From contig JAOADG010000008.1 of assembly GCA_026417415.1 (NCBI GenBank), forward strand, positions 643,612 through 707,611: a DNA stretch of 64,000 nt, read 5' to 3'. The position numbers and the translations under genes are program-made. Shown piece by piece: positions 1 to 64,000 of the stretch. The notes beneath the pieces were generated by a model. The model had not been told where the DNA came from and did no database searches. It saw nothing but the letters and a program-made list of their open reading frames with translations. How positions within the stretch are numbered: the stretch's first letter is position 1; each line of letters begins with the position of its first letter. The stretch is from a bacterium. GTDB taxonomy: Bacteria; Electryoneota; JAOADG01.

Positions 1-1
1 T

Positions 2-589
2 TTATGCGTTGTTCCCAATTGGGGATTTGGTACAGATGTCATCCTTGCTGTTAATCAATCCATATCTGGTGCTGACACATTAGAAGTATTGAAGTTTCGA
101 TCAACGTTTAATTGGTTAGAGTTAAGTCAAACTCAAGGTCAACTATTTTCGAATTTTAGTGATACAATACGATTAACTATTCGAACTACTGATGTTCCAG
201 TTGGCACATGGTTTGCAGATTTACTTTTAAGGCACAATGCTCCCCAACCAAACATTAGAAGAACATTAGTGGTTACGATAAATCCTACTTCAAATAGAGA
301 AGATGATCAAAAACGTGGTATACCCAGTACTTTTGATGTTATTGAAATGTATCCAAATCCGTTTAATTCCTCAATAGTGTTTTTAATATCACTTCCACAC
401 ACAACGGTGCTAAAATTTTCTGTGTTTGATGTGGTTGGCCGTCAGCTACATTTAGAAAATTTACATCTAACTCGTGAAGGATTGCATCGAATCCAATTTT
501 CTAATGAACAGTTAAGCAGTGGTATATATTTTTTCCATTTTGAAACAAACATTGGAAGTAAAATTAAGAAAGGAATACTGATCAAATGA
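2..589 (+). CDS. Secreted protein with C-terminal type A sorting domain (5' truncated by window edge)
   Basis: The reading frame is open from the first bases of the window, so this is the C-terminal part (about 195 residues) of a larger protein; the only internal start is a TTG at 89, which is unlikely to be real. The first half reads as a beta-rich Ig/BACON-like module (NWLELSQTQG followed by TIRLTIRTTDVPVGTW). The last ~85 residues are a Por/T9SS-like sorting tail: an NPFN motif, then a strand-rich FDVVGRQ segment, then SSGIYFF, and a basic end (KIKKGILIK). Such tails direct export across the outer membrane in Bacteroidota and relatives. The catalytic or binding part lies outside the window, so its activity cannot be said. 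Its stop overlaps the start of the next gene by 4 nt. Confidence 0.8.
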   Translation, partial: LCVVPNWGFGTDVILAVNQSISGADTLEVLKFRSTFNWLELSQTQGQLFSNFSDTIRLTIRTTDVPVGTWFADLLLRHNAPQPNIRRTLVVTINPTSNREDDQKRGIPSTFDVIEMYPNPFNSSIVFLISLPHTTVLKFSVFDVVGRQLHLENLHLTREGLHRIQFSNEQLSSGIYFFHFETNIGSKIKKGILIK

Positions 590-1095
590 TAAAATACTAC
601 CTATTTTTTTTACTTTGCTTTTTATTATTGATGAACAACTCTCTTTATTCGCAAGAAGCTGCACCGAAACTGGTCCTAACTGATTTAGAAGGGAATTCTG
701 TTTCCTTAGATACGATATACCCAAAAGGTCCAACAGTTTTAGATTTCTGGGCAACATGGTGTACACCGTGTAAAGAAGCTCTACCACATTTAAACGAAAT
801 CTATGAAAAATATCATAAAGATGGTTTACAAGTATTAGCGATTTCTGTTGATGGCACGAAAACGATGGATAAAGTTTCACCTTTCATTATCAATGAAGGT
901 TATTCATTTAAGGTTTTCATGGATCCAAAATCAGAAGCACTAAAAGCGTTTGGAGGGAAAAATATTCCACATACTGTTTTAGTTGATCGTGCAGGTAAAA
1001 TCGTTTTAACAAAAATTGGATATCTTCCTGGTGATGAAGAAGTATTAGAAAAGAAAATAGTCGAACTACTAAATACTAATGAGAGTCATGAATGA
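586..1095 (+). CDS. TlpA/ResA-like periplasmic thioredoxin-fold protein
   Basis: The protein has 169 residues. An N-terminal hydrophobic signal peptide (about residues 3-22, ending SLYSQ) precedes a thioredoxin fold of the AhpC/TSA-Redoxin type. The active site is WCTPC with Cys59 and Cys62, preceded by VLDFWAT, and the cis-proline loop is NIPHTVLVD. These features fit a periplasmic thiol-disulfide oxidoreductase of the TlpA/ResA group, which reduces disulfides in exported proteins or apocytochromes. It overlaps the sorting-domain protein upstream (ATGA) and the barrel protein downstream (4 nt), so the three are probably co-translated. Its partner is not evident; the neighbouring barrel is an inference from context only. 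Confidence 0.88.
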   Translation: MIKYYLFFLLCFLLLMNNSLYSQEAAPKLVLTDLEGNSVSLDTIYPKGPTVLDFWATWCTPCKEALPHLNEIYEKYHKDGLQVLAISVDGTKTMDKVSPFIINEGYSFKVFMDPKSEALKAFGGKNIPHTVLVDRAGKIVLTKIGYLPGDEEVLEKKIVELLNTNESHE

Positions 1096-2597
1096 AGAAT
1101 TTGATATTATTATTGTTATTCGGAACTTTCTTTACAATTTCTCATGCGTTAGAAACTTCCAATGTGTCAGTGACGTTATCCGATAGAATGATATGGTCTG
1201 ATGGTACTGAAAAGTTAATGACATCTGGTCAAAGTAAGAAAATTTCTTACTTTGAAAACTATTTAGATGGTCGCTTTTCTTTTGGACAAAAAATTACCAC
1301 AGGTATTCGCTTTTCTACTTTACAACCGTCTTATTGGGGTGAACGAACACAAGGATTAAGTGCCATTGATAAACGATGGTTACGGTACAGTAAAGATAAG
1401 TTCAATATTACTATAGGAAACACTTACACAGTTTGGGGTCGCGGCTTAGTTTTAGCGTTAATTGAAGATTTTGAACAAGGATTAGATTCTGGTGTTGATG
1501 GTGTCTTAATCAATTATAACTTAGAAAATCTTCAAATTGAAGCGATACGAGGGAGGTCTGAACTTGATCCTGCAGGTTATACCAAACCGAATGATATACA
1601 AGGTGCAAGTATTCAATACAATGTGAAAAATACAAAAATATCCACTTCCTTTTTACAAACCTTACCAGAAAATTATCCAGATATAAGAACTAGTGGTGTC
1701 AGCTTTCAAACTCAGCAATATCTTCAAAACGTAGGTACATTGTCATTTTTTTGGGAAGGTAGTTGGCAAGCAGAAGCCAATACTAACAACGTCAATCGTG
1801 GATGGTTTTCAACGATTAGTTTCGCAAGAAAAGGTTTCTCTTTACAAGTTGATTACAAAGATTATCAATTCCGATTAGTTCACGGGAATTTACTTCCCTA
1901 TCAATCACCTCCAGTTGTTTTAAAAGAACTTATTTCAAAAACAATGTCTTCTCACCCTCACAATCCAAAGTACGATGATGAAATTGGTTGGCAAACTGAA
2001 ATCCATTACAAACCATTAAAAACCATTGAAATCATCGGATATACTGGTCATAGTTCATCCCATCATGAATCTCCGATTCCATCATTAGAGCAAAAAGATT
2101 CTCCTTTTATAGAACATATGGCAGAAGTTCAATGGAAAATCACGAAAAAACAAAATATTCGTTTACAATATGCAACAAGACAAGAAACTTTGTGGAATTC
2201 CTATTTTCAAGTTCCTTCAATTTGGAATCAAAGAAAAGGTTTTTTAGTTGGAGTGCAAACAGGTTTAACCAAGCGGTTTAATGTTGAATTGATTTCTGAA
2301 CAGATGTTCACAAAAGATAAAATCAAAAAACAATCCATACGTGATGGTTATTATAATGCCACTATTTCGTTATCAGGAAAAGGCTCTATTGCTTTCCTAA
2401 TGGAAACTACCAATGATAAAAACGAAATGAGTGGTCCAAATTGGTTTGCATTGGAAGCGAACTATCAGGTACAACCGGGAGTGCAACTTCAGTTATTTAC
2501 TGGTAAACAAAGAGGCGGTATTGTTTGTAGTAGTGGTAGATGTAGACCAGTCAATCCTTTTCAAGGGGTTCGTGTAAGTGTCGAAATCAACTTCTAA
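1092..2597 (+). CDS. Predicted outer-membrane beta-barrel protein (DUF6029-like)
   Basis: The protein has 501 residues with a clear signal peptide (MKNLILLLLFGTFFTISHA). The rest is a long run of alternating amphipathic strands rich in Tyr, Trp, Gln and Asn. Features include IGNTYTVWGRGLVLALIEDF near residue 120 and a final strand ending in Phe (VRVSVEINF), as expected of a barrel inserted by BamA. The early part resembles DUF6029 proteins of Bacteroidota, but the family assignment is from memory of the pattern and not certain. Two Cys near the C-terminus (CSSGRC) may form a disulfide, which would fit the TlpA-like gene immediately upstream. It overlaps selA by 20 nt. Function unknown. Confidence 0.7.
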   Translation: MKNLILLLLFGTFFTISHALETSNVSVTLSDRMIWSDGTEKLMTSGQSKKISYFENYLDGRFSFGQKITTGIRFSTLQPSYWGERTQGLSAIDKRWLRYSKDKFNITIGNTYTVWGRGLVLALIEDFEQGLDSGVDGVLINYNLENLQIEAIRGRSELDPAGYTKPNDIQGASIQYNVKNTKISTSFLQTLPENYPDIRTSGVSFQTQQYLQNVGTLSFFWEGSWQAEANTNNVNRGWFSTISFARKGFSLQVDYKDYQFRLVHGNLLPYQSPPVVLKELISKTMSSHPHNPKYDDEIGWQTEIHYKPLKTIEIIGYTGHSSSHHESPIPSLEQKDSPFIEHMAEVQWKITKKQNIRLQYATRQETLWNSYFQVPSIWNQRKGFLVGVQTGLTKRFNVELISEQMFTKDKIKKQSIRDGYYNATISLSGKGSIAFLMETTNDKNEMSGPNWFALEANYQVQPGVQLQLFTGKQRGGIVCSSGRCRPVNPFQGVRVSVEINF

Positions 2598-3945
2598 TCA
2601 ATATCCTGTAGCAGTTGGTAAACTAATAGAACATCCCTCCATTCAAAAGCTTTCTGTTAAATACGATATCCTATTAAAATTGTGTCGAGAAGAAATAGAA
2701 CGACAAAGACGAGAGGGTGTACCCAATCATTCGCTTGAAGTCGCTGTGAAAAACGTTACTCATCAAGTTGAAATTTTATTACAGCCCTCTTTTCCAAAGG
2801 TTCTAAATGGAACGGGAATACTTTTACACACTGGTTTAGGACGTGCAGTGTTACCCAAAGAAGCACTAATATCATTAGAAAATGCATCACAAAACTGCTT
2901 ATTAGAAATAGATCCTGTTCGCGGTGTACGTGGAGATCGTTGGAAGTCAATTGAGAAAAAGTTAACCTACTTATTAGATGTTGAAGCAGCGTTAGTTACA
3001 AATAATTGTGCTTCTGCAGTTTTATTAGTGTTAAGTACATTAGCCAACAAAAAAGAAGTGATTATTAGTAGAAGTGAATTGGTTGAAATTGGTGGAAGTT
3101 TTAGAATGCCAGATGTTATATCAGCAGCTGGAGTTAAAAGAATTGAAGTTGGGACTACGAATAGGGTGCGACTTGATGATTACGAAAAAGCAATTCATTC
3201 TAAGACGGCTGCTATTTTAAAAGTGCATCCATCCAACTACCGAATTGTAGGATTTACAGAATCTCCAACTTTGCAAGAACTTAAACAACTTGCATTACAT
3301 TACAATATATTCCTAATTGAGGATTTAGGAAATGGTTTATTATTAAATTTAGAAGATTACTTTTTACCGTATGAGACAACAGTTCAAGAAAGTGTGAAAG
3401 TTGGAGTAGATGTGATCACTTTTTCAGGTGACAAATGTTTCGGTGGTCCACAAGCAGGAATCATTGTTGGAAAATCTGAATTGATCCATAAATGCAAAAA
3501 ACATCCAGTACTACGCGCTGTACGTCCTTGTAAATTAACGTTGTCTGCTTTGGATGCAACATTGAATTTGTGGTTGCAAAATCAAACGAATTCCATTCCA
3601 TTTGTAAAGCAGATTTCAGCATCTATTGATGATCTTCGAAAACGAGCAACCTTTATTACCGCTTCCCTAAAGTATAGAACTATTCCGATCACTATAGAAC
3701 AATGTGATGGGTTTATTGGTTCTGGTGCAGTACCACAACAGGCAATTTCAGATATAGCAATCGTTATACATCCGAAAAAAAAACATGTAAGCCGTATCGC
3801 ACAAATGTTACGGTTACAAAGCCCAGCCCTATTTTCAGAAATACACAATGAAAAAATATTTATACATTTACGAACTGTTGATCCAAGTGATGATCCTGTT
3901 TTACAGTCCATATTAGATAACACATTAAAGAGTATTTCACAATGA
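2578..3945 (+). CDS. selA: L-seryl-tRNA(Sec) selenium transferase SelA
   Basis: The protein has 455 residues, close to the usual ~460. SelA is a PLP enzyme that converts Ser-tRNA(Sec) to Sec-tRNA(Sec) with selenophosphate. The family signature is plain: GILLHTGLGRAVLP near residue 80, SRSELVEIGGSFRMPD, VGTTNR, HPSNYRIVGFTE, and the PLP-lysine loop FSGDKCFGGPQAGI with Lys286. The start is GTG at 2578, with AAGGGG about 9 nt upstream, inside the end of the barrel gene. It overlaps nfeD by 4 nt. No selB, selC or selD is present in the window, so use of selenocysteine must be confirmed elsewhere in the genome. I saw no adjacent frame pair split by an in-frame TGA that would mark a local selenoprotein. 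Confidence 0.93.
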   Translation: MSKSTSNQYPVAVGKLIEHPSIQKLSVKYDILLKLCREEIERQRREGVPNHSLEVAVKNVTHQVEILLQPSFPKVLNGTGILLHTGLGRAVLPKEALISLENASQNCLLEIDPVRGVRGDRWKSIEKKLTYLLDVEAALVTNNCASAVLLVLSTLANKKEVIISRSELVEIGGSFRMPDVISAAGVKRIEVGTTNRVRLDDYEKAIHSKTAAILKVHPSNYRIVGFTESPTLQELKQLALHYNIFLIEDLGNGLLLNLEDYFLPYETTVQESVKVGVDVITFSGDKCFGGPQAGIIVGKSELIHKCKKHPVLRAVRPCKLTLSALDATLNLWLQNQTNSIPFVKQISASIDDLRKRATFITASLKYRTIPITIEQCDGFIGSGAVPQQAISDIAIVIHPKKKHVSRIAQMLRLQSPALFSEIHNEKIFIHLRTVDPSDDPVLQSILDNTLKSISQ

Positions 3946-5225
3946 AGGTTTATTGTTTTTTAATCATTTACTTCTTTATCGCTATCAGCATTCATGCACA
4001 ACCAATAGTTGTATTTGAGTATCAAGGTACGATAGGGCCTGTCGCTGAACTACAGTTAAAGCGAAGTATTGATTATGCGAAAGAGAAAGATGCATTACTA
4101 CTTATTTACTGTTTAGATACTCCTGGTGGTTTACTATCCACAACCAGAAGTATGGTGCAAACGATTTTAAATTCCTCAATTCCCATCGTCGTTTATATTT
4201 CTCCAAGTGGAGCACATGCTGGTTCTGCAGGTGTGTTTCTTACTTTAGCAGCACATTATTCTGCTATGGCACCAGGTACAAACTTAGGTTCTGCACATCC
4301 AGTACAACTTACTGGTACTGCGACAGATTCAATACAAGGTCCGATGAAAGATAAAGTTCTAAACGATGCTATCGCTCAAATCAAAACCATTGCAAAATTA
4401 AGAAATAGAAATGTGGATTGGGCTGTAAAAGCAGTTACAGAATCAATTTCGTCCACAGAAGTTGAAGCAGAAAGTTTAAACGTAGTTGATACGATTGCTA
4501 CAAATGTTCGTGATTTGGTGAATAAATTAAATGGAAAAAGGTTTTTGTTAAAAGATTCTACTGAACTAAGTGTAACAATTTCTGTTCCAAAATTTTACTA
4601 TAGAAAATCAAGTTTTACTGATAAACTTTTACAGTTTTTATCGGATCCAAATATAGCTTATATCTTAATAGCTCTTGGTTTTTATGGTTTACTGTTTGAA
4701 TTACAAAATCCGGGTGCACTTTGGCCAGGAATTATTGGCGCAATTTGTTTAATTCTTGCTTTTTTATCATTTCAAGTCCTCCCTGTAAACCTTGCAGGAG
4801 TTATTCTGCTCGTTTCGGCTTTTATTCTGTTTGCATTAGAAGTGAAGATTGTAAGTAAAGGTGCGTTTACTTTTGGTGGTATCGTTGCACTTGTTTTAGG
4901 TTCATTACTATTGTTTGAATTACCTGAAGATATGCCAGGAATTAAATGGTCTGTTATTGCAGGAGTATTAGTTACCACTGTGCTGTTTTTTGTTTTTGTG
5001 GTTTCTATGGCAGCCAAAGCATTAAAATCAAGAGTTGTGACCGGATTAGAGGGATTGATAGGGGAAGAAGGAATAGCTTTATCTGATTTTGAGAATACGG
5101 GACAAGTGTTTATCCATGGCGAAATTTGGAACGCTATTGCTAAACAATCTGTTCATAAAGATGAGAAAGTTCGTGTTATTTCAGTAAAGGATAACAATTG
5201 TTTGATCATTGATAAAGCCGAGTAA
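3942..5225 (+). CDS. NfeD-family membrane-bound serine protease (ClpP class)
   Basis: The protein has 427 residues. A signal peptide (to about residue 19) leads into a ClpP/SppA-like protease domain with LDTPGG, then GAHAGSAGVFL containing the likely nucleophile Ser95. The catalytic Lys is probably Lys136 or Lys138, matching the Ser-Lys dyad spacing of the archaeal NfeD protease. Four or five membrane spans follow (about 235-365), and a soluble OB-fold NfeD domain closes the protein (about 370-425, GLIGEEGIALSDFENTGQVF). Long NfeD proteins cleave membrane proteins such as stomatin partners; no stomatin gene lies next door. The stop overlaps the comEC start by 1 nt. Confidence 0.9.
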   Translation: MKVYCFLIIYFFIAISIHAQPIVVFEYQGTIGPVAELQLKRSIDYAKEKDALLLIYCLDTPGGLLSTTRSMVQTILNSSIPIVVYISPSGAHAGSAGVFLTLAAHYSAMAPGTNLGSAHPVQLTGTATDSIQGPMKDKVLNDAIAQIKTIAKLRNRNVDWAVKAVTESISSTEVEAESLNVVDTIATNVRDLVNKLNGKRFLLKDSTELSVTISVPKFYYRKSSFTDKLLQFLSDPNIAYILIALGFYGLLFELQNPGALWPGIIGAICLILAFLSFQVLPVNLAGVILLVSAFILFALEVKIVSKGAFTFGGIVALVLGSLLLFELPEDMPGIKWSVIAGVLVTTVLFFVFVVSMAAKALKSRVVTGLEGLIGEEGIALSDFENTGQVFIHGEIWNAIAKQSVHKDEKVRVISVKDNNCLIIDKAE

Positions 5226-7216
5226 TGCCGATTTTTCTTTTTTTCATCGGAACTGCAACATTTATAGGCATTTTATTCGGTTATTATTTTCCTTTTTCTA
5301 CATTCTATTTAGTTAATGCTGTATTACTATTCATTTTTGTTTTAAGTTTACTTCTTTTAAGAAAGAATTTTGTCCCTTCTACTTTTATCAATGGACTATT
5401 GGTGTTAACTCTCCTGTTATCTGTTGCACACTATCATTCTACTAAAAACAATCCAATTTTACCTTCAAATACTAAAATTCATGTAATCTCTAAAATCGTA
5501 GTTTTAACAGATCCTGTTCGTACTCATTATGGTTATTCATTTTTAGCAAACTTGCCTTTGCAAAATCAATGGTATCGTGTTGAATGTCGGACCAATATTT
5601 TTATCGGTGGTGTTTACAAAAACGATGAATTAAATATCATCGGTGAATTGGTTGGATATGATAGCATTTATAGTTATTCCCTATTGAATCCTCTATTTCG
5701 CTCAAAATCTTATGGAACGATAGGTTATATAAACATCAAAAAAATAAAACAAAAAACATTTCATCACAGTTTACTTAAAGAAAGATTATTTGATTTTCGA
5801 GATTGGGTTCATCTAAAATGCCACCGAATACTTTCCGAAAAAGTTCCTTCAAATATTGTCCCTTTGATAGAATCATTATTGTTTGGGAACTATCAAGAAA
5901 TCGGTGATGATAACGTTGCAAGTTTTCGTAGAACCGGCTTAGTGCATTTACTTGCATTATCAGGATTGCAGATAGCATTTCTATGGGGCATTCTTGAAGT
6001 AATAACCAGTATTTTAGGTTTACGATTTGTTGTGAGGCAATGGGCAATTCTTTTAGGTTTCTTGTTTTATAGATTTTTAGTAGCCGATGTTTCTTCAATA
6101 GATCGAGCGATATTAATGTCCTCGTGGTTTATTTTAGCAAGATTATTAGGCAGACCGACTAAACCATTACAAATATTAGGTGGTTCACTTTTATTCATGT
6201 GTTTATGGAAACCAGAGGATGCGATTACACCAGGATTTCAATTAAGTTATGCAGGTGTGCTTGGGTTAATCATTGGAAATGATGTTTACAAAAAGTGGAA
6301 AGAAAATGGGTTACTTAAAAATTCTTGGTACCACAACTTGATCAGGGTCATTCTTGTAAGTGTTTGTGCAACTTTAACAACTTCACCTATAGTGGTTTAT
6401 CATTTCGGTTATCTTTCACTAATTTCCATTTTACTAAACATCGTTGCTATACCAATCACTAGCATGCTTTTTATTGGAACAGTGTTTACTCTTTTGGTCT
6501 ATCCATTTCATCATATGGACTGGATAGGTTTAGGAACTGGGTGCTTAGGTGAATTGTTAATGAGTTTGGCAAAGATTCCAGCACCTTTGTTTCTATTAGG
6601 AACACGTCAATTTGTTATAATTTTTCTATTGTCTATTTCACTTTTGGTTTCATTCTCAATACTTGCAAGCAGAAAACCAAAATATACAATCATTCCATTT
6701 GTTTTTGCATTGAGTATATTCATATTGACGTATAGAAAGAGTGATATTCCATTTCGCAATTACAAACACGATATTTACCCTATTAAAAAGAATGAGTTCG
6801 TTTCTGTGATTTATTCAAGTGATGAATTTCGTAAATTGTCTCAATTGTGGTTAAGAGAGTGTCCCTATTATCATTGTCATATCATAGTTTTGGATAATTC
6901 AATGGATATTAATCCTTTCCCAGAGATCTTTTCAATAGTAAATTTGAATCTGTTAACAAGAAATGTCCATTACTATTTTTCTAATCACGCCAGTTGGACT
7001 ACACTGACAACAAATGAAAATGATGAAATTACTTTTTTTAGTGGTTATTTAACTGTCAGGGATACTTCCTATCTTTATATCAATCGTGCACTATCCGATG
7101 AATTGTGGAAATTAGGATGGATTCAAGATTTTCCTAAAAGCGTTAGACAAGTTATATCTGATTCACTTGTTTCATCAGATGCGAGATGGCTGATTTATAG
7201 ATGGAATAAAAAGTAA
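5225..7216 (+). CDS. comEC: ComEC/Rec2-family DNA uptake channel protein, lacking an evident metallo-beta-lactamase domain
   Basis: The protein has 663 residues. The N-terminus has three or so membrane spans (about 1-70), followed by the DUF4131/OB-like region and the Competence domain (about 205-475) with many spans. The hallmark RRTGLVHLLALSGLQIAF is seen near residue 235; most homologues have His where this one has Gln (LSGLQ). ComEC forms the inner-membrane channel for single-stranded DNA in transformation. After about residue 500 the sequence is soluble for ~160 residues but carries no HxHxDH metallo-beta-lactamase motif that I can see, so it is a short form or has replaced that domain. 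Other competence genes are not in the window. Confidence 0.85.
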   Translation: MPIFLFFIGTATFIGILFGYYFPFSTFYLVNAVLLFIFVLSLLLLRKNFVPSTFINGLLVLTLLLSVAHYHSTKNNPILPSNTKIHVISKIVVLTDPVRTHYGYSFLANLPLQNQWYRVECRTNIFIGGVYKNDELNIIGELVGYDSIYSYSLLNPLFRSKSYGTIGYINIKKIKQKTFHHSLLKERLFDFRDWVHLKCHRILSEKVPSNIVPLIESLLFGNYQEIGDDNVASFRRTGLVHLLALSGLQIAFLWGILEVITSILGLRFVVRQWAILLGFLFYRFLVADVSSIDRAILMSSWFILARLLGRPTKPLQILGGSLLFMCLWKPEDAITPGFQLSYAGVLGLIIGNDVYKKWKENGLLKNSWYHNLIRVILVSVCATLTTSPIVVYHFGYLSLISILLNIVAIPITSMLFIGTVFTLLVYPFHHMDWIGLGTGCLGELLMSLAKIPAPLFLLGTRQFVIIFLLSISLLVSFSILASRKPKYTIIPFVFALSIFILTYRKSDIPFRNYKHDIYPIKKNEFVSVIYSSDEFRKLSQLWLRECPYYHCHIIVLDNSMDINPFPEIFSIVNLNLLTRNVHYYFSNHASWTTLTTNENDEITFFSGYLTVRDTSYLYINRALSDELWKLGWIQDFPKSVRQVISDSLVSSDARWLIYRWNKK

Positions 7217-7231
7217 AACTCTGAAACGATT

Positions 7232-7852
7232 ATGGATCCTTTTCCCAATTGGTCAGTTGAAAATCAATTCTGGTCAGAAAATGAGATCATTGCAGGTATT
7301 GACGAAGCAGGCCGAGGTCCATTAGCAGGACCTGTTGTTGTTGCAGCTGTGGTTTTTTCAAAAGAAGTAAAAATAGATGGATTAAAAGATTCGAAGAAGT
7401 TATCACAAAAGAAAAGGGAAAAACTTTTTTATGAAATAATATCTCTTGCTGACAGTTATTCTATTTGTGCGGTGGGTTCAGATCTTATCGATAGATGCAA
7501 CATTCTAAATGCAACATATACTGCCATGCAACGAGCATTATCTTCATTACATTTACAACCTTCTCTTGTCTTGGTTGATGGATTAAAAGCAAGAATTCCT
7601 TATAAACAAATTCCTATTGTAAAAGGCGATGTAAAAGTTGCTTCAATTGCGGCAGCTTCAATTTTAGCAAAAGTGCAACGTGATAAAATGATGAAATTTT
7701 ATAGTCGGATGTATCCCAATTATGAATTTGAAAAACATAAAGGATACCCAACGAAAGTTCATAAAAAATTACTCTCACAGTTTGCACCATCTCCAATTCA
7801 TCGTAAAACTTTTCGCTTAATTGATGAGTCAGAATTTGAATTTAAAGCGTGA
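7232..7852 (+). CDS. rnhB: Ribonuclease HII
   Basis: The protein has 206 residues, the usual length. RNase HII cleaves the RNA strand of RNA-DNA hybrids and removes misincorporated ribonucleotides. Signature segments are IAGIDEAGRGPLAGPVVVAA (catalytic Asp24 and Glu25), LKDSKKLSQKKRE, LVLVDGL, and GDVKVASIAAASILAKVQRD with a further acidic residue. The C-terminal HKGYPTKVH segment is typical. It sits 15 nt after comEC, and the last ~30 nt overlap yraN, an association common in many bacteria. Confidence 0.96.
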   Translation: MDPFPNWSVENQFWSENEIIAGIDEAGRGPLAGPVVVAAVVFSKEVKIDGLKDSKKLSQKKREKLFYEIISLADSYSICAVGSDLIDRCNILNATYTAMQRALSSLHLQPSLVLVDGLKARIPYKQIPIVKGDVKVASIAAASILAKVQRDKMMKFYSRMYPNYEFEKHKGYPTKVHKKLLSQFAPSPIHRKTFRLIDESEFEFKA

Positions 7853-8210
7853 ATGGAAAGCCGTAGAGGTACTTGCAGATTTCTGGTTAAGAAAACAAGG
7901 ATTGATTTGTATCGCACGCAATCTAAAATTAACAAAAGGAGAAATTGATTGGTTAGGTTGGGAAAACAATAGTTTAGTTATAATTGAAGTAAAAGCAAGT
8001 TGTGTGAATCCTTTTATCGCATCTAACCGAGTAGATAAAAAGAAAAAGCTAAAATTAATTTCTTGCGTACAAGAACTTTTAACGAATCCAGAATATAAAA
8101 AAGCAGATGAAGTTAAAATTGAGTTACTTCTTGCACTCCTTAAAAACAACACTTGGTGTTTTGAACGTATTCCAATTGATTTCCATGATGTTGAGGAAAA
8201 CTGCTTGTAG
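7824..8210 (+). CDS. YraN/UPF0102-family predicted endonuclease
   Basis: The protein has 128 residues from ATG 7824 (a TTG at 7821 is also possible). The core has the restriction-endonuclease-like fold motif GEIDWLGWENNSLVIIEVKA, that is, Asp, Glu and Lys of a PD-(D/E)XK site. An aromatic/arginine-rich segment with RNL lies just before it. The family is widespread and sits near rnhB as here; its cellular role is poorly defined, though DNA processing is suspected. It overlaps rnhB by 29 nt and the next gene by about 26 nt, implying translational coupling. Confidence 0.9.
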   Translation: MSQNLNLKREWKAVEVLADFWLRKQGLICIARNLKLTKGEIDWLGWENNSLVIIEVKASCVNPFIASNRVDKKKKLKLISCVQELLTNPEYKKADEVKIELLLALLKNNTWCFERIPIDFHDVEENCL

Positions 8211-9870
8211 CTTTTTCTTCTATTGTCTAATCACATCGATTACGTCTGCACAAATTGTTGTTACAGAAACCATGGTTAGACCAAACTCAAATCATTTACG
8301 TGACCAATTTATTGAATTAGAATGTACAGATTCGGCTGGGTTTTCATTGGAAAATTATCGTCTAATGATTGCAGATGTAGTACATTTTTTAATTCCAGTC
8401 AATGGAAACCATCACGTTCCATATGGTTACCTAATTATTCATCCGAGCTCATATTCTTTTTCGACAGGTAGATACGAAAATGAAATTCCATTAAATACCA
8501 CGCGTTTTCAAATTAATGAAACCTATTTTTGTGGTAATGGCATTCCTTTATCGGATACCATCAATGTGAGAATTATTTCAACAGACAACAGTATCCTTTC
8601 TCAATTTTCCATTCGTTCATACCAACGTATCGGATACTCTCTCGAACGCATTTTAACAAGAATAAGCACATCTGATTCCAATTGGGCCTGGTCACAAAGC
8701 ATAGATGGTACACCAGGTAGAAGAAATTCAGTATCACCTCCTTTATTGGATTGTGCAGTGATCTCTATTGAATATGCACCTTTACCTTTAAGAAATGGTT
8801 TACCTTACGGAAACATTGTTATCCGAAATCTTGGAGAAATTTCTGCAAGCGTTCCAATCACGATTTTACTAAAAAGATCTCCCAATCTTCCGTACCAAGT
8901 TTTCAATTACTCCTTTTTACAGACAGTTCAACCATTTCAAAACTATTCATTTCAGTTTCCACTTAACGCTATTGATAGTTTGCAAGGTAAGTTATACTTG
9001 AAAACTGAGCATTCTTTAGACGACGAGAATGTCAGTAATAATACCCTTGTCAATGTATTCAATGTATGGAATACTGTAGTTCCGACTATTACTGAAATGA
9101 TGTTGTATCCAATTTTAGGACAACCCAAGTGGCTTGAATTCTATTGGGGAAGCCCCAATCAAGCGAATTTTGGAGAGTGGATAATTCAAATTCAAAACCA
9201 AGAAATAACCATTCCTATTCATCAAACGAATATTTCTGCAAATACCCGATTTATTGTTTCTACGGGATATTTACCACCCAATATGCATTTACCACCAGAA
9301 CAAATGATTGTGGTGCCCGAATTTAATTTTAACCCTTCATCAAATTTTTTCTATCGTATCATTTCACCTTGGGGTGAAGTGATTGAAGAGATGGATTACC
9401 GTCTGTCATCCTTTCCGATCTTAGTTTACGGAAAATCAGTGGTTCGGAGATCTTTATCCGCACCTATTGATAATCCTTTCAATTGGTACATTAGTACTGA
9501 ACAAAATGGATCAGCACCGGGAAGAGAGGATACGCCTCCAGATACATTTGGATTTGAACCACCTATTCAAGTCCATTCTGAGACAATAAAAATAATTACT
9601 AAAAAGTTTTCAAGAGACGGAATAGGTGGACTGCCTAGTTATGCTACAATAGAAATCAACACAAGTGGAAAAGAATATGAACAAATGATTTATGATTTAA
9701 ATGGTAAATTGTTAAAACGAGAGTTGTTTCAATTATCAAAAGGGATTCATACATTAATATGGGACGGTTTGGATAATCAAGGAAAAATTGTAGATTGTGG
9801 AGTGTATCTTTTCATATTAAAATCCAATAATCAAATTGTTTTTCGTGAACCTATCATTTTTGCTCGTTAA
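8185..9870 (+). CDS. Secreted lamin-tail-domain protein with FlgD-like/type A sorting tail
   Basis: The protein has about 562 residues from ATG 8185 (8188 also possible). I prefer these starts to a codon at 8107 because the signal peptide (MMLRKTACSFFFYCLITSIT, then SAQ) begins here. After the signal, two lamin-tail-like (LTD) units can be read. The first begins IVVTETMVRP and ends SIDGTPGRRNS; the second begins ITEMMLYPILG and ends GSAPGRED. A strand-rich spacer separates them. The last ~75 residues form a FlgD-Ig-like sorting module with YDLNGKLLKRE, HTLIWDGLDNQGK and CGVYLF. LTDs occur in exported nucleases and adhesins; here there is no visible enzyme domain. Predicted to be exported to the cell surface. 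The gene overlaps yraN. Confidence 0.78.
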   Translation: MMLRKTACSFFFYCLITSITSAQIVVTETMVRPNSNHLRDQFIELECTDSAGFSLENYRLMIADVVHFLIPVNGNHHVPYGYLIIHPSSYSFSTGRYENEIPLNTTRFQINETYFCGNGIPLSDTINVRIISTDNSILSQFSIRSYQRIGYSLERILTRISTSDSNWAWSQSIDGTPGRRNSVSPPLLDCAVISIEYAPLPLRNGLPYGNIVIRNLGEISASVPITILLKRSPNLPYQVFNYSFLQTVQPFQNYSFQFPLNAIDSLQGKLYLKTEHSLDDENVSNNTLVNVFNVWNTVVPTITEMMLYPILGQPKWLEFYWGSPNQANFGEWIIQIQNQEITIPIHQTNISANTRFIVSTGYLPPNMHLPPEQMIVVPEFNFNPSSNFFYRIISPWGEVIEEMDYRLSSFPILVYGKSVVRRSLSAPIDNPFNWYISTEQNGSAPGREDTPPDTFGFEPPIQVHSETIKIITKKFSRDGIGGLPSYATIEINTSGKEYEQMIYDLNGKLLKRELFQLSKGIHTLIWDGLDNQGKIVDCGVYLFILKSNNQIVFREPIIFAR

Positions 9871-9887
9871 CCATTAACGGAGGATCA

Positions 9888-11225
9888 ATGTCTAATAAAA
9901 GGAATGTGCTCATTATGGGCGCAGCGGGTAGAGATTTTCATAACTTTAATGTATTCTTCAGAAATAATCCTAATTATCAAGTTGTGGCATTTACCGCCAC
10001 ACAAATTCCAAATATTGATAACAGAAGATATCCTTCGGAACTTACAGGGAATGCATACCCAGAAGGTATTCCAATCTATTCTGAAACGGAATTGACTGAT
10101 TTAATTAAAAAATTTCACATTCATGATGTTGTATTTTCATATTCAGATGTTTCCCATGAATACGTTATGCATAAAGCATCTACTGTATTGGCTGCAGGTG
10201 CTAATTTCGTACTGCTTGGTGCAAATGAGACCATGTTGAAATCATCCAAACCAGTTGTTGCTATAGGCGCTGTTCGTACTGGTGCAGGCAAATCGCAAAC
10301 CACAAGAGCGGTGGTTAAAACGCTACGTAAAAAAGGGTTAAAAGTGGTTTCTGTGCGACATCCTATGCCATATGGGGATTTAGTAAAACAAAAAGTACAA
10401 CGCTTTGCCAGTGTAGAAGATTTGTCAAAATACAATTGCACAATTGAAGAAATGGAAGAGTATGAACCACACATTACAATTGGAAGTGTGATTTACGCAG
10501 GTGTAGATTATGAAGCGATTTTAAAAGAAGCAGAAAAAGAGGCAGATGTTATAGTTTGGGATGGTGGAAATAATGATATTCCATTTTACAAACCTGAACT
10601 TATGATTTGTATCACTGACCCTCACCGCCCCGGTCATGAAACGACTTACCATCCGGGTGAAACCAATTTACGACTTGCGGATGTTGTAATTTTAAATAAA
10701 ATTGATACTGCTAATGGTGAAGATATCAGATTAGTACGCTCTACAGTTTCACAAGTGAATCCTAATGCAATTCTAATTGAAGCAGCATCACCCATATCCG
10801 TTGAAAATCATCAACTCATTAAAGGGAAAAGAGCATTAGTTATTGAGGATGGTCCTACACTCACTCATGGTGAAATGACTTACGGTGCTGGGATTGTAGC
10901 AGCACAAAAATTTGGTGCAAGTGAAATCATTGATCCACGACCTTACTTATGTGGAACGTTGGTAGAAACTTTTGAAACTTATCCTGAAATTGGTACGTTG
11001 CTTCCTGCTATGGGGTATGGTGGCAAACAAATTCAAGATTTAGAAAAAACGATTGCAAACACTCCTTGCGAAGTTGTAATCATTGCTACACCGATAGATT
11101 TAAGACGAATTATTCAAATTAAACAACCGACAGTTCGGGTAACTTATGAACTACAGGAAATTGGGAAACCCACTCTTGAAGATGCTTTGACACCAATTAT
11201 CCAGAAAATTAAGGAACACCAATGA
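9888..11225 (+). CDS. Cyclic 2,3-diphosphoglycerate synthetase-like GTPase
   Basis: The protein has 445 residues. It starts with a strong ribosome site (GGAGG 8 nt upstream). The N-terminus is a Rossmann-like region (VLIMGAAGRDFHNFNVFFR). It is followed by a P-loop GAVRTGAGKS (about 127-136) and an NKID motif near residue 270 that suggests a G-protein-like nucleotide site. DPHRPGHETTYHPGETN in between is characteristic of this family. Homologues are annotated as cyclic 2,3-diphosphoglycerate synthetase, named for the methanogen enzyme, or simply as GTPase. The bacterial members have no proven product that I know of. The stop overlaps the carbamate kinase start by 4 nt, so the pair is probably functionally linked. 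Confidence 0.8.
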   Translation: MSNKRNVLIMGAAGRDFHNFNVFFRNNPNYQVVAFTATQIPNIDNRRYPSELTGNAYPEGIPIYSETELTDLIKKFHIHDVVFSYSDVSHEYVMHKASTVLAAGANFVLLGANETMLKSSKPVVAIGAVRTGAGKSQTTRAVVKTLRKKGLKVVSVRHPMPYGDLVKQKVQRFASVEDLSKYNCTIEEMEEYEPHITIGSVIYAGVDYEAILKEAEKEADVIVWDGGNNDIPFYKPELMICITDPHRPGHETTYHPGETNLRLADVVILNKIDTANGEDIRLVRSTVSQVNPNAILIEAASPISVENHQLIKGKRALVIEDGPTLTHGEMTYGAGIVAAQKFGASEIIDPRPYLCGTLVETFETYPEIGTLLPAMGYGGKQIQDLEKTIANTPCEVVIIATPIDLRRIIQIKQPTVRVTYELQEIGKPTLEDALTPIIQKIKEHQ

Positions 11226-12175
11226 GTGAATTTCAAGGTAGAAAAGCGGTGATAGCAATCGGTGGAAATGCCATTTCTCCTCCTCATGAAGAGGACACTA
11301 TTGCTAATCAATTCCGGAACAGTAGATTGTCCTTAAAGGGTGTAGTGGATTTGATTGAGCAGGGATGGAGGATTGCTTTAACTCACGGAAACGGTCCACA
11401 GGTAGGAAATGCTTTATTGCGAGTGGAAAAAGCGTTGGGTGAAGCCCCTGAATTACCTTTGGGTGTTATCGTTGCTGATACTCAAGGTGGTTTAGGATAT
11501 ATGTTTGAACAAACCTTACAAAATGGATTATTGCTCAGAGGAATAGAAAGAAGTGTAGTGACTTTAGTTACACAAGTGTTGGTAGATAAAAATGATCCGA
11601 ATTTATTAGACCCATCTAAATATGTTGGACAATACTATACGAAAGAAGAAGCAGAAATTCGTGCGAGACAATACAATTGGGTGATAAAACCTGCTGATCG
11701 TGGAAAATGGAGAAGAGTAGTTGGTTCTCCTATCCCTTTAGAGATAATTAATAAAAAAGTTATCAAAAAACTAGTAGATGAAGGCATTATCGTGATTACC
11801 GTGGGTGGAGGTGGTATCCCAGTATATCGTGAAACCAATGGTTGTTTAGAAGGAGTAGATGCTGTAATTGATAAAGATCGCGCTTCTGCAGTTTTAGCAA
11901 GAGATATTGGTGCACAGGACTTTTTTATTTTAACAGGTGTAGATTACGTTTACTTAGATTATGAAAAACCGACTCAAAGAAAAATTGAGAAAATCACCTT
12001 CAAAGAATTAGATCAATTATGGAGTTCAGGAATTTTTCCGAAAGGTTCAATGGGACCGAAAGTGGGTGCTGCATTGGATTTTTTAGAATGGGGAGGCGAA
12101 CGAGTAATTATCACTTCACACCATTCTTTAACGGATGCAATTCAAGGGAAAATAGGTACTTTAATAACTCATTGA
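11222..12175 (+). CDS. arcC: Carbamate kinase
   Basis: The protein has 317 residues, the family's usual length. Carbamate kinase interconverts carbamoyl phosphate + ADP with ATP + carbamate. Signatures are VIAIGGNAISPP at the start, ALTHGNGPQVGN, the central ITVGGGGIPV, GVDAVIDKDRASAVLA, and the C-terminal GSMGPKVGAALDFL. No arginine deiminase (arcA) or ornithine carbamoyltransferase (arcB) is nearby. The only partner is the overlapping GTPase upstream. It may make ATP from carbamoyl phosphate, or supply carbamoyl phosphate to pyrB 7 kb downstream; the sequence does not decide. Confidence 0.94.
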   Translation: MSEFQGRKAVIAIGGNAISPPHEEDTIANQFRNSRLSLKGVVDLIEQGWRIALTHGNGPQVGNALLRVEKALGEAPELPLGVIVADTQGGLGYMFEQTLQNGLLLRGIERSVVTLVTQVLVDKNDPNLLDPSKYVGQYYTKEEAEIRARQYNWVIKPADRGKWRRVVGSPIPLEIINKKVIKKLVDEGIIVITVGGGGIPVYRETNGCLEGVDAVIDKDRASAVLARDIGAQDFFILTGVDYVYLDYEKPTQRKIEKITFKELDQLWSSGIFPKGSMGPKVGAALDFLEWGGERVIITSHHSLTDAIQGKIGTLITH

Positions 12176-12263
12176 GATTTTAGAACAAAAGAAAAAATTG
12201 TACCTATTTAATGTTTGTCTTATTTTTTAGAACATACCTTTATTAACCTGTCAGGAAATTCAG

Positions 12264-13427
12264 ATGAAAATTCACGAATATCAAGCCAAGGAACTATTCA
12301 AGAAATTTCAAGTTGCAGTTCCGAAAGGTGTTGCTGCTTTTAGCACGGAAGATGCTTTAAATGCTGTCCAAAGAATTGGTTTTCCTGCTGTTGTTAAAGC
12401 CCAAATTCATGCAGGCGGCCGAGGCAAAGGTGGTGGGGTTAAAATCGTTAAGGATATTGAAGAGGCAAAAACAACTATTGAAAAAATGCTAGGTATGATT
12501 TTAGTTACCCATCAAACTGGACCTCAAGGGAAAAAAGTTCAACGATTGCTAATTGAAGAAGCTGTTGCTTTAGAGAAAGAGTTCTATGCTGGAATAGTTT
12601 TAGATCGTGAAAAAAGCAAAAATGTAGTGATGGTTTCAACTGAAGGTGGTGTTGAAATTGAAAAGGTTGCTGAAGAAACGCCAGAGAAAATTGTAAAGGT
12701 ATGGGTAGATCCGATGATCGGACTACGTCCATTTCAAGCAAGATATCTCGCTTATTCGTTAGGTTTATTAGGCGATTCACTTAAGCAAGCGACAAATTTC
12801 TTGCTAAATTTGTACCAATTGTATGTTCAATCTGATGCATCATTGGCAGAAATCAATCCTCTTGCTTTACTTAAGGATGGTCGAATCGTTGCATTGGATG
12901 CAAAGATTAACTTTGATGATAATGCACTTGATCGTCATCCTGAATATTCAGAGTTACGGGATCTTACAGAAGAAGAACCAGCAGAGATCGAAGCTTCAAA
13001 ATACAATTTAAATTATATCAAATTGGATGGACAGGTGGGATGTATGGTGAATGGTGCCGGATTAGCTATGGCAACCATGGATATTATCAAATATTATGGT
13101 AGTGAACCTGCTAATTTTTTAGATGTAGGAGGTAGTGCAAACAAAGATACCGTTGCTGCTGGATTTAAGATTATTTTAAGTGATCCAAATGTAAAAGCAA
13201 TTTTAATCAACATTTTTGGTGGAATTGTTCGTTGTGATCGAGTAGCGAATGGGGTAATGGAAGCAGTTAAAGAAGAAAATGTAACGGTTCCAGTCGTTAT
13301 ACGTTTAGAGGGAACGAATAGTGTAGAAGCAGCGGAAATACTTAAAAATTCCGGTATGAATTTTATTGTAGCATCTGATTTATCTGATGCAGCTCAAAAA
13401 GTTGTACAAGCAGTAAAAGCAAACTAA
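12264..13427 (+). CDS. sucC: Succinyl-CoA synthetase, beta subunit
   Basis: The protein has 387 residues, as typical (~388). Together with SucD it makes ATP or GTP from succinyl-CoA. It starts MKIHEYQAKELFKKFQV. An ATP-grasp domain follows with KAQIHAGGRGKGGGVKI, EEAVALEKEFYAGIV, and the acidic metal site SLAEINPLAL. The C-terminal CoA-ligase domain has FLDVGGSANKDTV and INIFGGIVRCD. An 88-nt AT-rich gap upstream is the likely promoter site. It is followed 21 nt later by sucD and then by korDABC, whose product succinyl-CoA it uses. Confidence 0.97.
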   Translation: MKIHEYQAKELFKKFQVAVPKGVAAFSTEDALNAVQRIGFPAVVKAQIHAGGRGKGGGVKIVKDIEEAKTTIEKMLGMILVTHQTGPQGKKVQRLLIEEAVALEKEFYAGIVLDREKSKNVVMVSTEGGVEIEKVAEETPEKIVKVWVDPMIGLRPFQARYLAYSLGLLGDSLKQATNFLLNLYQLYVQSDASLAEINPLALLKDGRIVALDAKINFDDNALDRHPEYSELRDLTEEEPAEIEASKYNLNYIKLDGQVGCMVNGAGLAMATMDIIKYYGSEPANFLDVGGSANKDTVAAGFKIILSDPNVKAILINIFGGIVRCDRVANGVMEAVKEENVTVPVVIRLEGTNSVEAAEILKNSGMNFIVASDLSDAAQKVVQAVKAN

Positions 13428-13448
13428 AAGCAGAAAAGGATCATAATT

Positions 13449-14318
13449 GTGGCAGTATTACTGGATAAAAATACGCGTGTGATTGTACAAGGTTTTACAG
13501 GGAAAGAAGGCACATTTCATGCCGAACAAATGATTGAATACGGTACAAATGTTGTAGGTGGTGTAACACCCAATAAAGGGGGCACAATGCATTTAAATCG
13601 CCCTGTATTTCACTCTGTATATGAAGCAGTTTCAAAAACAGGTGCTGAAGCAAGTATCATTTTCGTTCCCCCTTCTTTTGCTGCAGATGCTATTTTAGAA
13701 GCTCATGATGCAGGAATACGTTTAATTGTTTGTATTACTGAAGGAATTCCAGTTGCAGACATGATGTTAGTAAAACGCATGTTAAATGGCTCAACAACGC
13801 GTTTAATAGGCCCTAATTGTCCAGGTATTATTACACCCGGTCAAGCTAAGATGGGCATTATGCCAGGTTTTATTCATAAAGAAGGTAAAATTGGGGTCGT
13901 AAGCCGTTCAGGCACTTTAACGTATGAAGCAGTGCATCAATTAACAAAAATCGGTTTAGGCCAATCTACTTGTGTGGGCATAGGTGGAGATCCGGTTCAT
14001 GGGACAACTTTTATTGATGTAATTCAACTGTTTCAAAACGATTCACAAACTGAAGGTATTGTTTTAATTGGTGAGATTGGTGGAAATGCAGAAGAAGCGG
14101 CAGCATTTTGGATTAAAGAAAATTGCACTAAACCAGTAGTTGCATTTATTGCAGGTCAAACAGCACCTCCAGGTCGCCGAATGGGTCATGCCGGTGCAAT
14201 TATTAGTGGTGGCAAAGGGACAGCACAAGAAAAAATTAAAGTATTACAAGAATGTGGAATCTCCATTTGCCCTACCCCCGCCGCAATTGGTGAAACAATG
14301 AAAAACGCCTTGCGATAA
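13449..14318 (+). CDS. sucD: Succinyl-CoA synthetase, alpha subunit
   Basis: The protein has 289 residues. It starts at GTG 13449 with AAAAGGA upstream. The CoA-binding Rossmann domain is at the N-terminus ([20 protein letters not shown], then NKGGT). The Pro-Asn-Cys loop [12 protein letters not shown] follows, and the phosphohistidine region [18 protein letters not shown] lies near residue 245, where the His in GHAG is phosphorylated in the catalytic cycle. The gene follows sucC with 21 nt between and precedes korD by 9 nt. Confidence 0.97.
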
Positions 14319-14327
14319 GGAGTTTCA

Positions 14328-14600
14328 ATGGCTGAGAGAAAAAAAGAATCGATTTCGAGTGATGGGAATACCCGTATTGAAATTTATTCAAATTATTGTA
14401 AAGGGTGTCAAATCTGTGCAGAAGTTTGCCCAAAAGGGGTTTTGGTGATGATTGATACACCTGATAAATGGGAAGGTACAGAAGCGGCTGTAGTTCGAAT
14501 AGATGAATGCACTGCTTGTATGCTTTGTGAAATTGAATGCCCTGATTTTGCAATTCGTGTGTTTTCTACAAAAGAAAAAAAGAAGTCAGTTACAGTTTGA
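14328..14600 (+). CDS. korD: 2-oxoglutarate:ferredoxin oxidoreductase, delta (4Fe-4S) subunit
   Basis: The protein has 90 residues. Two ferredoxin-type 4Fe-4S motifs are present: CKGCQICAEVCP (about residues 25-36) and CTACMLCEIECPD (about 63-75). Position immediately before korA, korB and korC assigns it as the electron-carrying delta subunit of the 2-oxoacid oxidoreductase. It relays electrons between the TPP centre and ferredoxin. It starts at ATG 14328 behind AAGGAG. Confidence 0.93.
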   Translation: MAERKKESISSDGNTRIEIYSNYCKGCQICAEVCPKGVLVMIDTPDKWEGTEAAVVRIDECTACMLCEIECPDFAIRVFSTKEKKKSVTV

Positions 14601-14613
14601 TAAAGGAGTTTCA

Positions 14614-15756
14614 GTGCCACAACCAATTAAATTTTATCAAGGGAATGAAATTATAGCCCATGCAGCTGTAACAGCAGGGTGTAAATTTTTTGCCGGTTAT
14701 CCGATTACTCCTTCTTCAGAAATTGCTGCTGAAATGGCACATTTGTTGCCACTTTATGGTGGCAGTTTCATTCAAATGGAAGATGAAATTGCTGCAATGG
14801 GTGCTGTTATTGGCGCTTCGTTGGCTGGCGCTAAATCAATGACAGCAACTTCCGGACCAGGGTTTTCACTAAAACAAGAGCACATTGGATTTGCGTGTAT
14901 TGCAGAAGTTCCGGTGGTAGTTGTAAATGTAATGCGTGGTGGTCCTTCTACCGGATTACCCACTCAACTTTCCCAAGCGGATATTATGCAAGCACGATGG
15001 GGAACGCATGGCGATCATCCAATAATCGCTTTAACACCTGCGTTTCCTGAAGAATTGTTTATGGAAACTGTCCGAGCGTTTAACTTGTCTGAACAGTTTA
15101 GAACACCAGTAATCATATTAATTGATGAGGTTATTGCACATCTTTCGTCTGGGATTGCGTTTCCTACAAGAGAAGAATTAACTATAATTGAAAGAACCAA
15201 GCCGTCTGTACCACCCGATCAGTATTTTCCTTATGATACTTCGTTTGGTTTGGTTCCTCCGATGGCAAATTATTTTGAAGGGTACAATTTTCACGTTACT
15301 GGTTTGTCTCACGATAGAACTGGTTTTCCAACCACAAATCCTGATCTTGTACACAATGATCAAGTAAGACAGCACGAAAAGATTTACAAAAATATTCATC
15401 AAATTGAGAAATGGGAAGAATTTTACTTAGATGATGCTGAGATCGGGATTTTTGCTTATGGAACCTCAGGTCGTTCAGCAATGGACGCCATTGTAAGAGC
15501 GAGAAAAGAGGGAATTAAGGTCGGATTATTCCGTCCTTTGACCATCTGGCCCTTTCCTGATGATCCAATTCGCGAAAAACTATCTAAAATGAAATGTATT
15601 ATTGTTCCTGAAATTAATCTAGGCCAAGCAATTTTAGAGGTACAAAGAGTATTGGGTCCAGATATACCAATTAAAGGAATTCATCGAGTAGCCGGGGTTC
15701 CTATTCATCCGCGTGAAATACTTGCTCTATTAAAGGAGATAAACAATGAGCTTTGA
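14614..15756 (+). CDS. korA: 2-oxoglutarate:ferredoxin oxidoreductase, alpha subunit
   Basis: The protein has 380 residues. I take the GTG at 14614 as the start because AAGGAG sits about 5 nt before it and homology begins just after (IKFYQGNEIIAHAAVTAGCK). The frame is open upstream to 14503, but there it only shadows korD. GYPITPSSEIAAEMA, MEDEIAAMGAVIGASLAGAK and MTATSGPGFSLKQEHIGFA are signatures of the pyrimidine-binding alpha subunit. The gamma subunit is separate. With KorB, KorC and KorD it forms succinyl-CoA from 2-oxoglutarate and CoA (oxidative), or carboxylates succinyl-CoA (reverse TCA). Direction is not shown by sequence. Confidence 0.94.
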   Translation: MPQPIKFYQGNEIIAHAAVTAGCKFFAGYPITPSSEIAAEMAHLLPLYGGSFIQMEDEIAAMGAVIGASLAGAKSMTATSGPGFSLKQEHIGFACIAEVPVVVVNVMRGGPSTGLPTQLSQADIMQARWGTHGDHPIIALTPAFPEELFMETVRAFNLSEQFRTPVIILIDEVIAHLSSGIAFPTREELTIIERTKPSVPPDQYFPYDTSFGLVPPMANYFEGYNFHVTGLSHDRTGFPTTNPDLVHNDQVRQHEKIYKNIHQIEKWEEFYLDDAEIGIFAYGTSGRSAMDAIVRARKEGIKVGLFRPLTIWPFPDDPIREKLSKMKCIIVPEINLGQAILEVQRVLGPDIPIKGIHRVAGVPIHPREILALLKEINNEL

Positions 15757-16576
15757 TTATGGTAAGTACATTCGTATGGAGAAAATGCCATTTTTATGGT
15801 GTCCCGGGTGTGGTATAGGGATAGTCGCGAAAGCATTATATAAAGCATTTGCAGATCTTGGTTGGGAAAATAATGATATTGCAATGGTTTCAGGGATTGG
15901 TTGCACTTCGCGAGTAACAGGTTATACCAATTGTAATACACTACATACAACACACGGTCGTGCATTGACTTTTGCGACCGGAATTAAAATCGCACGACCC
16001 GATAAACATGTAGTCGTGATGGCTGGCGATGGGGATATTTTGGCAATTGGAGGAAATCATTTTATTCATTCGTGTCGTAGAAATATTGACATTACAGTAA
16101 TCTTAAATAATAATCACATTTATGGGATGACGGGTGGGCAATATTCACCCACTACACCCCAAGGTGCATATGCAGCTACAGCGCCTTATGGAAATGTAGA
16201 TCCTTGTTTTGATGTGGTAGAACTATCAAAAGCAGCAGGAGCAACCTATGTAGCAAGGGGGACTGTTGCTAATGCAGTATTATTAGAAAAATTAATTCGG
16301 AATGGTTTAGCACATCGGGGGTTTTCTGTAATTGAAGTGATTTCCAATTGCCATACTCAATTTGGAAGAAGAAATAGACAACCGGAAGCAATGCAAATGA
16401 TCAATGAAATTAAAGAAAGAACAGTACCGTTAGCACGAGCAGAAAAGATGCAACCTGAAGAATTGTATGGGAAATTTGTTGTGGGCGAGTTGTATCGTGC
16501 AAACCGTCCAGAATATACTGAAGAATACGAACGAATGCGTAAAAAAGCGCTTGCTAAACATCAAACCAAAGGTTAA
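15746..16576 (+). CDS. korB: 2-oxoglutarate:ferredoxin oxidoreductase, beta (TPP) subunit
   Basis: The protein has 276 residues. The thiamine-pyrophosphate binding module reads VVVMAGDGDILAIGGNHFIH, followed by the NNN-type motif VILNNNHIYGMTGGQYSPTT. MPFLWCPGCGIGIVAKAL and GIGCTSRVTGYTN provide the conserved cysteines typical of KorB. The start ATG 15746 has AAGGAG 8 nt upstream and overlaps korA by 11 nt. It is the catalytic half that carries TPP. Confidence 0.95.
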   Translation: MSFDYGKYIRMEKMPFLWCPGCGIGIVAKALYKAFADLGWENNDIAMVSGIGCTSRVTGYTNCNTLHTTHGRALTFATGIKIARPDKHVVVMAGDGDILAIGGNHFIHSCRRNIDITVILNNNHIYGMTGGQYSPTTPQGAYAATAPYGNVDPCFDVVELSKAAGATYVARGTVANAVLLEKLIRNGLAHRGFSVIEVISNCHTQFGRRNRQPEAMQMINEIKERTVPLARAEKMQPEELYGKFVVGELYRANRPEYTEEYERMRKKALAKHQTKG

Positions 16577-16580
16577 TCCA

Positions 16581-17168
16581 ATGAGAAACTGGACCCATTA
16601 CGAAGCAAGATTTGGTGCAGTCGGTGGACAAGGAGTAGTTCTAGCAGGTGCAATACTTGCTGATGCTGCCGTTTTTTACGAAAATTTAAAAGCAGTGACA
16701 TCGCCACAATACACAGCTCAAGTGCGAGGTGGTGCTACCAAAGTAGATGTAATCATTGATACCCAAGAGATCCTTTTCCCACAGACGTACATCATAGATT
16801 TTTTTCTTGCGATGTCTCAACGAGCATTTGACCGATATGTAAGTGACACTTCACCAGATGGCACCATTTTAATAGAACCGTCATTAGTTACCGATTATTC
16901 AAAAGCACCTGCTAAGGTTTATGCGATGCCAATTATTTTACTTACTAAAAGGGAAGTTGGAAAGATGGTGATGACTTCTGTTGTCGCATTAGGTGCTATG
17001 GTAGCAATGTCAAAGGTAGTTTCAGAAGAAGCAATTCGTAAAGCTGTATTAAAAAATGCTCCAAAAGGAACAGAACAACTTAATTTGAAAGCCCTTGCGT
17101 TAGGTTTAGAATGGGGCAATGAGCTTATTAAAAAAGGACCAATTTATAGACCATCTAAAGGAGAATGA
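16581..17168 (+). CDS. korC: 2-oxoglutarate:ferredoxin oxidoreductase, gamma subunit
   Basis: The protein has 195 residues from ATG 16581. The open frame runs back to 16467, but that part overlaps korB and has no homology. FGAVGGQGVVLAGAILADAA and SPQYTAQVRGGATKVDVIID are the gamma-subunit signatures. Such subunits bind CoA and complete the oxidoreductase complex. The stop TGA abuts the ndk ATG directly, with no space. Confidence 0.92.
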   Translation: MRNWTHYEARFGAVGGQGVVLAGAILADAAVFYENLKAVTSPQYTAQVRGGATKVDVIIDTQEILFPQTYIIDFFLAMSQRAFDRYVSDTSPDGTILIEPSLVTDYSKAPAKVYAMPIILLTKREVGKMVMTSVVALGAMVAMSKVVSEEAIRKAVLKNAPKGTEQLNLKALALGLEWGNELIKKGPIYRPSKGE

Positions 17169-17585
17169 ATGGAAAGAACCCTATGTATAATCAAACCAGA
17201 TGCGGTAAAAGAGAATCATATTGGAGATATTATCCATATTATTGAACGTGAAGGTTTTTTGATCGGTGCTATGGAAATGTTGCAATTAACAAAGCAACAA
17301 GCTGAAAATTTTTATGCTATTCATAAAGAAAGACCATTTTTTCAATCATTAGTACAATATATGACTTCTGGACCAGTAGTGGTTCTGGCATTGTTTCGTG
17401 AAAATGCTGTTACTCATTGGCGAAATGTCATAGGTTCTACAAATCCCATGGAAGCAGATTATGGGACTATTCGTCGTATGTTCGGAAAGTCAATAGAAGC
17501 CAATGCTGTTCATGGCAGTGATTCTATAGAAAACGGTGAAAAAGAGACAGATTTTTTCTTTAAAGGAACTTACCTGTTACGGTAG
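17169..17585 (+). CDS. ndk: Nucleoside diphosphate kinase
   Basis: The protein has 138 residues. It transfers the gamma phosphate from ATP to NDPs through a phosphohistidine. The start ([18 protein letters not shown]) and active site (ANAVHGSDS with His115) are textbook, as is the Kpn-loop region. The ATG directly follows the korC stop. Co-transcription with sucCD suggests exchange of GTP or ATP produced by succinyl-CoA synthetase, which is an inference from context. Confidence 0.97.
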
Positions 17586-17602
17586 TTTCTAAGGAGCGAT
17601 CA

Positions 17603-18547
17603 GTGAATGAAACGTTAAAAGAGATTTTAGGTACAATTCCAGAAACGCCAAATGATGAAATCACCCCAGCAACACTTGGAAGGATTGGAATTATTGGCGG
17701 TGGACAAATGGGACGCGGGATTGCTTGGACTGTCGCGGCAAAAGGGATTGATGTCATTTTAGTGGAACAAGATGAAGAGAGTTTAAAGCATTCTTTAGAT
17801 ATATTAGAAGAAGAATTAAATTATGAAATTTCACGTTGGGGTTTAACCAATTCTGATAAACGTGCGATTTTATCAAGAATTAAAGGAACAACAAGTTATG
17901 ATGTTTTACAAAATGAGATAATCATAATTGAGGCAATTACTGAGTCAATTGATGCAAAAAAGAATTTGTTTAGAAAGTTGGATTCTTTCTTAGGAAAAAA
18001 TTGTATTTTAGTATCCAATACCTCTACACTTTCTCTTACTGAAATCGCTTCTGTTACCCAGCGTGCTGAAAAATGTATTGGAATGCATTTTCTAAACCCT
18101 GTTCCAAAAGTTCAAGTAGTAGAGATTGTTCGTGGTTTAAAAACGAGTCAAGCAACTTTTGAATTTGTTAAAAAATTTGCAGAACGAATAGGTAAACAAG
18201 TCGTAGAGGTTTATGAATCGCCCGGTTATGTGACCACACGGGTTATTTTGCCTATGTTAAATGAAGCAATGTATGTTTTAATGGAAGGTGTGGCGGATGA
18301 AGAAGGAATTGATAATGCTTTGAGGTTAGGGTATGGATTAAACATTGGTCCATTACAATTGGCTGATACGATTGGTTTAGATGAAGTTCTTTTATGGATG
18401 GAGCAACTATTTAAAGATTATGGTGATTTAAAATATCGGCCTTGTCCATTATTAAAAAAGCTCGTACGTGCTGGGAATTTAGGTAAAAAGACCGGTCGTG
18501 GCTTTTTCTGTTATGATGAACAAGGTAAACCAATTACATCATCATAA
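17603..18547 (+). CDS. 3-hydroxyacyl-CoA (3-hydroxybutyryl-CoA) dehydrogenase
   Basis: The protein has 314 residues from GTG 17603 (AAGGAG 7 nt before). About 26 extra N-terminal residues precede the NAD site [14 protein letters not shown]. The catalytic His162 and Glu174 lie in [19 protein letters not shown], with Ser137 and Asn139 in LVSNTSTLS. The C-terminal domain has [14 protein letters not shown]. It oxidises or forms 3-oxoacyl-CoA, in beta-oxidation or butanoyl/PHB metabolism. No thiolase or crotonase is nearby, so the pathway is open. The usual PGFVVNR motif is here PGYVTTR. Confidence 0.9.
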
Positions 18548-18560
18548 ATGGATTGAAAGT

Positions 18561-18660
18561 TTTTCGTCCTCTTTAAGTACTTCAGTGAAAGTAGTAAGAG
18601 GCGGATAGCAATGTTTGAATAGAAACAACGCACCCGCCAAGGTGCGTGTTTTTTATAGGA
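18561..18660 (+). promoter_or_regulatory. PyrR-binding attenuator leader of the pyrRBC operon
   Basis: Three competing structures are visible. (1) A PyrR-binding hairpin at 18568-18601: lower stem CCTCTT/AAGAGG (6 bp), an internal bulge, upper stem TACTT/AAGTA, and the six-base loop CAGTGA (18583-18588). The loop fits the known PyrR consensus CNGNGA. (2) A candidate antiterminator pairing GGCGG (18600-18604) with CCGCC (18634-18638), which extends weakly to 18609/18630. It overlaps both other hairpins. (3) An intrinsic terminator at 18628-18654. The established model is that UMP-bound PyrR stabilises the first hairpin, which lets the terminator form. The promoter is presumably within or before the preceding gene, since only 20 nt separate that stop from the hairpin. 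Confidence 0.75.
18628..18654 (+). terminator. Rho-independent terminator of the pyr leader
   Basis: The stem ACGCACC/GGTGCGT (7 bp, 18628-18634 with 18641-18647) has a six-base loop and is followed by GTTTTTT. It lies just before the pyrR ribosome site (AGGAG at 18657-18661). It would therefore stop transcription before pyrR, as in known attenuators. Confidence 0.85.
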
Positions 18661-18670
18661 GTTTGTTTTT

Positions 18671-19231
18671 ATGGACATTAGAATGAATCAATATGTCCTT
18701 TTGGATGCGGATGCTTTTCAAAGAACCATTCGTAGGCTTGCACACGAGTTAATTGAAAAAAACGCATCTGCAGGTAACTATGTTTTAATAGGTATTCAAA
18801 CTCGTGGTGTTCCTTTAGCGGAAAGATTGTCCAAATACTTGTCTGAAATTGATGGCAAAACTGTACCTGTAGGTTCAATTGATATCACTTTGTATAGAGA
18901 CGATTACCGAACTTTACTTAAAAGTGAGCTTCCTCGGGCAAACGAACTTCCCTTTTCAGTAGATGGGAAAAACATTGTTTTAGTTGATGATGTACTTTAT
19001 ACGGGTAGAACAGTACGGGCTGCTATTGATGAAATAATGAGTTTTGGAAGGCCTCAACGAATCCAGTTATTGGTCTTAATTGATCGCGGACACAGGCAAT
19101 TACCAATACGAGCTGATTATGTTGGAAAAAATGTTCCAACTTCAATTCAGGATGAAATAAAAGTTAGAATGAAAGAAGTGGATGGTGTTGATGAAGTGTT
19201 ATTAGTTAAAAATGAGGTGGGAAATGAGTAA
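18671..19231 (+). CDS. pyrR: PyrR bifunctional pyrimidine regulator / uracil phosphoribosyltransferase
   Basis: The protein has 186 residues. It binds the leader RNA of its own operon when UMP or UTP is high and has uracil phosphoribosyltransferase activity. The PRPP loop is IVLVDDVLYTGRTVRAAID near residue 104. The N-terminal YVLIGIQTRGVPLAERL and the C-terminal RGHRQLPIRADYVGKNVPTS are characteristic of PyrR rather than plain phosphoribosyltransferases. The gene lies directly behind a PyrR-type attenuator and before pyrB and pyrC. Its stop overlaps the pyrB start by 8 nt. Confidence 0.96.
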   Translation: MDIRMNQYVLLDADAFQRTIRRLAHELIEKNASAGNYVLIGIQTRGVPLAERLSKYLSEIDGKTVPVGSIDITLYRDDYRTLLKSELPRANELPFSVDGKNIVLVDDVLYTGRTVRAAIDEIMSFGRPQRIQLLVLIDRGHRQLPIRADYVGKNVPTSIQDEIKVRMKEVDGVDEVLLVKNEVGNE

Positions 19232-20180
19232 TCCTACACCCTTACCCAATGTTTTTCCATCTTCTCGACATTTATTAGGAATTAAATACATAACTGCTGA
19301 TGATATCTATTTATATTTAGATACAGCTAGAACATTTCGTGAAGTTTTAGAAAGACCTGTAAGAAATTTACCTACATTACGCGGTGTTCAAGTTGTTAAT
19401 TTATTTTTTGAAAATAGCACTAGAACACGATTAAGTTTTGAATTAGCAGAGAAACGATTAGGTGCAGATGTTTTGAATTTTCAATCTAGTGGTAGCAGCG
19501 TCGCAAAAGGCGAAACTTTATTAGATACTATCAGAAATATTGAAGCAATGAAAGTTGACGCTGTGGTTATGAGACATTCTGCGGCTGGTGCGCCCCTATT
19601 TTTATCGGAACGTATTAAAAGTATCGTAATTAATGCTGGTGATGGTGCACATGAACATCCAACACAAGCATTGTTGGATTTATACACTATTCGAGAAAAA
19701 TTTAAAGTATTAAAAGGATTAAAAGTTACTTTAGTTGGAGATATATCCCATAGTCGTGTGGCTATGTCTAATCTAATAGCATTACAAAAAGTGGGTGCTG
19801 TACCAGCAGTTTGTGGTCCATCAACAATGATCCCGAAAGATCTTGAGAAACTTGGATACACAGTTTATCATCATGTAGATGAAGCAATACAAAATAGTGA
19901 TGTGTTGAATGTTTTAAGAATTCAACATGAACGAGCTGCTTCGGGTACTATTCCCTCTATTCGAGAGTACCGGAAGTATTTTGGTATAAATCGAAAAAGA
20001 TTGGAAAAAGCCACTAAACCGTTGCTAATTATGCACCCAGGTCCAATTAACCGTGGAGTAGAATTAGACAGTGACGTAGCAGATGGAGAACATAGTGTCA
20101 TTTTAGATCAGGTAACCAATGGTGTTGCAATACGTATGGCAATCCTATATTTATTGTGTAGAGGAGTCCAAAGTGCTTAA
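19224..20180 (+). CDS. pyrB: Aspartate carbamoyltransferase, catalytic subunit
   Basis: The protein has 318 residues from ATG 19224. The ATG at 19212 is in frame, but GAGGTGGGA lies just before 19224. It condenses carbamoyl phosphate with aspartate. Signatures are NLFFENSTRTRLSFE (carbamoyl-phosphate loop), GDGAHEHPTQALLDLYTI, LVGDISHSRVAMSN, and the C-terminal LLIMHPGPINRGVEL. No pyrI regulatory subunit follows, as expected of the PyrR-controlled type. It overlaps pyrR and pyrC. Confidence 0.97.
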   Translation: MSNPTPLPNVFPSSRHLLGIKYITADDIYLYLDTARTFREVLERPVRNLPTLRGVQVVNLFFENSTRTRLSFELAEKRLGADVLNFQSSGSSVAKGETLLDTIRNIEAMKVDAVVMRHSAAGAPLFLSERIKSIVINAGDGAHEHPTQALLDLYTIREKFKVLKGLKVTLVGDISHSRVAMSNLIALQKVGAVPAVCGPSTMIPKDLEKLGYTVYHHVDEAIQNSDVLNVLRIQHERAASGTIPSIREYRKYFGINRKRLEKATKPLLIMHPGPINRGVELDSDVADGEHSVILDQVTNGVAIRMAILYLLCRGVQSA

Positions 20181-21501
20181 AAATGATTTACCGAATTGGG
20201 AAATATTTCGAAATAAAGATGTTCTTTTAAAAAACGTAAAGATAATTGATCCTTATCAATTTGAGAAGGAAATCAATGCGGATATACTCATTCAAAATGG
20301 AAAGTATGAAAAAATTGCATCACCAAATACACTCTCCTTTAATCCAGCGATGAAGGTTGTCGAGAATATTAGCATTTCTCCAGGTTGGTTTGATTTACAT
20401 GTACATCTGAGAGAACCAGGTTTTGAACATAAAGAAACTATAGAAACTGGTTTAAATGCTGCTATGGCGGGTGGATTTACTGGTGTAGCGTGTATGCCCA
20501 ATACTAACCCAGCTTTGGATAATGCTGCTGTAATTCAATCGTTGTTAGAAAAAGCATCGGGACATCCAGTTTTTCTATCTATAGTCGCTGCAGCTACAAA
20601 AAATCGAGCGGGTAAAGAATTAACAGAACTGGCAGAATTGGCTGAGTTAGGTATTCGTGCTGTCTCAGATGATGGTTCACCAGTAGTGGATAGTGGATTA
20701 GTAAGGAAGATAATGGAATATGGTTCAATGTTTGGTATAACATTTTTCAGTCATGCTGAAGACCCAAATCTATCTGGAAGAGGGGTAATGAATGAAGGAA
20801 TTTGGAGCACCACATTAGGATTGAATGGAATTCCGACAATCGCTGAAGATGTGATGGTATCTAGAGATATTTTAATTGCTGAATACACGAAATGTCCTGT
20901 GCATATCTGTCATGTAAGTTCTGCAAAAAGTGTAGAATTAATCCGAGAGGCAAAATCAAGGGGAATTCAAGTAACCTGCGAAGCAACGCCACATCATTTT
21001 TCGAAATCTTTAACCGATTCTTCGTTAGTGACTTTTTCAACCAATTTAAAAATGAATCCTCCTTTACGTTCTATGTTTGATGTAGAAGCCATTCAAAAAG
21101 GACTTCAAGATAGTACCATAGATTGCATTGCAACCGATCACGCACCACATTCAATTGAAGAAAAGGAAGTTGAGTTTGATTATGCAGCGTTTGGAATTAC
21201 GGGTTTAGAAACTTGTTTTGGTGTTGCATACTCCGAATTGGTTCATAAAGGAGTGTTAACTATTCAGCAATTAATAGAGAAGTTATCCATTAATCCACGA
21301 AAAATCATGAAATTGCCCCCAATTCCGATTAAAGAAGGAAACATAGCAAACATTACATTATTTGACGAAAAAAAAGTATGGCGATTTGAAAAAAATCAAA
21401 CTTTAAGTAAAAGTATCAATTCTCCATTTTATGGAAAAGAATTTATTGGTAAACCATTGGGAATTTTAAGAGAACATTTTTTTTGTTATTGTAATAATTG
21501 A
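20173..21501 (+). CDS. pyrC: Dihydroorotase
   Basis: The protein has 442 residues from GTG 20173, preceded by GAGGAG. The frame is open upstream only as a shadow of pyrB. It cyclises carbamoyl aspartate to dihydroorotate. Metal ligands are visible in [20 protein letters not shown] (HxH), HAED, HICHVSS, and [27 protein letters not shown] supplies the substrate loop. The end has several Cys and Asn (FFCYCNN), unusual but without clear meaning. The stop overlaps the region just before lepA. Confidence 0.96.
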
Positions 21502-21506
21502 CTTTA

Positions 21507-23306
21507 ATGGATCAGTCAAGAATTCGAAATTTTTGTATTATCGCACATATCGATCATGGTAAATCTACCTTGGCTGATCGTTTGCTTGAGTATACGCACA
21601 CAATTCCTGAACGTGAAATGTCCGAACAAGTTTTAGATAGTATGGATCTTGAAAAAGAGCGTGGAATTACAATCAAAGCCCATGCTATCTCTATGAAATA
21701 TCGATCTTTAGATGGAGTAGAATATCTATTAAATTTAATTGACACACCTGGCCATGTGGATTTTACTTATGAAGTATCAAGATCACTAGCAGCATGCGAA
21801 GGGGCAATCTTAGTTGTAGATGCATCACAAGGAATAGAAGCACAAACACTTTCCAATGTCTATATGGCTATTGATGCAAACTTAGAAATTATCCCTGTTG
21901 TGAATAAAATAGATCTTCCTTCTGCTGATATTCAAGGTGTAACGCAGCAAATTGTAGATCTTCTTGGTTGTGACACAAAAGATGTGATAGCGGTTTCTGG
22001 AAAGACAGGACAAAATGTAGAGATACTATTAGAAACTATCGTCAACAGAATCCCGCCACCTCAAGGAGATCCTTATGCACCTTTACAAGCGATTATCTTC
22101 GATTCAATGTATGATAATTATCGAGGTGCAATTGCCTATATACGTATTGTTAACGGTACATTGCGAAAAAGAGATTGGATATTATTTATGAAAACCGGAG
22201 CACAATACGAAACAGAAGAAATCGGAACTTTACGGTTAGGTCGATTTCCTTGTGATGAATTGACACCAGGAATGGTAGGATATCTAATTTCTGGCTCGAA
22301 AGAAGTAAAAGAGACGCGCGTAGGCGATACTGTTACTCATCGTTTTAATCCTTGTTCAAGTGCTTTACCGGGTTACCATGAACCAAAACCGATGGTTTTT
22401 GCAGGAGTATATCCAACCAATGCTGATGATTTTCAAGAATTGCGTGATTCTTTAGAAAAATTACGTCTAAATGATGCTTCTTTATTTGTAGAACCCGAAT
22501 CTTCGGGTATTCTTGGGTTTGGTTTCAGATGTGGCTTTTTAGGTTTGTTGCATATGGAAATTGTCATTGAACGCTTAGAAAGAGAGTATCATTTAGATTT
22601 AATTACAACTGTTCCATCAGTAGAATACAAAGTTTATCTGACCAATGGTGAGATGAAAATAGTGGATAACCCAGCTCATTGGCCTTCGCCTGCGCAAATT
22701 CAATATACTGAAGAACCATACGTTTCTGCTTCTACGATTACTCCGACTGAATACATTGGCGCAATTATGAAGTTGGCTATGGAGCGTCGTGGTATTTACA
22801 AAACTACTGAATATCTATCACCTGAACGTGCTCGGTTGTCTTTTGAATTTCCTTTATCAGAAATCGTTTTTGATTTTTATGACCGACTAAAATCCATTAC
22901 ACGTGGTTATGCAAGTTTTGATTATGAATACAAAGATTACCGTATGGCAAAATTAGTGAAATTAGACATTATCATCAATGGTGATGTTGTAGATGGCCTT
23001 TCTATGATTGTTTTTCAAGATAAAGCGTATGAATGGGGAAGAAGAACAGTGGATAAATTGAAAGAATTAATTCCACGTCAGTTGTTTGTGGTTGCTATTC
23101 AAGCAGCAATCGGTGGGAAAGTGATAGCACGTGCTACAATTTCTGCATTAAGGAAGGATGTATTAGCTAAATGCTATGGTGGGGATATCACAAGAAAACG
23201 TAAATTGCTTGAAAAACAAAAAGAAGGTAAAAAAAGAATGAAACAGATCGGTTCGGTTGAGATACCGAAAGAAGCATTTGTAGCAATATTGAAAGTAGAT
23301 ACATAA
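21507..23306 (+). CDS. lepA: Elongation factor 4 (LepA)
   Basis: The protein has 599 residues from ATG 21507 (a TTG at 21498 is also in frame and overlaps pyrC). It is a ribosome-associated translational GTPase. G1 is [16 protein letters not shown], switch II is [20 protein letters not shown], and G4 is [11 protein letters not shown]. The domain order (G, II, III, V, LepA C-terminal) follows the family, ending VRKDV-like then [12 protein letters not shown]. The gene ends 1 nt into lepB, a common pairing of lepA and lepB. Confidence 0.97.
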
Positions 23307-24082
23307 TGGAACTAAAATTAGAAAATAAAGAAGAATCTTTTAGGGAAAAGTTTGACCGTTGGCGTCTTAACAATTTTAAGAAAACGGCTAAGAAAACTAA
23401 GAAAAAAAAGTGGACAGAAACTATTGTTTCCATCGTATTAGTGGTTATTCTTATTCGTACTGCGGTTGCAGAAGCATTTCGGATACCTTCAGGTTCAATG
23501 GAAGATACCTTGCTTGTAGGTGATTTTTTATTGGTGAATAAATTTATTTATGGTACAAAAACACCAGATTGGATTGGGATTCCGATGACCCAGATTGGTT
23601 TTTCAATCCCGTATTTTAGATTGCCAAAAATTCGTGATCCAAAACAAGGAGATGTTTTAGTATTTAAATATCCTAAAAATACGAAGATAAATTATATCAA
23701 AAGATGTATTGCTACCGAAGGACAAACCGTTGTTATTAGAAATAAACGCGTGTTTGTAGATGGGAAAGAAATGCCATTACCAAAACATGCTAAATTGATA
23801 GGAACATTCATTCAACCTGAAGGGATGCAAAATCCATACATCGTTCCAGCAGGTGCTGGCAATCCTGATAATTACGGTCCGGTAAAAGTCCCAAAAGGGC
23901 ATTTGTTTGTAATGGGAGATAACCGAGACAATAGTGAAGACAGTCGTTTTTGGGGTTTTTTGCCTAAAGAGTTAGTGGTTGGAAAAGCTACTATCATTTA
24001 TATGTCTATAGATTTTAACACTCCCATCTATCGGTTTTGGGAATTTATACGTTGGAAACGCTTGCTTAATCTTATCCAATAA
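23306..24082 (+). CDS. lepB: Signal peptidase I
   Basis: The protein has 258 residues. It is an inner-membrane enzyme that removes signal peptides from Sec-exported proteins. A basic N-terminus (to 37, very Lys-rich) leads to one membrane span (about 38-58), then the catalytic serine in IPSGSMEDTLLVGD (Ser64) and catalytic lysine in NYIKRCIATEGQ (Lys132). Box E is GHLFVMGDNRDNSEDSRFWG. It overlaps lepA by 1 nt, and a strong terminator follows within 10 nt. Confidence 0.97.
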   Translation: MELKLENKEESFREKFDRWRLNNFKKTAKKTKKKKWTETIVSIVLVVILIRTAVAEAFRIPSGSMEDTLLVGDFLLVNKFIYGTKTPDWIGIPMTQIGFSIPYFRLPKIRDPKQGDVLVFKYPKNTKINYIKRCIATEGQTVVIRNKRVFVDGKEMPLPKHAKLIGTFIQPEGMQNPYIVPAGAGNPDNYGPVKVPKGHLFVMGDNRDNSEDSRFWGFLPKELVVGKATIIYMSIDFNTPIYRFWEFIRWKRLLNLIQ

Positions 24083-24089
24083 ATAAAAT

Positions 24090-24113
24090 AGCCGATACAA
24101 GTGAGTATCGGCT
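24090..24113 (+). terminator. Terminator after lepB
   Basis: A 9-bp perfect stem AGCCGATAC/GTATCGGCT with a six-base loop begins 7 nt after the lepB stop. The T tract after it is weak (TTCAATTT). It closes the long plus-strand run of pyr-lepA-lepB genes. Confidence 0.8.
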
Positions 24114-24137
24114 TTCAATTTATTCGGTAAGGTGTTA

Positions 24138-24640
24138 CTCTTTTTCTAAACGAAAATCAACTTCCCGGTTTTCCAGTTAGAGTTCCATTGTCAACCAGAG
24201 TATCGCTTTCTCCAACTTTAAACCTAATCCCACCCTATAATGACATTTTACGAATCATCATTGGAAACAGCATTGATTTTATGATGTATGATTACCCTTG
24301 CCCCAGCGGAGGTGATGTAAAAGTCGAAACTGCTCGCTTTGTTTTGGAAGGACAGGAATGTACCAACCACGTACCATATCTTATACCAGGATTAAATGCC
24401 CATTTAAAGATAAATTGCCTAAAAACCATTAAATAAAAGTATTCTCCAATCCAACCAATGCGAAAATTACCATTTATTTTCAACAGAATACGTTTAAACG
24501 ACTTCGGCTGAACAATTCCAGTGGTCTGCGCGTGAAATAAATTCAAACACATTCATTTATGCCAATATTTATTTCTACAAACAATTTTAGTACGGAAACC
24601 TATTATCTCACGGATGGATATTCTAACACGATTCCAATCA
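24138..24640 (+). pseudogene. Probable decayed coding remnant between lepB and the large repeat protein
   Basis: This 619-nt gap (24083-24702) has no intact gene. A frame open from about 24138 to 24436 lacks a good start (the first is TTG 24188) and reads like real exported protein (PGFPVRVPLSTRVSLSPTLN, later ARFVLEGQECTNHV). In a shifted frame, a second protein-like run ends at about 24651 (FISTNNFSTETYYLTDGYSN). The composition looks like coding sequence broken by frameshifts and stops. A small functional protein of 82 residues from TTG 24188 cannot be excluded. The parent family is not recognised. Confidence 0.35.
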
Positions 24641-24651
24641 ATACAATTCAA

Positions 24652-24687
24652 TAACAAACGGGTATTCAATTGAATACCCGTTTGTTA
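24652..24687. terminator. Perfect 36-nt palindrome, likely bidirectional terminator
   Basis: An 18-bp arm is exactly self-complementary with no spacer (centre 24669/24670; arms contain AACAAACGGGTATTCAA). It begins 15 nt beyond the stop of the minus-strand repeat protein and faces the end of the plus-strand region. It fits a terminator for the minus-strand gene and could also stop plus-strand readthrough. A protein-binding operator is less likely at a gene end. Confidence 0.65.
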
Positions 24688-24702
24688 ATAGACAAAAGCT
24701 AC

Positions 24703-27700
24703 CTAATTCAACAAAGATAGTTTCTTCGTAATTTGCTTAGTTCCAGCTGTCAACTGATAGAAATAAATTCCACTGGAGACCTTTACTCCTTGTTGATTTC
24801 TACCGTTCCACGAGACAAGATAACTGCCAGCGTTTTTCGTTTCATCTATCAATGTCATAACCTCTCGTCCCTGTAAATCATATAAAACAATTCTTACTCT
24901 TTCATTATTAGGAATTTTAAAACGAAAAGTAGTTGTTGAGTTAAATGGATTTGGCCAATTCTGACTAAGTTCATAATCTATTGGTAAAGAGATGATAGGT
25001 TCTTCTTGTACAGAAACACTGGTAGAGTCAGCAAAATGTTGAAAATACAGATCAATAAGTTCTTCTTTACCAGTTGCGCGCATGTCTTGCCAATTTGTCA
25101 GAACCGAACGCCAGTTTTGATTGTAAGCCACGCTTGGTGTTTGTTGGTTAGCATAAGTTCTCACTAAATAACCGAGATTGTTGTTCCAGGTGGAAAGATC
25201 GGCTATAGTCCCATTTGCACGTAAGTGTGTAGCCATAATGTCTGAATCTTCTAATGTATCGGGTGGTGGAAATTCATTTAAATATCGCAAATAACTGGAA
25301 AAAATTGGGAATGCACCATTTGATCCGTCTCTTGAAAAAGCAACATCGCGTTGTGCATTAGTACTTGGGAATAACCGTTGCCCGTTGGGGGCGAGTAATT
25401 TCTGTCCATTTTCTGCAATATGTTGTACATAGATAGAAACAATTCCACCATGCCTTGCATCTTCCCAACCAATCCAATAAGAAGAACCTGTGTAAAATCC
25501 ATTAGGACGAGATTGATCCTCCGTCGAGTTGCCGACTTGAATTCCACCACGTGTCCATTGGACAACTCCGTCTGAATTTAACTTTTGAGCAAATATCTGA
25601 CCACCATTCCCTGCATCCCAACGAACTTCTCGCCAAATTGCAACAACTCCACCGTTTTGTGCAGGGATAAGTTTTAATTGTTGACGTCCTCCAGTTGGCC
25701 CAGTTTCATAATTTGGAGATACAGAGTCAGCAACCACAGTAGTCCATAGGACGTTTCCTTGGCTACTAACTTTTTTTACTATTACAGAATAGTGCGGTAC
25801 AGTAAATTCTATAAATCCAACATAAAGATTTCCATTGGATTCGGTCATTGACACAAAACTATTGTCTCGGTTATTTGATAAAACAACACCGTTGTTTCCG
25901 AGCAATCGGTTACCATTCCCATCTATGCTTTGAAACCATAACTCATTGAAAAAAGTCGTTAAATTAGACATTGTGTAAGCAAAATAAACACCACCATTTG
26001 AATAATTTGGTACACCACTTAAGAAATCAGGACTTTCTAAGGCATCGCTTAAAGGAACACCAAAATTACCCCATTGACGATTTCCGTTGCGATCTATTTT
26101 TTGGCCACGAAAAGAAGTGCTTTGGTTTGATGTATTGAAATAAACAATAATCGCCCCTAGGTCTGGTGCAGGAGTGGGAACTACTACATAGTTGTTATTA
26201 TTGTCAGAGCCATCTTGTTTAACAAAATTTGTACTATCTAATGTGATTGGATTTCCGTTATCAACGGTGTTAATATAATTCCCAGTGAACACATCGTTGA
26301 TGGAATAATAAATTCTATTTCCGAAAACCATTCTACGATTATCAACCCAGACATGAATTGCCCGCCCCGTTTCATTACAAAGAATGTGGTTTTTAGAAAC
26401 ATTTCCTGCAATATCTGAAACCGTTAAAGTGCCATCAAATGGTTGTAGTACGGGTGTTCCGTTTAGATTCCAAACGGATCGATAGATTGATCGACTTCCT
26501 TCACGCATATCACCCCACATAAACAACAACCTCCCACCGCTTTCGCGGCAAATCGGTGCGAATTGTCCTGCAGGTCGTTCGGTCACTACAGTACCATCAG
26601 TAGTCCAAACAGGTGAACCAGTACTATTAAATCTTTGGGCATAAACTTGTTGATTGGGAACAAAACCACCGTTTCGTTCATCTTCCCATACTAGTACACA
26701 GCCACCAACACCATCAGAAGTTAAACGTGATTCTCTTTGATGTTCAGTATTTAAAGTGGCAGCAGTACCTTGCGCACCCCAAAGTTTAGTCAGCGAAGTT
26801 GTACCGGTAATTTTATTCACAAACAGATCTTCATTACTATTTCCACCGGGGTCGTTGCGGAAATCTTCCCAACTAATAATTGCATGATCATTTGATGAAA
26901 AAATGATTCTAGGATTGGTTTGTTCGCCAGTTGCATCGCATAGTGCTACACCTACATTATTAGGTGTCCATAAAGGAGTTCCAGTTGAATCGATTCTTTG
27001 TACATATAAATCTACAGTGTTGGTTAATGTTACATGTCTCCATACTAAAAATGCACCTCCACGACCATCGGGTGCTAATTTAATTCTTGACTGTTCATTT
27101 GGGGCGGTGATTAATGCATGTCCCGTTGAATCCCAACGTGTTGTTCCATTTGCACGAATTTGTTGAATATAAATATCTCGGTTAGCAGGATTTCTGCTGT
27201 CAACCCATGCTACCCAAGCACCGCCGTAAGCATCTACGTCAACTGTATATTGATTCCCGTCAGGTTGATTGCCTGCTGTTGCAACTACTGGTGTTCCATT
27301 TGGACGCCACCCAGGTGCCAACTGACCGTTACCTAGCAATCGAGAGGCAAAGATATCAAAACCTAAATTGTATCTAGAATCTTCCCAAAATATTAAAACA
27401 CCATCAGAACCATCACGAAGAATTCTAAGATCATTTTGATAGCGTGGTGCATTTGCCACTAAAACTGCATTAATAGTATCATTTGACCACATTAATTGTC
27501 CATTAGGTGATACTCGTTGAGCAAATATAGAACCTCCAGCATCGTGTCGGTAATCTACCCATGCTACGACTACACTACCATCTGCTAAATCTTGTAGTAC
27601 CGGATCTTCCTGACGACTGGGACCATCATTGACCGTAATTGTCCAAAGGATATTACCATTGGCATCAATCTTTCCAAGATAAAGTCCTCGAAAACCCCAC

Positions 27701-27900
27701 TTGGTAGATGTCCATGCAAAATACCATGTACCATTATTTCCTGCAGTAACTGCTCGTTGCCATTCAATATGAGTTCCTTGTCTTACTTTATGTCCTAATG
27801 AATCATTATGAAAACGTAACCAGTTTTGATTGTATTGACCAAATGCTAAGGAACTGAAAACAGTTGCCAGTGCAAGAAGCATAATCAGTGTTTTCTTCAT
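24703..27900 (-). CDS. Large exported protein of WxDxR-type repeats with type A sorting tail
   Basis: The protein has 1065 residues. A signal peptide (MKKTLIMLLALATVFSSLAF) and a good ribosome site (AGGAGGTATT) mark the start. About 15 repeats of ~55-65 residues follow. Each has a Trp-x-Asp-x-Arg-like strand (WVDYRHD, WEDSRYN, WVDSRNP, WEDFRND, WEDERNG, WVDNRRM, WEDARHG, WQDMRAT), then a strand such as IFAQRVSPNGQLMWS (xYxQxxxxxGxxxW). This pattern suggests a large beta-propeller or stacked beta repeats. The last ~95 residues are a sorting domain (NWPNPFNSTTTFRF, YDLQGREVM, GRNQQGVKVSSGIYFYQLT). It is predicted to be a cell-surface or secreted adhesion or binding protein. No catalytic motif is seen. 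Confidence 0.85.
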   Translation of the reverse strand: MKKTLIMLLALATVFSSLAFGQYNQNWLRFHNDSLGHKVRQGTHIEWQRAVTAGNNGTWYFAWTSTKWGFRGLYLGKIDANGNILWTITVNDGPSRQEDPVLQDLADGSVVVAWVDYRHDAGGSIFAQRVSPNGQLMWSNDTINAVLVANAPRYQNDLRILRDGSDGVLIFWEDSRYNLGFDIFASRLLGNGQLAPGWRPNGTPVVATAGNQPDGNQYTVDVDAYGGAWVAWVDSRNPANRDIYIQQIRANGTTRWDSTGHALITAPNEQSRIKLAPDGRGGAFLVWRHVTLTNTVDLYVQRIDSTGTPLWTPNNVGVALCDATGEQTNPRIIFSSNDHAIISWEDFRNDPGGNSNEDLFVNKITGTTSLTKLWGAQGTAATLNTEHQRESRLTSDGVGGCVLVWEDERNGGFVPNQQVYAQRFNSTGSPVWTTDGTVVTERPAGQFAPICRESGGRLLFMWGDMREGSRSIYRSVWNLNGTPVLQPFDGTLTVSDIAGNVSKNHILCNETGRAIHVWVDNRRMVFGNRIYYSINDVFTGNYINTVDNGNPITLDSTNFVKQDGSDNNNNYVVVPTPAPDLGAIIVYFNTSNQSTSFRGQKIDRNGNRQWGNFGVPLSDALESPDFLSGVPNYSNGGVYFAYTMSNLTTFFNELWFQSIDGNGNRLLGNNGVVLSNNRDNSFVSMTESNGNLYVGFIEFTVPHYSVIVKKVSSQGNVLWTTVVADSVSPNYETGPTGGRQQLKLIPAQNGGVVAIWREVRWDAGNGGQIFAQKLNSDGVVQWTRGGIQVGNSTEDQSRPNGFYTGSSYWIGWEDARHGGIVSIYVQHIAENGQKLLAPNGQRLFPSTNAQRDVAFSRDGSNGAFPIFSSYLRYLNEFPPPDTLEDSDIMATHLRANGTIADLSTWNNNLGYLVRTYANQQTPSVAYNQNWRSVLTNWQDMRATGKEELIDLYFQHFADSTSVSVQEEPIISLPIDYELSQNWPNPFNSTTTFRFKIPNNERVRIVLYDLQGREVMTLIDETKNAGSYLVSWNGRNQQGVKVSSGIYFYQLTAGTKQITKKLSLLN

Positions 27901-28386
27901 AATACCTCCTAAACAAAAGAGAATAATTGTCTAATGATACGACGATTTAGGTGAAAAACCAATTGTGACATTTCAAATTCAATGGGTCAGAACTTACATT
28001 GCATACAAAATTTATGAATGAATGAATTGACAATTGAATCAAATTACAATAAGATTGATATGAAGATATTTTGTGTGAAATAGAAACGATACTTAATTGC
28101 TGAAAGGTATTTTCAAAATTATCCTTCAAACGATCGTATTCTACTCAATTGGATAATTCGCGAAATCAACATAAGAATGTAGGGATTGTTCGCAAAAGAT
28201 TTGTAAAATTGAAAAAATTGACAAGATTGCTCTTCATTCATAATGCTTCATTTATATTCTTTTGGTCAATTTCTGAATACCAATTGATGGTTTATTGATG
28301 TTTTTTTGAGTTCTTAATGGTCATTTTCATCGGTACTGGATAACTCTTGACATTAGCAAGATTGGTACAAAAAAGATTGGTATTGA
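27901..28386. other. 486-nt AT-rich intergenic region with promoter-like hexamers
   Basis: I find no protein-coding frame of merit. On the plus strand three perfect TTGACA hexamers occur at 28027, 28218 and 28347. The first two are followed at 17 nt by TAAGAT and TAATGC, which are plausible sigma-70 -10 elements. They point away from the repeat protein and towards the 3' end of the yjbQ-like gene. On the minus strand the promoter of the repeat-protein gene must lie here, but I saw no consensus -35. A short non-coding transcript is possible. Confidence 0.4.
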
Positions 28387-28797
28387 TTATTCTCCCATCA
28401 CTTTTACGATCACACGTTTATTTCTTTGTCCATCAAATTCAGCATAAAATACTTGTTGCCATGGACCTAAATCTAAATGACCATTGGTAACAGGAAGCCA
28501 TACTTGATGGCCAATCAACAAATTTTTTAGATGGGCATCACCATTGTTCTCACCTGTTCGATGATGAAAATAATTTCCCACTGGTGCTAACTTTTCTAAC
28601 CAAATTTCAATATCTTTATGTAGTCCCGATTCAGCGTCATTTACAAAAACGCCTGCAGTGATATGCATCGCAGAAATAAAAACAAAACCCTCTTTAATTC
28701 CAGATTTTCTGACAATTTTTTCTATTTTGTCTGTTATGTATATAAATTCCCGTAATTTGGAAGTATGAAAAGTTAAATATTCAGTGTACCAAATCAT
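28387..28797 (-). CDS. YjbQ-family protein (UPF0047, secondary thiamine-phosphate synthase-like)
   Basis: The protein has 136 residues, the family length. Conserved metal-binding-type residues are in [58 protein letters not shown] and the end [14 protein letters not shown]. Members are trimeric, and the name comes from weak thiamine-phosphate synthase activity of E. coli YjbQ; the true role is unclear. The ATG is preceded by GAGGAG. It is divergent from the ABC exporter genes (75 nt apart), so the two promoters share that gap. Confidence 0.9.
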
Positions 28798-28872
28798 AAT
28801 ACTCCTCTTTTCAATTTAGTCGTATTAGTTTTTTATTGAGGCGATCAATTAGAATTTAATTGATAAGTAACA

Positions 28873-30609
28873 ATGAAAAAAATAGTTTCTGTTTTTACAC
28901 TACTAAAACCTCATAAGAGATCATTAATTATTGGTCTCGTATTTGCGTTGTTAGCCAATGTTTTTGATATCCTTGGACCGTATGTTTTAAAGTTGTCATT
29001 TGATGTTTTTCAGAAAAATTTTCGGTGGAATGATTTACTTCCCTACGCAGTTTTGCTGTTATTGTTTGCGTTGATACGAGGTTTTTTTCGTTTCAAAATG
29101 AGAATGAAGGTAGTGGGTGTTTCGAGAGACTTAGAATTTGATTTACGGACAACATACTTTGACCACTTATTGAAATTGCCCTCTCAGTTCTTTGATCTCA
29201 ATAAGACTGGCGATTTGATGAATCGTGCTACATCAGATATAGAAAATGTGCGAATGATGTTGGGCCCTGCGCTGATGTATGCAACCAATACAATTGTAAT
29301 CATGATCGTCAGTTTTTCGGTAATGTTCGCTTTATCTGTAGAATTAACTTTGTATATGAGTATCATTTTACCTGCGGTGGTAGTCAGTGTTGGTTGGATG
29401 GGAAGAGAAGAATTTTTACGAACGGATGCCCAACAAGAAAGTTTGAGTGAACTGTCTGCTGCAGTTCAAGAAAATTTATCAGGAATACGAGTCATTCGAT
29501 CTTATTCTCTTGAACAGCGAGAAATTGAAAATTTAGAAAAACACAATCAAAAATTTTTTGATAAAAGTGTACGACTTTTAAGAATTGATATGTTATTTAC
29601 ACCATTATTAGGAATCATTTTTTCTTTTGGATTTTCAATCATTCTTTGGAAAGGTGGATTGTTGGTGTTAGCAAATAAAATTACTTTGGGTACTTTGGTC
29701 GCTTTTATCTCTTATTTAGGATTGCTGGGTTGGCCCATGATTGCGATCGGTTGGGTTGCTAATTTAATGCAAAGAGGTTTAGCATCTTGGAACAGAATTC
29801 AAAACATTCTTTCTGAACCTCTTGAAAAAGAAATCAACTCAATACTAACTATTCAAAATGGTTCCATTGAATTTAAAAATGTAAGTTTTAGTTACAACAA
29901 TGATACAAGGATGGTTCTAAAAGATATTGACTTTGAACTTCCTGCAGGAAAATCTCTTGGTATTTTAGGAAAAACGGGAAGCGGGAAAACAACTTTAGTT
30001 TCATTAATCCCTAGATTGTATACACCTACTGAAGGAAAAATTTTCATTGATGGTGAAGAAATTCAAAACTACTCAATAGCAACTTTGAGAAGTTCAATCG
30101 GTTTCGTTCCACAAGAAGCTTTTCTCTTTTCTGCTACTATTGCTGAAAATATCGCTTTTGGAAAATCTGACGCTAAGCAGTCAGAAATCGAAACTGCAGC
30201 CAAACAATCGTTATTGTACAATGATATCGAACAGTTTGAGAATGGATTAAAGACATTGGTTGGTGAACGTGGATTAACCCTATCAGGAGGTCAAAAACAA
30301 AGAACAGCGATTGCTAGAGCATTTTTGATCAATCCCAAAATACTCATTTTAGATGACCCTTTAGCAAATGTAGATACTGAGACAGAACATAGGATATTGC
30401 AGTATTTGTATGAGTTTATGAAAAAAAGAACGACGATTATTATATCACATCGCGCTTCTACAGTAATGAATTGCGATTACTTAATTGTTCTTGATCACGG
30501 AGAAATTGTAGAGCAAGGCGAACCAAGTCAATTGATAAGAGAAGATAGTTATTTTAGAAAGTTGGTTGAACGACAAAGAATAGCTGAAGAATTAGAAGAG
30601 GTCGCATAG
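28873..30609 (+). CDS. ABC exporter half-transporter, degenerate-site subunit (MdlA/TM287-like)
   Basis: The protein has 578 residues. Six membrane spans (about 15-300) precede an ATPase domain. Walker A is GILGKTGSGKTTLV (about 362-369), the signature is LSGGQKQRTAIARA, and Walker B is ILILDDPLANVD. The residue after the Walker B Asp is Asp rather than the catalytic Glu, as in TM287-type partners, so this subunit's site is probably non-canonical. With the next gene it should form a heterodimeric exporter of lipids or drugs. The substrate is unknown. Its stop overlaps the partner start by 1 nt. Confidence 0.9.
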   Translation: MKKIVSVFTLLKPHKRSLIIGLVFALLANVFDILGPYVLKLSFDVFQKNFRWNDLLPYAVLLLLFALIRGFFRFKMRMKVVGVSRDLEFDLRTTYFDHLLKLPSQFFDLNKTGDLMNRATSDIENVRMMLGPALMYATNTIVIMIVSFSVMFALSVELTLYMSIILPAVVVSVGWMGREEFLRTDAQQESLSELSAAVQENLSGIRVIRSYSLEQREIENLEKHNQKFFDKSVRLLRIDMLFTPLLGIIFSFGFSIILWKGGLLVLANKITLGTLVAFISYLGLLGWPMIAIGWVANLMQRGLASWNRIQNILSEPLEKEINSILTIQNGSIEFKNVSFSYNNDTRMVLKDIDFELPAGKSLGILGKTGSGKTTLVSLIPRLYTPTEGKIFIDGEEIQNYSIATLRSSIGFVPQEAFLFSATIAENIAFGKSDAKQSEIETAAKQSLLYNDIEQFENGLKTLVGERGLTLSGGQKQRTAIARAFLINPKILILDDPLANVDTETEHRILQYLYEFMKKRTTIIISHRASTVMNCDYLIVLDHGEIVEQGEPSQLIREDSYFRKLVERQRIAEELEEVA

Positions 30610-32369
30610 TGTCAGAAGAAATCACAGGGAAAACGTTTGATTGGAAACTATTCAAACGCTTGTTACCCTTTGCTAAACCTTATTGGAAGAGTTTTCTTAT
30701 TGCAGTCATTTGTATGTTAACGGGTTCCTTTTTAGAATTGCTTGGACCTATCTTTACTAAAAAAGCAATTGATGAAGGGCTTATTCAAAAACAATATTCC
30801 TTGTTACCACTTTATGTTCTATCCTTCTTAGTTACTAGCATCTTAGGGTATAGTTTAAGGTATCTTGAATCTCAAATTTCTGGAGTGAATGGACAAAAAA
30901 TCATTTGGGATATTCGTAAAAAAGTATTTTCTCATCTGCAATTTCAATCTCTCTCTTTTTTTGATCGCAATCCTGTAGGAAAATTAATGACTCGTGTAAC
31001 TTCGGATATTTCTGCCTTGTCAGAACTATTCGGTGCAGGTTTAGTTGGTCTTGTAGGCGATATTTTAAGTTTATTAGGTGTATTAATCATTCTATTTACA
31101 ATTGATTGGAAATTAGCTCTCATCACTTTATTTATTGTACCCATCCTTGTTATCGTTTCCTTAATTTTTCGCAAGCATATGCGTGATGCTTTTAGAAAAA
31201 TGAGGTTGATGATCACAAAAACCAATACATATTTACAAGAATCAATAACTGGAATAAAAGTTGTAAAGCTTTTTTTACGTGAAAAACGCAATCGCATGGA
31301 ATTTCAGGAAATCTCAGAACAATTAAAATCGGCTCAATTAAAAACCATTTTCTTTTTCGCTTTGTTTTTTCCAGTTGTAGATATCTTAATTTCAATTATT
31401 TTAGCGGCAGCATTATTAACTGGTGGATATCAGATTTTGTATGGTTCGTTGACAGTAGGGGCATTGGTAGCATTTTTGCAATACGCTGAACGTTTTTTTC
31501 GCCCTGTTCGAGATTTATCCGAAAAGTACAATATTCTACAATCAGCATTTGCTGGAGCAGAACGTGTTTTTTCCGTTTTAGATGAAGATACCCAGATCTA
31601 TATTAGCCCTACAGTTATAAAGAATGTTGATCTTAAAGGAAAAGTAAACTTTGAAGAAGTGTCTTTTTTTTATCGCAGCGAAGTTGAAGTATTAAAAAAT
31701 GTCACTTTTCAAGTTGATGCGGGAACGAAAGTAGCATTGGTCGGTGCTACTGGTGCGGGTAAGTCAACAATCCTTTCTTTACTAATGCGTCAATATGAGG
31801 TTCAAAAGGGTAGAATTGAAATTGATGATATTGACATAAGTGAGTACGACCCTTACTGGCTACGCACTCAAATAGCCATTGTTTTGCAAGATGTCTATTT
31901 ATTTTCTGACACCATAGCAAATAATATTTCTATGGGTCGTAAAGAATTTACTAGACGTGACATAGAATGGGCAGCAAATGAAATCGGTGCACACTATTTT
32001 ATTGAACGTTTACCAAAAGGGTATGAAACTGTGCTTCTAGAACGTGGTGCTAATCTATCATCTGGACAAAAGCAACTAATTGCATTAACAAGAGCACTTA
32101 TCACTCAACCTAAACTATTACTCTTAGATGAAGCGACTAGTGCTGTAGATACTGAAACTGAATCATTTATTCAACAAGGCCTTAAACGTGTAATGGAAAA
32201 TCGTACTTCAATAATTGTTGCACACCGTTTGTCAACAATTCAAAACGTAGATAAAATTTTAGTTTTTCATAAAGGGAAGTTAAAAGAACAAGGTACACAT
32301 GAAATGCTTCTTGCTCTGAAAGGAATCTATTATCATTTATACCAATTACAGTTTGAAGATGCCGCTTAA
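30609..32369 (+). CDS. ABC exporter half-transporter, canonical-Glu subunit (MdlB/TM288-like)
   Basis: The protein has 586 residues from GTG 30609. Six membrane spans (about 20-310) are followed by the ATPase: Walker A ALVGATGAGKSTIL near residue 378, Walker B LLLLDEATSAVD with the catalytic Glu, and the H-loop IIVAHRLST. The signature is LSSGQKQ instead of LSGGQ, which again matches heterodimers with one asymmetric site. It is co-translated with the preceding subunit. It ends 1 nt before a convergent gene without a visible terminator. Confidence 0.9.
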   Translation: MSEEITGKTFDWKLFKRLLPFAKPYWKSFLIAVICMLTGSFLELLGPIFTKKAIDEGLIQKQYSLLPLYVLSFLVTSILGYSLRYLESQISGVNGQKIIWDIRKKVFSHLQFQSLSFFDRNPVGKLMTRVTSDISALSELFGAGLVGLVGDILSLLGVLIILFTIDWKLALITLFIVPILVIVSLIFRKHMRDAFRKMRLMITKTNTYLQESITGIKVVKLFLREKRNRMEFQEISEQLKSAQLKTIFFFALFFPVVDILISIILAAALLTGGYQILYGSLTVGALVAFLQYAERFFRPVRDLSEKYNILQSAFAGAERVFSVLDEDTQIYISPTVIKNVDLKGKVNFEEVSFFYRSEVEVLKNVTFQVDAGTKVALVGATGAGKSTILSLLMRQYEVQKGRIEIDDIDISEYDPYWLRTQIAIVLQDVYLFSDTIANNISMGRKEFTRRDIEWAANEIGAHYFIERLPKGYETVLLERGANLSSGQKQLIALTRALITQPKLLLLDEATSAVDTETESFIQQGLKRVMENRTSIIVAHRLSTIQNVDKILVFHKGKLKEQGTHEMLLALKGIYYHLYQLQFEDAA

Positions 32370-32370
32370 A

Positions 32371-32817
32371 TCATTTCATCGGAAAAATAGAACCATATTG
32401 ATAACTTAATTGTCCTTCAAAATGGAATCCCCAAAGTTTAACGAAAAAGTTATCCTGATCTTGTGCTAAATTCTTAGGTACTTTTTTCTCCCATAGTGAT
32501 ACTTCATAACTCCCTAAAGTAATCTGTTGTAAGGGGATTTTCTCAAGAAATTCCTTATTGGGTTTTACAGTACGATAACTATGAATACCTTCCTTTAATA
32601 CGTCGGTAATACCTTCGGGATAGATAGAAATACCAACGTATCTTTCAAATGGTGAAGATATTTTTCCGCTAATGACGAGATGAATTGGTTTTCCTTGTTC
32701 ATTGTATTCTAATCCAACAGTCAATAGCGTTTGAGAAACAGAAATCTGTGGCAGCAGTATTATCATGCTAAACACTAAAATTAGATTGTAAAAGCACATC
32801 CTGAACCGATAAACCAT
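32371..32817 (-). CDS. Exported protein of unknown function
   Basis: The protein has 148 residues. I choose ATG 32817 because AGGAGG lies just upstream and a signal peptide follows (VYRFRMCFYNLILVFSMIIL, then SVSQ). The frame is open further up to 32883, but that part overlaps the preceding gene. The mature part is small and beta-rich (TLLTVGLEYNEQGKPIHLVI), with no recognised domain. It is probably periplasmic and shares its operon with the barrel-like protein upstream. No function is assigned. Confidence 0.6.
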   Translation of the reverse strand: MVYRFRMCFYNLILVFSMIILLPQISVSQTLLTVGLEYNEQGKPIHLVISGKISSPFERYVGISIYPEGITDVLKEGIHSYRTVKPNKEFLEKIPLQQITLGSYEVSLWEKKVPKNLAQDQDNFFVKLWGFHFEGQLSYQYGSIFPMK

Positions 32818-33578
32818 TGTACCTCCTTTGATTGTAATGAATTCATTTCTATGAGGAATTCTATAGCCGTTTTTTTGAAACACTGATAAGAAAAAAAATG
32901 TCTTAAAATTAAATTGTAGTTTAAAGTAGTATCGAATAAAAGCAACGTTTCCTTTTCAAAGCGCCAGTTATAGTCGCCTAAACTGGAATAAAACTTATAT
33001 AAGTAATCTGGTTTCAAATACATCCATTGAAAGTAAATTCCTTTATTGAATTTTTCATTCGTACTTTGACTTAAAAAAATACCTGTGCTTAACTGATAGT
33101 TTTTTTCAATAAAATTATACCCAATTTCCATTTGATTAAAACTGGTTTGATATAGAATTGGCTTAGTAATTTTTGAAGATAAACCTCCGATTAACCATTG
33201 TTTGTAATTCAAGGGATAACTTATTTGTCCCCAAAATAGGTTATTGTCAACTTGATTTGTGAAGGATTGAAATCCACCTCCTCCAATCCAAAAAGGTGTG
33301 TTCGTCAAATGTCCAAGATAACCAAATCCTATCTCGTAACTTTTCTTTCGGTTTGGATTCAATGATTGTTTCCAATCAAGAATTGACACACGCGTTTGAA
33401 ACCATCCAATATAATCTTGATGATACTTTGAGTAACCTAAGGATGTGCTGATTTGTTGAAATTTCTGATTTTGTTCTTCAATTTTACCATGACTTAAGTT
33501 TATTCGAAGTATATCTGCTTTTAATGGCGGAGAGATAAGGATTGTAATGAGTATTAGTATATACCAAAATTTAGTCAT
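32781..33578 (-). CDS. Predicted exported beta-strand-rich (outer-membrane-like) protein
   Basis: The protein has 265 residues from ATG 33578, where a signal peptide begins (MTKFWYILILITILISPPLK). The upstream frame to 33719 overlaps the divergent gcvPB start and is not believed. The mature protein has amphipathic strands rich in aromatic residues (IGFGYLGHLTNTPFWIGGGG, YQLSTGIFLSQSTN), suggesting a small barrel of about 10-12 strands. Family not recognised. The gene end overlaps the next gene's start by 37 nt. Confidence 0.6.
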   Translation of the reverse strand: MTKFWYILILITILISPPLKADILRINLSHGKIEEQNQKFQQISTSLGYSKYHQDYIGWFQTRVSILDWKQSLNPNRKKSYEIGFGYLGHLTNTPFWIGGGGFQSFTNQVDNNLFWGQISYPLNYKQWLIGGLSSKITKPILYQTSFNQMEIGYNFIEKNYQLSTGIFLSQSTNEKFNKGIYFQWMYLKPDYLYKFYSSLGDYNWRFEKETLLLFDTTLNYNLILRHFFSYQCFKKTAIEFLIEMNSLQSKEVQWFIGSGCAFTI

Positions 33579-33653
33579 ATCTTGAAGCAATTTTAGTATT
33601 AGACAAACTCCATTTTTAAAAAGTTTAAAGCCCCAACTTTCGCTCAAACATTT

Positions 33654-33682
33654 TTGACTTAATTTCATTAAGTTTGTATCTT
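33654..33682 (+). promoter_or_regulatory. Candidate sigma-70-type promoter for the gcvPB-dinG-bat chain
   Basis: TTGACT and TATCTT are separated by 17 nt, ending 24 nt before the gcvPB ATG at 33707. This is a plausible start for the long downstream chain. It lies in the 128-nt divergent gap with the barrel-like gene. The -10 is weak, so the call is tentative. Confidence 0.4.
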
Positions 33683-33706
33683 TTTTAAGAAGAGCAAAGG
33701 TGTAAT

Positions 33707-35146
33707 ATGTCAGAACCAACTATTTTTGAACTTTCAAAACCTGATCGCATCGGTGTACGTCTTCCGAAATTAGATATTCCATTACAGACTTCTCCGATCC
33801 CCCCAAACTATCTTAGAAAAAGTTTACCTATTCCAGAAATTCATGAACTTGACGTAGTGCGGCATTACACCCGTTTGTCCATTATGAATCACCATGTTGA
33901 CAAAGAAATGTATCCCTTGGGTTCGTGCACTATGAAATATAATCCTAAAATTAATGAGGAACTTGCAAGGTTACCCGGATTTTGCCAGTTACATCCATTA
34001 TCTCCTGCGAATGCTATGCAAGGTGCATTACAATTGATGTGGGAACTCGAAGAGGCACTTAAAATCGTCACGGGTTTTTCTGCAGTTTCTTTACAACCTG
34101 CAGCAGGAGCTCAAGGTGAGTTTGTTGGTTTACTTTTAATGCGTGCATATCACAAAAGTAGAGGTCGTAGTCCAAAGAAAATCATTATACCTGACTCTGC
34201 GCATGGGACAAATCCAGCTTCCATCACTTTAGCAGGTTTTGAAGTATTGCAGCTGCCCAGCACTCATGAAGGGTTAGTAAATGTGGAGGAACTAAAAAAA
34301 GTAGTTGATGAAAATGTTGCAGGATTAATGATTACCAATCCAAATACATTAGGTCTGTTTGAGAAACATATCGTAGAAATTTCATCTATCATTCATTCAG
34401 TAGATGGTTTAATGTATATGGATGGTGCAAATTTGAATGCAATTGTTGGAATCGTAAAACCGTTTGATATGGGCTTTGACATTTGTCACTTAAATTTACA
34501 TAAAACATTTTCAACACCACACGGAGGAGGAGGACCAGGATCAGGGCCGGTTTGTTGTAGAAAAGATTTAGAAAAATTTCTACCAGTTCCAAGAATCGTC
34601 CATACAAATGGAAAATTTGATTTAAATTGGCATGAGAAAGATTCAATCGGAAAAGTTCACACTTTTTTTGGAAATTTTGGTGTCTTTGTTCGAGCATTGT
34701 GCTACATACGAATGAATGGAAAAGAGGGACTGAAAAAAAATAGTCAAATGGCAGTACTAAATGCGAATTACATACGGTGCAAACTTCAAGAATATTATGA
34801 TTTACCTTATCCAACAAAGTGTATGCATGAAGTAGTTTTTAGTGGAGATCGGCAAAAAAAATATGGTGTTCGGACTTTGGACATTGCTAAACGTCTTCTT
34901 GATTTTGGGTTTCATGCACCAACGGTTTATTTCCCATTAATTGTGCATGAAGCAATCATGATTGAACCAACTGAAACAGAATCATTACAAACGTTAGATC
35001 GTTTTATTGAGGTTATGCAGATCATTGCAGAAGAGGCACAAACCAATGCTGAATTAGTTGTTTCAGCACCAACGAAAACACCAGTATCAAGATTAAACGA
35101 AGCACTGGCAGCTAAATTATTGGATGTTTCATATCCGTTAGAATGA
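33707..35146 (+). CDS. gcvPB: Glycine dehydrogenase (decarboxylating) subunit 2 (P-protein beta chain)
   Basis: The protein has 479 residues, a normal length for the split P protein. It decarboxylates glycine with PLP and passes aminomethyl to GcvH. The PLP lysine is Lys266 in LNLHKTFSTPHGGGGPGSGP. MYPLGSCTMKYNPKIN and SLQPAAGAQGEF are further signatures. Subunit 1 (gcvPA), gcvT and gcvH are not in the window. The stop overlaps the next gene's start as ATGA. The link to a helicase and the Bat genes downstream looks like shared transcription rather than a shared pathway. Confidence 0.96.
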   Translation: MSEPTIFELSKPDRIGVRLPKLDIPLQTSPIPPNYLRKSLPIPEIHELDVVRHYTRLSIMNHHVDKEMYPLGSCTMKYNPKINEELARLPGFCQLHPLSPANAMQGALQLMWELEEALKIVTGFSAVSLQPAAGAQGEFVGLLLMRAYHKSRGRSPKKIIIPDSAHGTNPASITLAGFEVLQLPSTHEGLVNVEELKKVVDENVAGLMITNPNTLGLFEKHIVEISSIIHSVDGLMYMDGANLNAIVGIVKPFDMGFDICHLNLHKTFSTPHGGGGPGSGPVCCRKDLEKFLPVPRIVHTNGKFDLNWHEKDSIGKVHTFFGNFGVFVRALCYIRMNGKEGLKKNSQMAVLNANYIRCKLQEYYDLPYPTKCMHEVVFSGDRQKKYGVRTLDIAKRLLDFGFHAPTVYFPLIVHEAIMIEPTETESLQTLDRFIEVMQIIAEEAQTNAELVVSAPTKTPVSRLNEALAAKLLDVSYPLE

Positions 35147-37956
35147 GCGATCGTAAGAGTTTTATCCCAACGGTCTGCTATTCAGCAGACCGTTCATTTA
35201 TATGGGAAACTTTGGGTTTCCCTGAAAAAATCCTGTGCATTGATTGCGAAACAACAGGATTGGATCTACTCAACGACTCAATTATTGAGTTGGGAATGGT
35301 ATGGGTTTACATAGATAAAATTATACCTGTGTTTCATTCACTGTTTAAAATAGATAAACCATTACCAACAGAAATAATCAATTTAACGGGAATTACCGAC
35401 GAAGAACTTAGCAGCAGTTCACACTTTCATGACAAATGTGAAGAAATTTTGGAAAGGTGCGAAGAAGCTGATACAATTTTAGGTCACAATGTACTATTTG
35501 ATTTGAATTTTCTTTCAAATGAATTGAGGAAGCATCAGAAATTGTGGATTGCACCAAATTACCTTTTCGATACACGGATGTTAGTAAGAATGTTGTATCC
35601 TGAGGCACCAAGTGGAGGATTAGCTGGATATTCAAGGTGGTTTCAATTTCATCATAACCCACATCGTGCGCTTTCAGATGCGTTAGTGACTGCACAAATA
35701 TTTTACAAGTGTCTGGATAGATTAAAATGGTTATCAAAAGAGGATTGCCAAATTCTTTCTAAGTTTGCTGAATTAGGCAATGTTGGTTTTCGGAGTATAC
35801 ATTGGGAAAAGTTAAAGACAATTGTACCTACAAAAGAAAGCCTAAATTTGCCTTCTTCACCTTGGGGAACATCTAATCAATACTGCCACAACATAAACTA
35901 TAATGGAAGTACAAGTATCGATTCAACATTGTGTAAGAATGGTTGGATTGAACGTCAACTAACGAATTTTGTTGAGAGAAAACACCAAAAAGAATATGCA
36001 CATTTTGTCCAATCTGCACTAAACAATAAATCTTGGACAGTTCTTGAAGCAGGTACTGGAATTGGTAAAACGTTTGGTTACTTAGCACCAATTGTTGAAT
36101 GGTTAAACGAAGACGAGAATAGACGCATTATTATTTCTACTTATTCTAAAACTCTTCAAGAGCAGTTATTTCATCAGGATATTCCCAAATGGTTAGATCT
36201 TGTTCCAAATGGTTCTGCAACACTTTTAAAAGGTAGATCCAATTACGTGTGTAGGTATCGTTTTGAAGAATTAATTCAAAGACGATTAAAATCTCTACAT
36301 ATTCAAGACACCATGCAGGCGTCGGCACTACTATTATGGTTGCGGTGGACACAAACAGGAGATTTTACTGAAATTGTTCCTTTGAATGAAAGTAGGTCTT
36401 TTTTTCGTTATGTTGTCGCAGATCCAATTGTATGTCGTATGCGAAATTGTCCAATGGGCGATGTGGATTGCTTTTTTGGAATACAAAGACAAAATGCTGC
36501 GACTTCAAGAATCGTTGTAGTAAATCACTCTCTTCTGTGTTATGCCCTTTTTCATCAACCTAATCTACTAGGTGTGTTTGAAGCAATAATTATTGATGAG
36601 GGACACCGTTTTGAAGAAGTGGTAAGAGATACGTTAACATCAGAAATTTCTGTGTTTACGTTAAGACAATTAAGAGAAGGGTGGTCAGAGATGACAGACC
36701 CTTTACCAGAGAATGATTACAACAAAATAAAAAGTTTTGTAGATCATTTATTGGCAATTGAACAATCGTGGGTACGGTTTCTTGCAAAAATCAAAGATGT
36801 AATTCTAAAAGTTGAAGAAAATGAATTTGGACGAAGGTTGAGATATTCAAAAGATGGTCCGGTTAATTGGAGTGAACAATCTGCTGATGCATTTGAAAAT
36901 TCCATCAAATCAGCAATGCTTGAAATAGCAAAGTTGTATAGCGATCAATTTGAAACTGTCCAATCGCTCCTTGTATTAGATAGTTTGAAAAATAGCTTAT
37001 TAAATGTTTTGGATGCTTGGGTGAAAATAAAACTCCCTAATGAAAATTATGCGACTTGGTTCGAATTACCTCCACAAACCGATTATGAAAATGTGCAGTT
37101 TTTTGCTGCACCAATCAATATTGGACCTACTTTACAAGAGTATTTATTGAAAGATAATTATTATGGTGTAATCACAAGTGCAACTTTGTCAATTCATGGG
37201 AATTTTAGTTTCTTGAAAAGAAATTTAGGATTGGATACGATAGAAAATGTAACCACTCAATCATTTCCATCACCTTTTGATCTAGATAATCAATTAAAAA
37301 TTATTGTTCCTATGTTTGGTGCGGATGCTTTTGATGGTGCCAATTTTCGAATGGACGTACTTAATGAATGGTTAGTACCTGCGTTAAAAAATACAAAAGT
37401 CAATACTTTAGTTCTTGCAACTTCTAAAAAAATAGGGAATAGGTTTTCACAAAACTGGAAAACCGTATTTTCTCAAAGAGAGTATCCGGTTTGGTTGCAA
37501 AATGTAGATGGTAGTCCATCTGAGTTGTTAGAACAATTCAAAGCACATCAACCATCCATTTTGATAGGATTTGATTCATTTTGGGAAGGAGTAGATTTAC
37601 CAGGATCATTGTTAGAGTGTATTATTATCCCGCGATTACCTTTTCCTGTTCCGGACGAACCTATTCACAATGCTAAATCTGAAATTCTAAAAAATAAAAA
37701 CCAAAATGACTTTTTAGAGTTGTCTTTGCCACAGGCAATTTTGAAAATAAGGCAGGGTATTGGAAGAATGATTCGGAAAGAAACAGATTATGGATTGGTG
37801 ATCATCTTAGATAGAAGATTGTTTACGAAAAGATATGGAACTGAAATCATGGTTTCTCTACCAGTTGAAGTAAAGCGTGTGGATACTGTAGATGAATTCA
37901 ATTCTTATTTTACTTGGATTTTAGAAAAAAAGACCAATGAAAATTTTGGGAATTGA
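35143..37956 (+). CDS. DinG-family FeS helicase fused to N-terminal DnaQ-like 3'-5' exonuclease
   Basis: The protein has 937 residues. The exonuclease domain (about 30-190) has LCIDCETTGLD, TGITDEEL, GHNVLFDLNFL and HRALSDALVT, so the DEDDh acidic residues are present. The helicase part has Walker A EAGTGIGKTFGYLAP (near 306), four cysteines spread over about residues 360-450 (VCRYRFEE, VCRMRNCPMGDVDCFFG) that should hold the 4Fe-4S cluster, DEGH near 484, and a GIGRMIR motif VI. It probably unwinds damaged or structured DNA. The start overlaps gcvPB. An 11-bp terminator-like hairpin lies 9 codons in (35169-35194). Confidence 0.92.
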   Translation: MSDRKSFIPTVCYSADRSFIWETLGFPEKILCIDCETTGLDLLNDSIIELGMVWVYIDKIIPVFHSLFKIDKPLPTEIINLTGITDEELSSSSHFHDKCEEILERCEEADTILGHNVLFDLNFLSNELRKHQKLWIAPNYLFDTRMLVRMLYPEAPSGGLAGYSRWFQFHHNPHRALSDALVTAQIFYKCLDRLKWLSKEDCQILSKFAELGNVGFRSIHWEKLKTIVPTKESLNLPSSPWGTSNQYCHNINYNGSTSIDSTLCKNGWIERQLTNFVERKHQKEYAHFVQSALNNKSWTVLEAGTGIGKTFGYLAPIVEWLNEDENRRIIISTYSKTLQEQLFHQDIPKWLDLVPNGSATLLKGRSNYVCRYRFEELIQRRLKSLHIQDTMQASALLLWLRWTQTGDFTEIVPLNESRSFFRYVVADPIVCRMRNCPMGDVDCFFGIQRQNAATSRIVVVNHSLLCYALFHQPNLLGVFEAIIIDEGHRFEEVVRDTLTSEISVFTLRQLREGWSEMTDPLPENDYNKIKSFVDHLLAIEQSWVRFLAKIKDVILKVEENEFGRRLRYSKDGPVNWSEQSADAFENSIKSAMLEIAKLYSDQFETVQSLLVLDSLKNSLLNVLDAWVKIKLPNENYATWFELPPQTDYENVQFFAAPINIGPTLQEYLLKDNYYGVITSATLSIHGNFSFLKRNLGLDTIENVTTQSFPSPFDLDNQLKIIVPMFGADAFDGANFRMDVLNEWLVPALKNTKVNTLVLATSKKIGNRFSQNWKTVFSQREYPVWLQNVDGSPSELLEQFKAHQPSILIGFDSFWEGVDLPGSLLECIIIPRLPFPVPDEPIHNAKSEILKNKNQNDFLELSLPQAILKIRQGIGRMIRKETDYGLVIILDRRLFTKRYGTEIMVSLPVEVKRVDTVDEFNSYFTWILEKKTNENFGN
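35169..35194 (+). terminator. Terminator-like hairpin inside the first codons of the exo-DinG gene
   Basis: A perfect 11-bp stem AACGGTCTGCT/AGCAGACCGTT has a 4-base loop ATTC. It is followed by CATTTATAT rather than a clean T run. It starts 26 nt into the dinG frame. It may be an attenuator between gcvPB and the rest of the chain, or an ordinary terminator if dinG translation actually begins further downstream. Confidence 0.45.
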
Positions 37957-38842
37957 TGTAGGTGGTTCTAGTATAAAGTTTGTTTTATGGGATGAATTGA
38001 TAGATTCCATTATAACACAAGGAAAAATTCCATTTCAGCCACCTACACTTAACCAGTTTTTTTCTATATTAAATACCTTACTATCCAATTTTAAAGTAGA
38101 TAAAATAGGGATTGCTGTTCCGGGAACGCTCGATTTAAATAGAGAATATTCTATCTTTGTGCCGAATTTACAAGATTGGAATTCAGTTCCTTTAAAATTT
38201 TTAATCGAGAATGAATACAAGATTGAAACAGGTTTAGAAAATGATGCAAACTCAGCAGCTTATGCTGAATACGTTTTAGGATCAGGAAAAAACACAAACG
38301 GTATTGTTTTACTTACTTTAGGTACAGGTGTCGGTGGTGGAGTAGTTTTACATGGTGAATTGATGGTAGGTGCAAATGGTGGAGGTGCAGAATTGGGACA
38401 TTTTTGTATTGATGTAAATGGTTTTCCTTGTAATTGTGGTTCCAATGGATGTTTGGAACAATATGTTAGTATTCATGGTATAAAGAGGTTGGGTGAACTT
38501 TTGGATCCTCACCGAAGAAGTTTATCGCCACAAGAATGGTCAGAATTAGCGGATAAAGGAGATTCTTTTGCAAAGTTTTTATGGGAAAAAATTGGTCATT
38601 ATATAGGATTGGGAGTTTCCTCTTACGTAAACATTTTTCATCCTTCTAAAGTGGTAATTGGTGGAGGTATTTCTAATGCTGGTGAAAAATTGCTTAACCC
38701 TATACGCCATACCGTACAAAAAAGAGCATTTAAAAGTTTGGTATCTGACTTAACTATTGAAAAAGCTTTACTTGGAGATTTTGCAGGTGCAATAGGGATT
38801 TCTTTATTATCCATTAAAAAACGAGGTAAAAACTATGAATAA
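37937..38842 (+). CDS. ROK-family sugar kinase (glucokinase-like)
   Basis: The protein has 301 residues. It has the phosphate-1 motif ILGIDVGGSSIKFVLWD and the phosphate-2/adenosine regions LLTLGTGVGGGVVLHGEL and KVVIGGGISNAGEKLL. The zinc-binding signature of ROK proteins is CNCGSNGCLE, preceded by the catalytic-type GAELGHF. No N-terminal helix-turn-helix is present, so it is a kinase, not a repressor. The substrate is most likely glucose or another hexose. It overlaps dinG by 20 nt and the next gene by 8 nt. Confidence 0.9.
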   Translation: MKILGIDVGGSSIKFVLWDELIDSIITQGKIPFQPPTLNQFFSILNTLLSNFKVDKIGIAVPGTLDLNREYSIFVPNLQDWNSVPLKFLIENEYKIETGLENDANSAAYAEYVLGSGKNTNGIVLLTLGTGVGGGVVLHGELMVGANGGGAELGHFCIDVNGFPCNCGSNGCLEQYVSIHGIKRLGELLDPHRRSLSPQEWSELADKGDSFAKFLWEKIGHYIGLGVSSYVNIFHPSKVVIGGGISNAGEKLLNPIRHTVQKRAFKSLVSDLTIEKALLGDFAGAIGISLLSIKKRGKNYE

Positions 38843-39242
38843 AGGATTAAATTTATTGATTATATCGCTATTATTTTTCTTTGGTTTCAATGGTTGTGTT
38901 AAAGCGAATGAAGAAGATTTATTTAATGAGGCCAAGTCATTACAAGAAAAACAACAGACAAAACAAGCCATTGCAAAATATGAAGAGTTAATTTCAAAAT
39001 TTCCAAAAGGGAAATATGCCGCTAAATCCCAATTTATGGTTGGTTTTTTATACGCCAATGAATTAAAGGATTATAGCAAAGCCAAATCCGCATATGAAAA
39101 TTTTTTAAAAAACTATTCTACAGAGGTGGATTCTGGAATGGTTGCTTCGGCAAAATGGGAATTAAAATACCTAGGGAAAGATATTAATGAAATTGAAGAA
39201 TTAAAGAATTTAGTTCCCCCTGATACAACGAATACAAAATAA
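38835..39242 (+). CDS. TPR-containing lipoprotein
   Basis: The protein has 135 residues. The N-terminus (MNKGLNLLIISLLFFFGFNG then C) ends in a lipobox with Cys21, so it is a predicted lipoprotein. The mature part is made of helical tetratricopeptide-like repeats (LFNEAKSLQEKQQTKQAIAK, FPKGKYAAKSQFMVGFLYAN), similar to YfiO/BamD-type or outer-membrane assembly TPRs. It sits between the ROK kinase and the MoxR gene, overlapping both, and may serve the Bat machinery; that is inference. Confidence 0.75.
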   Translation: MNKGLNLLIISLLFFFGFNGCVKANEEDLFNEAKSLQEKQQTKQAIAKYEELISKFPKGKYAAKSQFMVGFLYANELKDYSKAKSAYENFLKNYSTEVDSGMVASAKWELKYLGKDINEIEELKNLVPPDTTNTK

Positions 39243-40243
39243 TGGAAAAACATATGAACATAGATATTAAAGCAATAACTGAATTGATTCTACGTGAATC
39301 CGAAGTACTCAATCGAATTCGTAGATCTTTAGCACAAGTGATCGTGGGACAATCGTATTTAATTGATCGAATGCTCATTGCTCTTCTTTGTGACGGGCAT
39401 TTGTTACTTGAAGGCGTTCCTGGTTTAGCGAAAACATTGGCAGCAAAATCCTTGGCAGCTTCCGTAAAAGCAAGTTTCCATCGCATTCAGTTTACTCCAG
39501 ACCTTCTACCTGCTGACGTAACCGGAACATTGGTATTGGATTTAAAAGAACAAAAGTTTATTACTAAAAAAGGACCTATCTTTACCAACTTTTTGTTAGC
39601 AGATGAAATTAATCGTGCGCCTGCAAAAGTACAATCGGCACTATTAGAGGGAATGCAAGAAAGACAAGTAACCATTGGTGAAAATTCTTATCCTTTACCG
39701 ACACCATTTTTTGTAATCGCTACCCAAAATCCTTTAGAACAAGAAGGCACTTACCCATTACCGGAAGCTCAATTGGATCGTTTTTTAATGAAAGTTCTTT
39801 TAACCTATCCGTCGCGCGAGGAAGAAAAGATTATATTACGTGAGCAACAAAGAATAATGAGTACGAAGCTTGAACCGGTCATCACGCCTGAGGAGTTATT
39901 ACGTATTCGTGAAGCTTGTCATACAATTTATACCGATGAAAAAATAGAGAATTATGTATTAGATATAGTACAAGCAACAAGAAATCCAGTTTCTATGGGT
40001 ATCAAAGAATTGGATGGTATGATTCGGTATGGTGCAAGTCCGAGAGCATCTATTTATTTAGTGGCTTGTGCAAGAGCCCATGCTTTCCTACAAAAAAGAG
40101 GTTTTGTTTTACCTGATGATGTTCGCGCAGTTGGTCCTGATGTATTAAGGCACAGAATAGGGTTAAGTTACGAAGCAGAAGCCCAAGATTATACAGCGGA
40201 CAGCATAATAAAAACCATTTTTGATCGTATTTTGGTACCGTAA
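39242..40243 (+). CDS. MoxR-family AAA+ ATPase
   Basis: The protein has 333 residues. Walker A is LEGVPGLAKT (about 56-65), Walker B is LLADEINRAPAKVQSALLEG, and sensor-type residues follow in FFVIATQNPLEQEGTYPLPE and AQLDRF. MoxR ATPases act as chaperones, usually together with a VWA-domain partner. In bat operons the ATPase stands first. It overlaps the DUF58 gene by 1 nt. Confidence 0.96.
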   Translation: MEKHMNIDIKAITELILRESEVLNRIRRSLAQVIVGQSYLIDRMLIALLCDGHLLLEGVPGLAKTLAAKSLAASVKASFHRIQFTPDLLPADVTGTLVLDLKEQKFITKKGPIFTNFLLADEINRAPAKVQSALLEGMQERQVTIGENSYPLPTPFFVIATQNPLEQEGTYPLPEAQLDRFLMKVLLTYPSREEEKIILREQQRIMSTKLEPVITPEELLRIREACHTIYTDEKIENYVLDIVQATRNPVSMGIKELDGMIRYGASPRASIYLVACARAHAFLQKRGFVLPDDVRAVGPDVLRHRIGLSYEAEAQDYTADSIIKTIFDRILVP

Positions 40244-41118
40244 TGGATATTCAAGATTTACTGAAACGTGTAAAAGAAGTAGAAATACGAACTCGAGGTA
40301 TTGTCCGATCTACGTTTTCTGGACAATATCATTCTGTATTTCGTGGTAGAGGAGTGACTTTTCGTGAAGTTCGCGATTACATTCCCGGTGATGATATAAG
40401 AGATATTGATTGGAATGTTTCAGCGAGAATGAATCATCCTTATGTGAAGACCTTTGAAGAGGATCGTGAACTTACTGTTTTACTATTAGTTGATATATCA
40501 TCATCACAATCTTTTGGTTCTGTAAAACAGTTCAAACGTGAAGTTGCTGCAGAAATAGCAGCTATATTGGCCTTTTCTGCCATAAGAAACAATGATTTGG
40601 TCGGTTTAGGTCTATTTACTGACTTTATTGAAAGATATTTACCCCCGAAAAAAGGAAGACCGCAGGCATTTCGTGTATTAGCTGAGTTAGTAGAATTTGA
40701 ACCGAAACATAAAACAACAAACATTGCCAATGCTTTGCAATTTGTAAACCGTGTTTTTAGAAAAAGAGCAATCGTATTTGTGTTATCGGACTTTTTAGAT
40801 AGCTCTTTTGAAAATGAATTATTGCAAGTAGCTCTCAGACATGATGTAGTGGCAATACATTTGGTTGATCCATTTGAAAGAAAACTACCGGAAATTGGAT
40901 GGGTAAAATTTTTAGATTCGGAAACGAATGAAGAGGTTTGGTTAAATACTAATAGTAAAAAAGTACAACAATTGTGGAGTACAAGTTTTATCCAAGAACA
41001 ATTAAAAGTTGCAGAAATATGTAAAAAAGCTAAAGTTGATAGAATCGAGATTTCAACTGTCCAAGATATTGTTCCACTTTTAACATCATTCTTTAAACAA
41101 CGTGAAAAGCGTTTCTAA
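40243..41118 (+). CDS. DUF58 / VWA-like protein of the Bat operon
   Basis: The protein has 291 residues. The DUF58 core has FRGRGVTFREVRDYIPGDDI (the conserved YxxGD) and RDIDWNVSARM. It is followed by a VWA-like fold with the MIDAS segment VDISSSQSFGS. DUF58 proteins pair with MoxR ATPases in envelope-associated quality control. It is cytoplasmic, with no membrane span visible. It overlaps the next gene by 17 nt. Confidence 0.93.
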   Translation: MDIQDLLKRVKEVEIRTRGIVRSTFSGQYHSVFRGRGVTFREVRDYIPGDDIRDIDWNVSARMNHPYVKTFEEDRELTVLLLVDISSSQSFGSVKQFKREVAAEIAAILAFSAIRNNDLVGLGLFTDFIERYLPPKKGRPQAFRVLAELVEFEPKHKTTNIANALQFVNRVFRKRAIVFVLSDFLDSSFENELLQVALRHDVVAIHLVDPFERKLPEIGWVKFLDSETNEEVWLNTNSKKVQQLWSTSFIQEQLKVAEICKKAKVDRIEISTVQDIVPLLTSFFKQREKRF

Positions 41119-42136
41119 GTTAGTCCTTGCTACTGTTTTGAAATTGTTTCTATTGAGCACGGTTCAAGCTGTTCAATTAGATGCACGTATTAGCAAAACT
41201 AGTGTAATTTTAGGCGACTCAATTACTTTTTCCATTCAACTTACGGATGTAACTAAAAAATCAAAGTTCATCGGTCCTTGGACTGGAAATTGGCCACAAC
41301 CTTTTGTTTTACTTCAAAGTAAACCTTTGATAGAAGATAATAAAAAATGGATTTGGGAAGGTATTTTTACAATCATTGACACTGGACAAGTTCAATTACC
41401 TTCTTTTGATGTGCTTGTGATACAAGGAAAAGATACTACATATTTGAAAACCAATCCTATTCCTATTGAAGTAAAAAGTACATTAATAGAAAAAGTTAAA
41501 GAACAAAATTTGACTCTAGATTCTCTTTTAGAAAAAAACAAACCTCCAAAATCAATTCCACCTTCTTTTTGGGAATGGTTGCTTTGGTTAGGAATACCGC
41601 TTGTAGCGATCAGTTTATTTTTAGGGATTAGGAAATATTTATCCTATCGTAAATCTTTGTTACCATCCCCACCACCTCCACCTCCACCAACACCTGAAGA
41701 AATCGTTCGCCGTAAATTGAATGTTATCCTTAAAGAAGCAAAATGGCAATTAGGTGACGTCAAGGGTTTCGTAACTGATTTGGTCAATGCATTAAAAGAG
41801 TACATTGATGCAAAATTCGAACTTCAAACACTTGAAAGTACTACTTTTGAATTATTAGATGAAAAGTATAAAACAATACTTGGATTAGACGAACACGAAA
41901 CATTAATTCGGATGTTTTACATTGCTGATGAAGTTAAATTTGCTAAAGGAAATATGGCTAACGAAAGATGTTTAGAAGCTATTCGAGAAGCTGAGAATTT
42001 AATTGAAATTTGGTATCAAAGAAAAGAAATGGAAAAACAAAATTCTTTAGAGAGTAGCACAGTTCAAACGCAAGTTGTTGAGAAAATGGATGAATCTAAT
42101 ATAGAAAAAGACACTGAAAGACTAAACCATCAATGA
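41102..42136 (+). CDS. Bat-operon membrane protein, DUF4381-like
   Basis: The protein has 344 residues from GTG 41102. A signal peptide (to about 22) leads to an Ig-like periplasmic domain (about 23-130) and a single membrane span (about 158-178, LLWLGIPLVAISLFLGIRKY). A short proline-rich stretch (PPPPPPP, about 196-202) follows. The cytoplasmic C-terminal helical domain (about 205-320) has the pattern seen in DUF4381/BatD C-termini. It stands between DUF58 and BatA, a common slot in Bacteroidota. Function unproved. Confidence 0.75.
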   Translation: MKSVSKLVLATVLKLFLLSTVQAVQLDARISKTSVILGDSITFSIQLTDVTKKSKFIGPWTGNWPQPFVLLQSKPLIEDNKKWIWEGIFTIIDTGQVQLPSFDVLVIQGKDTTYLKTNPIPIEVKSTLIEKVKEQNLTLDSLLEKNKPPKSIPPSFWEWLLWLGIPLVAISLFLGIRKYLSYRKSLLPSPPPPPPPTPEEIVRRKLNVILKEAKWQLGDVKGFVTDLVNALKEYIDAKFELQTLESTTFELLDEKYKTILGLDEHETLIRMFYIADEVKFAKGNMANERCLEAIREAENLIEIWYQRKEMEKQNSLESSTVQTQVVEKMDESNIEKDTERLNHQ

Positions 42137-43128
42137 CCATAGTGTTTGCGAATCCATTAGCATTTTTACTGGTTATTCCATTAATTCTATGGGTTTACTT
42201 TGAATTGAAAGTAAATCAACATAGAGAAATACCAATAAAAATAACTTCTTTTAAGCATTTAATGTACTATAAACTAAAAAGTAATTTTTACTGGAATAAA
42301 ATTTTTCTTTTTTTAAGAACAATAGTTTTTTTATTACTTATTTTAGCATTTTCACGACCCCAATCTGTTTCAGGTGGCGAACGCTCTGAAACTGAGGGTG
42401 TGGATATCATTTTAGTAATTGATGTGTCAGGTTCAATGTTGGCATTAGATTTTGAACCGAAAAATCGTTTAGAAGCTGCAAAGGAAGCCGCAAAACAATT
42501 TGTGGACAATCGTAAAAATGATAGGATTGGTTTGGTTGTTTTTTCTAAAGAAGCTTATACCCAATGTCCATTGACGATAGATCATACAGTATTAAAAAAA
42601 ATGATTGATTTAACACGAGTTAGAGAATTAGAAGAAGATGGGACAGCAATTGGCGCCGGATTGATTGTTGCATTAAATCGTTTACAAGCATCCAAGTCCC
42701 CTTCAAAGGTTATTATTTTGTTAACAGACGGGGTTAACAATCAAATGGTCTTTTCACCATTAGATGCTGCAGAAAAAGCAAAAGAAATGAAAGTAAAAGT
42801 TTATACAGTAGGAGTTGGTAAAAAAGGAATGGCACCTTATCCGGTTCAAACCCCTTTTGGAACTCAGATGCAAATGGTGCCGGTGGAAATAGATGAAGAA
42901 TTGTTGCAAGCGATTGCTGATAAAACAGGAGGCACTTACAATCGAGCGACTGATCAAAAATCATTACGGACTATTTATGCAAAAATTGATCAAATGGAAC
43001 GATATAAGATAGAGGGGGTGAAATGGCGTAGAATAGAAGACCTGTTTCATTGGTTCGTTTTGAGTAGTTTATTATTACTAGGAATTGAATATACAATCAA
43101 ACATATTTTAAATCTAACAGTTCAATGA
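42133..43128 (+). CDS. batA: BatA: membrane-anchored VWA protein
   Basis: The protein has 331 residues. Two N-terminal spans (about 5-22 and 58-78) and one C-terminal span (about 305-325) flank a VWA domain. The MIDAS is LVIDVSGSMLALDF (Asp-x-Ser-x-Ser), with Thr and Asp further on (LLTDGVNNQ). This is the first of two tandem VWA proteins typical of bat operons, which were named for aerotolerance in Bacteroides fragilis. The interaction with MoxR is inferred from family knowledge. It overlaps neighbours by 4 nt on both sides. Confidence 0.93.
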   Translation: MTIVFANPLAFLLVIPLILWVYFELKVNQHREIPIKITSFKHLMYYKLKSNFYWNKIFLFLRTIVFLLLILAFSRPQSVSGGERSETEGVDIILVIDVSGSMLALDFEPKNRLEAAKEAAKQFVDNRKNDRIGLVVFSKEAYTQCPLTIDHTVLKKMIDLTRVRELEEDGTAIGAGLIVALNRLQASKSPSKVIILLTDGVNNQMVFSPLDAAEKAKEMKVKVYTVGVGKKGMAPYPVQTPFGTQMQMVPVEIDEELLQAIADKTGGTYNRATDQKSLRTIYAKIDQMERYKIEGVKWRRIEDLFHWFVLSSLLLLGIEYTIKHILNLTVQ

Positions 43129-44168
43129 TGCTCCAATTTAAATATGAAATTGTACTTTACTTTTTATGGGTACCATTTGTGTTATGGTTTATCTCAACTT
43201 GGATACGTAAAAAGAGAATTTTAGCTCTAAATCAAAATTTTCCTAATTGGCAAAAACTTTTAGGAATGTGTCTCCGACCGCAGTATGAAATTATCTTTTT
43301 CTGTTTAGCAATATTCTTTTTAATGATAGGGCTTGCTGATCCAAGAATAGGCACAAAAGTTGAAAAAGTAGAAAGACGAGGTGCAGATATTGTTTTTGTT
43401 TTAGACATTTCTAGATCTATGGATGCTACAGATGTCTCTCCAAGTCGATTAGAATTGGCAAAATTTAAAATTAATAGAATTTTAGATAAACTTACGAATG
43501 ATCGTGTAGCATTAATCTTTCTCTCATCAAGACCATACTTACAAATTCCTTTAACCATAGATGTTAGCATTCTACGAACTTGGCTTCAAGCAGTAGATAG
43601 TGAAGTATTGCCTGGTGGAGGAACGGATATTGGTGCCGCTTTATTGCTTGCAGCAGAACAATTTGATGAAGATCCCGCACGAGATAAAGGTATTGTTTTA
43701 CTTACAGATGGCGAAGATCACGAAGGAAATTTAAGTAGTGCTATTGAGGAACTTAAAAAAGCTGGAATTCGTTTATATATATTGGGAATTGGTACGTTAG
43801 AAGGAGGACCAATTCCTTTGAGAAATAGAGCGGGACAATTTAAAACTGATGCTTCTGGACAACTTGTAATCACACAATTGAAAGAAACTGTTTTACGTTC
43901 TATCGCAGAAAAAACAAATGGTAGGTATATCAGGGTTCGAGGTGATGAAGGTGATGTATCATTTATTGTTAATGGAGTATTCCAATTAGACAAAAAAAAG
44001 ATTGCTGAAAAAATTGTTACTGAATACGAAAGTAGGGGATTATGGTTTGTTACTTTAGGTGCATTTCTACTTTTGTTAGATAGAGTGTTACCCATAAAAC
44101 GAAAATATAATATAGGTTTAATAAGAAATTTATATAAATTTAAGAGTAAATCGGGTTGGAGTATTTGA
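43125..44168 (+). CDS. batB: BatB: membrane-anchored VWA protein
   Basis: The protein has 347 residues. Membrane spans are near residues 8-26 and 55-72, and near the C-terminus (about 307-325). The VWA domain shows MIDAS VLDISRSMDATDV and LLTDGEDHEGN, then LYILGIGTLEGG. It has a different, shorter C-terminal tail than BatA. A 3-nt gap separates it from batC, the only non-overlapping junction in this chain. Confidence 0.92.
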   Translation: MMLQFKYEIVLYFLWVPFVLWFISTWIRKKRILALNQNFPNWQKLLGMCLRPQYEIIFFCLAIFFLMIGLADPRIGTKVEKVERRGADIVFVLDISRSMDATDVSPSRLELAKFKINRILDKLTNDRVALIFLSSRPYLQIPLTIDVSILRTWLQAVDSEVLPGGGTDIGAALLLAAEQFDEDPARDKGIVLLTDGEDHEGNLSSAIEELKKAGIRLYILGIGTLEGGPIPLRNRAGQFKTDASGQLVITQLKETVLRSIAEKTNGRYIRVRGDEGDVSFIVNGVFQLDKKKIAEKIVTEYESRGLWFVTLGAFLLLLDRVLPIKRKYNIGLIRNLYKFKSKSGWSI

Positions 44169-44171
44169 TGT

Positions 44172-44837
44172 ATGAAATTTGACTTAACAAATTGGATGAA
44201 GTTGAATACAATTGTAGTTGTGCTGTTTATTTTTATTTTACCAAAAATGGTGGTAGCAGCATCTGCTAGACAGTTGGTGAATGAAGGGAATAGACTGTTA
44301 AGTACAAATAATCCAGAAAAGATGAATGAAGCTGTAGAAAAGTACTTAGAAGCACGAGAAAAAAGAAAGAATAGATATGAAATTCCATTTAATATTGGCA
44401 CTGCTTATAGTGATTTAAAGCGTAATGAAGAAGCAATCAACTGGCTTTTAGAAGCGACGAAAAGTAAAGACCCAAAAATTAAAGCAGATGCTTTTTATCA
44501 ATTAGGTAATATTTTTCTTAAACAAAAACAATATGAAGACGCTATCAAAAATTATACTCAATCATTACGATATGATCCTGGTGATAGTGCTACGCGAAAA
44601 AATTTAGAATTGGCATTTTGGTTAAACAAATTGCCTCCTCCTGATTCAACTCAGCATACGCAAAAGGAAAACGATCAGCAACAGGATCAAAATCAACAAA
44701 ATCAGGAAAAACAACAACCAAAAGATGATCAAATGTTGCAAAAAGCACAACAAAAAGAAGCTGAAGTACAAAAAAGGTTACTAAAGAAAAGAAATGAAGG
44801 GGATGCAGCATTTCCAACATCTGGAAAGGATTGGTGA
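44172..44837 (+). CDS. batC: BatC: TPR protein
   Basis: The protein has 221 residues. A signal-like N-terminus (to about 33) precedes tetratricopeptide repeats (RYEIPFNIGTAYSDLKRNEE, ADAFYQLGNIFLKQKQYEDA, about 75-150). The tail is low-complexity Gln/Lys-rich (about 165-215), as is usual for BatC. It overlaps batD by 44 nt. Confidence 0.85.
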   Translation: MKFDLTNWMKLNTIVVVLFIFILPKMVVAASARQLVNEGNRLLSTNNPEKMNEAVEKYLEAREKRKNRYEIPFNIGTAYSDLKRNEEAINWLLEATKSKDPKIKADAFYQLGNIFLKQKQYEDAIKNYTQSLRYDPGDSATRKNLELAFWLNKLPPPDSTQHTQKENDQQQDQNQQNQEKQQPKDDQMLQKAQQKEAEVQKRLLKKRNEGDAAFPTSGKDW

Positions 44838-46602
44838 TTTGTTCCCGAGTATCGTAAGTTTATTACTGATAGTTTTATTGTTTTCACAGAATGCAATTAG
44901 TTCAATCACGCTGAACTCAACTGCTTCAGTAGAAGTGGTTGAACAAAACGAGTTGTTTGAATGGACATTAACCGTTGAAGGTACTAATAAACAACCTAAA
45001 ATTGATTTTGGAAAATTTCAAAAGATCCAAGGACCGTCAACTTCCCAACAGTTTTCAATTATAAATGGAAAAATTTCACAATCCATCTCTTTTACCTATA
45101 TTTTACAAGCACCTAATGAAATCGGCCGGTTTAGTTTACCAACTGCGACAATCGAAATAGATGGTAGAAAATATCAAACAGAAGATGCTTTTATTGAAGT
45201 TATCCAAAGCACTCCATCAAAACCGAAACATTCCACATCGGATTCAAAAAGGAATACCACTGATACAAACAATAAGAATGTTTGGATTGAGGTAAAAGCT
45301 GATAAAAAAACATTATATATCGGAGAAAAAGCAAGAGTACAATATATACTTTATTTTCAAAATGCAAGAAATCTAAATATAAAAGATTTACCCCAGGGTT
45401 CTGGTTTTTCTATTGAAATTGCAAAAGAAATCAAAGAATACAAGATTGTTCAAGAAAATTTGAATGGAAAAGTATTGAACTCTGCTTTAATCTATGATGT
45501 TTGGATCATTCCTACAAAAACAGGAACTCTGACAATTAATCCTTTAAAGGCAGAAATTGAAGTAATCCAACAAATTAATCGCCCTCGTGATCCTTTTTCT
45601 ATTTTTAACGATCCATTTTCTATGTTTGGTCAATACACTTCAGTGCCAGTAGAGTTGACTTCACCAACACTTACTTTTGAAGTAAAACCTTTACCATTGC
45701 TTGGAAAACCAAATAATGCAGAAATTTGGGTTGGTGAGTATAATGTGCAAGCAAAATTAACTCATTCTGAAATTCCTGTACATCAATCTACTGCGATCGT
45801 TGTACAAGTTTCAGGGAGTGGATGTGCAAGTTTACTGCCTCCTAAATTGTTACCTATTCAAGGGTTAGAAGAATACCCAGTTCAACAAAAAGTTTGGGGG
45901 GAAGCAACCCAACAAAAAAAAGAGTTCACTTATCCGGTTGTTGGTCGGATTGCTAATAAAGTACCTATTATCTTTCAACCTTTAGCTATTTTTAATCCTA
46001 AAACAGGAACCTATAAAAATGTTTTACAAGATACACTTTGGTTGAATATCTTAGGTACTACATCAAATCCAATTGTATATACCCCTCAAATTCCGTCTTT
46101 AACAAACCAACTTGAACAAATTCCAATTCCGAAGAAAATTCAAGAGTTTGATGAAGTTCAGTTCATTCCTTACGGATGGGCATTATCAGGAGGAGTAGTA
46201 TTCCTAGGTTTAGGAATTCAAATAATCAGCGTTATCATGGGAATGTTTAAAAGAAGAATTTCATATCAAAAAAACATATTGATAAAGAATTTTTTAGAAT
46301 TGTTGGAAAACGATATAACTAATGATCTATACGATGATATAGAGGTGAGTTTTGTTCATTTAGTGAACTTATATTTTCAAAATAAAGACAAAAAAGTTTT
46401 TCACCCAGATCAAATTGATTTCAATGAACAAAACATGTCAGATTTGCAATTTATTCGTTCGATACAGAAACTATGGTCTGATTTTCGTGTGTATAGATAT
46501 TATCCAAATGAGATTGCTTCAGATTTTTTCAGAAATTGGAAAGAAGAAATGATTAACATTTTAAAGGGAAACTTTACAATAAATGATAAAATCAATAATT
46601 AG
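44794..46602 (+). CDS. batD: BatD: oxygen-tolerance/Ig-like membrane protein
   Basis: The protein has up to 602 residues. The start is uncertain: ATG 44794 or 44803 lie inside batC, and a TTG near 44840 would also leave the signal segment (FPSIVSLLLIVLLFSQNAIS). The periplasmic part is a set of beta-rich modules (about 35-460: LNSTASVEVVEQNELFEWTL, RIANKVPIIFQPLAIFNPKT). A membrane span lies near 465-488, and a cytoplasmic tail follows. This matches BatD. The overlap implies translational coupling with batC. Confidence 0.85.
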   Translation: MKGMQHFQHLERIGDLFPSIVSLLLIVLLFSQNAISSITLNSTASVEVVEQNELFEWTLTVEGTNKQPKIDFGKFQKIQGPSTSQQFSIINGKISQSISFTYILQAPNEIGRFSLPTATIEIDGRKYQTEDAFIEVIQSTPSKPKHSTSDSKRNTTDTNNKNVWIEVKADKKTLYIGEKARVQYILYFQNARNLNIKDLPQGSGFSIEIAKEIKEYKIVQENLNGKVLNSALIYDVWIIPTKTGTLTINPLKAEIEVIQQINRPRDPFSIFNDPFSMFGQYTSVPVELTSPTLTFEVKPLPLLGKPNNAEIWVGEYNVQAKLTHSEIPVHQSTAIVVQVSGSGCASLLPPKLLPIQGLEEYPVQQKVWGEATQQKKEFTYPVVGRIANKVPIIFQPLAIFNPKTGTYKNVLQDTLWLNILGTTSNPIVYTPQIPSLTNQLEQIPIPKKIQEFDEVQFIPYGWALSGGVVFLGLGIQIISVIMGMFKRRISYQKNILIKNFLELLENDITNDLYDDIEVSFVHLVNLYFQNKDKKVFHPDQIDFNEQNMSDLQFIRSIQKLWSDFRVYRYYPNEIASDFFRNWKEEMINILKGNFTINDKINN

Positions 46603-47326
46603 TAGCATAATTATTCTTAATTCGTTAACTTTTGCTTCTGAATTGCTAGATGTCCAAAAAAAGTTGGAGCAAAACGATGTGATTTTAGCTTATCAAAAAC
46701 TTAACGAAATGAGTACATTTTCGAATCTTTCAAGTTACTGGCAACTAAAAGCAATAGCAATTTGGAAAATCTATGGTATGGATTCACTAGGAACATGTCT
46801 TTTAGCCTCAGAAAAGGCTTATCGGTTGCACCCTACCAAAGAATTAAAACAACAATTGGCTTGGTTTGAAGCAAAAATAACTGAACCTGTTGAGGCTATA
46901 GAAACATTCAAAGCATTTCTAGTTATCCACGATTTTATCATAAAGATACCCACATTTTTCTATTTCATTGGAATGGTTTTATCCACACTATTTTTAACTA
47001 TAATTTTTATTCCGGTATTGAGTTCTAGGATTCCAATGAAAATGAAAACATGGAAAACTACAACCATGATTATTAGTATGTTAACACTTAGTTTATCAAG
47101 TAGTGGTTCAATATTACGTTACCAATGGAGTAAAGAGTTAATTGGATATACAATTCAGTCGGGTGTTACACTCTATCAAAAGCCATCAATTAGTGAAAAA
47201 GAAATCACAACTTTATCAAACGGTATAAAACTTAAAAAGCTAAGTGAATTTGGAAATTGGATTGAAGTTGCTATACCTGACGGTAGAAAGGGTTGGATTC
47301 AAAGCAATGGTGCGATTTTTCTTTAA
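46583..47326 (+). CDS. batE: BatE: TPR and SH3-like membrane protein
   Basis: The protein has 247 residues. The N-terminus is a signal or anchor, then helical TPR-like repeats (about 25-110). Two membrane spans follow (about 130-152 and 160-180), and the end is an SH3-like domain (about 195-247, GVTLYQKPSISEKEITTLSN and GRKGWIQSNGAIFL). This order is typical of BatE. It closes the chain; 68 nt follow before a convergent gene, with no clear terminator. Confidence 0.85.
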   Translation: MIKSIISSIIILNSLTFASELLDVQKKLEQNDVILAYQKLNEMSTFSNLSSYWQLKAIAIWKIYGMDSLGTCLLASEKAYRLHPTKELKQQLAWFEAKITEPVEAIETFKAFLVIHDFIIKIPTFFYFIGMVLSTLFLTIIFIPVLSSRIPMKMKTWKTTTMIISMLTLSLSSSGSILRYQWSKELIGYTIQSGVTLYQKPSISEKEITTLSNGIKLKKLSEFGNWIEVAIPDGRKGWIQSNGAIFL

Positions 47327-47394
47327 TCAATATGTCGCATAAGATATATTATGTATAGTACTTAATGTACAGAAATTTGAAAATTATTAGAGAT

Positions 47395-48873
47395 TTAAAG
47401 CTTTACCCAAATATCTATCCGACGGTTTTTTAAGCGTCCCTGGTAAGTATCGTTATCGCTGATTGGTTCTGTTTCGCCTTTACCAGCAAATTTTATTCTG
47501 TCAGACGTCAAACCAAGATTTTGCTTAAAGAAGTTTGCAATAACAGACGATCTTTCTTCAGACAATACTAAATTTTTTTTGTTATCTCCACTTGAATCCG
47601 TATGTCCTTCAACCAAATAAGTAGCAGTAGTTAAATCTTGAAGTATTTCGATTAAACGATTCAATATTTTTTGAAGTTGCGAGTTTAATTGTGCGCTTCC
47701 TGAACTAAACAAAGTACCGGATAAACGAATTAGAAGCTGATTATTGGGTAACACTTCAGCAGTAACTTCCTTATTTGTAAACGCTGCATTGATTTTATTG
47801 GCTTTTGAAATCAGTAATTGTTGCGTTTTTAAATGTTGTGCCTCTTTTTCAGAAACTCCAAACTTTGCTTCTAAAAGAGCATATTTCTCTTTTAATTCTG
47901 TTATTTCATTTTCTAATGATTTCCTTGTTTCTATAAAACGGTTTTCTAAAAATGAGTATTTCTGTTCAAATAGCATTAGTTTTGTTTCGTATGAAGAAGT
48001 CAATGAATCTAAATAATAAAGTAATTGTTGACCTGCTTTATTCGGACCTTCACTCCAATCTATTTCTTGATTAAATCTTTTAGCAATGCTATTTAATTGT
48101 TCTTCATAAGAAAGAAAACCTTTCTCCCAACCGTTTTCTTCTTTTCTTAAACGAATTGCTGTTTCAGTTAAAAAAATTGCATGTTTTGCTTCTAACTTTG
48201 CAAGTTTTGCTAAATAAAGAATGCGAATAGTAACGTCATTATTTTGATTTAGTTCATTTTCTGCTGCTTCTAGTGATTGAATTGCAATACTTAAAGTAAT
48301 TGGTGCGAATGTTTGCGCACCCAATTTTTTAGCACTATTTATTAATTGTCTAGCTTCTGTAAAAATCGAATTTTTTATCGCTTCTTTTCTAGCAATTCGT
48401 AAACTTTGTAAAACTTTATCTTTGTTTTTACTTAAGTATTCTATATTACCCTTTTCAATTTCAGAAGTTATATTTTCCCACTGAGATTGAGCATTTTTCC
48501 ACTCCTTTTTAGCAAAATTTGGTGCTTTCGCAGTAATCGCTTCTTGATAAGCAGTAATTTCATCTTTTAATATCGGTATTACAATTTCACTATATTGTTT
48601 TGCTTTTTTTGCTAATTGAATAACGAATTTGATATCTTTTTCAATTTCTTTGGAAGATTTACTTTGCTTATATAGTTTTAAAATATATTCATATTTTTCT
48701 TTGATCTCTTTGTACATAGTTGGAGTTAAAATTTGAGCATTTAATTGTTCACATTCAATTATCAATTCATTTGCTTCTTGAAAATACATATCTAAATCTT
48801 GTGTAAAACCAATTGAATAAAAAATTAAAACTAATAGCATTGGAATTTGCTTCATAACGCCATAAATATTCAT
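47395..48873 (-). CDS. OmpA-family outer-membrane/peptidoglycan-binding protein with long coiled coil
   Basis: The protein has 492 residues from ATG 48873 (GAGGG upstream). The frame is open to 48909, which overlaps leuS. A signal peptide ends FTQ near residue 25. The middle is long, highly charged, helical and coiled-coil (about 40-370). The C-terminal OmpA-like domain (about 380-490) has LFSSGSAQLNSQLQKILNRL, VEGHTDSSGDNKKNLVLSEE, and GETEPISDNDTYQGRLKNRR with the conserved NRRI end. It should bind peptidoglycan. The gene follows leuS by 16 nt. Confidence 0.88.
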   Translation of the reverse strand: MNIYGVMKQIPMLLVLIFYSIGFTQDLDMYFQEANELIIECEQLNAQILTPTMYKEIKEKYEYILKLYKQSKSSKEIEKDIKFVIQLAKKAKQYSEIVIPILKDEITAYQEAITAKAPNFAKKEWKNAQSQWENITSEIEKGNIEYLSKNKDKVLQSLRIARKEAIKNSIFTEARQLINSAKKLGAQTFAPITLSIAIQSLEAAENELNQNNDVTIRILYLAKLAKLEAKHAIFLTETAIRLRKEENGWEKGFLSYEEQLNSIAKRFNQEIDWSEGPNKAGQQLLYYLDSLTSSYETKLMLFEQKYSFLENRFIETRKSLENEITELKEKYALLEAKFGVSEKEAQHLKTQQLLISKANKINAAFTNKEVTAEVLPNNQLLIRLSGTLFSSGSAQLNSQLQKILNRLIEILQDLTTATYLVEGHTDSSGDNKKNLVLSEERSSVIANFFKQNLGLTSDRIKFAGKGETEPISDNDTYQGRLKNRRIDIWVKL

Positions 48874-48889
48874 TGCTACCCTCGCAGAT

Positions 48890-51382
48890 TTATTTGTTAT
48901 CAGCAACAATATTGATCAATTTGTTCGGCACCACTATTTCTTTTTTAATAAAAAGATTTTTCGTTAATTTTTCGTATAAAACATCATTATGAAATTCTGA
49001 TAATACTTCTTGCTGGGTCAAATCCCTTTTCGTTGTAAAATGCCCCCTAATTTTTCCGTTGACTTGTATGACATATTCAATTAGATCATCAAGTAACCAT
49101 TTTTGGTCAATGATTGGATATTTTTGATCAAACAAATTCCCTTCACCCCCGAGGCGTTCCCATGCTTCACTAAATAAGTGTGGTGCTAAGGGTGCGCCGG
49201 CAAGCACCATAAATTTTAGTGCTTCACAATATGAAGGTTGATTTTGATCATTAATCTCCCAATTGGTCAACTCATTGACACAGGTCATAAGAGCAGCAAC
49301 TGCAGTATTGAATTTGAAATGGTCTATACTGTTTTGTACTTTGTCAGCAAAACGATGTAAAGTTTGTAAAATTTTAGGAGGTATCTCATCATTTCCTTTA
49401 ATGGATGGTTTTGCCTTTAGTATTAGACGCCAAATACGATTGGCTAAGCGCTCAACACCTGAAATACCACCATCATTCCAATCTCCACCTATTGCATAAT
49501 CCCCCATAAACATTAAATACATTCTAAATACATCCGATCCGTATTGATCAATCAATGGTTCTGGATTTACTACATTCCCTCTGGATTTAGACATTCTTGC
49601 ACCATTCCGTGTGATTACACCTTGGTGAACCATTTTCTTAAATGGTTCTTTAAATTTTAAATAACCTGCATCATATAAGACATGGGTTATAAATCTTGCG
49701 TACAATAAATGACCATATGTATGCTCAGTTCCACCTACATAAACATCAACAGGAAGAATTTCATTCACTTTTTGATAATCAAAAGGTACATCATTTCGAG
49801 TAGCAAAAGGAAATCGCAAGTAATACCAAGAAGAACACACAAATGTATCCATTGTATCAGGATCTCGTTTGGCTGTTCCTAAACATTTGGGGCATGTGAC
49901 TTGTATATATTCTTTGACAGTTTCTAAAGGTGATTTTCCTGCGGGGCGATATTCAGCCACATTTTCAGGTAACAGGACTGGTAGATCTTTTTCAGGAACA
50001 GGAACTACACCACAAGTTGGGCAATGAATTATTGGAATAGGTGCCCCCCAGTATCGTTGTCTAGAAATTGACCAATCTCGAAGGCGATATGTGACTTGCT
50101 TCTTTCCTATTCCCTCAAGTTCTAAATATTGAATGATTTTTTCAGTACCTTCTTTTGATGTTAAACCTGTAAATTGTTCTGAATTTACCATAATACCTTC
50201 TTCACAATAGGCAGAAGAAGAGAAGTCCCAATCTTCAAATGGATTAGGTTTTATAACAATTTTTATGGGTAAATTGTATTTTTTGGCAAATTGAAAATCT
50301 CTGTCGTCGTGCGCCGGAACTGCCATTACAGCACCAGTTCCATAACTTTCAATGACGTAATCAGCAATCCATATAGGTATTCTTTCTTTTGTCAAAGGAT
50401 GAATGCAATAAGATCCAGTGAATACTCCAGTTTTTTCTCTTTCGACATTTAATCTATCTATTTCTGATATTTGAATGCTTTTTTGTACATACTCTTGAAC
50501 AATAGAGAATTGTTTTGGACTTGTAATTTTGACAACAAGAGGATGTTCTGGGGCTATTACCACATAGGTTACACCATACAACGTATCAGGCCTAGTTGTA
50601 AAAACATCAATAGAAAATTCTTGAGTTTCAAAAGGAAATTTTACTAATGCTCCTTCAGATTTTCCGATCCAGTATTTTTGTGAGTTTTTCGTTCGTTCAG
50701 GCCAATCTATCCCACCTTCAGAGACAGGTCTCTCTAGCTCCTCTAAAAGTTTATCAGCATATTTCGTTATAGTGAAAAACCATTGTGCCATTTTACGTTT
50801 TTCAATAGTAGAACCGCACCTTTCACAATGTCCATTTTGCACTTGTTCATTCGCTAGTACTGTTTGATCTTTTGGGCACCAATTTACCGGTGCAGTTTTA
50901 TACTCAACTAAACCTAATTTATATAAGGTCAGAAACAACCATTGAGTCCATTTGTAATATTCTGGTGAGGAAGTATTGATCTCATAATTCCAATCATACA
51001 TATTCCCCATTCGTTTTAATTGTTCACGAATAAAGTCAATGTTTTGTTTCGTAGAAATGGCTGGATGAACATTATGTTTAATCGCATAATTTTCTGCAGG
51101 TAAACCAAAAGCATCAAAACCCATCGGTTCAAAAACCTGATACCCTTTCATTCTTTGTAAACGGGCATAAGTATCTGTAGGACCATAGTTCCACCAATGT
51201 CCTATGTGTAATTTATCCCCAGAGGGGTATAGAAACATGCAAAGAATATATTTCTTCTTTTGTGGATCTAAGTGATTGATATCAAAATGATTGTATTTTT
51301 TTATTTCCCATACGTTTCTCCACTTTTCTTCAATTTCTTTAAATGGATAAGCTTGTTGAGAAATAGTATTTTCGTTCACCAT
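48890..51382 (-). CDS. leuS: Leucyl-tRNA synthetase
   Basis: The protein has 830 residues from ATG 51382, which has GAAGAGG before it. Frame extension to 51481 is translated tRNA-Pro and is not coding. The class I motifs are KLHIGHWW (HIGH, residues 59-62) and RMSKSRGNVVNP (KMSKS). The editing domain is present (GVTYVVIAPEHPLV, then DYVIESYGTGAVMAVPAHDD with the conserved Asp). It charges tRNA-Leu. A terminator stands only 27 nt upstream, so expression requires a promoter within the gap or readthrough. Confidence 0.97.
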   Translation of the reverse strand: MVNENTISQQAYPFKEIEEKWRNVWEIKKYNHFDINHLDPQKKKYILCMFLYPSGDKLHIGHWWNYGPTDTYARLQRMKGYQVFEPMGFDAFGLPAENYAIKHNVHPAISTKQNIDFIREQLKRMGNMYDWNYEINTSSPEYYKWTQWLFLTLYKLGLVEYKTAPVNWCPKDQTVLANEQVQNGHCERCGSTIEKRKMAQWFFTITKYADKLLEELERPVSEGGIDWPERTKNSQKYWIGKSEGALVKFPFETQEFSIDVFTTRPDTLYGVTYVVIAPEHPLVVKITSPKQFSIVQEYVQKSIQISEIDRLNVEREKTGVFTGSYCIHPLTKERIPIWIADYVIESYGTGAVMAVPAHDDRDFQFAKKYNLPIKIVIKPNPFEDWDFSSSAYCEEGIMVNSEQFTGLTSKEGTEKIIQYLELEGIGKKQVTYRLRDWSISRQRYWGAPIPIIHCPTCGVVPVPEKDLPVLLPENVAEYRPAGKSPLETVKEYIQVTCPKCLGTAKRDPDTMDTFVCSSWYYLRFPFATRNDVPFDYQKVNEILPVDVYVGGTEHTYGHLLYARFITHVLYDAGYLKFKEPFKKMVHQGVITRNGARMSKSRGNVVNPEPLIDQYGSDVFRMYLMFMGDYAIGGDWNDGGISGVERLANRIWRLILKAKPSIKGNDEIPPKILQTLHRFADKVQNSIDHFKFNTAVAALMTCVNELTNWEINDQNQPSYCEALKFMVLAGAPLAPHLFSEAWERLGGEGNLFDQKYPIIDQKWLLDDLIEYVIQVNGKIRGHFTTKRDLTQQEVLSEFHNDVLYEKLTKNLFIKKEIVVPNKLINIVADNK

Positions 51383-51408
51383 AACCTCTTCAATATCAAA
51401 GTTTAAAC

Positions 51409-51430
51409 GAAAAACCGCCCAACTGGGCGG
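51409..51430 (-). terminator. Terminator after tRNA-Pro(CGG), immediately upstream of leuS
   Basis: On the minus strand CCGCCC-AGTT-GGGCGG is followed by TTTTTCGTTT (stem 6 bp at 51415-51420 and 51425-51430). It begins 5 nt beyond the tRNA-Pro(CGG) 3' end. leuS starts 27 nt later. Confidence 0.85.
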
Positions 51431-51435
51431 TAGTG

Positions 51436-51509
51436 TCGGGGAGACTGGATTTGAACCAGCGACCCCTTGGTCCCGAACCAAGTGCGCTACCGGGCTGCGC
51501 CACTCCCCG
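51436..51509 (-). tRNA. tRNA-Pro (anticodon CGG)
   Basis: This 74-nt cloverleaf has the acceptor stem CGGGGAG/CTCCCCG, the D arm GCGCAGCCCGGTAGCGC, and the anticodon stem CTTGG/CCAAG with loop TTCGGGA. The T arm is CTGGTTCAAATCCAG, and the discriminator is A. CCA is not encoded. It reads CCG codons. It starts 4 nt after the glycosyltransferase stop. Confidence 0.95.
51443..51466. repeat. 24-nt direct repeat, copy 1 (tRNA-Pro 3' half)
   Basis: The T-arm/variable segment (GACTGGATTTGAACCAGCGA then CCCC) is identical to that at 52452-52475, in the other tRNA-Pro. The two copies flank the small protein and glycosyltransferase genes, 1009 nt apart. The identity follows from the two genes both being proline tRNAs. 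Confidence 0.9.
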
Positions 51510-51513
51510 CATT

Positions 51514-52224
51514 TTACAGGTACTCACGTCTAAAATAGTATTTCCAACATTCGGAAAAGACCATCTTTAAAAAACGGATAGTGTCACTCCAACGTTGGAT
51601 ATTGCTTTTATCTAAATGTAAATATAGAGTTGGAATAGGAATAAATGCAATGCGCCATCGATTCCATATTGCTTGAAGAAGAACTTGACTTTCCCATTCA
51701 AACCGCTTTGTATTACAATTGAGTTGTTTCCATCGTTTTAGTGCGATAAAACGAAAACCACATTGAACGTCTGGTAAATGACGAAAAGTGATTACAGATA
51801 GTAAAACACTTGAAAACAGATTAGAAAGAACTCGATCTATTGGCATGTTAAACAAACGATTGATGCGGTTTCCAAGTATTAAATCGACGTCACTTGAATT
51901 CGCAAATTCAAGTATATCTTTTATTTTTTCTACGGGATGTTGCCCATCTGCATCTATACAAATTACAGCATTTTTGTTATTGGAAAATGCGAAATCAATT
52001 CCCTTTTGTAATGATACTCCTTTTCCGGAATTTGTTTCATTTCTAAGTATTTGAATCCGTGAGTTATCACTTGAAAGTATTAAAGGTGGTTCTGAACCGT
52101 CATCTACGATTATGATTCCGATATTTGGGTCAAGCGCTAAACACTGCGTAATGACGAATCTGATCGAGTTATATGCTTGGTAGAAAGGAATTACAATCGA
52201 CGTATTAGTAAAGTCATATATCAT
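51514..52224 (-). CDS. Family 2 glycosyltransferase (dolichyl-phosphate mannose synthase-like)
   Basis: The protein has 236 residues. The GT-A fold signatures are [12 protein letters not shown], the sugar-nucleotide motif [11 protein letters not shown], and [10 protein letters not shown] carrying the Dx[15 protein letters not shown] and [12 protein letters not shown] follow. Without a membrane anchor it resembles DPM1-type enzymes that transfer hexose to a lipid phosphate. The acceptor is unknown. It lies between the 63-residue conserved protein and tRNA-Pro(CGG). Confidence 0.88.
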
Positions 52225-52231
52225 TCGTTGT

Positions 52232-52423
52232 TTACAGGAGGGAAAAAAGAATCCAAGTCACAATCAATCCAATTAAAATAAAAGGCAAACAACAGCCTAA
52301 CATTGCACCGACTTTTCTTTGCCGTCCTGAACGTGTAAGTGGGATACCAATTTTTCTTGATATGTTTGATTTTACACGGCTTATTCCAACAAAACGTTTC
52401 CAAGAAAAACCACCTCGATTCAT
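52232..52423 (-). CDS. Small conserved protein with C-terminal membrane segment (63 residues)
   Basis: The start is ATG 52423; the open frame further up to 52477 is tRNA-Pro in the wrong reading. The protein begins MNRGGFSWKRFVGISRVKSN. It continues with a basic segment (SRKIGIPLTRSGRQRKVG) and ends with a hydrophobic stretch (CCLPFILIGLIVTWILFSLL). The opening resembles small proteins found in many bacteria, but I cannot name a family with certainty. It is probably inserted in the membrane by the C-terminal helix. Confidence 0.65.
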   Translation of the reverse strand: MNRGGFSWKRFVGISRVKSNISRKIGIPLTRSGRQRKVGAMLGCCLPFILIGLIVTWILFSLL

Positions 52424-52444
52424 ACCTTCACTCTCAAATAATTG

Positions 52445-52518
52445 TCGGGACGACTGGATTTGAACCAGCGACCCCAAGACCCCCAGTCTTGTGCGCTACC
52501 AGGCTGCGCCACGTCCCG
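52445..52518 (-). tRNA. tRNA-Pro (anticodon GGG)
   Basis: This 74-nt cloverleaf has acceptor CGGGACG/CGTCCCG, D arm GCGCAGCCTGGTAGCGC, and anticodon stem CAAGA/TCTTG with loop CTGGGGG (anticodon GGG). The T arm CTGGTTCAAATCCAG matches the other proline tRNA, the discriminator is A, and CCA is not encoded. It reads CCC and CCU codons. It lies between the MerR gene and the small protein gene. Confidence 0.95.
52452..52475. repeat. 24-nt direct repeat, copy 2 (tRNA-Pro 3' half)
   Basis: Identical to 51443-51466. See copy 1. Confidence 0.9.
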
Positions 52519-52532
52519 TTAAACAATTTAAT

Positions 52533-52955
52533 TTACAACAGTTGCAGCAACTGTTTCAAGTCCTCCTTAATTTCGATTAAAATATCAATTGTGTTATTCT
52601 TAATACGATTTAGCTCTAAACTTGAATTCTGTGTTAGTTGACCAACTGCTTCATTAAATGAGTTTTGTTTTAGGGATATTTCCTTTGTAGTTAAACTTTT
52701 TCTGCCTATTAATCCCATTTCTATTAACTTTTTTTTTGCACCTGCTATGGTGAATTTTTGTACATAAAGTAAATCTTTTACAAGATTCAATACATGAATA
52801 TCCTTTTCTTGATATCTACGTACCTTTGAAGAACTTCTCTTCGGTTTCAAACAATGAAACTCTTGTTCCCAATACCGTAAAATGTGTGGTGGAATTCCAG
52901 TGATTTCTGAAACTTCACGAATAGAATAGTATAGCTTTGAGATCTTCTTGTTCAT
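52533..52955 (-). CDS. MerR-family transcriptional regulator
   Basis: The protein has 140 residues. The winged-helix N-terminus is typical: YSIREVSEITGIPPHILRYW then EQEFHCLKPKRSSSKVRRYQ, a KDI segment and a coiled helix. The C-terminal part has no metal-binding cysteines like those of MerR or SoxR, so the effector is unknown. FCB genomes have similar short MerR proteins beside tRNA or peptidase genes. The gene is 14 nt upstream of tRNA-Pro(GGG). Confidence 0.88.
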   Translation of the reverse strand: MNKKISKLYYSIREVSEITGIPPHILRYWEQEFHCLKPKRSSSKVRRYQEKDIHVLNLVKDLLYVQKFTIAGAKKKLIEMGLIGRKSLTTKEISLKQNSFNEAVGQLTQNSSLELNRIKNNTIDILIEIKEDLKQLLQLL

Positions 52956-53011
52956 TCAAATTCATACCATAAACAAATGCAATGTACTTAATTTCTTTTC
53001 AAACTGGAAGA

Positions 53012-53824
53012 TTATTTTCTGAATTTTTGAACAAAAATTGTACCATATGCAAGTTTATTGGCAATATTAATCTGAAATTTTAAAACCCTTCCCAAATTTT
53101 CTTGAACACATTTTTTTCTGAAAGTTCTAAGTGTATCCCACAAATAAATAGGCCTGCGCACGAGTACAAATGGTTTTAATTCGTTAGGTAGATTCTCTCT
53201 TAGAGAATTAACACATACTATTCTGTATCCAGATTGTATAGCCATTAGAATATGTTTTGTTTGGTAACGACCAAATGGAAATGCAAAACCGTCTATCTTT
53301 ACATTAAACATTTCTTCGAGTTTATGTTTACTACTGATTAGTTCATTCTGTACTTGATGATCAGTTAATGATTCAAAAGAATAATGGTGCTCACTATGTG
53401 AACCGATTTCCCATCCACATTGGATTAATATTTGAATTTGTTCTTTATTTAAGTGAAAAAATTTTCTCCAACCCAATTGTGCTTCCCAGGAATTCCATTT
53501 CCCAATGTAACTTGCTATTAGAAAAACAGTTGCTCTAAAGCCAAATTTATTCAAGATTGGAAAAGCATTTTGAAAAATAGATTGGTATCCATCATCAAAA
53601 GATAAAGCTAATTTGTATTTACTTTCAGTGTTTTGTAGTGTGTTTGATATTGTATCAACTGAAAATTGAAGATTATTTAATAAAGACATCTGCCGTAGAA
53701 ACTGTTTGGGAAACACATTGGTGATCCCAATTTCCCATCGTGTATCAACTTTATGATAAGTTAGAAATTGAGATGAACGGTTTGAAGAATTAACTCCATT
53801 ATCGCCCAGTGTGACCAAATCCAC
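53012..53824 (-). CDS. Polysaccharide deacetylase (NodB domain)
   Basis: The protein has about 270 residues from GTG 53824, which has AAGAGG about 5 nt before it. An ATG at 53866 is also in frame but lies deeper inside dut. The NodB motifs are LALSFDDGYQSIF and HSEHHYSF (two His, HxxxH type), then FAFPFGRYQTKHI. The family removes N- or O-acetyl groups from polysaccharides using a metal ion. No signal peptide is visible; the protein may act inside. The start region overlaps the dut end by about 26 nt. Confidence 0.8.
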   Translation of the reverse strand: MDLVTLGDNGVNSSNRSSQFLTYHKVDTRWEIGITNVFPKQFLRQMSLLNNLQFSVDTISNTLQNTESKYKLALSFDDGYQSIFQNAFPILNKFGFRATVFLIASYIGKWNSWEAQLGWRKFFHLNKEQIQILIQCGWEIGSHSEHHYSFESLTDHQVQNELISSKHKLEEMFNVKIDGFAFPFGRYQTKHILMAIQSGYRIVCVNSLRENLPNELKPFVLVRRPIYLWDTLRTFRKKCVQENLGRVLKFQINIANKLAYGTIFVQKFRK

Positions 53825-54251
53825 CAGTTCCTCTTGAAGTATCTGGTAATTCTTGAACTTCTTCAAAGGATGCTTGAATTACTGAAGAAACAACCAATTG
53901 AGCAATTCGATCACCTCGACGAATAGTATAAGGTTCTTTTCCTAAATGAATTAGGATTAGATTGATTTCACCACGGTAGTCACTATCAATAGTACCAGGA
54001 GTATTCAATAGTGTTAGTCCATACTTTATGGCTAATCCACTTCTTGGTCTGACTTGGATTTCATAACCTTCCGGAATTGCTACTGAAAACGAAGTTGGGA
54101 TTAATACACGCTCGAAAGGATGAATGGTTATTTCGTTATCAATTGCCGCATAAATATCAAAACCCGCGGCACCGACAGTTGCTTTTTGTGGAAGAGGAAA
54201 ATCTTCAAATCCCTCACGAACCCTTTTAATCAAAATTTGAACGTTTCTCAT
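53799..54251 (-). CDS. dut: dUTP diphosphatase
   Basis: The protein has 150 residues. It hydrolyses dUTP to dUMP and pyrophosphate and keeps uracil out of DNA. All five motifs are recognisable: AAGFDIYAAIDNE, RPRSGLAIKYG, NTPGTIDSDYRGEI, RGDRIAQLVV, and RGTGGFGHTG at the flexible C-terminus. The enzyme is a trimer. Its start overlaps the M16 peptidase stop by 26 nt. Confidence 0.96.
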   Translation of the reverse strand: MRNVQILIKRVREGFEDFPLPQKATVGAAGFDIYAAIDNEITIHPFERVLIPTSFSVAIPEGYEIQVRPRSGLAIKYGLTLLNTPGTIDSDYRGEINLILIHLGKEPYTIRRGDRIAQLVVSSVIQASFEEVQELPDTSRGTGGFGHTGR

Positions 54252-55494
54252 TGTTTTCGTCTGGAATTAATCTCGTTTCTATAAAATTTTGTGATGACCA
54301 AAGTTCAACTGCAACAGATTGAATTTCTTCAGCTGTAGTATTGTCTATTTTTTCTTTTAACTCATCAATGGAAAGGTAATTTTGAGAATAAAGCTCCATC
54401 CGAGCAATACGTGACATTCTACTTGAAGTAGATTCTAATGCTAGAACAAGATTCCCTTTTACTTGTTTTTTAATTCGTTTTAACTCGTTAGGTTTTAGGG
54501 GATTGTTGACTAACTTAAACAATTCTTTTTTCGCTAATTCACATGCTTTGTCAATTTTTTTCTCATCTGTTCCAAGGTAAATACCAAACACTCCTGTGTC
54601 ACGATAATTGTCTACAAAACTATAAACCGAATAAGCAATACCTCGTTTTTCTCGTATTTCTTGAAATAAACGTGAAGACATTCCATTTCCCAAGACAGTA
54701 TTCAATAACATTAAAGGAATTTTTCTTTTATCGTTGTATGCAAAAGCACGAGTTCCTAAAACAAGATGCGCATTTTCTGAAGGGAATTTTATAGTTTGTT
54801 TATGTTCTTGTTGTAACGGAACAGGATCTGAAATAGAAACAGTATTAGGAGTTGAATTCAAGATTAACTTATTTTCTACACAGTCACAAAGTTTTTTATG
54901 AATTATATTTCCTGCTGCTGCCACTGTTACATTAATTGGATGATAGTGTATTTGAATAAATTTAATCAAATCATCACGCTTGATTCTTTGTAAGGTTTCA
55001 AATGTACCTAAAATTGAACGACCTAAAGAATGTTTTGGAAATACTTGTTCTTGCCATTTTTCAAAAATAAAATCATCAGGAGTTTCTAACATACCACGTA
55101 GTTCATCTAAAATAATCTCTTTTTCCTTTACTAACTCTATTTCAGGATAAATTGAATTAGATAGAATATCTGTTAGTACATCGAGTGCCGTTTTAAATTC
55201 TGAAGGTAATACAGTAGCATAATAACCTGTTACTTCTCTACTTGTAAAAGCATTTAAAATACCACCACCACCTTCTATTAACTTGGAAATTTGTTTAGGC
55301 GATTTGGTTTTAGTTCCTTTGAATGCCATATGTTCAAGAAAATGTGCAATGCCAGATAAATGTTCTGGTTCGTCTCTTGAACCTACTTTGATAAAAATTC
55401 CTATGCTCAACGAATGAACATTGGATATACTTTCGGATATGACTCGAATTCCATTAGGAAGGACAGTTCGATCAAATGTTGTGTATTTACTCAT
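54226..55494 (-). CDS. M16-family zinc metallopeptidase (YmxG/processing-peptidase-like)
   Basis: The protein has 422 residues. The inverted zinc motif is HFLEH (His51, Glu54, His55), followed by a distal Glu and the family segment MLETPDDFIFEKW. NGMSSRLFQEIREKRGIAYS (typical of the mitochondrial processing peptidase/YmxG branch) is in the second half. The family degrades or trims peptides. Its position after pnp is conserved in many bacteria. It overlaps both pnp and dut. Confidence 0.92.
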   Translation of the reverse strand: MSKYTTFDRTVLPNGIRVISESISNVHSLSIGIFIKVGSRDEPEHLSGIAHFLEHMAFKGTKTKSPKQISKLIEGGGGILNAFTSREVTGYYATVLPSEFKTALDVLTDILSNSIYPEIELVKEKEIILDELRGMLETPDDFIFEKWQEQVFPKHSLGRSILGTFETLQRIKRDDLIKFIQIHYHPINVTVAAAGNIIHKKLCDCVENKLILNSTPNTVSISDPVPLQQEHKQTIKFPSENAHLVLGTRAFAYNDKRKIPLMLLNTVLGNGMSSRLFQEIREKRGIAYSVYSFVDNYRDTGVFGIYLGTDEKKIDKACELAKKELFKLVNNPLKPNELKRIKKQVKGNLVLALESTSSRMSRIARMELYSQNYLSIDELKEKIDNTTAEEIQSVAVELWSSQNFIETRLIPDENNEKRSNFD

Positions 55495-57659
55495 GAACGT
55501 TTAGGATGATTGGTTTTATGACTTGGATTCCGTTGTTCACGTTTATCTTGATGAGAATGTTTCGTACCACCAATGACCCCACTTGCATCTGGTAAAAGTG
55601 CTTTGCGTGATAATTCCATTTTACCTTGTGCATCTAAATTCATTAATTTTACTTCAACGATATCACCTACTTTTAAGATTTCTTCCACTTTTGAAACTCT
55701 TTTGTGGGCAATATTGCTGATATGAAGTAATCCTTCTCTTCCCGGTAATATTTCAACAAATGCACCAAATTCTGCTAATCTTGTCACTTTTCCACGATAT
55801 ACTCGACCTACTTCAGGTTCCATCATTAAGCCGGCAACATACTCATATGCTTCTTGAACGCCATTGATATCAATTCCACTAATCACCACAGTTCCATCAT
55901 CATCAATATCAATTTGACTTCCAGTACGTTTAATCAATTCTCTGATATTTTTTCCTCCAGGTCCAATCAACAAACCTATTTTTTCCTGATCTACTTTTAC
56001 ATGTACAATTTTAGGTGCAAACTCGCTTAGTTTGTTTCTTGGACGTGGTAATGCTTCATTCATCAATTGTAAAATATATTCCCTACCCTTTTTGGCTTGT
56101 TGAAGCGCATCTCTCATGATTTCAATAGAGATCCCTTGGATTTTTATATCCATTTGAAATGCAGTAATTCCAATCTCTGTACCAGCTACTTTAAAATCCA
56201 TGTCACCAAGTGCGTCTTCGTCTCCTAAAATATCAGATAATATGGCTATCTTATTGTCTTCCTTTATTAAGCCCATTGCTATTCCAGCAACAGCACGAGG
56301 CATAGGAACACCAGCATCAAAAAGAGATAAACTTGCAGCACACACTGAAGCCATTGAAGATGAACCATTTGATTCAAGGATTTCACTAACAACACGAATT
56401 GTGTAAGGGAATTGATCCCAACTAGGAATTAAAGATTTAATTGCACGTTCAGCCAAGTTCCCATGACCGATTTCTCTTCTTGAAGTTCCTGTGACTTTTT
56501 TTGCTTCACCGGTTGAAAAAGGCGGAAAATTGTAATGAAGCATAAATGGCTTAGAAAAAATTCCTTCTAAAGCATCTATTTTTTGTTCATCTAATTTAGC
56601 TCCAAGCGTACAAACACCTAAAGCTTGTGTTTGTCCACGAGTAAATAATGCAGAACCATGTGTTCTAGGTAAAACGCCAACTTCAATACTGATCGGCCTT
56701 ATGGTTTGAGTATCGCGTCCATCCAATCTACGATTTTCTTCTAAAACCATACGACGCATTTCTTTTTTTAAAATCTTATCCAATACTTCATTTACAAAAA
56801 TAGCTTTATCTGCGAGATCAACACCCAATTCATTGATTACTTTTTCTTGAGCTTCTTCTCGGATTTTTTTTCGTTCTAATTTATCGGGTGTGTGAGCTGC
56901 TTGGAGAATCATTTCACCAACACTTTGAAAAATTTTTTCTTCTAACTGCTCATCTTGAAAGGTTAAGGTAAATTCACGAATAGGTTTTTGAATGAATTGT
57001 GAAATGCGATCTTGAAGTTCACAAATCTGTATAATGTATTGATGACCAAATAAAATTGCTTGAATAAGAGTTTCTTCATCAATTTCTTTAGCTTCACCTT
57101 CTACCATCGTGATTGAGGATTTTGTTCCTGCTATGACTAACTCTAAATCGGACTTTTCTAAATCATTAAAAGTAGGATTTAACACAAATTCACCATCTAT
57201 TCTTCCTACCCTTACCGATGCACAAGATTCAGCAAACGGGATATCACTGATTAAAAGAGCTAAACTTGCACCAATTGTACCTAAAACATCACCATCATTT
57301 TCACCATCGTGTGATAAAACAATTGCAAAGACTTGTGTTTCGTAAAGATATCCCTTAGGAAACAACGGGCGAATGGGTCTGTCAATTAATCGAGCAGATA
57401 AAATTTCCTTTTCTGTTGGTTTGGCTTCACGCTTGAAATATCCACCTGGAACTTTTCCTGCGGCATATGATTTTTCTCTATATTCAACAGATAAAGGGAA
57501 AAAATCTGCATCTTCTTTTCGTTGCCGACTGCTAACTACTGTTACTAAGACAACAGTTTCTCCGTACTGCACCAAAACAGCGCCATCAGCTTGTTTAGCT
57601 AATCTACCGGTTTCAACCGTTAGAGTTCGCCCACCCAATTGGATGGATTCTCTAATCAT
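55491..57659 (-). CDS. pnp: Polyribonucleotide nucleotidyltransferase (PNPase)
   Basis: The protein has 722 residues. It degrades RNA phosphorolytically from the 3' end. Two RNase PH domains (from GGRTLTVETGRLAKQADGAV and HNFPPFSTGEAKK-like VLPRTHGSALFTRGQTQALG) flank an alpha-helical linker. The KH domain has LLIGPGGKNIRELIKRTG (near 565-585), and the S1 domain has GKVTRLAEFGAFVEILPGRE (near 625-645). The tail is His/Lys-rich. The start is ATG 57659, 21 nt after rpsO. rpsO and pnp together are a classic pair. Confidence 0.97.
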   Translation of the reverse strand: MIRESIQLGGRTLTVETGRLAKQADGAVLVQYGETVVLVTVVSSRQRKEDADFFPLSVEYREKSYAAGKVPGGYFKREAKPTEKEILSARLIDRPIRPLFPKGYLYETQVFAIVLSHDGENDGDVLGTIGASLALLISDIPFAESCASVRVGRIDGEFVLNPTFNDLEKSDLELVIAGTKSSITMVEGEAKEIDEETLIQAILFGHQYIIQICELQDRISQFIQKPIREFTLTFQDEQLEEKIFQSVGEMILQAAHTPDKLERKKIREEAQEKVINELGVDLADKAIFVNEVLDKILKKEMRRMVLEENRRLDGRDTQTIRPISIEVGVLPRTHGSALFTRGQTQALGVCTLGAKLDEQKIDALEGIFSKPFMLHYNFPPFSTGEAKKVTGTSRREIGHGNLAERAIKSLIPSWDQFPYTIRVVSEILESNGSSSMASVCAASLSLFDAGVPMPRAVAGIAMGLIKEDNKIAILSDILGDEDALGDMDFKVAGTEIGITAFQMDIKIQGISIEIMRDALQQAKKGREYILQLMNEALPRPRNKLSEFAPKIVHVKVDQEKIGLLIGPGGKNIRELIKRTGSQIDIDDDGTVVISGIDINGVQEAYEYVAGLMMEPEVGRVYRGKVTRLAEFGAFVEILPGREGLLHISNIAHKRVSKVEEILKVGDIVEVKLMNLDAQGKMELSRKALLPDASGVIGGTKHSHQDKREQRNPSHKTNHPKRS

Positions 57660-57680
57660 TTCATCCTCTATTTAATGGTT

Positions 57681-57947
57681 TTACCTACGAATTCCGAGTT
57701 CTTGAATCATTTTTCGATAGCGTTCAATATCTTTTGATTTTAAATAATCCAATAATCTTCTGCGTTTACTTACCATTTTTAAAAGTCCTCGCCTACTATG
57801 ATGATCTTTGGGATGATTTTTAAAATGATCCGTTAATGCATTGATATGATGGGTTAGAATAGCAATTTGAACTTCTGGCGATCCAGAATCAGAAGCATGT
57901 TTGCCATAAGTTTCACGTAATTTTTCTTTTATCTCTTTAGAAATCAT
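57681..57947 (-). CDS. rpsO: Ribosomal protein S15
   Basis: The protein has 88 residues from ATG 57947, matching the family length. The frame is open to 58001, but that part belongs to the ribF end. Family segments are [40 protein letters not shown] and [20 protein letters not shown]. It binds 16S rRNA in the platform of the 30S subunit. Confidence 0.97.
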
Positions 57948-57976
57948 TGGTTCCTCTTGGTTTAAATGAATGAACT

Positions 57977-58909
57977 CTAATGTAACCCAAAATAAGTACA
58001 AGCAAAATGTTCGTCTTCTTTCATTTTTTGAATTAAATCATCGGAATTTTGAAAAGTTATTTGGTTACGAATAAATCTCTTAAAAAGAATTTGGATATGT
58101 TTACCGTATAAAATTTCCGAAAAATTTATAATATAAACTTCTATAGCTTTTGGTAAATTGCCAAATGTAGGGCGGTTTCCAATAGAAATCAAGGCAGGTA
58201 CATTTGTTAATCGATCAGTGGTTGCTAAACCACAATATACACCATCAGCAGGGATAAGGCGATTTTCTGGTTCGATATGAATATTAGCTGTTGGAAACCC
58301 AAGTGTTTTCCCACGTTGTTCACCTCTCACTACGTACCCAGAGAGGTTGTAAGGTCTTCCTAAAAAGATTTCTGCTTCTTCAACTTTTTGTTGAATTAAT
58401 AAATTTCTTATGTAAGAGGATGATACAGGTTTACCATTGATTTGAAGTGGTGGAATACAATGAATTTCTATATTTAAGGTTTTCGCCAGTTGCGGAAAAG
58501 TGTCAACATTTCCACTTTTTTGGTATCCAAAAGTATGGTTTGTACCTAAAATAAATGTGTCTATTTGAAAATTGTTAATTAAGGTCTCTAAAAAAACATC
58601 TGCATGAATTAAAGAAAACTCTCGTGTGAACTGGCATAGTATTACTTTTTGAATGCCTATCTTTCTAAAGTATTCAATTCTTTCATCTAATGTAGACAAA
58701 AATTTTATACTATCAGGGTTAGAAGATAAAATAGATTGTGGATGTGGTGAAAAAGTTACAACTACAGGTAGCTGTTCTTTTGTTTTAGCATACTCAATTA
58801 CTTGGTACAGTAAATATTGATGCCCTTTATGAATACCATCAAAAACACCTATGGTCGCAACTGATTTTTGTTTACTCGATGATGGTTTATGATAATCTTC
58901 AATTAACAT
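57977..58909 (-). CDS. ribF: Bifunctional riboflavin kinase/FMN adenylyltransferase
   Basis: The protein has 310 residues. The N-terminal FAD-synthetase domain has a nucleotidyltransferase site [17 protein letters not shown] (HxGH) and [11 protein letters not shown]. The C-terminal riboflavin-kinase domain has [15 protein letters not shown] and the metal/substrate Asn. It turns riboflavin into FMN and FAD. Its end overlaps nothing but rpsO's spurious extension; its start overlaps truB by 7 nt. Confidence 0.96.
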
Positions 58910-59619
58910 TCTATTTCACTATTGGGAAATACTTCTACTACAAATTTTTCATCATAAGATTGCTTTAAAAAACACTCAACAATTTTTTTAGGACTTTCGG
59001 CTTGAGATAAATCAACATCACCAATTTTTAATCTTTGTAAACCTGACATCACAGCACAAGTATTTAACTTATGACCGATATCTCTAGCAAATGCACGAAT
59101 ATAAGTCCCTTTCGAGCAATGAATCGTTAATGTTAGTTCGTCTTGTTGAAATTTCTCAATTTTTAGTGAATAGATTTCAATGGTTCTTTCTTTTAAATCA
59201 AAAGGAACTCCTGATCGAGCAGCTCTGTATGCTCTTTGTCCATTAACCTGAATCGCAGAAAAAATGGGTGGTTTCTGTAATTGTGTGCCGATAAACGAAT
59301 TTAAAACGTTTTGAATTTCATCGAAAATTGGACTTTTCCCTTTACGTTCTAACTTCCCAGTAATATCATCTGTATCAGAAGAGTAACCAAAATGAATTTT
59401 TGCGCGATAAAGTTTATCACAGTTTGTCCATTTAGATAATCGTTTTGTTGCATTTCGACCAATTCCAAAAATCATAAGCCCTTCTGCTATTGGGTCTAAA
59501 GTACCTGCAAACCCTATTTTTTTTATGTTTAAGTGTATACGAAAATAATCTACGATCTTTTGGCAATATTCATTCGGTTCTTTTTTCACTGCAATGATAT
59601 AATCATGAAGTAACATCAT
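58903..59619 (-). CDS. truB: tRNA pseudouridine(55) synthase
   Basis: The protein has 238 residues, short but within the range for a TruB lacking the PUA domain. The catalytic Asp is in GFAGTLDPIAEGLMIFGIGR. GYSSDTDDITGKLE, KPPIFSAIQVNGQRAYRAAR and HCSKGTYIRAFARDIGHKL are conserved elements. It makes pseudouridine 55 in the T loop. Two ATGs stand at the start (59619, 59616). It overlaps rbfA by 17 nt. Confidence 0.95.
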   Translation of the reverse strand: MMLLHDYIIAVKKEPNEYCQKIVDYFRIHLNIKKIGFAGTLDPIAEGLMIFGIGRNATKRLSKWTNCDKLYRAKIHFGYSSDTDDITGKLERKGKSPIFDEIQNVLNSFIGTQLQKPPIFSAIQVNGQRAYRAARSGVPFDLKERTIEIYSLKIEKFQQDELTLTIHCSKGTYIRAFARDIGHKLNTCAVMSGLQRLKIGDVDLSQAESPKKIVECFLKQSYDEKFVVEVFPNSEIEC

Positions 59620-59980
59620 TTTTATCTTTTTGATGAATCTGGTTGAGTAAATATTCTATTCTCTGCGAGCGTTCTGCAGATGCATCAAATTGAAATGAGA
59701 TTTCAGGAACAAAACGAATTGTCAACTGATGAGCAAGAAGATTTCTGAATTTTCCTTTATTCTGTTTAAAAAATTGTTCAATTCGGATGAGATCTTTTTT
59801 ATCACCTACTATTGAATAATAAATTTTTGCAGACTTTAGATCATTTGTGAGTTCTACTTGTGATATAGAAATTAAAGATGGGAATAAATCTTTATATTCT
59901 GTTTCTATAGAAGTCGCTATTATTTTTCTGATTTCTGATTCTAATCTTTTTTGTCTTACTTTTCTGAAATTTAGTACCAT
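59603..59980 (-). CDS. rbfA: Ribosome-binding factor A
   Basis: The protein has 125 residues. It is a KH-like 30S maturation factor. FRKVRQKRLESEIRKIIATS, ISISQVELTNDLKSAKIYYS and IRFVPEISFQFDASAERSQR are family segments. It sits between infB/DUF503 and truB, in the usual order for this cluster, and overlaps both neighbours. Confidence 0.94.
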   Translation of the reverse strand: MVLNFRKVRQKRLESEIRKIIATSIETEYKDLFPSLISISQVELTNDLKSAKIYYSIVGDKKDLIRIEQFFKQNKGKFRNLLAHQLTIRFVPEISFQFDASAERSQRIEYLLNQIHQKDKNDVTS

Positions 59981-60270
59981 TGTACGCTCGCGTTAGTAAT
60001 TATACAATCTGGTTTTGATTCAATAAGACGTAAACATTCTTGAATTGTTTGTTCAGCATGAAATGGTTCATTAGCGACCGTTGCAATGTATAAATTCGCA
60101 GTTTGCCAAACTTCCTGTGAACCTAATTCAATAATTGATACATTTGTTTTCGTTCTTATTTTGTCCTTTAACGAATTTATCAGTGAACGCTTTTCTTTTA
60201 ATGATTGAACATACGGAAAATGAATATCTATACGAATTGCAGCGAGAAAACCGTTTTTTTTATTCATCAC
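59971..60270 (-). CDS. DUF503 (YlxP-like) protein
   Basis: The protein has 99 residues. The DUF503 pattern is visible: AAIRIDIHFPYVQSLKEKRS LINSLKDKI followed by NVSIIELGSQEVWQTANLYI. Homologues lie between infB and rbfA in Firmicutes and others, and are thought to support ribosome assembly. The exact role is unproved. It begins where infB ends (1-nt overlap). Confidence 0.85.
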   Translation of the reverse strand: MMNKKNGFLAAIRIDIHFPYVQSLKEKRSLINSLKDKIRTKTNVSIIELGSQEVWQTANLYIATVANEPFHAEQTIQECLRLIESKPDCIITNASVQWY

Positions 60271-63053
60271 TAGACAACTTGCTCAGTGTATTGTCTTGCT
60301 TCTTCAACAATTTCATAAGATTCTATACGATCACCAACTTTGATATCATTAAAACCGTTCAAGGAAATTCCACATTCAAAACCTTCTTTTACTTCTCGTA
60401 CAGAATCTTTAAATCTTTGTAAATTACTTATTGTACCTGACCAGATTTCTCTACCATCTCTAATCAATCGTACCTGATGTGAACGTGCTACACTTCCAGA
60501 AGAAACGTAACATCCAGCTACAGTTCCAACCCTAGAAATTTTGAAAATTTCTCTAACTTCAATAGTAGAGCGTAAAATTTCTTTTGTTTTCGGTTTCAAT
60601 AAACCTGATATCGCGTTACGAATATCATCTTCAACTTGATAAATTGTACGATAAATTCGAATATCTACATTCTCTTTTTCCGCTAATTCACGTGCAGTAA
60701 CGTTTGGATGAACATGAAAACCTATGATAATAGCATGTGATGCGACTGCTAATAATACATCATTATCAGTAATAGGACCTACTGAACGGTGAATGATGTT
60801 TACTGTAACTTCTTTTCCGGATAGTTTCATTAAAGAGTCAGCAATAACTTCTACCGATCCATCTGCATCACCTTTAAGAACGATGTTCAGTTCTACATGC
60901 TCATAACCCTCTTCACGCTTTTTACTTAACTGTTCAAGTGTCATTCGTTTGACAGTTCTAAAAGTTTGTTCACGTTGTTGTTGTTGGCGTCTTTGTGCAA
61001 CCTCGCGTGCTTCTCTATCTGATTCATATACAATAAATTTGTCACCTGCTTGCGGTATTCCATCAAAACCAACGACTTGAATAGGTTGTCCAGGATACGC
61101 TTCATTCTTTTTCTCGTTGGCTTCATTTAATAAAGATCGAACACGTCCATATTGTTGCCCAGCAACAAAAACATCTCCTATTTTTAAAATACCATGTTGG
61201 ATTAATACAGTCGCTACAGTGCCTCGCCCTTTTTCAATACGTGCTTCCAACACCACACCTCTTGCTTTACCTTCCCAATCTGCTTTAAGTTCAGCAATTT
61301 CTGCAGCAAGTAATATTTCTTCTAACAATCCATCAATATTTTTCCCAAATTTTGCTGATATTTCTGCACATTGATATTTACCACCCCATTCTTCTATTAA
61401 AATTCCATGTTCTGATAATTGTCTTTTGATCAATTCTGGATTTGCATTAGGTTTGTCAATTTTATTGATAGCAACGACTATTGGAACATTGGCTGCTTTG
61501 GCATGATCAATAGCTTCAATTGTCTGAGGCATTACTTGATCGTCAGCAGCTACAACTAAAACTACAATATCAGTGATTTGTGCACCTCGTGCACGCATTG
61601 CAGTGAAGGCCTTGTGCCCCGGAGTGTCTAAAAAGGTAATCTTCTTTCCGTTCACTTCCACTTCATAAGCACCAATATGTTGGGTAATACCACCGTATTC
61701 CCTTGCAGCGACATTGGTCTTTCTTAAGTAATCCAACAGAGTTGTTTTTCCATGATCAACATGCCCCATTACAGTAACTACGGGCTGTCTTGGTTTCATT
61801 CTACTGATATCAATTACTTCAACTTCTTCTTCCTCTTCTTCATCTGTAATAAATTCAACTTCTACATTGTATTCAGAGGCAAGTAGTACGATTAAATCTT
61901 TGTCTAATCGTTGATTTTGGGTAATCATTGAACCCAATGTGAATGATTTCTTAATTAATTCTGCAGGTGTGACTTCAAGAAAACTAGCCAATTCTGCAGT
62001 TGTAACATATTCTGTCAAACGTAATACATTGGTTTCTATTTCAACACCATCATCACGAATGACTTTTTTGTGTTTCTTTTTGAAACGTTTGGTACCTTCT
62101 GAAATCGCTGCTATGGTCTGGCGTAATGTACTTTCAACAGCTTGTGCATCAACTTTTTTAGGTTTAGGTTTCTTACGAATTATTTCTGGAAGTGATGCAA
62201 CTGCTACACGTTCTTTTATTGCTTTAGATTTAGTACGTACAATTTCTTCTTGTTCTTCTGGTGAAAGAGTTTTTCTTTTCCATTTTTTGGATTGTTCTTT
62301 TTTAGTCGGGATTTCTTCAACAAACTGTTCTGATTGATTTTCTGCAGCAACTTCTTTACTAATTTTAGTTTCTGTCTTTTTCTTTGTCTTTTCTTTTACA
62401 GTTTCTTTTGCAGGTTCTTTTTGTTCTGCAGATTTTGTTTTTGTTTCTTTTTTAACACCTTTTTCTTTAGGTGGGGTTTGAACAGTTCCTTTTGAAATGA
62501 CATTTACACGGGGAATTTCAGGTAATGGAATGTGATTATCTACTTTTACTGGTGTGGGTTCAGTTGAACTATCCTCAGTATTTTCAACGGGTTCAACGAT
62601 TGGTGGTATCGTGTCAGTCTCTTTTTCTGGAATATCTTCAACTGGCGCTACAATTTCAGTCTTTTGCTGGTTATCTTCAATTGGTTTAGATGGTAACTCT
62701 TCAATTTTTACTTCAGTTTTAGTTTCTTCAACACTCTCTTTTTGAATGAATTGAGGATATAGATTTCTACTAATTTTTTCTAATTCTTCTTTTCTCAGAC
62801 GTTCTTTTTCTTCACGTTGTTGGATTTCTAAAGCACGTTTTTTTTCTAATTCCAATTTAAACCATTTTTCAGGATCAAATTTTTTCACTAAAGCTAAATA
62901 GATTTCTTCTTCAACTTTCCAATTACTAATTAAGAAAGTATTGGGTTTTTTTGGTACGTTCAAATCAGTGGTTTTGAGATATTCGATCAGAACTTCGGGC
63001 TTTTGATGAAGTTCAGTGGCAATATCAATTAGTTTTTTTACGGTATAACTCAA
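60270..63053 (-). CDS. infB: Translation initiation factor IF-2
   Basis: The protein has 927 residues. An IF2_N-like start ([20 protein letters not shown]) is followed by a long charged, low-complexity linker rich in Lys, Glu, Thr and Pro (about 75-320). The G domain begins near 425: [20 protein letters not shown], then [17 protein letters not shown] and [14 protein letters not shown]. Domains II-IV follow, ending in [22 protein letters not shown]-2 joins fMet-tRNA to the 30S subunit. The start ATG is 6 nt after nusA. Confidence 0.97.
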
Positions 63054-63059
63054 TTTAGA

Positions 63060-64000
63060 TTACCCTTCACGTGAAGTTTGTTCAAAATACAAACTAAGTT
63101 CTCGGATAAATGCATTCATTTTTTCAATTGAAGTTAGCAGAATGTCTTGTAACTTTGAAGGATCTTCATCATACATATTTAACACTGCTTCTGCAGTAAA
63201 AATATTCTTTTCATTCAAACGCTTTAAGTACTCTTCTGGAATGTTAAAGATCTCACTTAATAATAATTCTTCAGAATAAAATGCAGATTGTTTGATTGGT
63301 CTTATCAGAAAATTCTTTCCTACAATTTGTGAAGCAAGAATGATGTTCTGTTGTCTTTTACCAATTGCTTGTGCCATTTGTTCATCTGGAATGACTGCGA
63401 CTGCACCTGTACCAGCAGGATCTATTAGAACTTCTACAGGTGTAACAGGATTAAGTGCTCTTCTAATTAATAATTCTCTGTCATTTGTCCATGGGATCAC
63501 ATCAATTTTTTCGCCATTTAATTCTCTTTGAATAGCTTGAATTCTGACACCTTTCATACCCACACAAGCACCGACTGGATCAATTCTTTTATCATTTGAA
63601 TCCACACAAATCTTAGTTCTCTCGCCCGCATCTCGACTTATCGCTTTAATTTCAATAATTCCATCTTGAATTTCAGGGACTTCATTTTCAAATAATCTAC
63701 GAACCAATAATTCTGATTTACGACTAACAATAATTTCAGGTTCTTTATTTGTTTTTCGAACGTCCACGATGACTGTTTTAATAGTTTCACCACGTCTGTA
63801 CTTCTCTGTACGAACTTGTTCGCTTTTAGGCAGTATCAATTCTTTATTATTGTCATGGAATAATCTAATCTCGCTACCTTGAATTTGTTTAATTTCGGCA
63901 ATGATGATCTCACCTTTTCTACGAATAAACTCTTGGTAAATATTTTCATAAAGTGTTCCACGAATTCGTTGCATTAACATCTGGCGTACAGATGAAACCA
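63060..64000 (-). CDS. nusA: Transcription termination/antitermination protein NusA (5' truncated by window edge)
   Basis: The frame stays open to the window end, with SSVRQ just before the internal Met at 63980, so the N-terminus lies outside. Visible here (313 codons) are the end of the N-terminal domain, the S1 domain (about GEIIIAEIKQIQGSEIRLF), and KH1/KH2 with VDSNDKRIDPVGACVGMKGV then RIQAIQRELNGEKIDVIPWT. The C-terminal region continues with helical SLYFEQ. It binds RNA polymerase and nascent RNA. nusA-infB is the canonical start of this operon. Confidence 0.95.
   Translation of the reverse strand, partial: VSSVRQMLMQRIRGTLYENIYQEFIRRKGEIIIAEIKQIQGSEIRLFHDNNKELILPKSEQVRTEKYRRGETIKTVIVDVRKTNKEPEIIVSRKSELLVRRLFENEVPEIQDGIIEIKAISRDAGERTKICVDSNDKRIDPVGACVGMKGVRIQAIQRELNGEKIDVIPWTNDRELLIRRALNPVTPVEVLIDPAGTGAVAVIPDEQMAQAIGKRQQNIILASQIVGKNFLIRPIKQSAFYSEELLLSEIFNIPEEYLKRLNEKNIFTAEAVLNMYDEDPSKLQDILLTSIEKMNAFIRELSLYFEQTSREG

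Follow-up and report, generated by a model that had tools for sequence, protein, structure and literature searches.

Our analysis indicates that the leader preceding pyrR in the window (the whole 64,000-nucleotide stretch of DNA analysed) is highly likely to be a PyrR-controlled transcription attenuator of the pyrR-pyrB-pyrC run. The structures of such a switch, their mutual exclusion, covariation and conservation, and the regulator gene were all observed here. The attenuator reading had been put forward in a preliminary description. It is borne out by covariation, by an orthologous leader in the nearest relative (G001) that scores over the Rfam cut-off, by mutually exclusive structures and by the PyrR equivalog encoded next to the leader.

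The leader spans 123 nt, from the stop codon of a 3-hydroxybutyryl-CoA dehydrogenase-like gene to the pyrR ATG at 18671, and carries a hairpin, a spacer and an intrinsic terminator in that order. Every leader part claimed beforehand, from the hexaloop to the ribosome site, is present in the sequence, and the coordinates given for the leader are right. The features, with the evidence for each, are as follows.

18568-18601, + strand: PyrR-binding hairpin, putative anti-antiterminator (sequence, matches to covariance models R1 and R2, covariation)
18568-18573/18596-18601, + strand: lower stem CCTCTT/AAGAGG (sequence)
Between lower and upper stems, + strand: internal loop TAAG/GT, with UAA on the 5′ side (sequence)
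18578-18582/18589-18593, + strand: upper stem TACTT/AAGTA (sequence)
18583-18588, + strand: hexaloop CAGTGA (sequence)
18563-18566 with 18602-18605 (18563..18605), + strand: hairpin-base extension UUCG/CGGA (minimum free energy fold)
18600..18638, + strand: antiterminator, pairing GGCGG 18600-18604 with CCGCC 18634-18638, GC 18608-18609 with GC 18630-18631, and TGTTT 18612-18616 with AAACA 18623-18627 (fold, shuffle test, G-C to A-T double change in G001)
18628..18654, + strand: intrinsic terminator, stem ACGCACC/GGTGCGT with loop CGCCAA at 18628-18647 (fold and sequence)
18649-18654, + strand: U tract, GTTTTTT after the terminator stem
18657-18661, + strand: Shine-Dalgarno-like AGGAG of pyrR (sequence)
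18671..19231, + strand: pyrR, bifunctional pyr regulator/uracil phosphoribosyltransferase (NCBIfam NF003549, 243.9 bits, cut-off 138; matches to PyrR structures in the PDB)
19212..20180, start more likely at 19224, + strand: pyrB, aspartate carbamoyltransferase catalytic subunit (NF002032, 395.4 bits, cut-off 263)
20119..21501, start uncertain, + strand: pyrC, dihydroorotase (TIGR00857, 386.6 bits, cut-off 279)

The hairpin is supported by covariation and by two covariance models. The preliminary description had proposed a covariation test on both stems, and its outcome was positive: across 8 pairs, 27 cells were changed on both sides against 9.5 in shuffled alignments. For 23 sequences of the phylum and both helices together, none of 500 shuffles attained the covariation score of the real alignment, and every slid register scored much lower. 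The latter control matters because kinship alone can let unstructured sequences beat shuffles. Base changes on both sides of the hairpin helices were also seen in other phyla. Model R1, built from the phylum with the window sequence in its training set, gave the window site 36.9 bits as the sole match up to E 10 in its own 2.2 Mb genome (150 of about 260 candidates scored). Furthermore, R1 recovered five genomes outside the training set (G018, G019, G020, G021 and G023; E 2e-7 to 0.04). Model R2 was made exclusively from leaders of other phyla using alignment A3, which replaced a larger alignment of 48 sequences (A2) that was set aside because MAFFT had misregistered the lower stems. On both strands of the 64 kb, R2 placed the window hairpin first (19.1 bits, E 0.038; runner-up 14.9), and genome-wide it gave no match at E ≤ 1 in the window's own genome; the top rank in 64 kb is suggestive and falls short of genome-wide significance. 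At E ≤ 1, R2 matched 20 of 39 phylum genomes, each listed match being a site upstream of pyrR.

With RF00515 and the Bacillus pyr attenuators the window leader shares the UUUAA 5′ internal loop, the upper stem, the CNGNGA hexaloop, the lower stem, covariation in both stems, the overlapping antiterminator, the intrinsic terminator and the position before pyrR. In contrast to them, the window copy lies below Rfam detection: against a gathering cut-off of 54 bits, RF00515 (PyrR) gave no match in the window at gathering or at E ≤ 10, and none in its own genome. The orthologous G001 leader scores 54.3 bits and is the sole leader over 54 among the 39 phylum genomes. Thus, judged from its sequence, the window element is a divergent member of the PyrR family, placed by homology to the G001 leader and below its own Rfam cut-off. 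Since RF00515 exceeds the cut-off in just one of the 39 genomes, such elements are under-annotated. Other Rfam matches in the window, seen at relaxed thresholds, were chance sRNA or snoRNA matches, none of them PyrR.

In the predicted folds of the window, the antiterminator is mutually exclusive with both the hairpin and the terminator. During transcription, the 3′ strand of the hairpin would have two possible partners: the 5′ strand of the hairpin itself, or the terminator's loop together with its 5′ arm. UMP-bound PyrR would lock the hairpin by gripping its internal loop, its upper stem and the CAGTGA hexaloop; GGCGG would be sequestered, the terminator at 18628-18654 would fold and transcription would end. 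At low UMP, PyrR would be released, the antiterminator could form and the pyr genes would be transcribed. For the sensing of UMP, the contact by PyrR and the direction in which control would run, we have taken Bacillus as the model. In B. subtilis, PyrR-UMP stabilises the anti-antiterminator and the terminator then forms (PMC7430163), and the same PyrR-UMP attenuation mechanism operates in S. pneumoniae (PMC6296669). Unlike the RF00515/Bacillus arrangement, the antiterminator predicted in f1, the family of the window, opens the lower stem only; the upper hairpin remains folded in the antiterminators predicted for the window and for G001.

The upper stem of the window hairpin is short, with 5 pairs followed by a G-G mismatch, and in the predicted fold the UUCG/CGGA extension at its base masks the 5′ strand of the antiterminator. 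Because of this extension the hairpin state is favoured in the window, at -18.9 against -17.0 kcal/mol for the antiterminator, a difference of 1.9. The hairpin-state value is the free minimum, as a run with the antiterminator disallowed (-17.1) penalised two unrelated pairs. In 13 of 20 terminator-bearing phylum leaders, the window not being among them, the nascent RNA has its energy minimum in the antiterminator state. Therefore, the three-state leader envisaged earlier stands insofar as all three exclusive structures are predicted, but default readthrough is not clear with the hairpin favoured by about 2 kcal/mol. Given the lower energy of the hairpin state, a switch is plausible, biased to termination unless kinetics or factors help.

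Of the dinucleotide shuffles, 0.3% matched the duplex energy of the antiterminator, as did 0.2% of 14-mers drawn at random from the window; for its ungapped-helix score the shuffle frequency was 4%. Relative to G001, whose PyrR is 70% identical, pairing is preserved despite sequence differences in the upper stem, in the antiterminator and throughout the terminator; the antiterminator pair GGCGG/CCGCC of the window reads GAGGCGAT/ATCGCCTC in G001, a G-C to A-T double change. Terminators were found in 19 of 28 hairpin-bearing phylum leaders, where shuffling predicts 1.0. In the remaining nine no terminator was recognised, a count that would suit PyrR binding the hairpin to control pyrR translation rather than termination, as PyrR has been reported to do in mycobacteria. 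The location of the hairpin in the 5′ leader would agree with such control, as would leaders L035, L056 and L071, where the hexaloop stands 7-35 nt before the inferred start. For the window we consider this very unlikely, as the hairpin is followed, ahead of the ribosome site, by a strong terminator with a tract of six Us, and AGGAG lies outside the hairpin, with three of its bases weakly paired in the predicted fold.

A slightly smaller likelihood still attaches to the idea that the terminator just ends the upstream ndk/3-hydroxybutyryl-CoA dehydrogenase unit, that the hairpin is unrelated and that the pyrR promoter lies beyond. The upstream gene does stop 20 nt before the hairpin, and no promoter was recognised in between. 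However, the pyrR start comes 24 nt after the end of the terminator stem, so a promoter has no room there; the hairpin covaries, and hairpin and terminator stay with pyrR even where, in part of the phylum, the genes upstream differ. The attenuator may be intercistronic, resembling the internal ones of B. subtilis. The upstream genes (17169-18547) are ndk and the dehydrogenase-like gene (17603-18547). At 18509-18517, TGTTATGAT is similar to an extended -10 box.

Downstream of pyrR, pyrB and pyrC overlap. The window has one site before pyrR-pyrB-pyrC, whereas the ten-gene operon of B. subtilis has three (PMC7430163). After pyrC, genes for LepA (EF-4) and signal peptidase I, recognised by sequence, follow at 21498-24082 with overlapping ends, and the attenuator may reach these genes as well.

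The window PyrR is related to the solved Bacillus and Thermus PyrR structures. The basic, RNA-facing residues of B. subtilis PyrR, as listed from mutagenesis, are mostly kept: R15, R19, H22, H140, R141, R146 and K152 are present, and T18 and E142 are replaced by R and Q. The motif RGHR and the residues N153 and P155 are kept as well. The two substitutions could be read as decay, with PyrR acting merely as a uracil phosphoribosyltransferase and the leader terminating constitutively or weakly; the weak scores with outside models, the short upper stem and a hairpin more stable than the antiterminator point the same way. We regard decay as the least probable of the alternatives, as the hexaloop, UUUAA and AAGAGG are intact and pairing survives the base changes that set the window apart from G001 in the upper stem, the antiterminator and the terminator. 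Moreover, the window PyrR retains the GKNVPT loop, which is lost in the hairpin-less genomes of family f2.

Within the phylum, a strong pyrR match was present in 37 of the 39 genomes examined, and 28 of these 37 carry the hairpin upstream of pyrR. The hairpin was absent there in nine genomes, namely eight of family f2 (G003-G010) and G037. In all nine PyrRs position 146 is Q or A, not R/K, and N153 is lost; those of family f2 additionally lack P155. Altered RGHR...GKNxPT is seen across family f2 (e.g., L098, L107 and L110), with H22 lost in four genomes and H140 in two. N153 and P155 are kept in all 28 hairpin-bearing genomes. On the PyrR tree, the presence or absence of the hairpin needs two separate changes. 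Outside the phylum, no hairpin was found for L074, whose PyrR loop reads EARYVGRHVPT. This coincidence of a missing hairpin with a damaged loop in f2, G037 and L074 was less expected, and it also speaks for the attenuator reading. The converse fails: Cloacimonadota have no hairpin within 350 nt, yet their PyrR loop is intact. We lean slightly towards the view that PyrR attenuation arose early in the phylum and was lost at least two times, the RADYxGKNxPT loop decaying with the RNA site each time, a co-loss that rests on as few as two or three events. In the shared fold, the GKNxPT loop corresponds by homology to the loop with which hypoxanthine phosphoribosyltransferases bind the base, so its change may have affected the binding of bases and not that of RNA. 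If the co-loss is true, the loop would be a sequence marker by which a PyrR that regulates could be told from one retained for a different role, and the joint loss of RNA site and loop a simple predictor of where PyrR regulates.

The notability originally attached to such a leader outside Firmicutes does not hold up, as many phyla other than Firmicutes have this hairpin ahead of pyrR. We found it in loci of Acidobacteria, Chloroflexi, Zixibacteria, Methylomirabilota, Omnitrophota, Nitrospinota, Tectomicrobia, Ignavibacteria, Thermus, Paractinoplanes and Bacillota. A survey published in 2013 covered 255 genomes; it listed 211 PyrR sites and rated the distribution of the motif as moderate (PMC3766115). 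The Thermus leader (L030), also non-Firmicute, has the same hairpin before pyrR as the window and differs in primary sequence and in spacing to pyrR; RF00515 also matches Thermus composti. The actinobacterial leader L071 again has this hairpin, with loop CCGTGA, but there the inferred start of pyrR follows the hexaloop by 35 nt, and hence its output is probably different. The window leader very probably belongs, as a slightly atypical member, to an RNA-switch family that is common and spread over many phyla. In the open literature we found no published description of the PyrR hairpin in this phylum. Our study adds most of a phylum that has received little attention to the range of a textbook RNA switch, and covariation supports this extension; otherwise, the leader is ordinary gene control.

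Other genes bear on the supply of carbamoyl phosphate. The large subunit of carbamoyl-phosphate synthetase is absent from the window's own 100%-complete genome (G000), where the best TIGR01369 match has 64 bits against a cut-off of 1027; pyrB and pyrC are present there all the same. At E ≤ 1e-100 this subunit had no match in 24 of the 39 phylum genomes, some of which may be explained by fragmented assemblies. A carbamate kinase-like gene occurs in 38 of the 39 (11222-12175 in the window), and an enzyme of this type may provide carbamoyl phosphate for pyrimidines; an anabolic class of carbamate kinase-type enzyme has been named (PMC6022934). Directly before this gene, 9888-11225 encodes a 445-aa protein whose only Pfam matches, to nucleotide-binding families, are marginal; it has no NCBIfam match and was not found next to arcC in four genomes of family f6. 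Further upstream, selA lies at 2578-3945 (TIGR00474, 447.5 bits), from which selenocysteine use is likely.
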